Source of the DNA: a virus
Strand: one strand, 5' to 3'
Length of the DNA stretch: 35,323 bases
Virus record (IMG/VR): IMGVR_UViG_3300021961_008723
Location: 1 to 35,323 of that record
This document shows positions 1 to 35,323 of this stretch, in pieces. The translations under genes were made by a program, and so were the position numbers. Below the pieces are notes generated by a model. It was not told where the DNA came from. It searched no databases and saw only the letters and a program-made list of their open reading frames with translations. Position 1 is the stretch's first letter. Every line of letters starts with the position of its first letter.

Positions 1-318
1 TATTCTTTGCTGTGCGCCCTTCATCTGCTTACGGATTCCTCCAAGTCCCAATCCGCTTGCAGTTACTTTAGTTTTTTTGGATGATATTTTAAATCTACCT
101 TTTTTTCCCTTTACTCTTACAAATTCGTTTTTAATTTGTTCTGCTTCACCACTATCAATTTTTCTCTTTCCAGAGGTAATCTCAATTAAAAGTTCTTTTA
201 AATATTGGCGATACGTTTCATAGTCAAGTTCATCAACCTCATTAGGTTCTAAGGCTAGTAATCTTAAAATTACCTCATCAATATTTTCAGTAGGTACATT
301 TGGTGGATTACCAGCCAT
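1..318 (-). CDS. N-terminus of putative tape-measure-like virion protein (partial)
   Basis: The frame is open from the ATG at 316-318 to the window edge (106 codons), so only the N-terminus is present. It begins MAGNPPNVPTENIDEVILR, is acidic and helical at first, and becomes very Lys/Arg-rich after about residue 65. I do not recognise a catalytic domain. The start lies inside the end of the preceding small gene (11-base overlap), which implies coupled translation. In tailed phages the gene directly after a frameshifted pair of tail-assembly chaperones is normally the tape measure protein, and the pair upstream here looks like that. The assignment therefore rests on position. A different large baseplate or hub protein is possible. 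Confidence 0.55.
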   Translation of the reverse strand, partial: MAGNPPNVPTENIDEVILRLLALEPNEVDELDYETYRQYLKELLIEITSGKRKIDSGEAEQIKNEFVRVKGKKGRFKISSKKTKVTASGLGLGGIRKQMKGAQQRI

Positions 319-481
319 TACTTTGTTGTTGTTGTTTGGACTCTTCTTCCTCTATATGTTGCTTGAGAAGTTCAACATAAATGTCTCTTTCCCAAGGTAT
401 CATATTTTCAATTTCTGTCAATGAATATTTATGGTACTGCATTAACGAAAAATTAAGTCGAAAGTAGTTTTCAAGGTCCAT
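308..481 (-). CDS. 51: gp51-like baseplate hub assembly protein, 57 aa; probable -1 frameshift extension of gp26
   Basis: A 57-residue reading frame starts MDLENYFRLNFSLMQYHKYS, has a central IENMIPWERDIYVELL helix and a Gln-rich tail. Its place directly after gene 26 matches T4 gene 51 (hub assembly catalyst), though it is far shorter than the T4 protein as I recall it. The ATG at 479-481 has no Shine-Dalgarno sequence in front of it and sits in the loop of a small hairpin. The frame is open upstream, through CGC ATA GCA CTG GTC CAC, to the slippery run at the end of gp26. A gp26-gp51 fusion made by -1 frameshifting is therefore at least as likely as independent initiation. Confidence 0.65.
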   Translation of the reverse strand: MDLENYFRLNFSLMQYHKYSLTEIENMIPWERDIYVELLKQHIEEEESKQQQQSNGW

Positions 482-505
482 GTGGACCAGTGCTATGCGA
501 AAAAA
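475..505 (-). promoter_or_regulatory. Candidate -1 ribosomal frameshift site at gp26/gp51 junction
   Basis: Near its end gp26 reads AGT TTT TTC GCA TAG on the minus strand. T TTT TTC (505-499) is a heptamer of the X XXY YYZ slippery class. A slip of one base back gives TTT TTT CGC ATA GCA and enters the frame of the 57-aa gene with no stop. Ten bases after the heptamer, GGTCC-ACAT-GGACC can form a 5-bp hairpin (488-475) that could act as a stimulator. The motif and frames are seen directly; actual frameshifting is inferred. Confidence 0.6.
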
Positions 506-1212
506 CTTGACAGTCCCTCAAGAACTACTTCACTCTCAACTTCAGTATTTGGATTCTTCACTTTTATAGTGTGTGACAACTTTGGCATAGTTTCAAAGAA
601 TTGCTCAATTTGTTTGAATTGAGACGAATTCATTTGATCCAAAAATTCCATAAGTTCTTTTTTAGTCACATCTGCAGAACTCCATACTTCATCTTCATTA
701 TAAATTTTATCTACACAAGCAGCAACAAGTTCAAAAGATTGTTCCATTGCATTGTTGTTTGACATATCAAAATTATTTTTAATGAATTGATCCAGAGAAG
801 GATACTTCATTTCCATAATCAAATTATCATCAAGTTTGATCTTATTTACATGATCATCATTTCTTTGAACCTTAATATCATCTACATTAATTTTCACAGG
901 AACTGTAGTTTCTTCATCATCTGGGCAAATAATATTAACCTCAATTTCTTCTCCTACAGACTTTCCACGAATGTTTAAAAATAAAAATTCAATATCAAAT
1001 GTAGGGAGAGATTCAACTTTAATATTTTTAGTCTCTATACAATTTTTAATAACTGTTTTAATTGCAGTAGTAATTTGTTTTGTGTCTTCTGATTCTAATG
1101 CAATTACTAATAGTTTTTCTTCTTTGACTAAAAATGGTCTATATTTTATAGTCTGTCCAGTCGAAGGCAATTCCAACTCATAAGTTGGAGTAGCAATTTT
1201 TGGTAAAGGCAT
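493..1212 (-). CDS. 26: Baseplate hub subunit gp26 (tail assembly chaperone-like)
   Basis: This 239-aa protein begins MPLPKIATPTYELELPSTGQ and carries the YRPFLVKEEKLLVIALES segment typical of the T4 gp26 baseplate family (T4 gp26 is about 208 aa). A charged middle region with NIICPDDEE is followed by a helical C-terminus. The ATG has a good AGGAGATT ribosome site. In T4, gp26 is counted with the baseplate hub and precedes gene 51, as here. The last codons carry a TTTTTTC slippery run just before the stop, so a minor C-terminally extended form fused to gp51 is likely. Family assignment is firm; the exact role in this phage is by homology. Confidence 0.85.
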   Translation of the reverse strand: MPLPKIATPTYELELPSTGQTIKYRPFLVKEEKLLVIALESEDTKQITTAIKTVIKNCIETKNIKVESLPTFDIEFLFLNIRGKSVGEEIEVNIICPDDEETTVPVKINVDDIKVQRNDDHVNKIKLDDNLIMEMKYPSLDQFIKNNFDMSNNNAMEQSFELVAACVDKIYNEDEVWSSADVTKKELMEFLDQMNSSQFKQIEQFFETMPKLSHTIKVKNPNTEVESEVVLEGLSSFFA

Positions 1213-1243
1213 AATCTCCTATACGATTCAGTTACTTTATTTA

Positions 1244-2185
1244 TTAGGCAATGTTCTGGGCATCTGCAAGTTGTCTAGTAATTCTTGAAGATTCTGCTAT
1301 GGTTCCTGCACCAGTATTAGAAAGAGTTCCTGGGGATATATTGAATTGATTTGGTGATAGATTATTCGAAACTTCTATTGGTTCAACACCAAAGTTAAGA
1401 GTTTGGCCTGTGTTGAAAATAGAATTACTATTCAAAACTGCCTGTTGTTCAGGACTAATATTGATTGGATCAGGTACTCCACTTGCAGATGGAGGAGCAG
1501 TTCCTGCAGCATCTGTTCCTCGCTTATTCTCAGTAACATATCGATCATAAGAAAATGAAACTGTACATTTTAAAAGTTGTGATGCCTCATACGAAACTGG
1601 CATTGAGGTTATAGAAATTGGAAAAGCATTAAAGAAAGAGTATATAAGTTTACTTCTACCTTGACTGCTTGGTTCTAAAGGTGCCTTTCCTGGAACTGCA
1701 ATATCCTTTTCAAATTTAGTGATGTATATTGTAGTCTTGTATGTTCTAGGATACATGATTCTATAAAAAGAATTCAAATTTGCAGATGTGGCATTCTGCT
1801 CACCAGAAATAAATTGCATCCATCTTTCAAACAATCTAATTTGAGTGTATGTATTATTCACATAGAATGTAAAATCTGCTCTGTCATCATACAATCTTCT
1901 GTATGCATGACGTTGTGTAACTCCTGTAAAGTCATTATTTAATTCATGAGTTGCCAGTTGAGATCCAGGAAGCGTCGCGTCTGAACATGAGAGAGTAAGT
2001 AGATCACTGAGATCCGTTGTTACTGGAACAGATTTACTTATAAAACTGGATACAGTATCCTGTGAAATCGAAGGAAATGTGTTAGGTATTGCAAAGTAAC
2101 ATTCAAAAGTAGAAGTTAATGCTGGTTGCAATAACTTTGCTTTAATATTACTAACAGACCTTGCTTTAGGATTGGGGGCACCCAT
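1244..2185 (-). CDS. 54: Baseplate tail tube initiator gp54
   Basis: The 313-aa protein is close in length to T4 gp54 (320 aa), the protein on which tail tube polymerisation starts. Visible similarity is to the tube-like fold: a TIYITKFEKD strand region, then SFFNAFPISITSMPVSYEAS and LLKCTVSFSYDRYVTE, matching the repeated strands shared by gp19, gp48 and gp54. The C-terminus is low-complexity (Asn/Ser/Ile rich). Translation starts at the ATG at 2183-2185 without an obvious Shine-Dalgarno, behind a CATAAATA late box. It lies divergent from gene 4 and near genes 48 and 53, as expected for baseplate genes. A swap of the gp54 and gp48 names between the two tube-like proteins is the main alternative. 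Confidence 0.72.
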   Translation of the reverse strand: MGAPNPKARSVSNIKAKLLQPALTSTFECYFAIPNTFPSISQDTVSSFISKSVPVTTDLSDLLTLSCSDATLPGSQLATHELNNDFTGVTQRHAYRRLYDDRADFTFYVNNTYTQIRLFERWMQFISGEQNATSANLNSFYRIMYPRTYKTTIYITKFEKDIAVPGKAPLEPSSQGRSKLIYSFFNAFPISITSMPVSYEASQLLKCTVSFSYDRYVTENKRGTDAAGTAPPSASGVPDPINISPEQQAVLNSNSIFNTGQTLNFGVEPIEVSNNLSPNQFNISPGTLSNTGAGTIAESSRITRQLADAQNIA

Positions 2186-2187
2186 TT

Positions 2188-2195
2188 TATAAATA
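2188..2195 (+). promoter_or_regulatory. T4-type late promoter (TATAAATA) for gp4
   Basis: An exact TATAAATA lies 21 bases upstream of the gp4 ATG. This is the consensus late -10 element read by the gp55/gp33-modified polymerase of T4-like phages. Confidence 0.75.
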
Positions 2196-2211
2196 CAGGG
2201 GATTTATTATG

Positions 2212-2219
2212 TATTTATG
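2212..2219 (-). promoter_or_regulatory. Late promoter variant (CATAAATA) for gp54
   Basis: CATAAATA on the minus strand differs by one base from the late consensus and lies 26 bases ahead of the gp54 start. With the plus-strand box at 2188-2195 it forms a compact divergent pair; this box overlaps the gp4 start codon. Confidence 0.55.
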
Positions 2220-2663
2220 GGCAAAGACGGTAGATATCATCAAGGAAAATTTAATCCACAAAATCCTGAAAAGTATAAAGGCGATCCATCAAATATCATT
2301 TACAGGAGTTCATGGGAACTTAGATTTATGAGATATTGTGATCGCAATGTTTCAATTTTAGAATGGGGATCTGAAGAGTTTTACATTCCATATTTCGATC
2401 CTACAACCCACCAAGTACGTAGATACTTTCCAGATTTTATCGTAAAACTTAAAGAGAGTTCAGGTAAAATTAGAAGATATCTGATAGAAGTTAAACCAAA
2501 GAGACAGACTGCTCCTCCCACTGTGGGGAATAAAAAGAGAAAAACACTGATCACCGAAGCATTAACTTATGAAAAGAATGTAGCAAAATGGAAAGCTGCA
2601 AAAGAATGGTGTCTTGACCATGGTTTGGAATTTAAGATCATCACAGAAGATGATCTGTGGTGA
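2217..2663 (+). CDS. 4: Head completion protein gp4 (PD-(D/E)XK-like fold)
   Basis: The 148-aa protein matches T4 gp4 (about 150 aa), needed to complete filled heads before tail joining. It starts MGKDGRYHQGKFNPQNPEKY and contains SSWELRFMRYCDRN, then FPDFIVKL and YLIEVKPKRQT. The Glu of SSWE, the Asp of PDFIV and the Glu-x-Lys of IEVK have the order and spacing of a PD-(D/E)XK nuclease site, as in TnsA and related proteins. The ATG follows a CAGGGGATT ribosome site and a perfect TATAAATA. It is read rightward ahead of gp48 and gp53, giving a late virion operon. Confidence 0.85.
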   Translation: MGKDGRYHQGKFNPQNPEKYKGDPSNIIYRSSWELRFMRYCDRNVSILEWGSEEFYIPYFDPTTHQVRRYFPDFIVKLKESSGKIRRYLIEVKPKRQTAPPTVGNKKRKTLITEALTYEKNVAKWKAAKEWCLDHGLEFKIITEDDLW

Positions 2664-2669
2664 TAAATA
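2662..2669 (+). promoter_or_regulatory. Late promoter variant (GATAAATA) for gp48
   Basis: GATAAATA overlaps the gp4 stop and lies 23 bases ahead of the gp48 ATG. The same variant precedes the membrane protein gene that starts at 21024. Confidence 0.5.
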
Positions 2670-2692
2670 TTAATACAAATAAGACTTAAAAA

Positions 2693-4039
2693 ATGGCACT
2701 CAATTGCCCACCTGGTACAATTTGTCCGAAAAAACCATATGAGGCGAATGTTGGACCAAACGGAACAAAGTTATTTTTTTTCACATCAACAAAAGTAAAT
2801 CAAGATTCTTCTGGAAAAGTTAATGGAGGTCAAACTACATTATTATACTCTGCCACACCCAATAATTATGTCCCCGCTGCAACTACAAATGATGGAGGAA
2901 AAACCTGGAATTATTTAAAAGATTCTGAGGGTAAATTTATTCTAGGTGATGATGCAAGAAGATCTTTACAAGAAGGTGTTTTAAAAACAAATACAAATAA
3001 TGTTATCAAGAGTAGTGCTATAGAAGGAGGAGTACCTGAAGTACAAGCAAAAACCTTACAGTTAAATCAAAACACTGCATCATCAAATGCTCCTACGACT
3101 GGAGATAATCAAGAGGGCAAAGGAAATACAAAAGCAGAAGAATTTAATGCAGATAAACTATTAACAGAAATAAAAGATGCTGGGGTAAGAGAAAAATATG
3201 ATGCAAGGGTACAATATCCAATTGATGCCAAATTTGATGATCAGGATTGTATTAAATTTTCGATGTTTAGATACACTCCTAAAAAATTTAGTGTTACACC
3301 AGACTTAGGAGGATTCTCTGGTTCAAACAAAGGATCTCCAACTCCAATGGGAAGTGTAATTCTTCCGATTCAACCTCAAATATCAGATGCTAATGTAGTC
3401 TTATGGGGAGAAGATTCTTTAAATGCTTTACAAGCACTAGCAGGTGCAGCAGCATTGGCAGGAATACAAAAAGGTCCAACGGGTATTGGTGAAGAAATTG
3501 GTACAATTGCAGAAGGTATCAGGACAAAAAATACAGATATTAAAGCATCCTTAGCCGCATATTTTGCAGGTCAAGCAGCAGGAGCAAATCAAGGATTCTT
3601 TACAAGAGCAACAGGAGCAGTCTTAAATAATAATCTTGAATTATTATTTCAAGGACCATCCCTCAGATCATTTACATTTACATTTTCACTTTCTGCTCGA
3701 TACAAAGAAGAATCTCAAGCAATTAGAAAAATTATCAGATTCTTCAAACAAGGTATGTCAGTCAAAAGATCTACCAGTGCATTGTTTTTAAAAACACCAA
3801 ATATTTTTGATATTGAATACTTACATAAAGGACAATCTCATCCATATATAAATCAAATAAAAACATGTGCTCTACAAAACTTCGTAGTTAATTATACTCC
3901 TGGAGGTAATTATGCGACCTTCGAAGATGGTGCAATGACACAATATGATCTCAACTTAACATTTGGTGAGATTGAACCCATCTTTGATGATGACTATAAA
4001 AAACTTGATGGTAATGCAGATACTAAGATAGGTTACTAA
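2693..4039 (+). CDS. 48: Baseplate tail tube cap gp48
   Basis: The 448-aa protein is larger than T4 gp48 (about 364 aa) but shows the expected C-terminal tube-fold block: NNLELLFQGPSLRSFTFTFS, a helix with IRKIIRFFKQGMSVKRS, then IKTCALQNFVVNYTPGGNYA and a final DLNLTFGEIEPIFDDDY. The N-terminal 150 residues are rich in Asn, Thr and Gly and look like a lineage-specific addition. An Ala/Gly-rich helical stretch lies around residues 245-310. It would cap the baseplate hub and start the tail tube with gp54. There is no clear Shine-Dalgarno before the ATG. The stop is two bases from gp53, so the two are co-transcribed. Confidence 0.75.
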   Translation: MALNCPPGTICPKKPYEANVGPNGTKLFFFTSTKVNQDSSGKVNGGQTTLLYSATPNNYVPAATTNDGGKTWNYLKDSEGKFILGDDARRSLQEGVLKTNTNNVIKSSAIEGGVPEVQAKTLQLNQNTASSNAPTTGDNQEGKGNTKAEEFNADKLLTEIKDAGVREKYDARVQYPIDAKFDDQDCIKFSMFRYTPKKFSVTPDLGGFSGSNKGSPTPMGSVILPIQPQISDANVVLWGEDSLNALQALAGAAALAGIQKGPTGIGEEIGTIAEGIRTKNTDIKASLAAYFAGQAAGANQGFFTRATGAVLNNNLELLFQGPSLRSFTFTFSLSARYKEESQAIRKIIRFFKQGMSVKRSTSALFLKTPNIFDIEYLHKGQSHPYINQIKTCALQNFVVNYTPGGNYATFEDGAMTQYDLNLTFGEIEPIFDDDYKKLDGNADTKIGY

Positions 4040-4041
4040 AA

Positions 4042-5052
4042 ATGGCATCTTACTTCAGACAAGTTCCCAACTTTGAGTATGTCTCCAGAAATAAAGGAGA
4101 ACAAAACATATCAGATTATGTTGAAGTTAAAAACCTTTTTAAAAAAGGAAGATTAAGAGAAGACATTTTTGGTAATCTTACGTTCTTTGAAAAATATCAA
4201 ATCATTGGTGATGATAGACCTGATAATGTTGCATTCAAATTGTATGAAGATGAAACCTTAGATTGGGTGGTTTTACTTTCAAACAACATATTGAATCATC
4301 AAACTGAGTGGCCTCTTCCTCAAAATATTTTTGATAGTGTCATGCTGGAACGTTATGGTTCTTATGATAACTTATATTCTGGTGTTCATCATTATGAAAC
4401 TGTAGAAATTAAGAATTCAATTGGAAGAACTGTTCTTCCTGCAGGAATAAGAACACCATTGAGTTGGAAAACAAATGGTAACTTTTTAGAAATCATCAAC
4501 TCTAAAATAGACACTTTAGTTGGTAGTGCGTCTACTACAACTGTGAATGTAACTATGGTAAATGGAATTCTTGGTCTAGAAGAAAATGATCAAGTTACCA
4601 TCGATGGCGTATCTGAAAAACAATATAATGGACAATATGTTGTAACAGGAATCACTTCGGTAAGTAGTGATATTGTTTATGGATTTACTTATAGTTTACC
4701 ATCTATTCCTAACATAGTTTCGCCCACATTATCGACACCAAGAAAAGAAGAAGTTCATTATACAGTATCCGAAGAATCATTGAATCCAGGAAACTCTTAT
4801 TATTACGAATACTGGGATGAAAACTTGGGATATTCAGTTCAAATTCCATCAACAGCATTTGTAAGAGCAGTAACAAATTATGAGTATGAATTAGAAATCA
4901 ATGAGGCAAAGAGAAATATTTACGTTCTCAAAGCGAAGTATTTGAATGTTCTGTTCAATGATATGGATAGTATCATGCCATATAAAAAAGGTGGGACTCA
5001 ATATGTAAGTCCCACCCTTAAGAGAGCCGATAATATTAAACTTTACGAGTGA
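4042..5052 (+). CDS. 53: Baseplate wedge subunit gp53
   Basis: The N-terminal third is characteristic of gp53: YFRQVPNFEYVSR, then FKLYEDETLDWVVLLSNNIL and a WPLPQNIFDS segment. T4 gp53 is about 196 aa, whereas this protein has 336. The extra length is a central insert (about residues 140-245) with repeated VT/VNG strands, TTTVNVTMVNG and ENDQVTIDGVSEKQYNG, that looks like a small beta domain placed on the wedge. The C-terminal NEAKRNIYVLKAKYLNVLFND helix is conserved in cyanophage relatives as I recall them. The last codons double as the terminator of gp32 on the other strand. Confidence 0.8.
   Translation: MASYFRQVPNFEYVSRNKGEQNISDYVEVKNLFKKGRLREDIFGNLTFFEKYQIIGDDRPDNVAFKLYEDETLDWVVLLSNNILNHQTEWPLPQNIFDSVMLERYGSYDNLYSGVHHYETVEIKNSIGRTVLPAGIRTPLSWKTNGNFLEIINSKIDTLVGSASTTTVNVTMVNGILGLEENDQVTIDGVSEKQYNGQYVVTGITSVSSDIVYGFTYSLPSIPNIVSPTLSTPRKEEVHYTVSEESLNPGNSYYYEYWDENLGYSVQIPSTAFVRAVTNYEYELEINEAKRNIYVLKAKYLNVLFNDMDSIMPYKKGGTQYVSPTLKRADNIKLYE
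4984..5017 (-). terminator. Intrinsic terminator of gp32, embedded in gp53 codons
   Basis: On the minus strand GGTGGGACT and AGTCCCACC form a perfect 9-bp stem with a 9-base loop, followed directly by TTTTTT. It lies 36 bases past the gp32 stop and entirely inside the 3' coding end of convergent gp53. No T-run follows it on the plus strand, so it should work only leftward. Confidence 0.8.
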
Positions 5053-6012
5053 TCAATCCTCGGCAAGTTTTTGGAAGTAAGACAGAGCATCATCTTCATC
5101 TTCATCCGTTTCATCAACAGAATTGGTGATCTTAGGAAGAGAAGGTTCAACTGACTTACTCTTACGATATGATTCTTCAAGTTCTGCCATTACATCTTCT
5201 TCTTTATTCTTCTTAGGAATATAAGATTCGTATTGCTCCTCTTCATCGAATGAAGCGGTCTTGGGTGCAGTCTTACCAATACCAAGAACATAGTTCATGC
5301 GCTTCTCAAGTTCTTCATATGTCTTGAACTGATCAGGTGCAATAACAGCAGACAAGGAATACTCTTTCTTCCAAATAGCTTCGAGAGCATCATCGTCTTC
5401 AAGAAGAGGACTTGAACGATCAAATTCAGATTTATCGTAGTTCCAATAACCTTCAACCTTACGGATCTTTAGACGAAAGTTTGCACCACTCCAGAAATCA
5501 AAAGGATTGATGGGTTCTTCATCTTCAAATTCTGGTTGCATTGCATTGAGGATCTTATCAAAGATCTTCTTACCAAACTTGAACAGGAAGACTTTACCTT
5601 CGTTCTCGGGGTGAGCAGGATCCTTCACAACATAAATGTTGCTGTAGTAGGAAAGTTTACGCTTTTGCTTACGAACAGTTTCTTTATCTTTATCGCTTCC
5701 ACTATTCCAAAGACTGCGATTATACTCCGAAACGGGATCTTTCTGTCCAATCGTAGTCAAAGAATTTTCAATGTACCAACCACCAGGACCTTGGAATCCA
5801 TGGGAATACATTTTAACCCAGGGAAGGTCTTCTCCTTCTGGTGCGGGAAGGAATCGGATGATTGCAGATCCGACTCCAGTTTTATCCATTTCAGGTTTCC
5901 AATAGCGATCATCAGCACTACTAGAACCAGTGTTCATTTTCTCAACTTCTTTCACCAGTTTATCAGTGAGAGAACCGAGTTTAGATTGCTTTTTAAGTGA
6001 TTCAAAGGACAT
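5053..6012 (-). CDS. 32: Single-stranded DNA-binding protein gp32
   Basis: The 319-aa protein has the gp32 layout: a basic N-terminal B region (FESLKKQSKLGSLTDKL), an OB-fold core (about residues 30-250, with GSAIIRFLPAPEGEDLPWVK and KVFLFKFGKKIFDKI), and an acidic tail ending EDEDDALSYFQKLAED. The core binds ssDNA; the tail recruits replication and recombination partners such as gp59, encoded nearby. The T4 zinc ligands (one His, three Cys) are absent: the corresponding loop reads GWYIENSLTTIGQKDPVSEY and the whole protein has no cysteine. The ATG is preceded by GGAG. A TTGACG-17-TATACT promoter lies at the end of the neighbouring gene. Confidence 0.95.
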   Translation of the reverse strand: MSFESLKKQSKLGSLTDKLVKEVEKMNTGSSSADDRYWKPEMDKTGVGSAIIRFLPAPEGEDLPWVKMYSHGFQGPGGWYIENSLTTIGQKDPVSEYNRSLWNSGSDKDKETVRKQKRKLSYYSNIYVVKDPAHPENEGKVFLFKFGKKIFDKILNAMQPEFEDEEPINPFDFWSGANFRLKIRKVEGYWNYDKSEFDRSSPLLEDDDALEAIWKKEYSLSAVIAPDQFKTYEELEKRMNYVLGIGKTAPKTASFDEEEQYESYIPKKNKEEDVMAELEESYRKSKSVEPSLPKITNSVDETDEDEDDALSYFQKLAED

Positions 6013-6077
6013 TAAATTGCTCCGTATTTGGCCTGTGTGGATTAACTTGGGTGCGGATCTCCCAGCCGCATGACCTT

Positions 6078-6106
6078 AGTATATCAGGTCTCGTCGCTCT
6101 CGTCAA
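6078..6106 (-). promoter_or_regulatory. Sigma70-like promoter for gp32
   Basis: TTGACG (6106-6101), a 17-base spacer and TATACT (6083-6078) on the minus strand lie 66 bases upstream of the gp32 ATG. The -35 box is within the last codons of the DUF1825 gene. The leader between promoter and ATG holds a possible GCGG/CCGC hairpin, a plausible place for gp32 autocontrol (inference). Confidence 0.55.
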
Positions 6107-6425
6107 TCTGCTGACGCATAACATCTATTAATCTATCCATGTTACTGAATATGATATTCATATCAGTCTTTTCAGGAAGACCCATCATAACTGCAGATTC
6201 CATAATTTTATTTTTCATTTCTTTCGCGTCTGGATCTTCCGAAAGACTCAATCTAGTATACAGTATCTGCTGTTTTTTAAGAAGTTTTTGTAGCAAATCA
6301 ACATGTTTAATTTTATCGCTGTTAGACATTCTAGAAAATTCAAACACATTTGCATATACTTCTTCTTGTAGTTCTGATATTTCTGCCATCTCAGCACGAA
6401 CTACTTCAGAATCAAAAAAACTCAC
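6084..6425 (-). CDS. DUF1825 family protein (cyanobacterial-type)
   Basis: The protein starts (GTG) SFFDSEVVRAEMAEISELQE and contains LYTRLSLSEDPDAKEM and FSNMDRLIDVMRQQID. I recognise this as the DUF1825 family, a short helical protein found mainly in cyanobacteria whose members start FFDSE and carry an RFELSED-like motif. The GTG at 6425-6423 is preferred: it has a GGAG seven or eight bases before it, overlaps the gp59 stop as GTGA, and gives the family N-terminus; 113 aa result. It sits between gp59 and gp32 in the replication operon, suggesting a role in early or middle takeover. Its biochemical function is unknown to me. Confidence 0.75.
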   Translation of the reverse strand: MSFFDSEVVRAEMAEISELQEEVYANVFEFSRMSNSDKIKHVDLLQKLLKKQQILYTRLSLSEDPDAKEMKNKIMESAVMMGLPEKTDMNIIFSNMDRLIDVMRQQIDESDET

Positions 6426-7012
6426 AATACACACTCCTTAAGAATTTTTCTGTATTTAAATACATCTGTATGTAGGAATGGAGAATACTTTAATATTCTC
6501 ATCGAAACAAATTCCCAAATTGGATCCTCCATCTTCTTATCAAAATCCTTTCTGAAGTTTAAGATATTGTTTAATACTACCATACTTTCAAGAGATATTT
6601 TTCCTTGAAGATAGTCTTTAAGAATTTTTGGATGTTGCCCATTCTTAATTTCAAACATCTCATCAAATTTTTTAGAATCAAAAATAGATTCTACCTCTTC
6701 CTTAAAGATATAGGATAACGATTGTACTTTTTTGTTCCATGTTTTATACCTAGATTCTCCTTCTCTTATAATTTCTCCAATCCAAAGAGCTTGAGGATCT
6801 TGGCATTCTATAAAATTTGCAACAAAAAAATCCAATATTTCTTTATCGGTTTTTTGACGACTCATTTTTTCAAACCACATTCTATCCTTTCGTTTATAGA
6901 ATGCTTGAAGAGATGCTTTTACTTTCCCATTATATTTGTGAAAGTCGTAGTTTGGTTTTGTGAAGTGATTTTTGAGTGCCAAATATGTTTTATAACAATT
7001 CAGTGGTTCCAC
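6422..7012 (-). CDS. 59: Loader of replicative helicase gp59
   Basis: The 196-aa protein is close in length to T4 gp59 (217 aa) and begins CYKTYLALKNHFTKPNYDFH, the conserved start of this family; it is basic and nearly all-helical. In T4, gp59 binds forks and gp32-coated ssDNA and loads the gp41 helicase. No ATG is available near the conserved start, so translation probably begins at the GTG at 7012-7010, two bases after the gp33 stop. The gene order gp33, gp59, then gp32 (with one insertion) is that of T4. Confidence 0.85.
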   Translation of the reverse strand: MEPLNCYKTYLALKNHFTKPNYDFHKYNGKVKASLQAFYKRKDRMWFEKMSRQKTDKEILDFFVANFIECQDPQALWIGEIIREGESRYKTWNKKVQSLSYIFKEEVESIFDSKKFDEMFEIKNGQHPKILKDYLQGKISLESMVVLNNILNFRKDFDKKMEDPIWEFVSMRILKYSPFLHTDVFKYRKILKECVL

Positions 7013-7014
7013 TA

Positions 7015-7311
7015 TTAAAATACTAATCTGGCACGAGAAGTTTTCTTAAGGAAATTAAGTTCCGTAGCATCATACTTAATTTTTTCCTTAAGTGGTTTTG
7101 AAATAAGTTTAGGTACAGATTCTAAATCGATCTTATTCATCTCACAATATGCAACAACAGCATCAATATAATTCATGTCTGAATTTTCTTGAACTAGTTT
7201 TTCAATCTCTTGAGCGAATTTAGATGGACAAACGAACTTACTTTCTAATACTTTTTCGAATTCTTTGTTTAAGTTATTTTCCATTAAATCTAACAGCGTG
7301 ATAGGCAACAT
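7015..7311 (-). CDS. 33: Late transcription coactivator gp33
   Basis: The 98-aa protein has the short helical core YIDAVVAYCEMNKIDLESVP and a KLISKPLKEKIKYDATELN segment typical of the phage late-transcription coactivator family. In T4, gp33 binds the RNA polymerase flap and, with sigma factor gp55 and clamp gp45, activates TATAAATA promoters; such promoters occur throughout this window. The start is less certain: ATG 7311 has no good ribosome site and ATG 7284 is an alternative. It is followed after two bases by gp59. Confidence 0.72.
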   Translation of the reverse strand: MLPITLLDLMENNLNKEFEKVLESKFVCPSKFAQEIEKLVQENSDMNYIDAVVAYCEMNKIDLESVPKLISKPLKEKIKYDATELNFLKKTSRARLVF

Positions 7312-7349
7312 CTTAATAATAATAAGGTTAATAAATCATAGCATAGAAT

Positions 7350-8030
7350 TTAGTTATTAACAACAGTCTCCAACTTATCGTTAAAAAACTTTTTGATATA
7401 CTTTATCAGCAACTTAATGTGTGCTGATTTATCATATTCTTCATATACTTCTAATTCTCCATTTTCACATGCCATAATAATGACAAATTTTTTAACAGAG
7501 AGACCCGTCATTTCGTGCAACATACATGCATAAGCACAACATTGAACGAAGTATCCTTCAATCCATTCTCGGGGTTTAGGTTTTGCGGAAGTTTTAAAAT
7601 CTATAATAGAAAGTTCTCCATCAAATTCTGCGATACAATCGACAGTTCCAGCGATTCCAAGAAATTCGCTGTATAAAGAACCTTCAAGAACATGAATATT
7701 ATTTATACGATTTAGAGCAGGTTTGGAAATATTAAATAACATTTCCGAAAGAGGTTGTACTGTAGGAAGTTTTTCATTCTTGAGATGATGCTCCACAAGA
7801 GTATGCATGTCAGTGCCACGACTTGTGGCCTTCCTTGTAATCTTATCTGCTTCCTCAGTACCAACTCTTGCCCTCCATTTGTTAAAGAACTCTTTTTTAT
7901 AGTTACTAGTAATTGATGTAATAGAAACTAATTTTTTGAGTTCTTCACCATTTGGAACTTTATAATATCGAATTCCATCAATAGTCTCCCTTTGAAGAGA
8001 AGGGAGATTCAAATCAATATGATTAAACAT
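7350..8030 (-). CDS. PD-(D/E)XK superfamily exonuclease (RecB/Cas4-like)
   Basis: The 226-aa protein carries the RecB-type nuclease signature: RGTDMHTLVEHHL (motif I His), GTVDCIAEFDGELSIIDFKTS (Asp, then Asp-x-Lys, motifs II and III) and FVQCCAYACML with a Gln-Tyr-like motif IV. This is expected to be a Mg-dependent DNA exonuclease for host DNA breakdown or recombination. It lacks the clustered C-terminal cysteines of Cas4 iron-sulfur proteins. The ATG overlaps the end of phoH, so the two are translated together. Confidence 0.8.
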   Translation of the reverse strand: MFNHIDLNLPSLQRETIDGIRYYKVPNGEELKKLVSITSITSNYKKEFFNKWRARVGTEEADKITRKATSRGTDMHTLVEHHLKNEKLPTVQPLSEMLFNISKPALNRINNIHVLEGSLYSEFLGIAGTVDCIAEFDGELSIIDFKTSAKPKPREWIEGYFVQCCAYACMLHEMTGLSVKKFVIIMACENGELEVYEEYDKSAHIKLLIKYIKKFFNDKLETVVNN

Positions 8031-8779
8031 CAGAGACCCAATTCCATTTTTGCGAGGATATATTCTTTACAGAGACCAGAACGAACAATGTCTTCGGCAC
8101 CAAACTCAATGATATCAAAAGAAGACATCAATCTCAAAATTCTCATAAAGTCGATGATACCATTTTTCTCATTTGTTTTAACAAGGTCAGACTGAGTTGC
8201 ATCACCGCAGAACATGATCTTAGAGTTTTCACCTACACGAGTAATGATACTATCAAGTTCGTGGAAGTTTAGGTTCTGAAATTCATCTACAATAATGATT
8301 GCATTGTCCAGAGTAGTTCCCCTAATAAAAGAAGTACTCCAAAAACTAATCGTTCCTTGAGTTTTGAGGTTTCCATACAACATTTCGAACGAAGAGTCGT
8401 CAGGCATTTCAAACATGTACTTAACCATGTTCTTATATGGAATCTGATAAAGACTTGATTTATCTTCATGGTCTCCTGGAAGGAATCCGATCTCTCGTGT
8501 TGCTACCAGAGAACGAACAAGATAAATCTTTTCATAAACTGATCTTTCATCAAGTACATCTTTCAATGCATTATAAAGCGTAATAAACGTTTTTCCTGTA
8601 CCTGCTGCTCCATATGCAACCAGGTTTTGTTCTAGTCCATATGATTTGAAGAGTTTTTCTTGATTATCTGTTAGAGGCTCAATCTTCCTCATGTAATCAA
8701 GATTAATTGGTTTCTTTCTCTTCATTTGACGATTGCTCGTTCCAAATGGGACTGGATTCGCGATTTTCTTTCTTGCCAT
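8030..8779 (-). CDS. phoH: PhoH family P-loop ATPase
   Basis: The 249-aa protein shows Walker A GAAGTGKT (residues 57-64), a conserved KIYLVRSLVATREIGFLPGD block and Walker B AIIIVDEFQNL with DE at 165-166, then FCGDATQSDL. This is the PhoH helicase-like ATPase, common in marine phages. Its function is unproven; roles in RNA handling or phosphate stress have been proposed. The N-terminus is short and basic with no extra RNA-binding domain. It sits between a small conserved protein and the exonuclease in a leftward operon. There is no convincing Shine-Dalgarno at the ATG. Confidence 0.93.
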   Translation of the reverse strand: MARKKIANPVPFGTSNRQMKRKKPINLDYMRKIEPLTDNQEKLFKSYGLEQNLVAYGAAGTGKTFITLYNALKDVLDERSVYEKIYLVRSLVATREIGFLPGDHEDKSSLYQIPYKNMVKYMFEMPDDSSFEMLYGNLKTQGTISFWSTSFIRGTTLDNAIIIVDEFQNLNFHELDSIITRVGENSKIMFCGDATQSDLVKTNEKNGIIDFMRILRLMSSFDIIEFGAEDIVRSGLCKEYILAKMELGL

Positions 8780-8782
8780 AAG

Positions 8783-9031
8783 TCAAATGGGTTTTACTTT
8801 TGAACCTGGTGCTTGTGATGCTTTTTGCAGTACTTCATTCCAACCTGGATGCTTCTGCACTAATTTGTCTTTCCATTCTCCAAGTTCTCCTGGAGATGGG
8901 CATGTAGATGGATCTGACCAATCTCTGTCCCATTGAGGATTATCTTTTTTCCATTGATCCCATTCATTCACACTCATTACAACTTCTTTCTGTTCACCAG
9001 TTTCTCTATTTACTACAGGATATGTTGGCAA
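8783..9031 (-). CDS. Conserved small protein, TTG start
   Basis: The 82-aa protein begins MPTYPVVNRETGEQKEVVMS and is rich in Trp, Asp and Pro (WDQWKKDNPQWDRDW). The start is reminiscent of FmdB-type zinc-ribbon proteins, but the paired CxxC knuckles are missing, so I do not claim that fold. There is no in-frame ATG at the conserved beginning. A strong GGAGG stands seven bases before a TTG, which I take as the real start. An AATAAATA late-like box lies 26 bases upstream. Function unknown; the gene precedes phoH by three bases. Confidence 0.65.
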   Translation of the reverse strand: MPTYPVVNRETGEQKEVVMSVNEWDQWKKDNPQWDRDWSDPSTCPSPGELGEWKDKLVQKHPGWNEVLQKASQAPGSKVKPI

Positions 9032-9059
9032 TTTTAACCTCCATTTTATATAAGGGTAT

Positions 9060-9218
9060 TTATTCTATGCACAGCGAAGGTGCATCATCACATTCAACAC
9101 AATCAATACATTCACTCATGTCATTATATTTGTCGAGAAATTCTTTAAATTCTTCCTCAGTCATAAGAACTTTAAACACATGGCCGGTAAGACTGTCCTT
9201 AATGCAATAAGATTTCAT
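9060..9218 (-). CDS. Small Cys-rich acidic protein
   Basis: From the ATG at 9218-9216 the protein has 52 residues: MKSYCIKDSLTGHVFKVLMT, an EEEFKEFLDKYNDM helix and a tail with CIDCVECDDAPSLC. The start is chosen because GGAG lies nine bases ahead and it follows the thyX stop by one base; a longer frame would run back into thyX. The CxxCxxC cluster could bind a metal. I do not recognise the family. Confidence 0.6.
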   Translation of the reverse strand: MKSYCIKDSLTGHVFKVLMTEEEFKEFLDKYNDMSECIDCVECDDAPSLCIE

Positions 9219-9219
9219 A

Positions 9220-9891
9220 TCATTCTCTCCACCCAAGTGCGTTAGAAACGTCTTCAAATTGATCATTAAAAATCAATTTACATCCTTCAGCGATTTCCAT
9301 GTGTTCTTTTTGCGTACCGTTTGCAGAACGCAATTTAATATAATGTATCCAGGAGCGGCACGAACCGGTCATATAAATTCTTGTCGGTGTTGCGAGTGGC
9401 AATACAAATCTTGCACATTCCTTTGCCACACCTTTTTCAAGAAGTTTATTATAAAGTTGTTGACCCTGTGCAAAGTATTCTGAGATTTCTCCTTGCATTT
9501 TAAGTTTTACAAAATCACCAAAATCATCAATTGAATTCTGACGGTTTTTAGTATCTTGTCTACGAAGATCAGGAATCTCTGGACGATTCGATAAAAGATT
9601 TGTATCAGCGTATCGTTGTGAAAATTCTTGATATGTGAAAGACCTATGCCGGAGAATTTGAGCCGCGATACCACGAGTAGTATTAATCTCCAAAGTCATA
9701 TAAGCATGTTCAAAGATACTCCAATGTTCATGCTTAATACAATAACGAAGGAGACCTGCTGCAGTATCAAAGTTGAGTTGGTTGTTTGGATTACTTACGC
9801 GAGCAATGTAAGAAATAACTTCTTGTGCATTTTGGTTAATAAGATCACCTGCACCTTGAGTAATAGCAATTAGTTTAATTTGGTTATTCAT
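9220..9891 (-). CDS. thyX: Flavin-dependent thymidylate synthase ThyX
   Basis: The 223-aa protein contains the ThyX signature RHR-x7-S as RHRSFTYQEFSQR (residues 81-93), which binds FAD and dUMP, and a C-terminal SWIHYIKLRS block. It converts dUMP to dTMP with methylene-tetrahydrofolate and NADPH, supplying thymidine for phage replication. Length is normal. The ATG has a GGGAG site and overlaps the previous stop by four bases. It is the third gene behind the strong promoter at 10258-10286, so early expression is expected. Confidence 0.95.
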   Translation of the reverse strand: MNNQIKLIAITQGAGDLINQNAQEVISYIARVSNPNNQLNFDTAAGLLRYCIKHEHWSIFEHAYMTLEINTTRGIAAQILRHRSFTYQEFSQRYADTNLLSNRPEIPDLRRQDTKNRQNSIDDFGDFVKLKMQGEISEYFAQGQQLYNKLLEKGVAKECARFVLPLATPTRIYMTGSCRSWIHYIKLRSANGTQKEHMEIAEGCKLIFNDQFEDVSNALGWRE

Positions 9892-10076
9892 TCATCATTC
9901 TCCCAGTTATTTTTTTCTTTTTTACGCAAACGTTTAAGTTCTTTCATCATTTCTTTAATTTCTTGATATGCCATTTCTGGCGAAATTTTATTAGAAATTT
10001 CGAGTCCAACAATGTATTGAACTTTATCTCCAAAGCGAGCAAGTGCTCTTTCAAATGCTGTCAGATCTTCATACAT
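9888..10076 (-). CDS. Small helical protein upstream of thyX
   Basis: Sixty-two residues from the ATG at 10076: MYEDLTAFERALARFGDKVQ, a YIVGLEISNKISPEMAYQEI middle and a very basic KELKRLRKKEKN end. GAGGAGG lies about ten bases before this ATG, which is why I prefer it to an upstream start. It overlaps the preceding gene by eight bases and thyX by four. Likely all-helical; function not recognised. Confidence 0.6.
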   Translation of the reverse strand: MYEDLTAFERALARFGDKVQYIVGLEISNKISPEMAYQEIKEMMKELKRLRKKEKNNWENDE

Positions 10077-10236
10077 CGTCGTCCTCCTCAGAATAGTATT
10101 CATCGACATCATCTTCAGTTATGTATTGAGAAATTTCTTCATAGTTGTAAGATACTGGATCCGAAATTTCTTCTTTCAATGATTGAATCAATAATTCCAT
10201 ATTTCGAATAATGAGATTGACTTTTTCTTTATTCAT
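10069..10236 (-). CDS. Small acidic protein, first gene of thyX operon
   Basis: Fifty-five residues from the ATG at 10236: MNKEKVNLIIRNMELLIQSL then a strongly acidic end (EDDVDEYYSEEDDDV). A GTG ten codons further upstream keeps the frame open but falls within the promoter and initial transcript, so the ATG is preferred although its ribosome site is weak. The acidic, DNA-mimic-like tail could bind a nucleic-acid-binding host protein; that is speculation. Confidence 0.55.
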   Translation of the reverse strand: MNKEKVNLIIRNMELLIQSLKEEISDPVSYNYEEISQYITEDDVDEYYSEEDDDV

Positions 10237-10257
10237 TTTCGAGTGGTGTCTCAATAC

Positions 10258-10286
10258 ATAATACACAAAAAAAAGAGAGGTGTCAA
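10258..10286 (-). promoter_or_regulatory. Consensus sigma70 promoter (TTGACA-17-TATTAT) for thyX operon
   Basis: TTGACA (10286-10281), 17 bases and TATTAT (10263-10258) on the minus strand. The -35 box lies in the loop region of the terminator for the gene upstream and the spacer is its T-run. Confidence 0.75.
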
Positions 10287-10292
10287 CCTCTC
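10267..10292 (-). terminator. Intrinsic terminator overlapping a promoter
   Basis: GAGAGGT-TGAC-ACCTCTC followed by eight T residues on the minus strand, just after the 32-aa gene. The loop and T-run also form the -35 box and spacer of the next promoter. Confidence 0.85.
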
Positions 10293-10300
10293 AAGAATTA

Positions 10301-10399
10301 TTATTTTGATGCGACTAGAGTGGCAAGAGATGCTTTGCGTCGTCTTTCTTCTTTTTGTTTTTGCTCTTTAATGAGTTGAAGAAAATTAAGTTTTTTCAT
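10301..10399 (-). CDS. 32-aa basic mini-protein, riboswitch operon gene 2
   Basis: A complete short gene: MKKLNFLQLIKEQKQKEERR followed by RKASLATLVASK. A strong GGAGG is placed eight bases before the ATG, and the start overlaps the previous stop as ATGA. It is one amphipathic basic helix with no recognised domain. Its good ribosome site, tight coupling and following terminator argue that it is real despite its size. It is the last gene of the glutamine-riboswitch-like operon. Confidence 0.65.
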   Translation of the reverse strand: MKKLNFLQLIKEQKQKEERRRKASLATLVASK

Positions 10400-10533
10400 T
10401 TGTGTCCCTCCTTTACAAACTTAACACCACGATAGGTTTCGTTGTATTGTTGGGGTTGCTGCATCATTTGTTGTTGATATGCAATGCGCTTTTCGGTATC
10501 GTATTCAACACCACGATATACTACTTTAGACAT
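10396..10533 (-). CDS. 45-aa DUF4278-like mini-protein, riboswitch operon gene 1
   Basis: The protein begins MSKVVYRGVEYDTEKRIAYQ, has a Gln/Met-rich linker and ends with a second TYRGVKFVKEGHK. The YRG motif repeated at both ends is the mark of DUF4278, a family of very small cyanobacterial and phage proteins. As I recall, the cyanobacterial PII-interacting regulator PirA has a similar motif; that link needs checking. CTGGAGGAAATCCT provides a strong ribosome site before the ATG at 10533. The leader upstream folds like a glutamine aptamer, so expression is probably tied to cellular nitrogen status. Confidence 0.75.
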   Translation of the reverse strand: MSKVVYRGVEYDTEKRIAYQQQMMQQPQQYNETYRGVKFVKEGHK

Positions 10534-10565
10534 TAGGATTTCCTCCAGAATGAGATGGTTAATCC

Positions 10566-10658
10566 CGTTCCTTCGGGCGGTTTGCGTTCGCTATATGCGA
10601 ATAGCGAATGAACGATCCGTTCCGCCGTCCTACTTGCGTCGGGTTACCCCGATGAACG
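10566..10658 (-). ncRNA. Putative glutamine riboswitch (glnA / downstream-peptide type)
   Basis: Read on the minus strand. P1 pairs CGUUC (10658-10654) with GAACG (10570-10566). P2 is CGGG-GUAA-CCCG (10651-10640). The joining strand is ACGCAAGUAGG (10639-10629), close to the GGAAGUARGG core of glnA-type aptamers. P3 pairs GGCGG (10626-10622) with CCGCC (10580-10576), extended by an inner 8-bp stem UUCGCUAU/AUAGCGAA (10608-10601 with 10594-10587). CGAAG joins P3 to P1. It starts at the predicted transcription start and ends 32 bases before a very short gene, the usual context of the downstream-peptide motif. The region is much richer in GC than its surroundings. Confidence 0.72.
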
Positions 10659-10665
10659 TAAGGCC

Positions 10666-10694
10666 ATTATAGACCTATCATTCTAGTTATGCAA
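10666..10694 (-). promoter_or_regulatory. Promoter for riboswitch operon (TATAAT -10)
   Basis: A perfect TATAAT (10671-10666) with a weak -35 TTGCAT (10694-10689) 17 bases away. The predicted start falls at about 10660, immediately before the P1 strand of the aptamer. Confidence 0.6.
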
Positions 10695-10720
10695 AAAAAG
10701 TTGTATCTTTTTATACAATT

Positions 10721-11038
10721 TTAATCTCTTTGTCTCCAGTCATCTGGTTTGTCCCCAGAAAAGAAATCAATAATATCATCAGCACTATAAAAACCGGTCT
10801 TATGATTTGAAGGGTCAGGGTCTCCCAAGTCTAACGCATTCATAAATCCATCAAGACTATCCTCAGTCATTTCTGGATTAGCAGCACGTCGTCTTGCTTG
10901 TCTTAAAATAGTCGCAGCAGAACGATTCGATTTGGCAAGTTTCTCTGCCCAGATCATATCACTTAACTCTACTGATTCACCTTTTACAATTTTCTCGCAG
11001 ATTGCTTCAAGGCGAAGACGGTATTGAGTAGAGAGCAT
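10721..11038 (-). CDS. Conserved cyanophage hypothetical protein
   Basis: The 105-aa protein begins MLSTQYRLRLEAICEKIVKG and has SDMIWAEKLAKSNRSAATIL followed by an Arg-rich stretch (RQARRRAA). The second half is acidic with a GFYSADDIIDFF segment. A TGGAG ribosome site precedes the ATG. It looks like a helical, possibly nucleic-acid-associated protein. I recall similar proteins in many T4-like cyanophages but no function. It follows speD and precedes the riboswitch operon. Confidence 0.65.
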   Translation of the reverse strand: MLSTQYRLRLEAICEKIVKGESVELSDMIWAEKLAKSNRSAATILRQARRRAANPEMTEDSLDGFMNALDLGDPDPSNHKTGFYSADDIIDFFSGDKPDDWRQRD

Positions 11039-11065
11039 ATACTTCTCCAGATATAGTGTATTTAG

Positions 11066-11392
11066 TTAACGCTCAATATAAGTAAGTTTATGATCCGTTG
11101 CAAATAGTTGTTTTATGATGATATCACAACCAATCTTAGGATCACAATCTCCACATGTATAAACATCCACGGCTGCTTTACCTTCTTCAGGCCATGTATG
11201 AATACTAATATGACTTTCTGATAACAAACAAATTACTGTAACACCTTGTGGATCAAATTTTTTAAAAATAGTTTGAACTACTGTTGCTCCACTAGATGTT
11301 GCAGCATGTTCTAGTAAGTCTATAAGGCAGCGCTCGTCATTCAAAAGAACAAACGAGCACCCATACAAATTTAACAAATAATGCTTACCCAT
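11066..11392 (-). CDS. speD: S-adenosylmethionine decarboxylase proenzyme
   Basis: The 108-aa protein is a short bacterial-type SpeD. The self-cleavage site is LLSESHISIHTWPEE: the chain is expected to break before Ser60, which becomes the pyruvoyl group. Catalytic His65 and the YTCGDCDP segment with Cys80 are present. It decarboxylates S-adenosylmethionine to supply aminopropyl groups for spermidine. It is frequent in cyanophages, where polyamines may help DNA packaging or photosystem stability. The ATG overlaps the end of the upstream small gene by eight bases. Confidence 0.93.
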   Translation of the reverse strand: MGKHYLLNLYGCSFVLLNDERCLIDLLEHAATSSGATVVQTIFKKFDPQGVTVICLLSESHISIHTWPEEGKAAVDVYTCGDCDPKIGCDIIIKQLFATDHKLTYIER

Positions 11393-11570
11393 TCTCCTCA
11401 GATTCTTTCATAAGTTGACTGACATAATTTTCAGTTCCATCAAGTGTTTTGATGGCAAAAAGAGGAGATTTCATATACTTTTTGATTTTCTTATATTTCT
11501 TTAATACTTTTTGAAGTTCATTTTTATTAATGGCAACTTCAATTTGTTCTTCACTAAAACCTTCACTCAT
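11385..11570 (-). CDS. Small Lys-rich hypothetical protein
   Basis: The 61-aa protein begins MSEGFSEEQIEVAINKNELQ and carries a basic helix (KVLKKYKKIKKYMKSPL). Its stop overlaps speD and its ATG overlaps the upstream gene, a typical coupled arrangement. No domain recognised. Confidence 0.55.
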   Translation of the reverse strand: MSEGFSEEQIEVAINKNELQKVLKKYKKIKKYMKSPLFAIKTLDGTENYVSQLMKESEENG

Positions 11571-11899
11571 CTTCTTTTCTTTTTTTCTGGTTTTTTATAT
11601 CCCCAAAGTTTGGGGTTTGTTCTTCCGTATCCGAAATCAATTTTCTTAATAGATCCAGGACCAAACTTGTCGTAATAAAGATCAAAAATTCTTACTCTAC
11701 TACCTCTACAAAGGTCCATATATGAATTCCCATCAACTTCATACACTATGATGTATGCATCATTAGGAAGTGATTTATCTTTTACCTGTTCTAGACTTGC
11801 TCTTTCAAAAAGAAGTTCGCAACCATATTGTGTAGGAAGTTCTTTTTTTTCCTCCGGAGTCCATTGGGTCATCTCTCCCTCCACTACATTTGTATTCAC
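11567..11899 (-). CDS. Conserved hypothetical protein, GTG start
   Basis: The 110-aa protein contains MTQWTPEEKKELPTQYGCEL and DAYIIVYEVDGNSYMDLCRG, and ends in a basic tail (KKPEKKKRR). I place the start at the GTG at 11899, which overlaps the upstream stop as GTGA and has GGGGAGG seven bases ahead. An ATG at 11872 with its own GGAGG is the alternative. The alternation of strands (YIIVYEV, VRIFDLYYD) suggests a small alpha/beta domain. Function unknown. Confidence 0.6.
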   Translation of the reverse strand: MNTNVVEGEMTQWTPEEKKELPTQYGCELLFERASLEQVKDKSLPNDAYIIVYEVDGNSYMDLCRGSRVRIFDLYYDKFGPGSIKKIDFGYGRTNPKLWGYKKPEKKKRR

Positions 11900-12489
11900 G
11901 AACGACCTCCCCAAACAATATCAGGATAAGCTTCTTTTACATTATCAAAGGTTATCTTATATTTATCAGTAAGTTTTTTATCCTTAACTAAACAAAGAAT
12001 TTCTGCTTCCAAAGGATGAAGTCCCTGAAGCATGTTGATAAACATAGTTTCTCTACGAATAGATGAGAGACTATTGTTTCCACCTTTTATAAAGTTATAA
12101 AGTTTATCGTATTCATTCCTCAATGATGTCCTACCGACATTCATCTTTTCTTCTACACCATTATATGCAACAGACTTAACATCGCCTTCAATCTGTTTAG
12201 TAACTTTATCGGTCAATGTTCCACCAACAGATGTCATTTCTTTAATGTCAGCATAGGGAACATCTCCCTCTGGCAAAAGACTAATCACAGTTTCATCAAA
12301 GTTCCAAATAAAGATTGAAATCAGTGCATCATGTCGATATTCTTTTAGCAGTTCGACTTTTTTTGCATTACTTCTTTGCTTAGAAACTAGTTCAAAGATT
12401 TCGTATAGGAAGCAATTTGGAACTAATTTTACTTCCTTTACTACATTAGTCTTCGTCGTAGTTGTCTTCTTCGTCTTCGTAGTTGTCAT
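11896..12489 (-). CDS. Conserved cyanophage protein of unknown function
   Basis: From ATG 12489 the protein has 197 residues: a Thr/Lys-rich leader (TTTKTKKTTTTKTN), then KLVPNCFLYEIFELVSKQRS and KKVELLKEYRHDALISIFIW. The second half has LRNEYDKLYNFIKGGNNSLS and a VKDKKLTDKYKITFDNVKEA end. The core is widespread in T4-like cyanophages as I recall, without a known role. The leader is coded in DNA that also codes the acidic tail of the upstream gene (44-base overlap), which explains its odd composition. Confidence 0.68.
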   Translation of the reverse strand: MTTTKTKKTTTTKTNVVKEVKLVPNCFLYEIFELVSKQRSNAKKVELLKEYRHDALISIFIWNFDETVISLLPEGDVPYADIKEMTSVGGTLTDKVTKQIEGDVKSVAYNGVEEKMNVGRTSLRNEYDKLYNFIKGGNNSLSSIRRETMFINMLQGLHPLEAEILCLVKDKKLTDKYKITFDNVKEAYPDIVWGGRS

Positions 12490-12682
12490 AATCGTTTTCA
12501 AACCTCACGGCTACAATTTCATCTGGAATTACATTTCCATTCTCATCAAACATTTCGGGATGTGTATATGCAACCATGTTCTTTTCAAACACGTATTGTT
12601 TTGCCATCCATCCTATTACACCTCCAAGAAAAAAGAACATAATTGAAATTAATGTTCCTAAGGTGAGAGTTACTGCAAGCAT
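12446..12682 (-). CDS. Small single-span membrane protein
   Basis: From ATG 12682, with GGGAG before it, the protein has 78 residues. One hydrophobic segment (LAVTLTLGTLISIMFFFLGG) lies at the N-terminus, followed by WMAKQYVFEKN and an acidic tail (DYDNYEDEEDNYDED). It probably sits in the inner membrane with the acidic part on the cytoplasmic side. Function unknown. A longer upstream frame lacks a good start. Confidence 0.62.
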   Translation of the reverse strand: MLAVTLTLGTLISIMFFFLGGVIGWMAKQYVFEKNMVAYTHPEMFDENGNVIPDEIVAVRFENDYDNYEDEEDNYDED

Positions 12683-12683
12683 T

Positions 12684-12914
12684 TTATTTCTCCCGAGAGT
12701 TGATTTTTCTAATATCAACAAAAAATTCAAATTGAAAATGAATCTCTCGTTTGAGGAGAGATAGCATCTTACCAAACCGAATTAAAAATGTTTTTGGTTC
12801 TTCTGATGGTTTCTCCCTCCTATTATGCTGTCGTAACATCAATTCAAATCCCCTATCAATATGGGGATCAAAATTATTTAGTTTCCTTTTTTCGTCTTCC
12901 TTTTCTTTTGTCAT
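12684..12914 (-). CDS. Small charged hypothetical protein
   Basis: The protein begins MTKEKEDEKRKLNNFDPHID and has 76 residues, basic with a Phe-rich end (REIHFQFEFFVDIRK). The ATG at 12914 has GGAAA about nine bases ahead; an in-frame ATG at 12932 is possible and would increase the overlap with the upstream gene. No recognised domain. Confidence 0.5.
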   Translation of the reverse strand: MTKEKEDEKRKLNNFDPHIDRGFELMLRQHNRREKPSEEPKTFLIRFGKMLSLLKREIHFQFEFFVDIRKINSREK

Positions 12915-13233
12915 GATTGTATTTCCAAGCATCCTCTAAAATTTCGTAGAGATAATTACGAATTTTTCTAGCTTGAGGTTTTGGAATATGACCATATGCT
13001 TCACGAAGTTGTTTATGTTCATCATCAGAACCTCCTTTTAGATATTCATCAAGATCACCAACAATTGAATTAATATTCGCTGCAGTTGAACTTTCGATAA
13101 ATTGTTCAATTTCTACTTTTTTTATGTTCTTAACTTTTAAGTATTCATAAAAGTTAAGAACGAATTTGCCTTCAAATGCATAATCAATCGCTCTCTCTAC
13201 ATCGTAATAAACTTCGTGAAAAGTGCTTTCCAT
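12874..13233 (-). CDS. Conserved helical hypothetical protein
   Basis: The 119-aa protein begins MESTFHEVYYDVERAIDYAF and contains FYEYLKVKNIKKVEIEQFIE and YGHIPKPQARKIRNYLYEIL, ending in a basic KGRRKKETK tail. It abuts the glutaredoxin gene directly upstream. Nothing visible suggests an enzyme; the basic end could touch nucleic acid. Function unknown. Confidence 0.58.
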   Translation of the reverse strand: MESTFHEVYYDVERAIDYAFEGKFVLNFYEYLKVKNIKKVEIEQFIESSTAANINSIVGDLDEYLKGGSDDEHKQLREAYGHIPKPQARKIRNYLYEILEDAWKYNHDKRKGRRKKETK

Positions 13234-13470
13234 TTAAATAATTTGGTTTTCTTTTAGGTACTTCACTGTATCTGTGCATCCACCTAGATGCTGATCATTC
13301 ATAATTACTTGAGGGAAAGTTGAACCAGGTCCAAACTCAGAATAAAATTCTTCTTTAGTAAAGTCTTGGTGCAACTTGTAGACGACATATTGCAACTCCG
13401 ATAATTGTAGCACCTGTTCTACCTTTGAGCAATATGGACATCCATCTTTTGAATAAACTGTAAACTTCAT
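13234..13470 (-). CDS. Glutaredoxin
   Basis: From ATG 13470 the protein has 78 residues and is a classic glutaredoxin: KFTVYSKDGCPYCSKVEQVL with a CPYC redox motif at 11-14, TFPQV with the cis-Pro, and GGCTD for glutathione binding. It would reduce disulfides, including those of ribonucleotide reductase and possibly the peroxiredoxin encoded at 22426. The frame stays open for 44 codons upstream to an ATG at 13602, but a TATAAATA box lies at 13497-13504, so late transcripts can only start translation at 13470. Confidence 0.88.
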   Translation of the reverse strand: MKFTVYSKDGCPYCSKVEQVLQLSELQYVVYKLHQDFTKEEFYSEFGPGSTFPQVIMNDQHLGGCTDTVKYLKENQII

Positions 13471-13496
13471 ATGGTTTTTCGTAAAGTTTTGTGGAG

Positions 13497-13504
13497 TATT
13501 TATA
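13497..13504 (-). promoter_or_regulatory. Late promoter (TATAAATA) for glutaredoxin
   Basis: An exact TATAAATA on the minus strand, 26 bases before the glutaredoxin ATG, inside a possible N-terminal extension of that frame. It supports the shorter protein. Confidence 0.65.
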
Positions 13505-13609
13505 GGTAATTTATTATAAGTCAATTTTGAGGGTCTGTAAAGTTGGGGCCAAGTATCTCTAATAATTTCAGCAAGTTTATATGGTGTTGATGTTGTAATC
13601 ATATAATAT

Positions 13610-14152
13610 TTACCAAGCCCAAGTAACCCATGTATAACGTGTTCCAGAAATAACAGGTTTTACTTCATGTTTCCAAGGAAAGGCAGAAGGAAATATTAGA
13701 GTATCTCCCATTTTCAAATTTGGTACGTATTCTTGATCTCCAAGGTAAAACACTAATTCTCCTCCTACGTAGTCCTCATTCAAAATTCCAACAACAGATA
13801 ATACTGGAATTCCTTTTTTGAGACCATCAAAACAACTATGAATATGATCAACATGCAAATCCATATGTTGATCAACTTGATATCGATTAAATCTAGGATC
13901 TGCACCCTCAGTGATTTTAAATTTTTTATTTTTGGAATATTGATTGCAGCAATAATTTGCCCATCCAGTAACTTTTGAAAATGTCTCTTGATCTGGGCAA
14001 TATGCCATATCGCAATTTTGGAAACTTATTTTATTTCCATTCTTATCTGCCCAAATCCCAGAATTCCACTGCAATTTATCTATATCATTTTGATTTAATA
14101 TTGGATTTGGTGGAGAATATATTTCGATATATTCCTTCAACGTCTTATCCAT
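13610..14152 (-). CDS. 2-oxoglutarate/Fe(II)-dependent oxygenase
   Basis: The 180-aa protein has the double-stranded beta-helix iron site: H100-x-D102 in DLHVDHIHSC, the distal H162 in FPWKHEVKPV, and R172 for 2-oxoglutarate in SGTRYTW. GGELVFYLGD and MGDTLIFPS are the intervening strands. This is the prolyl-4-hydroxylase-like family, common in cyanophages; the substrate is unknown. The start at 14152 is chosen because the longer frame would run through the terminator at 14168-14189. No clear ribosome site is seen. Confidence 0.85.
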   Translation of the reverse strand: MDKTLKEYIEIYSPPNPILNQNDIDKLQWNSGIWADKNGNKISFQNCDMAYCPDQETFSKVTGWANYCCNQYSKNKKFKITEGADPRFNRYQVDQHMDLHVDHIHSCFDGLKKGIPVLSVVGILNEDYVGGELVFYLGDQEYVPNLKMGDTLIFPSAFPWKHEVKPVISGTRYTWVTWAW

Positions 14153-14167
14153 AATATAAAGAACATT

Positions 14168-14189
14168 AAAAAAGGAGGGTTTCCCCTCC
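14168..14189 (-). terminator. Terminator after the D2-tail peptide gene
   Basis: GGAGGG-GAAA-CCCTCC followed by TTTTTT on the minus strand, eight bases past the stop of the 48-aa gene. It would end the psbD - HNH - 48-aa transcript. Confidence 0.8.
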
Positions 14190-14196
14190 AAGTATA

Positions 14197-14343
14197 TCAC
14201 AGAGCGTTGCCTCTTGGCAATACTTCCTCACGATTTTTCTTTTGGATGGGAGGAAACAACTCATCAAATTCTTTTTCATTTACTTCTTTCCACCCAATGT
14301 ATTTTTGATTTGGTGGAAGTTGATTTGTAGAAGTATCTTTCAT
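14197..14343 (-). CDS. 48-aa peptide ending in the D2 C-terminus (chimeric psbD tail)
   Basis: The frame starts MKDTSTNQLPPNQKYIGWKE, continues VNEKEFDELFPPIQKKNR and ends [10 protein letters not shown]-stop. Those last ten residues are identical to the end of phage PsbD. The DNA differs at 11 of 33 positions including the stop, every change being synonymous, so this is not a recent copy of the psbD end at 14862. A TGGAG site precedes the ATG, which overlaps the HNH stop as ATGA. Upstream of the ten residues there is no D2 similarity. It may be a remnant of an older psbD 3' end captured by a new start, or a short expressed peptide with a D2 tail. Confidence 0.65.
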   Translation of the reverse strand: MKDTSTNQLPPNQKYIGWKEVNEKEFDELFPPIQKKNREEVLPRGNAL

Positions 14344-14822
14344 AGTTTCTCCAGATTTTCAACTAATGTTTTGAGTTCTTGTAATGTAGCATCATTTTTT
14401 AGAGTATTTGCTCTATTACTGATGACCCACACATTACCTTTTATATATCCTTTAGAAGAATCAATACGATCTAATGACGGTGATTCCATAGGAGTGCCTA
14501 ACAAAGGGCAGGTGTCTGGAATAACAATATCTTCCTTTGTGATATTAAAATCCAGACCCTTTTGCTTTGCTCTATATTTTGCCCGAGACCACATGGGTGA
14601 ACGAGCATCACGACCCCTGTTCCAATCGTGCGCTTTTAATACACATCCACAAGATTTTGTTTCTGCTCTGGGTCCTATTATAGCATCCTTACGAACTTTT
14701 TTTATAGTCCCACAGTCACATTTAACAGTAAAATAGACTGCCTTCTTTTCGCTATGCTGCTCCAAGATAGTCAGTCTATTATGTTTCTCACCAATATGAG
14801 ATTTTGATTTAGGTCTTGTCAT
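14340..14822 (-). CDS. HNH homing-type endonuclease next to psbD
   Basis: The 160-aa protein has an N-terminal zinc-knuckle-like part (C35-x-C37 in VKCDCGTI; C58-x-C60 in KSCGC), a linker with WSRAKYRAKQKGLDF, and a C-terminal HNH block (CPLLG, PSLDRIDSSKGYIKGNVWVI, then SNRANTLKNDATL). Free-standing nucleases of this kind cut an allele lacking the insertion and spread by repair. It lies 39 bases after psbD. A TATAAATA late promoter and an 11-bp hairpin covering the start codon control it. Downstream is a peptide bearing a second D2 tail, which marks the insertion. Confidence 0.85.
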   Translation of the reverse strand: MTRPKSKSHIGEKHNRLTILEQHSEKKAVYFTVKCDCGTIKKVRKDAIIGPRAETKSCGCVLKAHDWNRGRDARSPMWSRAKYRAKQKGLDFNITKEDIVIPDTCPLLGTPMESPSLDRIDSSKGYIKGNVWVISNRANTLKNDATLQELKTLVENLEKL

Positions 14823-14846
14823 AGTATTACCACAGGGTAATACTAT
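14821..14846 (-). promoter_or_regulatory. Start-codon hairpin of the psbD-linked HNH gene
   Basis: ATAGTATTACC-CTGT-GGTAATACTAT on the minus strand is a perfect 11-bp inverted repeat whose 3' arm includes two bases of the ATG. In read-through mRNA from psbD the start would be sealed. Confidence 0.75.
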
Positions 14847-14851
14847 TTATA
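14844..14851 (-). promoter_or_regulatory. Late promoter (TATAAATA) for the HNH gene
   Basis: An exact late box that overlaps the first bases of the hairpin. A late transcript starting about six bases downstream would lack most of the 5' arm and leave the start codon free. Confidence 0.7.
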
Positions 14852-14861
14852 AAAATAACCT

Positions 14862-15923
14862 TTATAGTGCATTACCTCTCGGAAGAACCTCTTCGGGAAA
14901 CTGGAAGTTTGCTCCAGGTTGGTCTACAGGAGCCATCCAAGCACGTAAGCCTTCGTTAAGAAGCACGTTCTTTGTATAAAAAGTTTCAAATTCTGGATCT
15001 TCTGCTGCCCTTATCTCCTGCGATACAAAATCATAAGCACGCAGGTTAAGTGCAAGACCGATGATACCAATAGAAGAAGTCCAAAGACCCATGACAGGAA
15101 CAAAGAGCATAAAGAAGTGAAGCCAACGCTTGTTACTAAAAGCAATTCCAAAGATTTGCGACCAGAAACGGTTAGCAGTAACCATTGAATAGGTTTCTTC
15201 TTCTTGTGTAGGTTCAAATGCTTTGAATGTGTTTGCTTGATCACCATCTTCAAATAGTGTGTTTTCTACCGTTGCACCATGAATAGCACAGAGTAGTGCT
15301 CCTCCTAGTATACCAGCAACTCCCATCATATGGAAGGGGTTAAGGGTCCAGTTATGGAAACCCTGAAGGAAGAGCAGGAACCTGAAGATTGCTGCCACAC
15401 CGAATGATGGAGCAAAAAACCAACTGGATTGTCCCAGTGGATACATCAGAAATACAGAAACGAATACTGCAATCGGACCGGAAAATGCGATTGCGTTATA
15501 AGGACGGATACCAACCAATCGAGCAATCTCAAACTGGCGAAGCATGAATCCAATCAGAGCGAAAGATCCGTGAAGTGCCACAAAAGTCCATAGTCCCCCA
15601 AGTTGGAACCACCTGACGATATCCCCTTGAGCCTCAGGACCCCAAAGTAGAAGAAGAGAATGACCCATAGAATCTGCAGGCGTTGACACAGCTGCCGTAA
15701 GGAAATTAGCACCCTCAAGGTAACTAGACGCCAACCCGTGGGTGTACCAACTCGTAACAAACGTTGTGCCAGTAAGCCAACCACCAAGGGCAAGATAAGC
15801 AGTGGGAAAAAGTAATAGTCCAGACCAACCCACAAATACAAAGCGATCTCGTTTAAGCCAGTCATCCAGGACATCAAACCATCCTCGTTGTTGAATTGGT
15901 TGTGAAAGTGTAGAAGAAGTCAT
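14862..15923 (-). CDS. psbD: Photosystem II D2 protein
   Basis: The 353-aa protein is full length for D2 and ends [10 protein letters not shown]. Expected features are present: [16 protein letters not shown] at the first membrane helix, the lumenal [20 protein letters not shown] loop with the iron-binding His, and [20 protein letters not shown] in the last helix. D2 pairs with D1 to form the PSII reaction centre; phage copies replace damaged host protein during infection. The ATG has a strong AAGGAGG and a CATAAATA late box lies upstream. The next genes are an HNH nuclease and a peptide with a duplicate D2 tail. Confidence 0.97.
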
Positions 15924-15944
15924 AACCTCCTTAGTTATTTCTCA

Positions 15945-15952
15945 TATTTATG
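15945..15952 (-). promoter_or_regulatory. Late promoter variant (CATAAATA) for psbD
   Basis: CATAAATA on the minus strand, 21 bases before the psbD ATG, the same variant as at gp54. Confidence 0.5.
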
Positions 15953-15991
15953 TTAACATCTCTTAACAAAGGAGTCAATGAGTGTTTGTGC

Positions 15992-16114
15992 TTATCCCCA
16001 ATACATCTGACCGAGAGTGAATAAGACAAATATAAGAACCGTAAAGGCCATCATACCTACACCTACCCAGATGATCCAGGGTTCCATAGGATGATGTTGA
16101 TTATTATGAGACAT
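15992..16114 (-). CDS. 40-aa single-span membrane peptide upstream of psbD
   Basis: The frame reads MSHNNQHHPMEPWIIWVGVG then MMAFTVLIFVLFTLGQMYWG. It is one transmembrane helix behind a short His/Asn-rich N-terminus, similar in size to the small PSII and cytochrome b6f subunits, though I do not recognise a specific one. There is no Shine-Dalgarno; the T-run of the adjacent terminator stands directly before the ATG, so expression is uncertain. Its place in front of psbD suggests a photosystem role (inference). Confidence 0.5.
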   Translation of the reverse strand: MSHNNQHHPMEPWIIWVGVGMMAFTVLIFVLFTLGQMYWG

Positions 16115-16140
16115 AAAAAAAGAGGGTTGTTACACCCTCT
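16115..16140 (-). terminator. Terminator after the D1-tail remnant
   Basis: GAGGGT-GTAACA-ACCCTC followed by seven T residues on the minus strand. It probably was the terminator of an ancestral psbA whose last codons remain just upstream. Confidence 0.7.
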
Positions 16141-16142
16141 AA

Positions 16143-16170
16143 TTATATCAGTTATTCAGTTGTTATCAAC
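16143..16170 (-). promoter_or_regulatory. Possible promoter ahead of the 40-aa peptide
   Basis: TTGATA (16170-16165), 16 bases and TATAAT (16148-16143) on the minus strand. The -35 box coincides with the stop of the D1-tail remnant. The start would fall at the foot of the following terminator hairpin, which makes productive use doubtful. Confidence 0.35.
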
Positions 16171-16207
16171 CGATAGAAGAAGCAGTCAGAGCAACAGGAG
16201 TTGCTTC
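16166..16207 (-). pseudogene. Remnant of psbA 3' end (last 13 codons of D1)
   Basis: On the minus strand the frame reads EATPVALTASSIG-stop, matching the end of the intact phage D1 ([13 protein letters not shown]). The similarity continues past the stop (GGTTGATAA then AACT in both). It differs from the intact gene by several third-base changes and three residue changes (Ala for Thr, Leu for Met, Ser for Pro). Upstream of these codons there is no D1 sequence. The fragment lies 2.2 kb from psbA, beyond an HNH gene, two virion-like genes and a reversed gene, and is followed by its own terminator. Confidence 0.8.
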
Positions 16208-16237
16208 AGAAAACTGAGGATAGGTTTTTATTATTAC

Positions 16238-16265
16238 TTGACTTTTTGATGATTTATGATATAAT
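16238..16265 (+). promoter_or_regulatory. Sigma70 promoter for the 67-aa gene
   Basis: TTGACT, a 16-base spacer and a perfect TATAAT on the plus strand; transcription would begin near 16272, 36 bases before the ATG. Confidence 0.7.
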
Positions 16266-16307
16266 GTCTTAGTGGAAACACACATCACACACATTAGGAG
16301 GATACCT

Positions 16308-16511
16308 ATGACACCTTATGAACTTCGATTTGAAATCTTTAAGCAAGCATACAATATGCTTAATGACCAGTTTAGTATAGAGTACGATACTGCTGTTCGT
16401 TGGAATGAGGTTGAGAAAAAAGAAGTACCAATGGATTATCCAGATTTTCCAACACTCAATCAAGTTCTAGAACAAGCAGAAATCATTAATGATTTTGTAA
16501 GTTCCAAATAA
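16308..16511 (+). CDS. Small conserved cyanophage protein
   Basis: The 67-aa protein reads MTPYELRFEIFKQAYNMLND at the start and ends with PTLNQVLEQAEIINDFVSSK. AGGAGG lies six bases before the ATG. It has its own promoter and a symmetric terminator, forming an independent unit inserted against the direction of its neighbours. Predicted mostly helical, acidic. I recall relatives in other cyanophages; function unknown. Confidence 0.75.
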   Translation: MTPYELRFEIFKQAYNMLNDQFSIEYDTAVRWNEVEKKEVPMDYPDFPTLNQVLEQAEIINDFVSSK

Positions 16512-16516
16512 AGTTA

Positions 16517-16542
16517 AAGGAGGGTTTTATCCCTCCTTTTTT
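16517..16542 (+). terminator. Terminator between convergent genes
   Basis: AAAGGAGGG-TTTTAT-CCCTCCTTT followed by T residues rightward; the A-run before it would also give T residues leftward, so it may serve both strands. Confidence 0.8.
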
Positions 16543-16543
16543 A

Positions 16544-17161
16544 TTATCTTTTGTTTCTATTATAAGTTGCTCTTACAGCATCAAAAGATACTCTATCCTT
16601 TTCCTTTTCATCATCGGGAAGATTTGAATATGATGTATTAGCAAGTTTTGCTCTTCTTTCTTTCTTTTCTGGTGTTTGGTCTGTACTTGTTTTAGCAGTT
16701 CTTGCCCAACCCTGATGAACTGCATCAGCACCTGCTTCTCTTGAAGTTCCACTACCACTTCTTTCACCTCTTCTAATAGCACGAAGAGCAGCGGCAGCAG
16801 ATGAACGGTTTGCTGCTCTACCGAAAGAACGCTTATCACCAGATGCTCTACCATATCCATATCTTTTATCTAATGCAGCATCAGATGCTTTCTCATAAGG
16901 ACTATCCTCTCTTTCTATAATAGTGTCTCTCCACTCTTCACTCATATTCACCATAATTGCTTCTGCTGCTTGTTGAGTATCAGCATATCCTTCATCAAGA
17001 AGGCGATTGATTATTTTTTTGTTTTCAATTACTTCTTCATATAAGTATAAAAAGTCATCATCATTCATCTCCTCAAGAAGATAATCAGCTTCCTGATAGG
17101 AGTCAGCATATCCTTCAAAATATAAAAACTTAAGTAACTGACGATGTTCGTAAGGAGACAT
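16544..17161 (-). CDS. Virion-like protein with GYAD..AAEAIMVNMSEEW module
   Basis: The 205-aa protein has two related helical units at the N-terminus: LYFEGYADSYQEADYLLEEM and LLDEGYADTQQAAEAIMVNM followed by SEEW. The rest is Arg/Ala/Ser-rich and basic (RRGERSGSGTSREAGADAVH). The module also occurs in the adjacent upstream gene. Such proteins recur in T4-like cyanophages and I believe some are virion-associated; the basic tail could fit DNA binding inside the head. A perfect TATAAATA stands 23 bases before the ATG, consistent with late expression. Confidence 0.65.
   Translation of the reverse strand: MSPYEHRQLLKFLYFEGYADSYQEADYLLEEMNDDDFLYLYEEVIENKKIINRLLDEGYADTQQAAEAIMVNMSEEWRDTIIEREDSPYEKASDAALDKRYGYGRASGDKRSFGRAANRSSAAAALRAIRRGERSGSGTSREAGADAVHQGWARTAKTSTDQTPEKKERRAKLANTSYSNLPDDEKEKDRVSFDAVRATYNRNKR
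16931..16971 (-). repeat. Direct repeat copy 1 (module DNA)
   Basis: Forty-one bases coding AAEAIMVNMSEEW are identical to 17465-17505 in the neighbouring gene; a further 18-base match (16981-16998 and 17515-17532) codes DEGYA. Such identity including third bases points to a recent duplication or gene conversion. Confidence 0.8.
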
Positions 17162-17183
17162 ATTATTAATTTATATTTTTTAT

Positions 17184-17191
17184 TATTTATA
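17184..17191 (-). promoter_or_regulatory. Late promoter (TATAAATA) for the 205-aa gene
   Basis: An exact TATAAATA on the minus strand in an extremely AT-rich gap, just after the T-run of the terminator at 17200-17225. Confidence 0.7.
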
Positions 17192-17199
17192 AAATTTAT

Positions 17200-17225
17200 A
17201 AAAAAAGAGAGTAATGAACTCTCTT
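17200..17225 (-). terminator. Terminator of the 185-aa gene
   Basis: AGAGAGT-TCATT-ACTCTCT followed by T residues on the minus strand. Confidence 0.75.
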
Positions 17226-17254
17226 GTTTGATTGATTGATTTTTTTATATTTTA

Positions 17255-17812
17255 TTACTGATGCCTACGAGTAAATGAAGGTTCAACATTACTACCAGTT
17301 CTTTGATTTCTAGCTTGAATTCTAGCATTCATTCTTGTTTCCTTATCTACATTACCCGCGAAATTATTTCCATCACCTCTCATCAGTGACCTATCAGTTC
17401 TTTTTACTCGTGCTTTCTTTACCGCATTAACCATTCTATCAGATATTTCCATAATATTTTCTTTCCACTCTTCACTCATATTCACCATAATTGCTTCTGC
17501 TGCTTCTGGTGTTTCAGCATATCCTTCATCAAGTAAGTGTGAGAGGATGATGTCGTAAATATCTACTTCTTCTTTTGCTAAATCAGAATCGACACGAACA
17601 TTTGAACCTGTTCTTACATTTCTTCTTGCTGCTGCCTGATGAGCACGGCGTCTTGCCATCCAAGCACCACTTATACCACCACTATCTACATCTTGTGCAT
17701 CTCTCTTTCTTAACATCCCCTTGACTTTCCTATCAGAGATTTCATCAAGTTGCTGATTTTCAACAACTTCCATATATGCTTCTTGAAGATTGCGAAGTTC
17801 TTGTGCGTCCAT
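17255..17812 (-). CDS. Virion-like protein with shared MVNMSEEW module
   Basis: The 185-aa protein begins MDAQELRNLQEAYMEVVENQ, an opening I associate with structural proteins of T4-like cyanophages. It contains an Arg-rich stretch (AWMARRRAHQAAARRNVRTG), the module LLDEGYAETPEAAEAIMVNM plus SEEW near residue 95, and a second basic region near the C-terminus. RTGSNV occurs twice, and ISDR also twice, so the protein seems built from repeats. It lies between the HNH gene and the paralogous 205-aa gene. Role unknown; a head-internal or structural protein is an inference. Confidence 0.62.
   Translation of the reverse strand: MDAQELRNLQEAYMEVVENQQLDEISDRKVKGMLRKRDAQDVDSGGISGAWMARRRAHQAAARRNVRTGSNVRVDSDLAKEEVDIYDIILSHLLDEGYAETPEAAEAIMVNMSEEWKENIMEISDRMVNAVKKARVKRTDRSLMRGDGNNFAGNVDKETRMNARIQARNQRTGSNVEPSFTRRHQ
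17465..17505 (-). repeat. Direct repeat copy 2 (module DNA)
   Basis: Second copy of the 41-base identical block described at 16931-16971, in the same reading frame of the paralogous gene. Confidence 0.8.
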
Positions 17813-17834
17813 TTTACAAATACTTTTTAGTTAT

Positions 17835-18272
17835 TTAGTTATTATTTCTTTTAACATATTCAATCATATTCCTAATCAAATCAACATCCTCATTTACATA
17901 TCCAATAGTTCTATTACAGACATTACAAAGTAAACCCCTCACTTCACCAGTTTTATGATTATGGTCAACAAAGAATACATCTATTGAACCACCTCTTCCA
18001 GATTTTCTACCTTTGGGATTAGTAGTTCCACAAATAGCACACTTATGTCCTTGATTTTCTAAAAGAGTATTATATTGTGTTAATCCAAAATGCTTACCAT
18101 ATCTTTGTTTGAGATTTTCATCTCTTTGTTTTAATGGGTCATAATTTTCTTGTTGCTTTTTAATATAGCATTCTTTACATTTTCCGTGATAACCATAAGG
18201 TTTTCCTTTCCTTACAGTTTGATAAAATTCAGTAAGAGGTTTTGATTGATTACAGATTTTACAAGTTCTCAT
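17835..18272 (-). CDS. HNH endonuclease (Endonuclease VII-like) next to psbA
   Basis: The 145-aa protein has an N-terminal zinc-binding pair (C4, C7, with C32 and C35 further on) and a C-terminal Endonuclease VII type core: C78-x2-C81, DHNH at 103-106 in FFVDHNHKTGEVRGLLCNVC, and C116-x2-C119. It probably acts as a free-standing homing nuclease, as reported for a nuclease linked to cyanophage psbA in S-PM2, though this is a different family. It has its own TTGACT-18-TATAAT promoter and is insulated from psbA by a terminator. Confidence 0.87.
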   Translation of the reverse strand: MRTCKICNQSKPLTEFYQTVRKGKPYGYHGKCKECYIKKQQENYDPLKQRDENLKQRYGKHFGLTQYNTLLENQGHKCAICGTTNPKGRKSGRGGSIDVFFVDHNHKTGEVRGLLCNVCNRTIGYVNEDVDLIRNMIEYVKRNNN

Positions 18273-18295
18273 AGTTCTTTTAAGTGATTAAAGTT

Positions 18296-18325
18296 ATTAT
18301 AGCATAACTTTAAGTATTTAGTCAA
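18296..18325 (-). promoter_or_regulatory. Sigma70 promoter for the psbA-linked HNH gene
   Basis: TTGACT (18325-18320), 18 bases and a perfect TATAAT (18301-18296) on the minus strand, 23 bases before the ATG. Confidence 0.65.
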
Positions 18326-18335
18326 GAAAGCATAA

Positions 18336-18361
18336 AAAAGAGACCCTTTCAGGTCTCTCAA
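18336..18361 (-). terminator. psbA terminator
   Basis: GAGAGACC-TGAAA-GGGTCTCTTTTTT on the minus strand, just past the psbA stop. Confidence 0.85.
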
Positions 18362-18378
18362 AAACTATTGAGTTTTTA

Positions 18379-19461
18379 TCAACCAATTGAAGGTGCAGTC
18401 ATCGCCACAGGAGTGGTTTCAGCAGCAGCAAGGTCAAGTGGGAAGTTATGTGCGTTTCTTTCGTGCATTACTTCAAAACCGAGGTTGGCACGATTAAGAA
18501 CATCCGCCCAAGAGTTGATTACACGATTTTGTGAATCAAGAATACTCTGGTTGTAATTAAAACCGTTAAGGTTAAAAGCCATAGTGCTTACACCTAAAGC
18601 AGCAAACCAGATGCCTACAACAGGCCAAGCAGCAAGGAAGAAGTGCAGCGAACGGGAGTTATTAAAAGAAGCATATTGAAAAATAAGGCGTCCGAAATAA
18701 CCGTGAGCAGCAACGATATTATAGGTCTCTTCTTCTTGACCGAACTTGTAACCATAGTTCTGTGACTCTTGCTCAGTGGTTTCACGAACCAGCGAAGAAG
18801 TAACCAGAGAACCGTGCATTGCACTGAACAGAGAACCGCCGAACACACCAGCCACACCAAGCATGTGGAAGGGGTGCATCAGGATGTTGTGCTCTGCCTG
18901 GAACACAAGCATGTAGTTAAAAGTACCAGAGATACCAAGGGGCATCGCGTCAGAGAAAGAACCTTGACCAAAAGGATAGACCAGGAACACTGCAGAAGCA
19001 GCAGCAACAGGTGCAGAGTATGCAACGCAGATCCAAGGACGCATACCTAGGCGGTAGGAAAGTTCCCACTCACGACCCATATAAGCATAGATGCCAATGA
19101 GGAAGTGGAAGACAACAAGTTGGAAAGGACCACCGTTGTACAGCCACTCATCTAGAGAAGCAGCTTCCCAGATGGGGTAGAAGTGCAGTCCAATCGCGTT
19201 GGACGAAGGAATAACAGCACCAGAGATGATGTTGTTTCCGTACATCAGAGAACCAGCAACTGGTTCGCGGATGCCATCAATGTCCACTGGGGGAGCACCG
19301 ATGAAAGCAATGATAAAGCAAGTAGTAGCAGCAAGCAGGCAGGGGATCATCAGAACGCCGAACCAACCCACATAGAGGCGGTTGTCAGTTGAAGTTACCC
19401 AGTTGCAAAACTGTTCCCAAATATTCGATTGTGATTGTTGACGTGAAAGTGTAGCAGTCAT
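18379..19461 (-). CDS. psbA: Photosystem II D1 protein
   Basis: The 360-aa protein is full-length D1 from [20 protein letters not shown] to the [11 protein letters not shown] tail, the latter normally trimmed by the host CtpA protease. Hallmarks include [20 protein letters not shown], the [14 protein letters not shown] loop and [20 protein letters not shown]. The residue matching position 130 is Glu ([11 protein letters not shown]), as in host high-light D1 forms. A longer frame to 19524 would run into the structured leader and is rejected. It has overlapping sigma70 and late promoters, so it can be transcribed throughout infection. No intron is present. Confidence 0.98.
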
Positions 19462-19628
19462 TTTTTTAAGAGAGTTAAATAAAAGTTCGGGGGGACGAAC
19501 TGATACGATTATTCCCCACAGCACCCTCCACTGTGGGTATGAGAGACGTTTTTATACTCCCCATAGGTCTCGGTTAATGGGAGTTACAAAACATTAAGGA
19601 GTTGTTACATTCTTTAATGTTGTTGATG
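19462..19628 (-). promoter_or_regulatory. Structured psbA 5' leader
   Basis: About 167 bases without a gene between the start site and psbA. Three hairpins are visible: AACATTAA/TTAATGTT (19590-19621), CCCACAG/CTGTGGG (19515-19537) and AGTTCG/CGAACT (19484-19501). The last lies just before an AT-rich stretch leading to the ATG, which has no Shine-Dalgarno. This matches the context of the PhotoRC leader motifs described for psbA of marine cyanobacteria and cyanophages, although I cannot verify the consensus here. Confidence 0.55.
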
Positions 19629-19629
19629 T

Positions 19630-19663
19630 ATTTATAATAACAGTGTTAGGAAATCCTGTCAAT
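19630..19663 (-). promoter_or_regulatory. Overlapping sigma70 and late promoters of psbA
   Basis: TTGACA (19663-19658), 17 bases and TATTAT (19640-19635) form a near-consensus early promoter. An exact late TATAAATA (19637-19630) shares three bases with the -10 box, so both forms of polymerase would start within a few bases of each other. Confidence 0.75.
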
Positions 19664-19688
19664 AGGTCCAATTACTTAAGTGGCACAG

Positions 19689-19716
19689 TATAAATAGAAA
19701 CCATTTTCCATAAATA
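19689..19716 (+). promoter_or_regulatory. Late promoters for the rightward small-gene operon
   Basis: TATAAATA (19689-19696) and CATAAATA (19709-19716) on the plus strand, 46 and 26 bases ahead of the GTG start at 19742; divergent from the psbA promoter. Confidence 0.6.
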
Positions 19717-19741
19717 TCATTGTATAAACTGGGACGGTGCA

Positions 19742-19855
19742 GTGGCAAAGTCTGCAAACAAAGGTAAGAAAGGATCTGCTGGCGGTAAGCAATCCAAACA
19801 AAATCAAGGTAATGCTACTGCTAAAAAAGCAAAGAATGGGGGTAAAAAAAAGTGA
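19742..19855 (+). CDS. 37-aa basic mini-protein, GTG start
   Basis: The frame (GTG) reads AKSANKGKKGSAGGKQSKQN then QGNATAKKAKNGGKKK. It is almost wholly Lys, Gly, Asn, Gln, Ala and Ser, so strongly basic and disordered, suggesting a nucleic-acid-binding or packaging accessory. There is no ATG; the position after two late boxes and three bases before the next gene supports it. Function unknown. Confidence 0.55.
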   Translation: MAKSANKGKKGSAGGKQSKQNQGNATAKKAKNGGKKK

Positions 19856-19858
19856 GGT

Positions 19859-20050
19859 ATGCCAAGAGAATGGAATACTCCCAATCGTGAGCCTTGGAAC
19901 GCACCGATACATAATATACTAAAAGCAATTGATAACCACACTCAAGAATATTTCAAGAGTGGTAATGTTTGGCATTTAGAAAAAGCAGAAGAATTAAGAC
20001 TATATCTTTCAGAACTCAAAACCTGGATACATCGACAGGAAGGGAGATGA
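19859..20050 (+). CDS. Conserved small hypothetical protein
   Basis: The 63-aa protein begins MPREWNTPNREPWNAPIHNI and continues with the helix ILKAIDNHTQEYFKSGNVWH then LEKAEELRLYLSELKTWI. A GTGAGG is immediately before the ATG. It shares an ATGA overlap with the next gene. Helical with a Trp-rich N-terminus; role unknown. Confidence 0.65.
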   Translation: MPREWNTPNREPWNAPIHNILKAIDNHTQEYFKSGNVWHLEKAEELRLYLSELKTWIHRQEGR

Positions 20051-20298
20051 ATAAAAAATTTAAGGACAATATTTGTATGGTTGCTTTTGTTAGAATGGCA
20101 GTGTTGATTTGGTCTGCTGGTATGCTCACACTTGGTTATATGGGAGTAATGAATAAGATGGACCCCACTTTTGTAGCAGCAGTATTCACATCCACCTTAT
20201 CCACATTTGGTATTGACGCCCAGAGAAGAAGAGAAGAAGAATTACATTCCTCTTCCAGCTCTAAAAAACCTAAATGCGGTAACACCAGCACTCCCTAA
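20047..20298 (+). CDS. Small two-span membrane protein
   Basis: From ATG 20047, with GGAAGGGAG before it, the protein has 83 residues. Hydrophobic stretches are VAFVRMAVLIWSAGMLTLGY and PTFVAAVFTSTLSTFGI, followed by a charged and Ser-rich tail (QRRREEELHSSSSSKKPK). Two short helices and a charged tail resemble a holin, but this is only a shape resemblance; a lysozyme gene lies nearby. Its last 57 bases overlap the end of the convergent gene. Confidence 0.6.
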   Translation: MNKKFKDNICMVAFVRMAVLIWSAGMLTLGYMGVMNKMDPTFVAAVFTSTLSTFGIDAQRRREEELHSSSSSKKPKCGNTSTP

Positions 20299-21024
20299 AG
20301 CAGCAAATATTGCTCCTAGTCTATCTACAAATCCATGAAGGACTTCTTCAAGTGGTGGTTTATCTCTATGGAATTTACTTCTCATAGAATGAACATATTC
20401 CCACATAGGCATACGAACATCATCTGGAACTAATGGGTGCATCCATCCACTCATTTTTTCTTTATGGTCATCTACAAGAATTCCATTATCATAAATTCTA
20501 ACTCTATCAATATTATATTCACCTGAGTAATCAACTTCTTTGTCACCAATCTTATCAGCAACCCAGAATACTATATCTGCTTGAACTCTTTCGGTCTGTG
20601 ACCTCATGAATGTTAGGTCAAGTTCAACATCACCATTATGAAGTGAGTATGCTCTGGATACTCCATTTAAACATACTTCAATCTTACCTGGATATAAAGA
20701 ACTTTTCGTAGGAAACTCTTTACATCCAATTGGTTTTCCCATCAACCAAGTAGTTCTGGTTATAACAAAATAAGGAACGACAATTGCTGATACAATTGAT
20801 GCTCCGATGAGTAGGATCTGTTTTCTATTTTTCGCAATTAGTTGGGTCAGTTCATCTTTGATGTCTTGTGCTTTGTTGGAATGAATGACTAAAAGGTTGC
20901 GAAGAGCATAAATTCTCTTTCGCAACCCTGATTCAACTTCCAAATCTTCCGAATGTAGAATTATCTTATCCAACTTCTCTAACATAACAACATGGTCACG
21001 ATCCATGTTGTGAGAATTTGGCAT
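20242..21024 (-). CDS. Membrane-anchored hypothetical protein
   Basis: From ATG 21024 the protein has 260 residues: a helical N-terminus (MLEKLDKIILHSEDLEVESG), one clear membrane span (ILLIGASIVSAIVVPYFVIT), then a beta-rich extramembrane domain with SRAYSLHNGDVELDLTFMRS and IDRVRIYDNGILVDDHKEKM, and a second hydrophobic patch (LGAIFAALGSAGVTAFRFF) at the end. GATAAATA at 21050-21057 supplies a late promoter. Upstream TTG and downstream ATG starts are possible. It precedes no recognised partner but is next to the lytic enzymes, so a lysis or envelope role is plausible. Confidence 0.6.
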   Translation of the reverse strand: MPNSHNMDRDHVVMLEKLDKIILHSEDLEVESGLRKRIYALRNLLVIHSNKAQDIKDELTQLIAKNRKQILLIGASIVSAIVVPYFVITRTTWLMGKPIGCKEFPTKSSLYPGKIEVCLNGVSRAYSLHNGDVELDLTFMRSQTERVQADIVFWVADKIGDKEVDYSGEYNIDRVRIYDNGILVDDHKEKMSGWMHPLVPDDVRMPMWEYVHSMRSKFHRDKPPLEEVLHGFVDRLGAIFAALGSAGVTAFRFFRAGRGM

Positions 21025-21049
21025 TGATAGTGGTAGCAATGGTTACTAC

Positions 21050-21057
21050 TATTTATC
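21050..21057 (-). promoter_or_regulatory. Late promoter variant (GATAAATA)
   Basis: GATAAATA on the minus strand 25 bases before the ATG at 21024, within the gap after the lysozyme stop. Confidence 0.45.
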
Positions 21058-21069
21058 TATTGTAACAAA

Positions 21070-21684
21070 TTATGAAGACCAAAGTTTACCTTCTGCTTTC
21101 CGTCTACGAGCAAGACCTGCTTCTACTTTGGAACCAGGATTGCGATAGAGATAAAGAGCATCGGGAACTTTATCCCATTCCTTATTCTTCAAGACCCGTG
21201 TAATAGTATTGAAGTTGCTACCACCATAGAAACCTGCACCAAGATTATAAGCGAAAGAAAGTAAAGCCCCTCTTTGGTTGTCATTCATTTCACTCCAATA
21301 AGGAATCTTTGCGAGTGCGGGAAGGAATTCACGACGAAGTTGAAAGTATAAAAGGTCATCTGCTTCATCTTGTGTGATTTTATTTCCAATCATAAAAAGA
21401 GTTCCATCCTTCCTCCTGGTAGAACCCCAACCAATAGTAATGGGAAGACCACCTGTAAGAGGATCATAGTAAGCTTTAAGATGACATCCCTCAAATTCTT
21501 TGATGAGATCTACTCCTGGGAGAGGAAGTCCATCTAAAGTTGGTTCTACCTTTTGGTTACGATACCTTCTTGCAAACTCATCAAGAATTTCTTTATGAAC
21601 TGATGCTTGAAGAAAATTCCAGGCATCATTTTGGTGCGGCAATCCTTTATGGTTTTCCGCAGCATCGATAAATTTAATACTCAT
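21070..21684 (-). CDS. Phage lysozyme (GH24, T4 lysozyme-like)
   Basis: The 204-aa protein holds a GH24 domain from about residue 55: LIKEFEGCHLKAYYDPLTGG then LPITIGWGS, placing the E65-D74-T83 triad like E11-D20-T26 of T4 lysozyme. NDNQRGALLSFAYNLGAGFY and AGLARRRKAEGKLW are the usual C-terminal family motifs. It would cleave peptidoglycan glycan strands. The first 50 residues are an extra helical segment with no signal peptide. It overlaps the cysteine peptidase gene by four bases. It could be the endolysin or a virion lysin. Confidence 0.92.
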   Translation of the reverse strand: MSIKFIDAAENHKGLPHQNDAWNFLQASVHKEILDEFARRYRNQKVEPTLDGLPLPGVDLIKEFEGCHLKAYYDPLTGGLPITIGWGSTRRKDGTLFMIGNKITQDEADDLLYFQLRREFLPALAKIPYWSEMNDNQRGALLSFAYNLGAGFYGGSNFNTITRVLKNKEWDKVPDALYLYRNPGSKVEAGLARRRKAEGKLWSS

Positions 21685-22367
21685 TTAAAAATACGTCCCC
21701 AACCAGTTTTATCTTTTCCCCTTTCCAACCAACGGAAGTTCAGATCAGATTTTTTATACACCGCACCCTTTCCATTTGTTACAGGGCCAGTATAACCATC
21801 ATTCAGTGATCCATAGGGATCGTTCACAACATAATCTTCACCTCTCTTACCAATCACTACAACCATGTGCCCACCAGAAGGTGCAGATAAAGTGCCCCTA
21901 TGATAGATACCAATAACAACAGGTCTGCCGTTGGATAATTCACGATCAAGATCAGCAAACCCAAGATTGTAACTAAAGTATGACTTAACTCCATAACCTT
22001 CCAAAACTTTTGTCTGGACGGTGTGATCAGTTGTATCACCGATTGCAAAAACTTTTTGAACGTAGGCATCATCGCCCTTTGCTCCTTTGAGTGTGCCTGG
22101 TTTAAAATACTCTAGACACATTGCACAAGAAGATGAATTACAAGTGCGGTTTGCATCTCTGTAATTATCTGTCTGTGGGAAATAAGGAACATTTAGAATA
22201 CCAGGAATGACTGGATCAATTTTTGTTCTATAAATCTTGACCCAATTAGAAGTGTCGTCAAGAAGTGGAGAATCTTTTAAATCTACTTCAAGTTGCTCAA
22301 CAGCTGCAACATGTTTGGGATTCTTTGGGTCATAAAATTGAAAAAAGTTATGAAGATCTACTCTCAT
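21681..22367 (-). CDS. C39-like papain-fold cysteine peptidase
   Basis: The 228-aa protein has the C39_2 layout: VPYFPQTDN, then NRTCNSSSCAMCLEYF with the probable nucleophile C76, GGHMVVVIG with H167, and VVNDPYG with D183. Such domains can cut peptide cross-links in the cell wall. The N-terminal 50 residues form a separate helical part. No signal peptide is seen. It is co-translated with the lysozyme, which suggests that the two attack the glycan and peptide parts of the wall together. AATAAATA stands 23 bases upstream. Confidence 0.82.
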   Translation of the reverse strand: MRVDLHNFFQFYDPKNPKHVAAVEQLEVDLKDSPLLDDTSNWVKIYRTKIDPVIPGILNVPYFPQTDNYRDANRTCNSSSCAMCLEYFKPGTLKGAKGDDAYVQKVFAIGDTTDHTVQTKVLEGYGVKSYFSYNLGFADLDRELSNGRPVVIGIYHRGTLSAPSGGHMVVVIGKRGEDYVVNDPYGSLNDGYTGPVTNGKGAVYKKSDLNFRWLERGKDKTGWGRIFK

Positions 22368-22389
22368 CGTTCCTATTCATTCGATAATA

Positions 22390-22397
22390 TATTTATT
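22390..22397 (-). promoter_or_regulatory. Late promoter variant (AATAAATA) for the lytic operon
   Basis: AATAAATA on the minus strand directly follows the T-run of the preceding terminator and stands 22 bases before the C39 peptidase ATG. Confidence 0.5.
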
Positions 22398-22421
22398 AAA
22401 AAAGGAGGGTTAAACCCTCCT
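22398..22421 (-). terminator. Terminator of the hli-petF-peroxiredoxin operon
   Basis: GGAGGGTT-TAACCCTCC followed by T residues on the minus strand, a few bases past the peroxiredoxin stop. Confidence 0.85.
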
Positions 22422-22425
22422 TCAC

Positions 22426-22953
22426 TCAAACAGTTGCTGTTTCTCGAACTGTAGATTTCACGTAATCAAGAACCACTTCTGGAGTAGTCGTTTCGTAAGG
22501 GTCGGTGTCGGCATTGTCCCGTTGCCCCGCTTCAACGAATAGTTTCTCGATGATTCCGTTATCCACGACCATAGCATAACGCCAAGAGCGATCACCGAAA
22601 CCAAGGTTAGACTTATTGACGAGCATACCCATAGAACGAGTGAAGTATGCATTACCATCAGGAATAAGTTTTACATTCTTGATGTTTTGGTCTTGTGCCC
22701 AAGCATTCATCACAAACCCATCATTAACAGAGATGCAGTAAATAGCGTCGATGCCACTACCAATAAAGTCGTCGTATTTCTCTTCGAATCCAGGTAACTG
22801 ATAGGCACTGCAAGTAGGAGTGAAAGCACCAGGCAGACTAAACAGGACCACACGCTTCCCATTGAATAGTTCTGCGGATGTACGATTTACAAACTCACCA
22901 TTCTCACGAAATACAAATTGTACTTGTGGGACTTCGTATTGTTCTTTACGCAT
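22426..22953 (-). CDS. Peroxiredoxin (Prx5-like)
   Basis: From ATG 22953 the protein has 175 residues. The peroxidatic site is SLPGAFTPTCSAYQLPGF with Cys48, the Prx5 pattern; a second Cys is at 73 (DAIYCISVND). RSWRYAMVVDNG and LFVEAGQRDN match the rest of the fold. It would remove hydrogen peroxide and organic peroxides, with glutaredoxin or thioredoxin as reductant; the phage encodes a glutaredoxin at 13234. GGAGG lies six bases before the ATG. A longer frame upstream overlaps the Hli gene and is rejected. Confidence 0.93.
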   Translation of the reverse strand: MRKEQYEVPQVQFVFRENGEFVNRTSAELFNGKRVVLFSLPGAFTPTCSAYQLPGFEEKYDDFIGSGIDAIYCISVNDGFVMNAWAQDQNIKNVKLIPDGNAYFTRSMGMLVNKSNLGFGDRSWRYAMVVDNGIIEKLFVEAGQRDNADTDPYETTTPEVVLDYVKSTVRETATV

Positions 22954-22964
22954 TTTAACCTCCA

Positions 22965-23084
22965 TCAGAATACGCCTGGAATGATTTGCCCAGTAGCGAG
23001 ATAGGAACCAGTTGCTGCAACGAATCCAATCATTGCGAACCAACCATTAATGCGCTCACTGCGCTCGTTAAAAAGATTTTTCAT
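22965..23084 (-). CDS. hli: High-light-inducible protein (39 aa)
   Basis: A complete short gene: MKNLFNERSERINGWFAMIG then FVAATGSYLATGQIIPGVF. The ExxNGxxAMxGF chlorophyll-binding helix of the Hli family is present, with Trp where Arg is usual (NGWFAM rather than NGRFAM). Hli proteins bind chlorophyll and carotenoid and protect assembling PSII. The ribosome site is GGAG, and the start overlaps the previous stop as ATGA. Confidence 0.9.
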   Translation of the reverse strand: MKNLFNERSERINGWFAMIGFVAATGSYLATGQIIPGVF

Positions 23085-23359
23085 TTGTTTTCTCCTTGAT
23101 AAGAGTGTTTTTGTTTAAGTTCAGGATTTGGTTGTGAAGGAACAACTGGGTTCCTTGACTTGTTTTTGATTACGATGAAAGCATCGTTTTGATAGGTGAC
23201 TGTTCCAAAAGGTTTTGCCCATTTTGGGTTTGCGTTCGGACTAGTAGCAGTTCCTGTGACTGCTACACCACCAATTTCAACTGAGATGTCGTCATCTTTA
23301 TCCCATCCAAGTTTTTCAAGAGCAAGTGCAAATTGTCCTAGCATATCATTAGTGCTCAT
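23081..23359 (-). CDS. Conserved hypothetical protein in hli-petF operon
   Basis: The 92-aa protein begins [20 protein letters not shown] and contains KDDDISVEIGGVAVTGTA and WAKPFGTVTYQNDAFIVIKN, ending in a Pro/Gln/Lys-rich tail. It looks like a short helix followed by a small beta sheet. It overlaps the upstream and downstream genes by one and four bases, so it is part of the photosynthesis-helper operon. Not recognised. Confidence 0.6.
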   Translation of the reverse strand: MSTNDMLGQFALALEKLGWDKDDDISVEIGGVAVTGTATSPNANPKWAKPFGTVTYQNDAFIVIKNKSRNPVVPSQPNPELKQKHSYQGENK

Positions 23360-23754
23360 CAGAATGCGTTTACAATAGCATTACGAACTTCAATTACAGA
23401 ATCGTAATGGTATCCAGTCACAGCAACAATTGCCTGAGTTTCACGACACCAAACAACTGCTCTCATATTAGTTCCAATAGTTCCCCAGTGAGAATTGTTT
23501 TTACTAGAAGACATTTTATTACGAGCACCTAGTTCAAAGAACTTTTTACGTGCAGAATTGCGACAAGCAATGTTATCAGCAACACCAATTGCATAAAGTA
23601 CGACAATTGGTGGTGTGTCACTTGTTCCAGTAAAATTACCAAAAGCAGCAGGAACTTCTTCAGAAGAAGTAACATTTTCTGCGAGCACAGGAGCACACAG
23701 AGAATTTACAGAAATGGATACAGCAGCAGCAAGAAGAATATTATTAATCATCAC
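23359..23754 (-). CDS. Putative exported protein with signal peptide
   Basis: The 131-aa protein starts [20 protein letters not shown] followed by APVLAENVT, a signal peptide with a likely cut after VLA. The mature part has two widely spaced cysteines (IACRNS and VVWCRETQ) that could form a disulfide, and a [16 protein letters not shown] segment. It is expected in the periplasm or thylakoid lumen. No family recognised. It overlaps petF by four bases. Confidence 0.62.
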
Positions 23755-24044
23755 AGATTTTCTTCCTGCTCAGTTAGAATAACACAGTCGCTGGTGGGAT
23801 ATGCCACACAAGTCAGCACCCAACCTTCTGCCTGCTGCTCATCATCAAGGAACGATTGCTCCTCATTATCTACGGTGCCAGAGATGAGTTTCCCTGCACA
23901 AGCTGAACAAGCTCCTGCTTTACATGACGAAGGAAGGTCAACACCTGCTTCTTCTGCTGCTTCAAGAATGTATTGGTCATCAGCACATTCGATAGTGGTT
24001 TCAGTGCCATCAGGGGATTGGAGAGTGACATTAAAAATGGTCAT
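23751..24044 (-). CDS. petF: Plant-type [2Fe-2S] ferredoxin
   Basis: The 97-aa protein has all four iron-sulfur ligands: C41, C46 and C49 in [15 protein letters not shown] and C79 in VLTCVAYP, with standard length and acidic surface. It would accept electrons from photosystem I and pass them to reductases, such as phycobilin synthesis, ribonucleotide or nitrogen enzymes. It lies between a 28-aa membrane peptide and an exported protein in one operon with two Hli genes. Confidence 0.96.
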
Positions 24045-24130
24045 TAGTAAGTCTCACAAAGTTTTTCTACGGATGCTGCCAACAGAACGAAGAAGGCAAC
24101 TGAGGTCATTGTAAACAAGAGTGAAGTCAT
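24044..24130 (-). CDS. 28-aa membrane peptide upstream of petF
   Basis: A complete mini-gene: [20 protein letters not shown] then [12 protein letters not shown] is seven bases before the ATG, and the stop overlaps the petF start (TAATG). It is one transmembrane helix with a short charged tail, the size of the smallest PSII, cytochrome b6f or NDH subunits; I cannot match it to a specific one. Tight coupling to petF argues it is real. Confidence 0.6.
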
Positions 24131-24139
24131 TGTCAAGCC

Positions 24140-24349
24140 TCAAACTACTCCAAAGAAGAGGTGCCCAGTGAGAGCATAAGAAATAGCGCCAGCAATAATG
24201 CCGACCATAGCCCAGCGTCCATTCATTTTCTCCGCTTTTTCTGCATAGGGTTCGATACCGTAACGATCAAGGTCTTCCTTGGTCATATACATCGATGGTT
24301 CTTTAGCAAACATATTCATTTGCCCGAACTCATTTTTAGTTACAGTCAT
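24140..24349 (-). CDS. hli: High-light-inducible protein (69 aa)
   Basis: The 69-aa protein has a soluble N-terminal half (KEDLDRYGIEPYAEKAEKM) and a classic Hli helix (EKMNGRWAMVGIIAGAISYA then LTGHLFFG) with the ExxNGRxAMxG pigment-binding motif. It is the first gene behind the consensus promoter at 24376-24404, so early expression is expected. Confidence 0.95.
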   Translation of the reverse strand: MTVTKNEFGQMNMFAKEPSMYMTKEDLDRYGIEPYAEKAEKMNGRWAMVGIIAGAISYALTGHLFFGVV

Positions 24350-24375
24350 TATATTTTGTAAAGATTTACAACAAC

Positions 24376-24404
24376 ACTATATAGCAAAAAAGAGGGTCTG
24401 TCAA
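24376..24404 (-). promoter_or_regulatory. Consensus sigma70 promoter (TTGACA-17-TATAGT) for hli-petF operon
   Basis: TTGACA (24404-24399), 17 bases and TATAGT (24381-24376) on the minus strand. As at 10258-10286, the -35 box is in the loop of the upstream terminator. Confidence 0.75.
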
Positions 24405-24412
24405 GACCCTCC
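24385..24412 (-). terminator. Porin terminator overlapping the next promoter
   Basis: GAGGGTCT-TGAC-AGACCCTC then TTTTTT on the minus strand, past the porin stop. Confidence 0.85.
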
Positions 24413-24441
24413 TTAAGGTTTTATTTAGATTTGCTAACTTA

Positions 24442-25908
24442 TCAGAACTTGAACGTGGTCTGAATTACGCCACCCCAGTTAGAGGAGTTACCAACAAGAC
24501 GCTGGTTGTCACTGCCATAAATGATAGCAGGAGTTACACTGATGTTATCAGATACTTGATACTTGTAGAAAATTTCAAGCATCGTGGACTTGTCAAGGTT
24601 CTGACCAGTGGGTGCTTGTCCAACAGCAACACCAGCAGAGTTACCATCAACAAATACATCATCCCAAGTCAGACCAGCAAACCATGACTGACTGTTGGTA
24701 GCAGCACTAGGAGTACCACTTACAGTGTTCCAACCGTAACCTGCTGAGATAGAAGGAGCCCAACCAGATTGAGTAGGTTCCCAATATGCGTTGATAGCAT
24801 AACCATTAGAAGTTTGACCAGGAGCAAGATTGCCAGAAGCACCATTCAGACCATTGTAAGTGCGAACACGAGTGCCTTCTGTGCCATAACGATAACCGAA
24901 AGCGGCACCCCAGTTATCACCACGATAACCGATTTGTGCCAGGGTGTTGAGAGCACCAGACTCATCAAACTCACCACGAGTACTATCTTGACCTGCCTGT
25001 GCGACATAGTTCACACCAGCAATAAGACCTTTTGTACCGTACTGAGCGCCGAAACCAGCACCAACTGCCTTGTTATAGACGCCAGGAGTACCAGCAACAG
25101 AGAAGAAGTCAAGAATACCAGACTTGTATGCAGTAGGAATCCAAGCAATTTCAGTGTTACGAACCAGAGCACCTGCGGTGATGGTAGTGGTGTTATTGAA
25201 AGCAGGGAACTGATAATACAGACGGTCAATAACTACGTTGTTACCATTCTCACCAGTGGTGTTGTCTGCCTTATCAAGTTTGAAGATTGAAGAACTGGAA
25301 CCGAAAGGATCAGCACTGAAGTTGGAAGAACGCAGACGAGTACGGAGCAGATCTTGACCAGTGAACGAAGTGTCCAGGTTCAGACGCAGATCGTAGTTGA
25401 ATGCGGTACGAGTAATATCACCACCTTTGGTTTGGTAGTCATCCACACCACCAAGAACGAAAGATGCTTCACCACGCAGTTTGGTTGTGGTAGAGAACTG
25501 AGTAGCTTCAAGTTCAGCAACTTGTGCTTCCAGTTTGCCTACACGATTACGAATTACGGCAAGTTCTTGCTCAAACTCACTAGCAAGACGCTTCAGTTCA
25601 TCGGTAACTTCAGTTACACGATCCAGGCAAGCGTTAAGAAGTGCTGCTGCCTCATAACGGGTTAGAGCACGACCACCACGGAAAGTGCCGTTGGGATAAC
25701 CAGCAACGCAACCATAACGCTCTACAACGTTGCTGAGTGCTTGATATGCCCAGTCAGTAGGTTGGACATCAGAAAACTGAGTGACACTCGTAACTTGTTC
25801 GGAGGAATACTGGTTGACCCCATTCATATTAAGGTCTGCGGCCATCGCAGCAGGAGCAACCATTCCCAGAGCAACAGGTGCAAGCATCAGTTGTTGAAAG
25901 AATTTCAT
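24442..25908 (-). CDS. Cyanobacterial SomA-type outer-membrane porin (SLH + OprB barrel)
   Basis: The 488-aa protein has a signal peptide (MKFFQQLMLAPVALGMVAPA, cut after AMA), an SLH domain at about residues 44-95 (FSDVQPTDWAYQALSNVVER, then YPNGTFRGGRALTRYEAAAL), a coiled coil (ELKRLASEFEQELAVIRNRV), and an OprB-like beta barrel ending in TTFKF with the C-terminal Phe needed for barrel assembly. This is the full architecture of the host porins SomA and SomB. Its richer GC and host-like codon use suggest acquisition from the host. It could alter nutrient entry or mask a receptor. A consensus promoter precedes it. Confidence 0.92.
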   Translation of the reverse strand: MKFFQQLMLAPVALGMVAPAAMAADLNMNGVNQYSSEQVTSVTQFSDVQPTDWAYQALSNVVERYGCVAGYPNGTFRGGRALTRYEAAALLNACLDRVTEVTDELKRLASEFEQELAVIRNRVGKLEAQVAELEATQFSTTTKLRGEASFVLGGVDDYQTKGGDITRTAFNYDLRLNLDTSFTGQDLLRTRLRSSNFSADPFGSSSSIFKLDKADNTTGENGNNVVIDRLYYQFPAFNNTTTITAGALVRNTEIAWIPTAYKSGILDFFSVAGTPGVYNKAVGAGFGAQYGTKGLIAGVNYVAQAGQDSTRGEFDESGALNTLAQIGYRGDNWGAAFGYRYGTEGTRVRTYNGLNGASGNLAPGQTSNGYAINAYWEPTQSGWAPSISAGYGWNTVSGTPSAATNSQSWFAGLTWDDVFVDGNSAGVAVGQAPTGQNLDKSTMLEIFYKYQVSDNISVTPAIIYGSDNQRLVGNSSNWGGVIQTTFKF

Positions 25909-25972
25909 AGATTGTTGTTTGTACTATAGGACAAAGATTAAGAATTATAACAGAATTCTTAAGTACTTATTT

Positions 25973-26001
25973 AGTATACTAGATCGGTTTGTGCTTGTCA
26001 A
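25973..26001 (-). promoter_or_regulatory. Consensus sigma70 promoter (TTGACA-17-TATACT) for the porin
   Basis: TTGACA (26001-25996), 17 bases and TATACT (25978-25973) on the minus strand, 64 bases before the porin ATG. The -35 box overlaps the stop of the upstream glycosyltransferase gene. Further TATAAT-like boxes lie closer to the ATG but lack a -35 partner. Confidence 0.75.
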
Positions 26002-26804
26002 GCATCTTGGTTCGAAGAACTTTCGGTTACCCTTCCAAGATACGGATTAAAGTTAGTAATCTGCTCTAGTGTCAATTGAGGCCCTGCTTGCTGCCAAAAA
26101 TTAAGAATGCCATCTCTACTTTGACGATGAAAAATATCAATATGATCAGGGTGAATAGTTGAACCCAATTCAATCTTGTATAACAATAATGGAGTTGCAT
26201 AAGTAACACCAGAATTATAAATCAAATCATCAGCAACTGGTCTAGGTTTTACACCATTATCCAACTTATACTTCTCTCCTCGAACATGATATTTCAACAA
26301 TTTCTCCGCATGATGTCTTGTAATTACGTAACATGCTGTAGAAAAATCATTCACAAATCTTGAGTGAATAGGAACAACAATATCACCAGTACAAATGATT
26401 GCGAGTTGTATAACATCCCAACAGTATGGGACTCTAGAGATAAAATCTTCCCAAGTAAAATTCCAATAGTTTACAAGTTCTAGATTGCAATCATCTTCCA
26501 TGATAATTGCATAAGGACTATCAGAAGTTTCATACCAATACTTAATAGCTTTGAGGTGAGAAGTAACACAACCAATCTCTCCAGAGGTCATCATTTCTGG
26601 ATATCTACCAACTAAAATATCGCTTAGATCATCTTCTCGACCATCATAAGCAGAGATTCGAGTATAATTTTGTACATCCCAGTATTCAAACTGAGACTCC
26701 ATATACTCTTTTCTTTCTGGTTGATCATCCAAATTTAAATAATAAATTGGACCGAAATTTTTCAGTTTATAAGATGCTTTATTATTATCAAGTAGATTAG
26801 ACAT
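25998..26804 (-). CDS. GT25-like glycosyltransferase (LPS type)
   Basis: The 268-aa protein has GPIYYLNLDDQPERKEYMES (the N-terminal substrate-binding start of GT25 enzymes), SGEIGCVTSHLKAIKYWY and YAIIMEDDCNLE with the EDD metal motif. GT25 enzymes transfer galactose or related sugars onto lipooligosaccharide or collagen. It is the last gene of a long leftward glycan operon and overlaps the previous gene by eight bases. The specific sugar cannot be read from the sequence. Confidence 0.85.
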   Translation of the reverse strand: MSNLLDNNKASYKLKNFGPIYYLNLDDQPERKEYMESQFEYWDVQNYTRISAYDGREDDLSDILVGRYPEMMTSGEIGCVTSHLKAIKYWYETSDSPYAIIMEDDCNLELVNYWNFTWEDFISRVPYCWDVIQLAIICTGDIVVPIHSRFVNDFSTACYVITRHHAEKLLKYHVRGEKYKLDNGVKPRPVADDLIYNSGVTYATPLLLYKIELGSTIHPDHIDIFHRQSRDGILNFWQQAGPQLTLEQITNFNPYLGRVTESSSNQDA

Positions 26805-27516
26805 GATATTTTGAATTATTTTTTGCTAAGTGTACTATCTTTGGTTCAAAATTGCAATACTCGGAAAATACTTCTGGATATGCATACTCTGGGCTCAGAA
26901 TATTAACTCTTTCTTTTTGTTCTATAAAAAATTTGTTTAAATGACTTTCATCATGCCAAACAGCAATAACATTATCATCAAGATCCTTTTTAGTTCTATC
27001 CTCAAGTTCATCGATAAGTTCTAAAACCTGAGGCACTTTTCCGCCCCATAAACACCCTTGATAATATACGGATAAATCATCTTCTTCTACGACATGTGAT
27101 CTAGAAAGAGGATTGGTTTCAAATGCTCCTGGGAACTTATCGTGCGGTGGCATTTTAAGGTAATGACAAGGATGATGAACTCCAAAGAAATCTTTTTGTA
27201 AATCAAAGAATTCATCTTCAATTATCGTATCTACAACTAAAGCATCTGCATCAATAAAGATAAACCAATCATTTTTTTCTATTTCTTCTTTTGCTTTGTT
27301 GATGATTTCAAATCTAGTTAAAGTAATATAAGGCCACTCAAGATGTTCTTGATTGTATGTAACAATATTATCTGGCGTTTCATCCATTTCACCATCAGTA
27401 AAAACTAAAAAAGTTTTTTCCGAATTTGGGAGAAAATATTTTTCAATGTTTTCATAATAATTTGGAAGGAAATTTAAGTATTTTCCTGTTCCAATAAAAC
27501 AAATAGCAACTTTCAT
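26797..27516 (-). CDS. GT6-like glycosyltransferase (ABO/alpha-galactosyl family)
   Basis: The 239-aa protein opens with KVAICFIGTGKYLNFLPNYY then NIEKYFLPN, has WFIFIDADALVVD (DxD site), HHPCHYLKMP, YYQGCLWGG and AVWHDESHLNKFF. These are the ordered motifs of family GT6, best known from the ABO blood group transferases, which add Gal or GalNAc in alpha linkage to fucosylated galactose. The start at 27516 overlaps the fucosyltransferase stop (TGATG). The adjacent fucosyltransferase would make a suitable acceptor. Confidence 0.85.
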   Translation of the reverse strand: MKVAICFIGTGKYLNFLPNYYENIEKYFLPNSEKTFLVFTDGEMDETPDNIVTYNQEHLEWPYITLTRFEIINKAKEEIEKNDWFIFIDADALVVDTIIEDEFFDLQKDFFGVHHPCHYLKMPPHDKFPGAFETNPLSRSHVVEEDDLSVYYQGCLWGGKVPQVLELIDELEDRTKKDLDDNVIAVWHDESHLNKFFIEQKERVNILSPEYAYPEVFSEYCNFEPKIVHLAKNNSKYHV

Positions 27517-28307
27517 CAAAGTACAATCCAATTTTCAGGAATTAAATCTTTAGTATCTAGGTGCTCATTGTTAGTTCCCTTAAACCACCCAGATGGAGCA
27601 ATTACAGTTTCACTATCAGACAACCACGCTCCCCACCAAGAGAATGAAGAATTTGCAATAATATGATTAGAACACAATGTCATAAGACACAAATCAACAT
27701 AATTGGAATTTCCTTCTGCAATTAAAAATCTATCATCAGAAAAAAGTTTCTGTTGGTTACACCATTCAGGATCATCTGAAAAAACTAACACCGTAGTATC
27801 TTTATCAAAATTGCTCAAGGCATTTTCATAATACTCTAAACTAAGCGCACAGTGATTTGGATTTGTAATGTAGTCTGTTCTTCGTATATGCAATGATAAA
27901 GGTTGTTTCAGATCAGACATCATTTCCATACATGGAATCAAAATCTCATCTCTAAATTGAAAGTCCCCTTTAATTTCATCTTCAATATGTTTAAAGTATT
28001 TTTCTGATTGAAAGTATCCCTGCAAAGTAATCCAATCAGGACATTGATCAAATAGAGTTTGATCAAAAGAAAAACTGTTTTCAGAGACAGTAGGCCTATC
28101 AAAATCAATATACTGTATATTCAGTTGATTGGTATTTGAAAGTTTGAACGCATTAAAAATCTGGTGATCTTCCCATTCATTTTTATTCTTTGATGGTGGA
28201 AGACAATATTGAAATCCTCTATTTCGAGCAATTCCTTTGAGGGAAGCAAATTGAAACATTTGATTTCCCAATCTGCCCATATGTCCCAATAAATTAAAAC
28301 CTATCAT
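27516..28307 (-). CDS. GT11 alpha-1,2-fucosyltransferase
   Basis: The 263-aa protein has LLGHMGRLGNQMFQFASLKG (GT11 start), SLHIRRTDYITNPNHCALSL (the HxRRxDY GDP-fucose site), VLVFSDDPEWCN and IANSSFSWWGAWLS. It transfers fucose from GDP-fucose in alpha-1,2 linkage. The donor is supplied by GDP-mannose dehydratase and GDP-fucose synthase encoded upstream in the same cluster. It overlaps the neighbouring genes at both ends. Confidence 0.93.
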   Translation of the reverse strand: MIGFNLLGHMGRLGNQMFQFASLKGIARNRGFQYCLPPSKNKNEWEDHQIFNAFKLSNTNQLNIQYIDFDRPTVSENSFSFDQTLFDQCPDWITLQGYFQSEKYFKHIEDEIKGDFQFRDEILIPCMEMMSDLKQPLSLHIRRTDYITNPNHCALSLEYYENALSNFDKDTTVLVFSDDPEWCNQQKLFSDDRFLIAEGNSNYVDLCLMTLCSNHIIANSSFSWWGAWLSDSETVIAPSGWFKGTNNEHLDTKDLIPENWIVL

Positions 28308-29248
28308 AACTCGATAACCTTAGTAACGCTTGGAAGATAATGATTTTGGATTATATTAGTCCACTCAAATTCCTTTGAATATTCAATGATTTCTTTTCGA
28401 TGAGTAATAGAGTACTCACGATTTTCAATGATAGACTTTTCAACATAATCAAGATCATTAACTTTATTTTCAGGGACTATCGTAATAAACTTTTTAGTTT
28501 CATCGAGATTTGCTCTTCCCCATTCGGTTACAACTACACCGAGACCTGCGGCAAGAGCTTCCATACAAACAAGTGGATGCGCTTCACCATCACTCAAAAG
28601 AACAAGATTCCCATAGTGGGTCAGATTCTTGTGTAAGTTACCTTTATCCCATTCTCCAAGATAATTTTTTGTAGTATCAAATCTATTATCCGCATTATTA
28701 CCAGCGAACCAAAGACTTTCAATAGATTGAAATAAGTATTGTCGTTTTCTATAATCTATTTTGGCGAGATATATTGAACGATCGGAATGTTTGGGATTAT
28801 CAGTATATTCAAATGCATCAATATTAACCCCATTTGGAGTCACAAATAGTCTTTCTTCAGGAATGTTCATCAAAATTTTATAGACATTTTTGATTCCCTC
28901 AGATAAACAAAAAACATTTGGTTTAATCTGCGCAAATGCATTTGCAATATTTGAATAACCACCAAACATTTCAGGTCTTTCAAGATAACCAAAATGACTT
29001 GTAATGACTTTAGGATACTGTATGTAAGGATACAATCCAATAAATTCATCATAATGTATATGAACAAAATCGGGTCTGAAGGAATTAATATCCTCGATGA
29101 TTTTATTAAAATCTTTAGTATTAATAACCTGAACTGTATGACCCAGTTTTTCCAATGCGTTTTTGGTGTCCCATACTAAAATTTCTACCGCACCCCACCC
29201 TACAGGGGGAATGGGCATAATACCGGGTCCTACTAATGTTATTTTCAT
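28304..29248 (-). CDS. GT4-like glycosyltransferase
   Basis: The 314-aa protein begins ITLVGPGIMPIPPVGWGAVE, a glycine-rich start typical of GT-B enzymes, and contains EERLFVTPNGVNIDAFEY, SIYLAKIDYRKRQYL and LLSDGEAHPLVCMEALAAGL, the E-x7-E-like sugar-nucleotide site of GT4. It is slightly shorter than usual GT4 proteins. Sugar donor unknown. Confidence 0.85.
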   Translation of the reverse strand: MKITLVGPGIMPIPPVGWGAVEILVWDTKNALEKLGHTVQVINTKDFNKIIEDINSFRPDFVHIHYDEFIGLYPYIQYPKVITSHFGYLERPEMFGGYSNIANAFAQIKPNVFCLSEGIKNVYKILMNIPEERLFVTPNGVNIDAFEYTDNPKHSDRSIYLAKIDYRKRQYLFQSIESLWFAGNNADNRFDTTKNYLGEWDKGNLHKNLTHYGNLVLLSDGEAHPLVCMEALAAGLGVVVTEWGRANLDETKKFITIVPENKVNDLDYVEKSIIENREYSITHRKEIIEYSKEFEWTNIIQNHYLPSVTKVIEL

Positions 29249-30051
29249 GCCATTTCTTGAAATAAAGATAAATGTTCTTTTGGATTTTTTCTATAAAATT
29301 TAGTAAACAAATCTGGTTTACTTTTACACAGATATCCCAAAGCAATCTGTTCGTTATTAATACACTTGTTAGATATCATTTTGTCAAAAATAATATCCAT
29401 TTCTTTATCAACATTTTTAATTGCTTCAGAATTTCCACCAAACATACTTCCACAAATAAAAGATCTATTGTCATAGAAATAACTTTCTAAGAGTAGATCT
29501 GCATTTACTAAATCTGGATAGTAATCTGGATTATATTGCAATAAAAAGGTATTGTCAATTTCACCTAATTGACTTAATGCCTCAGCACTTGGATATTCAT
29601 TTTCAATGTCATCATCAGATAAAAATCTACTGGCTCCAGCATCTAACCAAAAGAAATACTTTGATTCAAATGGATTAATTTTACATGATTCAACAATCCA
29701 CTTAAATTTAGAATACTGTATGACTGAATATATCGATTCTTGACATTCTACTCTACTGCAGTCAGTCATTTGAGATTTATATTCTTCAGAATCTAAAATG
29801 TTCTGAATCTTATCCTTTAAGGAATACAAAGGAACATCTTCCAGTTTAGTTGTAATAATATGCGTAGGAAGATTCTTTCTTTTATCTTTGATGAAATCTA
29901 CTGTCTCTTCTTCGGTAAAAATAATAAAAGGACATTTTACTTGTAAGGTTTTTGCAAACCAATTCAAATAATCTTCCCAATCTCTATTATCATTACGTTT
30001 TACTTTTTTTAGATTATACAGTGATGTGACAATTACAAAATCATTATTCAT
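29245..30051 (-). CDS. HtrL/YibB-like putative glycosyltransferase
   Basis: The 268-aa protein reads FVIVTSLYNLKKV, DWEDYLNWFAKTLQVKCPFI, YFFWLDAGASRF and DNRSFICGSMFGGNSEAIKN. These blocks match the HtrL_YibB family, found in LPS and capsule clusters and thought to be a GT-A glycosyltransferase. It overlaps its neighbours by four and one bases. Donor and acceptor are unknown. Confidence 0.75.
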   Translation of the reverse strand: MNNDFVIVTSLYNLKKVKRNDNRDWEDYLNWFAKTLQVKCPFIIFTEEETVDFIKDKRKNLPTHIITTKLEDVPLYSLKDKIQNILDSEEYKSQMTDCSRVECQESIYSVIQYSKFKWIVESCKINPFESKYFFWLDAGASRFLSDDDIENEYPSAEALSQLGEIDNTFLLQYNPDYYPDLVNADLLLESYFYDNRSFICGSMFGGNSEAIKNVDKEMDIIFDKMISNKCINNEQIALGYLCKSKPDLFTKFYRKNPKEHLSLFQEMA

Positions 30052-30767
30052 TAATAAAACTCCTTGAATTGGTGAACCAAAGGATTACTTTTCATCTTCC
30101 AATATGGATCTCTAGAACATTCAATAATATCTGGATTAAATGTTTCTTCCTCTCCAACAATTGCAAAAACTAATGGGAGAAGAACATCATGAGCATAGAT
30201 TGCATAAAACTCATCGATAAAAGAATCAATTATGCTTGGATTCTTTCTAAGGATATTCAATGATTTCATAAACGTTTTTGTTTCAAAGATTGCAGGGGTT
30301 GCCCCCCAACAATCTATCACTTTAGCACCTTTAATATTAGCGAGAACATTTTTAAGTCCTTGCGGTAATCCACGATTTATTCTAGATCCCAACAACTTTG
30401 CATTAAAAGGGATGGATAATTTTCCTCTCACAAGAGCGTCAGGATCCATCATGAGAATATAATCAGTGTTACAATATTGTATACACCTTTCTAATCTATC
30501 TAAAATAGCATATGTTGCTTTTCGTATAGTATTCTGATGAACAGATTCTCTCCAATTTTGATCTGTGACTTTAAATGTATCACTCATAGTATCTTCTTCT
30601 AAAGATACTTCTAGATTTTCATATTGTTCTTTCAAATATGTAAAATCACATCCACCATCAGAAACCAAATAGATTGGATTCTCTGGATAATATTTCCTCA
30701 ACTGTGACAGAGAATATTCTACTGCACGCTTTTCAGTGTAGCAACTATAAAAGAATCCAAGACTCAT
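30051..30767 (-). CDS. Putative GT-A glycosyltransferase
   Basis: The 238-aa protein starts LGFFYSCYTEKRAVEYSLSQ and has PIYLVSDGGCDFTYL and DYILMMDPDALVRG, a DxD-type metal site in a GT-A arrangement. GSRINRGLPQGLKNV and VIDCWGATPAIFETKTFMKS follow. I cannot name a CAZy family with confidence. It begins where the methyltransferase ends. Confidence 0.65.
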   Translation of the reverse strand: MSLGFFYSCYTEKRAVEYSLSQLRKYYPENPIYLVSDGGCDFTYLKEQYENLEVSLEEDTMSDTFKVTDQNWRESVHQNTIRKATYAILDRLERCIQYCNTDYILMMDPDALVRGKLSIPFNAKLLGSRINRGLPQGLKNVLANIKGAKVIDCWGATPAIFETKTFMKSLNILRKNPSIIDSFIDEFYAIYAHDVLLPLVFAIVGEEETFNPDIIECSRDPYWKMKSNPLVHQFKEFY

Positions 30768-31378
30768 CAGAACTTAGCAATAATGTCATAAGGTTGTGTC
30801 ATATCACACTTTAATTTAGAAATCAATTCAGAATCAAATTCTTCGGGATGAATCCACCAATCTTCAAAAGGACAAGGCTCTCCAGTATAACCAGCATGTC
30901 CAGGATTAGGAACTAAAACATTTGAACATACCATTTCATATCCCAAAGATTTCAAAACTTTTCTTTGTTCTTTACGGTATTTGTCACCATAGAGATAAGC
31001 ATCATGTTCAATGGTAATAGTTTTAAATCGATAATCAGAGAACGGAAGAATATTAAGAACACTCAAAGAAAGAGTATCAACATCAAGAGAAAGATAGTCA
31101 ATAGTCTGCGGAAATTCATTTTCTTCAAAGATTTCTTTATAATTAATTTTTAGAGCATCTTCATTATAATGAGTTCCCTTTTGTCTTGTGTGATAACTAT
31201 CATTATATTGACTATTGATTTCAACACTTATAGATGTCCAACCAAGTTCCTGAAAAGTAAATGTATTATTGGAAATGATGGAATGGCAACTGCCAATATC
31301 AACACAATAACCGTCTGTTTTAAAATTTAAAATATTTGCAACGAATTGATCTTGTCTAGCATCAGAATAAAAATTCAT
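30767..31378 (-). CDS. FkbM-like methyltransferase
   Basis: The 203-aa protein begins NFYSDARQDQFVANILNFKT and has GYCVDIGSCHSIISNNTFTF (SAM-binding motif I), SISVEINSQYND and TIDYLSLDVDTLSLSVLNIL, as in FkbM-type enzymes that O-methylate sugars. The ATG at 31378 has GGAG before it and follows the upstream stop by two bases. It probably caps or decorates the glycan. Confidence 0.8.
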   Translation of the reverse strand: MNFYSDARQDQFVANILNFKTDGYCVDIGSCHSIISNNTFTFQELGWTSISVEINSQYNDSYHTRQKGTHYNEDALKINYKEIFEENEFPQTIDYLSLDVDTLSLSVLNILPFSDYRFKTITIEHDAYLYGDKYRKEQRKVLKSLGYEMVCSNVLVPNPGHAGYTGEPCPFEDWWIHPEEFDSELISKLKCDMTQPYDIIAKF

Positions 31379-31380
31379 TT

Positions 31381-32352
31381 TCAATCTCCAAAAATACTCA
31401 ATATACTGTTAATTCTGTTTATATAGGTATGATTTTCTTTTACATATTGCATACCATTTTTAATTAAATTGTAATTGCCTCTGTTCTTCATACCATCATA
31501 GAACAATCTTTCGGTGTCCTCATCAAAGATACAATTTCCATCCATCTCCTCATAAATCACCGATGAGTTAGTTAAACCCAAATGTCCATAACTTATGTTT
31601 TTAAATACTCTACATGTCAATAGTCCTTGCTTCAAATGTTGTGGGCCACGTATATCAATACCAAGTAATGATTTTTGTGTTCTGACTATAACTTCACCCA
31701 TAGATAAAGGATTTGCCCAAGGATCATTATGAATAAATTTAACTCGATTTTCTTGACACGCTTTCAGAAAAGGAATCCAATTTGAATAATTTTCACAGAT
31801 TCCCTGAGATGATATTGTTCCAGAATAGTATATTACATTTTCTCGTTCTAAGTAAATATCCTCTTCTTCAAATTCTTCTGGTAGAAGATTTGTTGCCCAA
31901 CTAATATAAACTTTATCATAATCATCAATTTCATAATCCACGTAGTCATTTTTTACTCTGACTTTATTGGATGTTTTGGGTTCGTAATAACAAGCAGGTC
32001 CCAATTTTATAGTTTTGGATTTATCTAGAGAGTAATCGTGAATGTGGTCTTTAAAATCAATAGCCGCCATTCTCACGTCAATGTATCTCCCAGCATCTTT
32101 ATATTTGATTGGAGATGGGCAATACATGATGAAGTAACAACTACTATCATTAATTGGAATCTTTTTATCAGCAAATCCTTCGCCTATAAAAAAGCAATTG
32201 GTATAATCAAAATCTTCAGGGTAATCATCATCATGAAACCAATAGACATCATACCCTAAATGTTTAAAAGCACGATAATAAGCATCATGTACATATGAAT
32301 GTGTATGTGAATATAGAGGGTGTCCCCATATTACTACCTTAGAATATTTCAT
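31381..32352 (-). CDS. Unassigned glycan-cluster protein, GT-B-like
   Basis: The 323-aa protein begins VVIWGHPLYSHTHSYVHDAY and contains NVIYYSGTISSQGICENYSN, SLLGIDIRGPQHLKQGLLTC and GHLGLTNSSVIYEEMDGNCI. The placement of a sugar-nucleotide-like C-terminal half after an N-terminal Rossmann-like start suggests a GT-B transferase, but no family is recognised. It overlaps the GDP-fucose synthase and methyltransferase genes. Confidence 0.55.
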   Translation of the reverse strand: MKYSKVVIWGHPLYSHTHSYVHDAYYRAFKHLGYDVYWFHDDDYPEDFDYTNCFFIGEGFADKKIPINDSSCYFIMYCPSPIKYKDAGRYIDVRMAAIDFKDHIHDYSLDKSKTIKLGPACYYEPKTSNKVRVKNDYVDYEIDDYDKVYISWATNLLPEEFEEEDIYLERENVIYYSGTISSQGICENYSNWIPFLKACQENRVKFIHNDPWANPLSMGEVIVRTQKSLLGIDIRGPQHLKQGLLTCRVFKNISYGHLGLTNSSVIYEEMDGNCIFDEDTERLFYDGMKNRGNYNLIKNGMQYVKENHTYINRINSILSIFGD

Positions 32353-33284
32353 TTGGATGAATCATAATAAGTATTTTCAACAAACCACTGATAGGTTTTT
32401 ACAAGTCCTTGATGAAGATTATGCTTTGCAGACCAACCCATATTATTCATTTTGGAACAATCCAATGGTCTATTTGGTGTTCCATTTGGTCTAGACGTAT
32501 CCCATTCAATATTACCAGTATAACCTACTACAGAAGCAACTGTTTCTGCAAGTTCTTTTATTGTAACATTATTTCCAGATCCTACATTGATCAATTCAGC
32601 ATTTTCAAACTTATCCATGGCAAACAAGCAAGCATCTGCAAGATCATCAGAATATAAAAATTCACGTTTAGGAGTTCCATCTCCCCAGAAAGTTACAGTC
32701 TTTCCATTTGAATTATTAAACTTGGTCATCATTGCAGGTATGACATGACCGTTTTGAGGATGAAAATTATCTCCAGGGCCATACAAGTTTGATGGCATCA
32801 ATGAAACACCTTTGAAACCATATTGCTTATGGTATGCCTGAAGCATTTTAATTCCAGCAATTTTTGCAACGGCGTATGCATCATTTGTTGGTTCAAGATA
32901 ACCAGTCAATAATGAGTCTTCTCTTACAGGAACATCAGCATACTTAGGATAAATGCAAACTGATCCCAAAAAGAGAAACTTATCTACATCATGTTTCCAT
33001 GAATTGTGAATCAAATTAGTTTGAATTTGAATATTTTCATAGATAAAATCTGCAGAATAAGTATCGTTTGCATAAATCCCACCAACTCTCGCTGCAGCAT
33101 CAAAAACATAATTTACTTTTTCTACTTCAAAAAAGTCAGAAACTTGCTGCTGATTTAACAAGTCTAGTTCTTGACGTGTTTTAGTTACAATATTTGTATA
33201 TCCATTCTCACGAAGAGTCCTAACTATTGCAGATCCAACTAGTCCCCTATGACCAGCAACGAATATTTTAGAATCTTTTTTCAT
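32349..33284 (-). CDS. wcaG: GDP-L-fucose synthase
   Basis: The 311-aa protein is a short-chain dehydrogenase: KIFVAGHRGLVGSAIVRTL with the NADP-binding GxxGxxG (residues 11-17), GSVCIYP with S108, and DAYAVAKIAG with the Y137-x3-K141 pair. NLYGPGDNFHPQNGHVIPAM is typical of GDP-fucose synthases. It epimerises and reduces GDP-4-keto-6-deoxymannose to GDP-fucose, using the product of the dehydratase encoded at 34529. Confidence 0.94.
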   Translation of the reverse strand: MKKDSKIFVAGHRGLVGSAIVRTLRENGYTNIVTKTRQELDLLNQQQVSDFFEVEKVNYVFDAAARVGGIYANDTYSADFIYENIQIQTNLIHNSWKHDVDKFLFLGSVCIYPKYADVPVREDSLLTGYLEPTNDAYAVAKIAGIKMLQAYHKQYGFKGVSLMPSNLYGPGDNFHPQNGHVIPAMMTKFNNSNGKTVTFWGDGTPKREFLYSDDLADACLFAMDKFENAELINVGSGNNVTIKELAETVASVVGYTGNIEWDTSRPNGTPNRPLDCSKMNNMGWSAKHNLHQGLVKTYQWFVENTYYDSSK

Positions 33285-33288
33285 GTTA

Positions 33289-34539
33289 TCAAGGAATTAC
33301 AATTTCAGGATGAGGCAGTGGAAATACTAATTTCTTGCCTTTGAACTTAGGACTGTTGACAAAGAAGTTTTTAAAGTGCCATGGAAGTATAACAAATACA
33401 TCGTACTCTTCGATTACAGAATCTTCAACTTGAATAGGAATCCATGTTCCTGGAGTAAAGGACCCATCTTTGTCTGGATTAACTTCACCAACAACTTCAA
33501 TATCACTGTTAGTTATTTCCCAAGTTTGGAGAGTAACGTTTCCTTTTGTACTAGCACCAAGAGCTGCAATTTTTAATCCTTGAGATTTGAATTCATTTAA
33601 AAGTTTCCAAAACTCAAGTTTGCATTGATTAATCCTAAACGAAAAATCATTCCAGGGTTCAGTTGTGTTCAGTTTAAGATCCAATTCTTGTTGGATTAAT
33701 GCAGATACCTTTTCAGTTGCTTCCTCATATTGACTATTCTTATTTGCAACTACCAGAGAAATACTTCCTCCATTTACATCATTAAATTCAAAATCAATAA
33801 TTTTGAATCCCGATTGATCCATGATGTATTTTAATTGTCTCATTCCATAATAAGACAAATGCTCATGACACACAGTATCAAAAGAATTTACTCTGAGCAT
33901 TTCTGGCATATAACTTTGTTCCAATACCCAAATTCCATTATCTGGATCGAGAACAGAATTCACTTCTCTTGCAAATTGGCAAGGATCTTCAAGATCATAA
34001 AACATCGAAAAAGAAGTAATTAGTTTTGCTTTTTCGGTTTTAAAATATTTTCTAAACAAACTTTCACTAAAGAAGTCTGCAATAAAATCTACATGATCTT
34101 TAAAATATTTTGAAAACTTTTTAGATGTTGGATCAATACTAACCAACTTCAATTCAGGAGAAAAGAATCCAAGGAAAGTTCCATCATTTCCTGCAATATC
34201 AATTACAAGATCTCTTTTTTCCAACTTGATAAAGTTAACGATTTTATCATGTTTGGATTGAAGATGTTTTACCATACTGTTGTTCAAACCAGAACGGTAT
34301 CCATATTCTTCTCCATACATTGTGGGAAGATCAAACGTATGTTCCAATTGAACATGTCCACAACCACCGGTTTCTTCGTCACATTTAACTAAAACCAGAG
34401 GTCCTCGGTACATATCAGTATCAACAGATTTTGGAAAAATTCCAGACAGATACTGATTACCCAGATCTAAAACTGTGGCGAAGTGCTTATTACCACACAC
34501 TCTACATTTTTCGATTTTATAAAACATGTCAAACGTCAT
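33289..34539 (-). CDS. Sugar C-methyltransferase (SAM-dependent)
   Basis: About 416 residues. The N-terminus has a zinc-site pattern ([10 protein letters not shown] then [14 protein letters not shown]), the middle a SAM fold ([16 protein letters not shown]), then [20 protein letters not shown] with the YYG motif, and a C-terminal Rossmann-like domain ([20 protein letters not shown]). This three-part layout is that of TylCIII/NovU-type C-methyltransferases, which methylate keto-deoxysugars. Start choice is uncertain: ATG 34539 has GAGG upstream, ATG 34527 follows the dehydratase stop by one base. Confidence 0.85.
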
Positions 34540-35323
34540 TGATACACATATCCTCAACTAATTGTTTAAATGAAGTTCTAGGGTTCCATCCTAGTTTTTC
34601 TTTTGCCTTAGAGGCATCACCTAATAAGGTCTCTACTTCAGCAGGTCTAAAATATTTAGGATTGACTCTAACAATAGTTTTTCCACTAAGTTTATCAATA
34701 CCAATTTCATTCAGTCCAGATCCTTCCCAAATAATATTCATTCCAAAATATGGAGCAGCTTCCTCGATGAATTCACGAACAGAATATTGTTCTCCAGTTG
34801 CAATTACATAATCATCTGGTTCATCTTGTTGAAGCATCAACCACATTGCCTCAACAAAATCCTTAGCATGTCCCCAATCTCGTTTTGCATTTAAGTTACC
34901 AAGTTCTAAAACATCTTGTTTTCCTTTGATGATCTGAGAAAGACCACGAACAATTTTTTTGGTAACAAATGTCTCACCTCGACGAGGAGATTCATGATTA
35001 AAAAGAATCCCCGTGCAAGCATACATTCCATATGCTTCACGATAGTTTTTAGTAATCCAATAACCATAAATCTTCGCTACCCCATAAGGAGAGCGGGGAT
35101 AAAAAGGAGTAGTTTCACTTTGAGGAGTTTCTTGAACAAGACCATAAAGTTCGCTTGTAGATGCTTGATAAATCCGTACACGATCTTCCATGCCCAGGAG
35201 ACGCACAGCCTCAAGAACACGAAGAGTTCCCATAGCATCGACATCAGCAGTGTATTCAGGCATTTCAAAGGATACTTTGACATGACTTTGAGCACCAAGA
35301 TTATAAATTTCATCGGGTTGTAC
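34529..35323 (-). CDS. gmd: GDP-mannose 4,6-dehydratase (partial, 5' end outside window)
   Basis: The frame is open to the window edge and enters with [20 protein letters not shown], followed by the conserved [40 protein letters not shown] (Tyr-x3-Lys site) and [20 protein letters not shown] of GMD. About 264 C-terminal residues are present. It removes water from GDP-mannose to give the 4-keto-6-deoxy intermediate for GDP-fucose. It is the first step of the donor pathway for the GT11 enzyme at 27516. Confidence 0.96.

Follow-up and report, generated by a model that had tools for sequence, protein, structure and literature searches.

Cyanophages related to the virus studied here carry a porin gene that in many of them lies directly upstream of pstS, and this porin–pstS adjacency in phages is the main new result of the analysis. 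The gene was followed from a 35-kb IMG/VR fragment from a virus of freshwater cyanobacteria (‘the window’, meaning the whole 35 323-nucleotide stretch analysed). We think it rather probable that the porin provides the outer-membrane component of a phage module for acquiring phosphate.

The porin gene and its surroundings in the window

The earlier note had described a 488-aa reading frame at 24442–25908. The interval is exact but the gene is read on the minus strand (25908..24442), where the frame is intact, and the plus-strand frame is interrupted by stops. The gene and its immediate neighbours comprise the following features.

24442..25908, minus strand: SLH-OprB porin coding sequence, 488 aa, ATG at 25908, C-terminus ...TTFKF followed by the stop codon
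25837..25908, minus strand: putative signal peptide, aa 1–24 (cleavage between MKFFQQLMLAPVALGMVAPAAMA and AD), read by eye without a predictor
25645..25776, minus strand: SLH domain, aa 45–88 (Pfam PF00395, 9.6e-9)
25501..25659, minus strand: predicted alpha-helical coiled-coil stalk, aa 84–136 (AlphaFold2 model)
24448..25488, minus strand: predicted 16-strand beta-barrel, aa 141–487 (AlphaFold2 model)
25973..26001, minus strand: sigma70-type promoter TTGACA-17-TATACT, 11/12, overlapping the last codons of the GT25 gene
25938..25962, minus strand: leader inverted repeat TTAAGAATT-CTGTTAT-AATTCTTAA, an operator or an RNA hairpin
25921..25933, minus strand: conserved leader segment TGTCCTATAGTAC preceding the start codon
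24389..24414, minus strand: strong intrinsic terminator, 11-bp stem AAGGAGGGTCTTGACAGACCCTCTTT, then a T run
24376..24404, minus strand: hli promoter TTGACA-17-TATAGT, with its −35 inside the porin terminator hairpin
24140..24349, minus strand: high-light-inducible protein (hli), the next gene (PHROG 178)
23751..24044, minus strand: ferredoxin petF (Fer2, 1.4e-23)
25998..26804, minus strand: GT25 family glycosyltransferase, upstream of the porin and a conserved neighbour of it

Pfam returned OprB (PF04966, 2.5e-12, aa 104–465) and SLH as the sole domains of the protein, both above their gathering scores and with no match to PF24653; PHROG gave no match to the porin. The NCBIfam model NF033921 (por_somb, ‘iron uptake porin’) matched aa 39–488 over profile positions 1–485 of 485, with 288.9 bits against a cut-off of 100. 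The full-length profile match, the N-terminal SLH domain with an OprB barrel, and the C-terminal aromatic residue (TTFKF, direct from the sequence) support assignment of the predicted product to the SomA/SomB-type porins with SLH, the type proposed in the earlier note. The signal peptide typical of the family, which that note had also listed, was likewise recognized by eye. Cyanobacterial SomA/SomB porins (among them Synechocystis Slr1841 and Slr1908) have the same domain order and full-length NF033921 profile match, whereas the phage porins form a clade of their own whose nearest host relatives are 62–64% identical.

The AlphaFold2 model, for which a 61-sequence alignment was supplied, bears out the coiled coil and the OprB-like barrel ending in Phe that had been read from the sequence. 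Its pLDDT is mostly >80 in the barrel, while the SLH part is modelled at low confidence. Long loops follow the odd strands and mostly short turns the even ones, as in a porin with periplasmic ends, and the best Foldseek matches were OprB, OmpF/OmpC and the Veillonella SLH porin OmpM1. OmpM1 of Veillonella parvula (8bym) has the same order of SLH domain, coiled coil and porin barrel and matches in N-terminal sequence and barrel fold, but it is a bacterial protein and its barrel sequence is distant from that of the window porin. The full 16-strand barrel is maintained under purifying selection (dN/dS about 0.15 against the window orthologues, with dS biased low because the loci had been selected by porin identity). 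Nonsynonymous changes per codon per pair were 0.23 in the predicted surface loops, 0.11 in the strands and 0.41 in the coil, the fastest part; hypervariable surface loops, the signature of an arms race, were rejected on these values. The corresponding dN/dS values for prx, computed in a wrong frame, and for psbD, computed on matches to its paralogue psbA, were discarded.

The porin promoter noted earlier is of good quality. Sites as good as this number 12 in the window against 2.0 in dinucleotide shuffles, and in most phage relatives the porin promoter scores 10–12/12, where shuffled sequence mostly gives 8–9. An own sigma70 promoter of this kind would be compatible with early expression. Because a strong intrinsic terminator lies 3′ of the porin, the gene looks monocistronic. 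Composites of a terminator and a −35 element with other stem sequences are present at eight other loci (L014, L028, L036, L002, L244, L247, L255 and L270).

Of 127 distinct phage porin leaders, 23 share the inverted repeat of the window leader, and near variants were found in others. This repeat stands in place of a different element, a hairpin with an 11-nt loop (C-N-CAA-Y-UA-Y-U-Y) that by pattern occurs in about a quarter of these leaders (30/127; examples are L002:14936–14966, L037, L061, L244, L274 and L287). The stem of this hairpin covaries: nine of its ten pairs change on both sides, and 83.5% of cells are paired against 68.6% when shuffled and at most about 40% when slid. Across the collected loci its covariance model matched only before the porin, bar one 15-bit match. 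No whole phage record had more than one strong match (at least 34 bits), and these matches lay immediately upstream of the porin, which speaks against this class-2 leader hairpin being a general phage element. Rfam gave no match to either leader type, hairpin or window-type repeat.

The earlier note had remarked on the richer GC of the gene. The figure holds (0.47 against 0.359) but is not special to the porin, petF (0.466), psbA (0.469) and psbD (0.449) being similarly high. Besides these genes and hli the window contains a peroxiredoxin gene and a sugar/glycosyltransferase cluster; the latter, with sugar-nucleotide genes and GT25, GT6, GT11 and other glycosyltransferases, adjoins the porin (25998–35263, minus strand). 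Phage S-SRM01 has a comparable glycosyltransferase/sugar cluster close to its porin. Elsewhere in the window are a glutamine riboswitch (RF01739, 38.5 bits; 10562–10660, minus strand), a small HNH-like ORF between psbA and psbD (17835–18272, minus strand) with related ORFs near these genes in some related contigs, and a PhotoRC-II RNA (RF01717, 80.5 bits; 19501–19596, minus strand). The last of these overlaps the GTG codon at which the listed psbA ORF begins, so that psbA probably starts further downstream in reality.

Spread and origin of the phage porin

Phages of Synechococcus and Prochlorococcus have relatives of the window photosystem genes, in about 400 records. IMG/VR scans gave 179 close porin relatives and, when seeded with the S-SRM01 porin, at least 505; a third scan gave at least 589 SLH relatives of either the full porin or a short SLH type. 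Among the best 80 contigs porin identity is 84–92% and the order GT25–porin–hli–petF–phrog_475–peroxiredoxin–gp21681–lysozyme–psbA–psbD recurs, with exceptions. The porin, described earlier as an unusual cargo, is thus common, with hundreds of phage relatives in IMG/VR, but among sequenced isolates the full-length protein is found only in S-SRM01; S-CREM1 and S-PM2 share the SLH domain and coil only. Exact porin peptides had no match in the genome contigs, from which relatives were recovered by a profile search with an SLH motif. One phage contig (the record of L279, G151) has two full-length porin genes 13 kb apart, at 62675–64165 and 77478–78953.

S-SRM01 is a freshwater T4-like cyanophage from a Singapore reservoir, and its full-length SLH-OprB porin (QPX48248.1) is 66.7% identical to that of the window over the whole length. 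It differs in having the hairpin type of leader, and like the window it is without pstS. The paper on this phage does not mention the porin (PMC8557907), and no description of a cyanophage porin was found in the full-text literature searched, which mostly excludes subscription journals.

In the phylogeny against host porins suggested in the earlier note, all 19 phage porins formed a single clade (100/100) beside porins of freshwater Cyanobium/Synechococcus. This clade includes L086, whose label as a ‘Microbacteriaceae’ contig (a 64% match) was rejected because it carries phage genes and is therefore a phage contig. The phage clade, the synteny and the isolate S-SRM01 together describe a host-derived gene stably kept in phage genomes, that is, an auxiliary metabolic gene. 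Contamination with host DNA, or misassembly, could be suspected because the gene is host-like and its GC exceeds the mean of the contig, but the same phage context recurs in dozens of contigs and in S-SRM01 and the porin clade is phage-only, so this explanation has a negligible probability.

The host porins near the phage clade adjoin either phosphate genes (pstS, sphX, CHAD, Na/Pi cotransporter) or iron genes (futA, futB). What the tree did not separate was which of these is the sister lineage: the pstS-linked placement has support of 61/16 and the futA-linked one was not rejected (AU p = 0.30), so that the attempt to read the substrate from the porin tree by itself failed. Context also tracks phylogeny imperfectly, a futA-linked porin (L458) falling within the pstS clade. 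The closest host porins (62–64% identity) are in G081, G101 and G058. In G101 and G058 the host order is Na/Pi cotransporter-like gene–CHAD–porin–pstS; in G081 the cotransporter, on which Pfam Na_Pi_cotrans was matched, precedes two porins, and a simple seed search recognized no pstS there. Host loci of the wider porin clade have the same porin-then-pstS order as the phages. Phage porins are 487–508 aa long and many host porins 520–560 aa.

The spread of the gene also bears on the earlier suggestion that the porin replaces a receptor to block superinfection. There is a precedent in lambdoid phage PA-2, which encodes the Lc porin, by which its own receptor OmpC is displaced, and the cyanophage porin adjoins a surface-glycan gene cluster (26–35 kb). 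The predicted loops are not diversified relative to the rest of the protein, however, the porin is well conserved among the best 80 contigs, and superinfection exclusion leaves the linkage to pstS described below unexplained. The suggestion found no support here and we judge it very improbable.

Linkage to pstS and the substrate of the porin

The gene that immediately follows the porin on the same strand is pstS in 48 of 124 porin-centred phage loci, where the gap is mostly 86–160 bp; the other 76 loci have no pstS. By type, pstS was found in 21 of 65 loci of group A (that of the window), 27 of 59 of group B and one of 62 of the short SLH type, always downstream and on the same strand. Of the 45 long phage records, 14 encode PstS (PF12849). 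In each of these, pstS is the same-strand gene that immediately follows either the porin (13 records) or the short SLH protein (one), about 0.2–1.5 kb from it, and no PstS gene was found elsewhere in these records. In the PstS tree the PstS proteins of phages with this cassette fall among host PstS proteins that adjoin a porin and are separate from SphX and from the second PstS of the hosts; a marine sequence, from S-SM1, lies on a long branch among the porin-neighbour PstS proteins and was given no weight.

The sequence CTTAA[CT][CT]N4CTTA[AG] is similar to the consensus of cyanobacterial Pho boxes, with an 11-nt period. Within 2.3 Mb it was found at 56 distinct sites, of which 28 are before pstS, 18 are no more than 200 bp before a porin and most of the remaining 10 are also at a porin start; this enrichment is descriptive only because the pattern was chosen after such leaders had been seen. 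With the published Pho-box consensus at 14/16 or better, matches were found before 39–45% of group B porins against 7–8% when shuffled, and there was no enrichment before group A porins. Pho-box-like repeats are a feature of many relatives, mainly before pstS and group B porins. A Pho box in the window was rejected, the best score of 12/16 being that of the shuffle background. Predicted Pho boxes in cyanophages have been described as unreliable (PMC10976474).

Nutrient uptake, with phosphate as an example, had been offered earlier as a possible function, and for the family this now has the pstS linkage and the Pho-box-like repeats in its favour. The slot between porin and hli, which pstS occupies in other phages, is empty in the window. 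Because the window has neither pstS nor a Pho box, its own phosphate role rests on orthology, and the window copy may act as its relatives do.

The NF033921 family is best known for iron, through Slr1908 of Synechocystis, disruption of which lowers cell iron (PMC8707739). The phage protein could accordingly be a porin for iron, or for inorganic cations generally, supplying phage-boosted photosynthetic electron transport (petF, psbA). The NCBIfam label, the futA/futB-linked candidate among the host sisters and the nearby ferredoxin gene, joined in S-SRM01 by Dps, all point this way. Yet the binding protein linked to the porin in the phages is PstS, in 48 of 48 cases downstream of it, and Dps of the S-SRM01 type is also found in contigs with the short SLH protein. 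We regard an iron porin as unlikely. The Dps-like gene of S-SRM01 lies shortly downstream of its porin (L002:16977–17411) and has relatives at 13 loci of group A, 25 of group B and 20 of the short SLH type.

The gene, its family, its wide occurrence in a phage clade with conserved synteny, its position before pstS and the repeat motif are direct results of the analysis. For the phosphate module that we favour, the steps that we infer are expression, insertion into the outer membrane, phosphate as substrate and benefit to the phage. Freshwater/estuarine T4-like cyanophages would have taken up a SomA/SomB-type porin a single time, from a nutrient-uptake porin of Cyanobium/Synechococcus. After transcription from its own sigma70 promoter and export by its signal peptide, it would form a 16-strand barrel, presumably as a trimer, in the outer membrane of the host, and its SLH domain, carried on the coiled-coil stalk, would grip the peptidoglycan layer. 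During infection it would serve as an additional channel for inorganic ions, and in many relatives it would pass phosphate across the outer membrane to be captured in the periplasm by phage PstS for the host Pst transporter, the captured phosphate feeding phage DNA synthesis.

Other phage barrels and a possible outer-membrane phosphate step

Eight of nine marine cyanophages examined have a gene directly before pstS for PF24653 (‘cyanophage outer membrane protein like beta barrel’, PhCOG173/DUF680), confirmed by Pfam in the eight records (L473, L474, L475 and L477–L481); in P-SSM4 the copy lies elsewhere. PhCOG173 (Phage_OMP) is thus likewise a phage outer-membrane-like barrel upstream of pstS, but at about 122 aa, without SLH and with no Pfam match in common it differs from the porin, and none of 16 porin- or short-SLH-bearing records tested contained PF24653. 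It has been linked to phosphate limitation (PMC6224464, PMC9146016). That two barrels with no detected relationship both precede pstS strengthens the phosphate reading.

A third kind of protein, the short SLH type of S-CREM1 (‘iron uptake porin’) and S-PM2 (p168, ‘putative S-layer protein’), is widespread in cyanophages, with 150 relatives of about 290 aa (280–292; for example L003:5935–6813, L004:5932–6771 and L314–L393) annotated as ‘iron uptake porin’ or ‘S-layer protein’. It has SLH and coil in common with the porin but differs in its predicted barrel of eight strands, modelled with moderate confidence (pLDDT 67) and matching Ail, OmpW and OmpA; at this length and with such a barrel, the label ‘iron uptake porin’ is doubtful for it. 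The 45 long phage records contained the porin (25) or the short SLH protein (20) and never both. Mutual exclusivity of the two is suggestive, since the records were picked via either query and some are partial.

Alternatively, the SLH-stalk-barrel could be chiefly a tether of outer membrane to peptidoglycan that holds the envelope during infection, the pore being secondary. SLH/OprB proteins have been associated with outer-membrane stability (PMC8707739), OmpM1, its analogue in structure, is a porin for outer-membrane attachment, and other cyanophages have an SLH-coil protein with a smaller predicted barrel, the two kinds never together. A tether would leave the pstS linkage and the Pho-like repeats unexplained, and the 16-strand barrel has been retained in full under purifying selection; we think it improbable as the main function.

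More tentatively, and with rather less confidence than for the module itself, cyanophages in general may place an outer-membrane phosphate step before PstS, using alternative, mutually exclusive barrels (PF24653 in marine phages, the SLH porin or, less clearly, the short SLH protein in freshwater/estuarine ones). Such a module would be Pho-controlled, would in some phages include an RNA hairpin in the leader of the porin gene, and would be a distinct and overlooked part of host takeover. A viral porin beside a nutrient transporter gene is known from OmpL next to glnK-amtB, which differs in being attributed to viruses of Bacteroidetes, in concerning ammonium and in belonging to another porin family (PMC8115048).

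The pstS gene of cyanophages is a textbook auxiliary gene, and phosphate must first cross the outer membrane. If the phosphate reading is true, a common, pstS-coupled phage porin would mean that viruses control nutrient uptake at the outer membrane as well, and the small barrel protein ahead of pstS in marine phages would have a rationale; the question is testable with cultured phage S-SRM01. The position of the porin directly before pstS in many related viruses suggests that these viruses may widen the outer door for phosphate besides supplying the catcher behind it.
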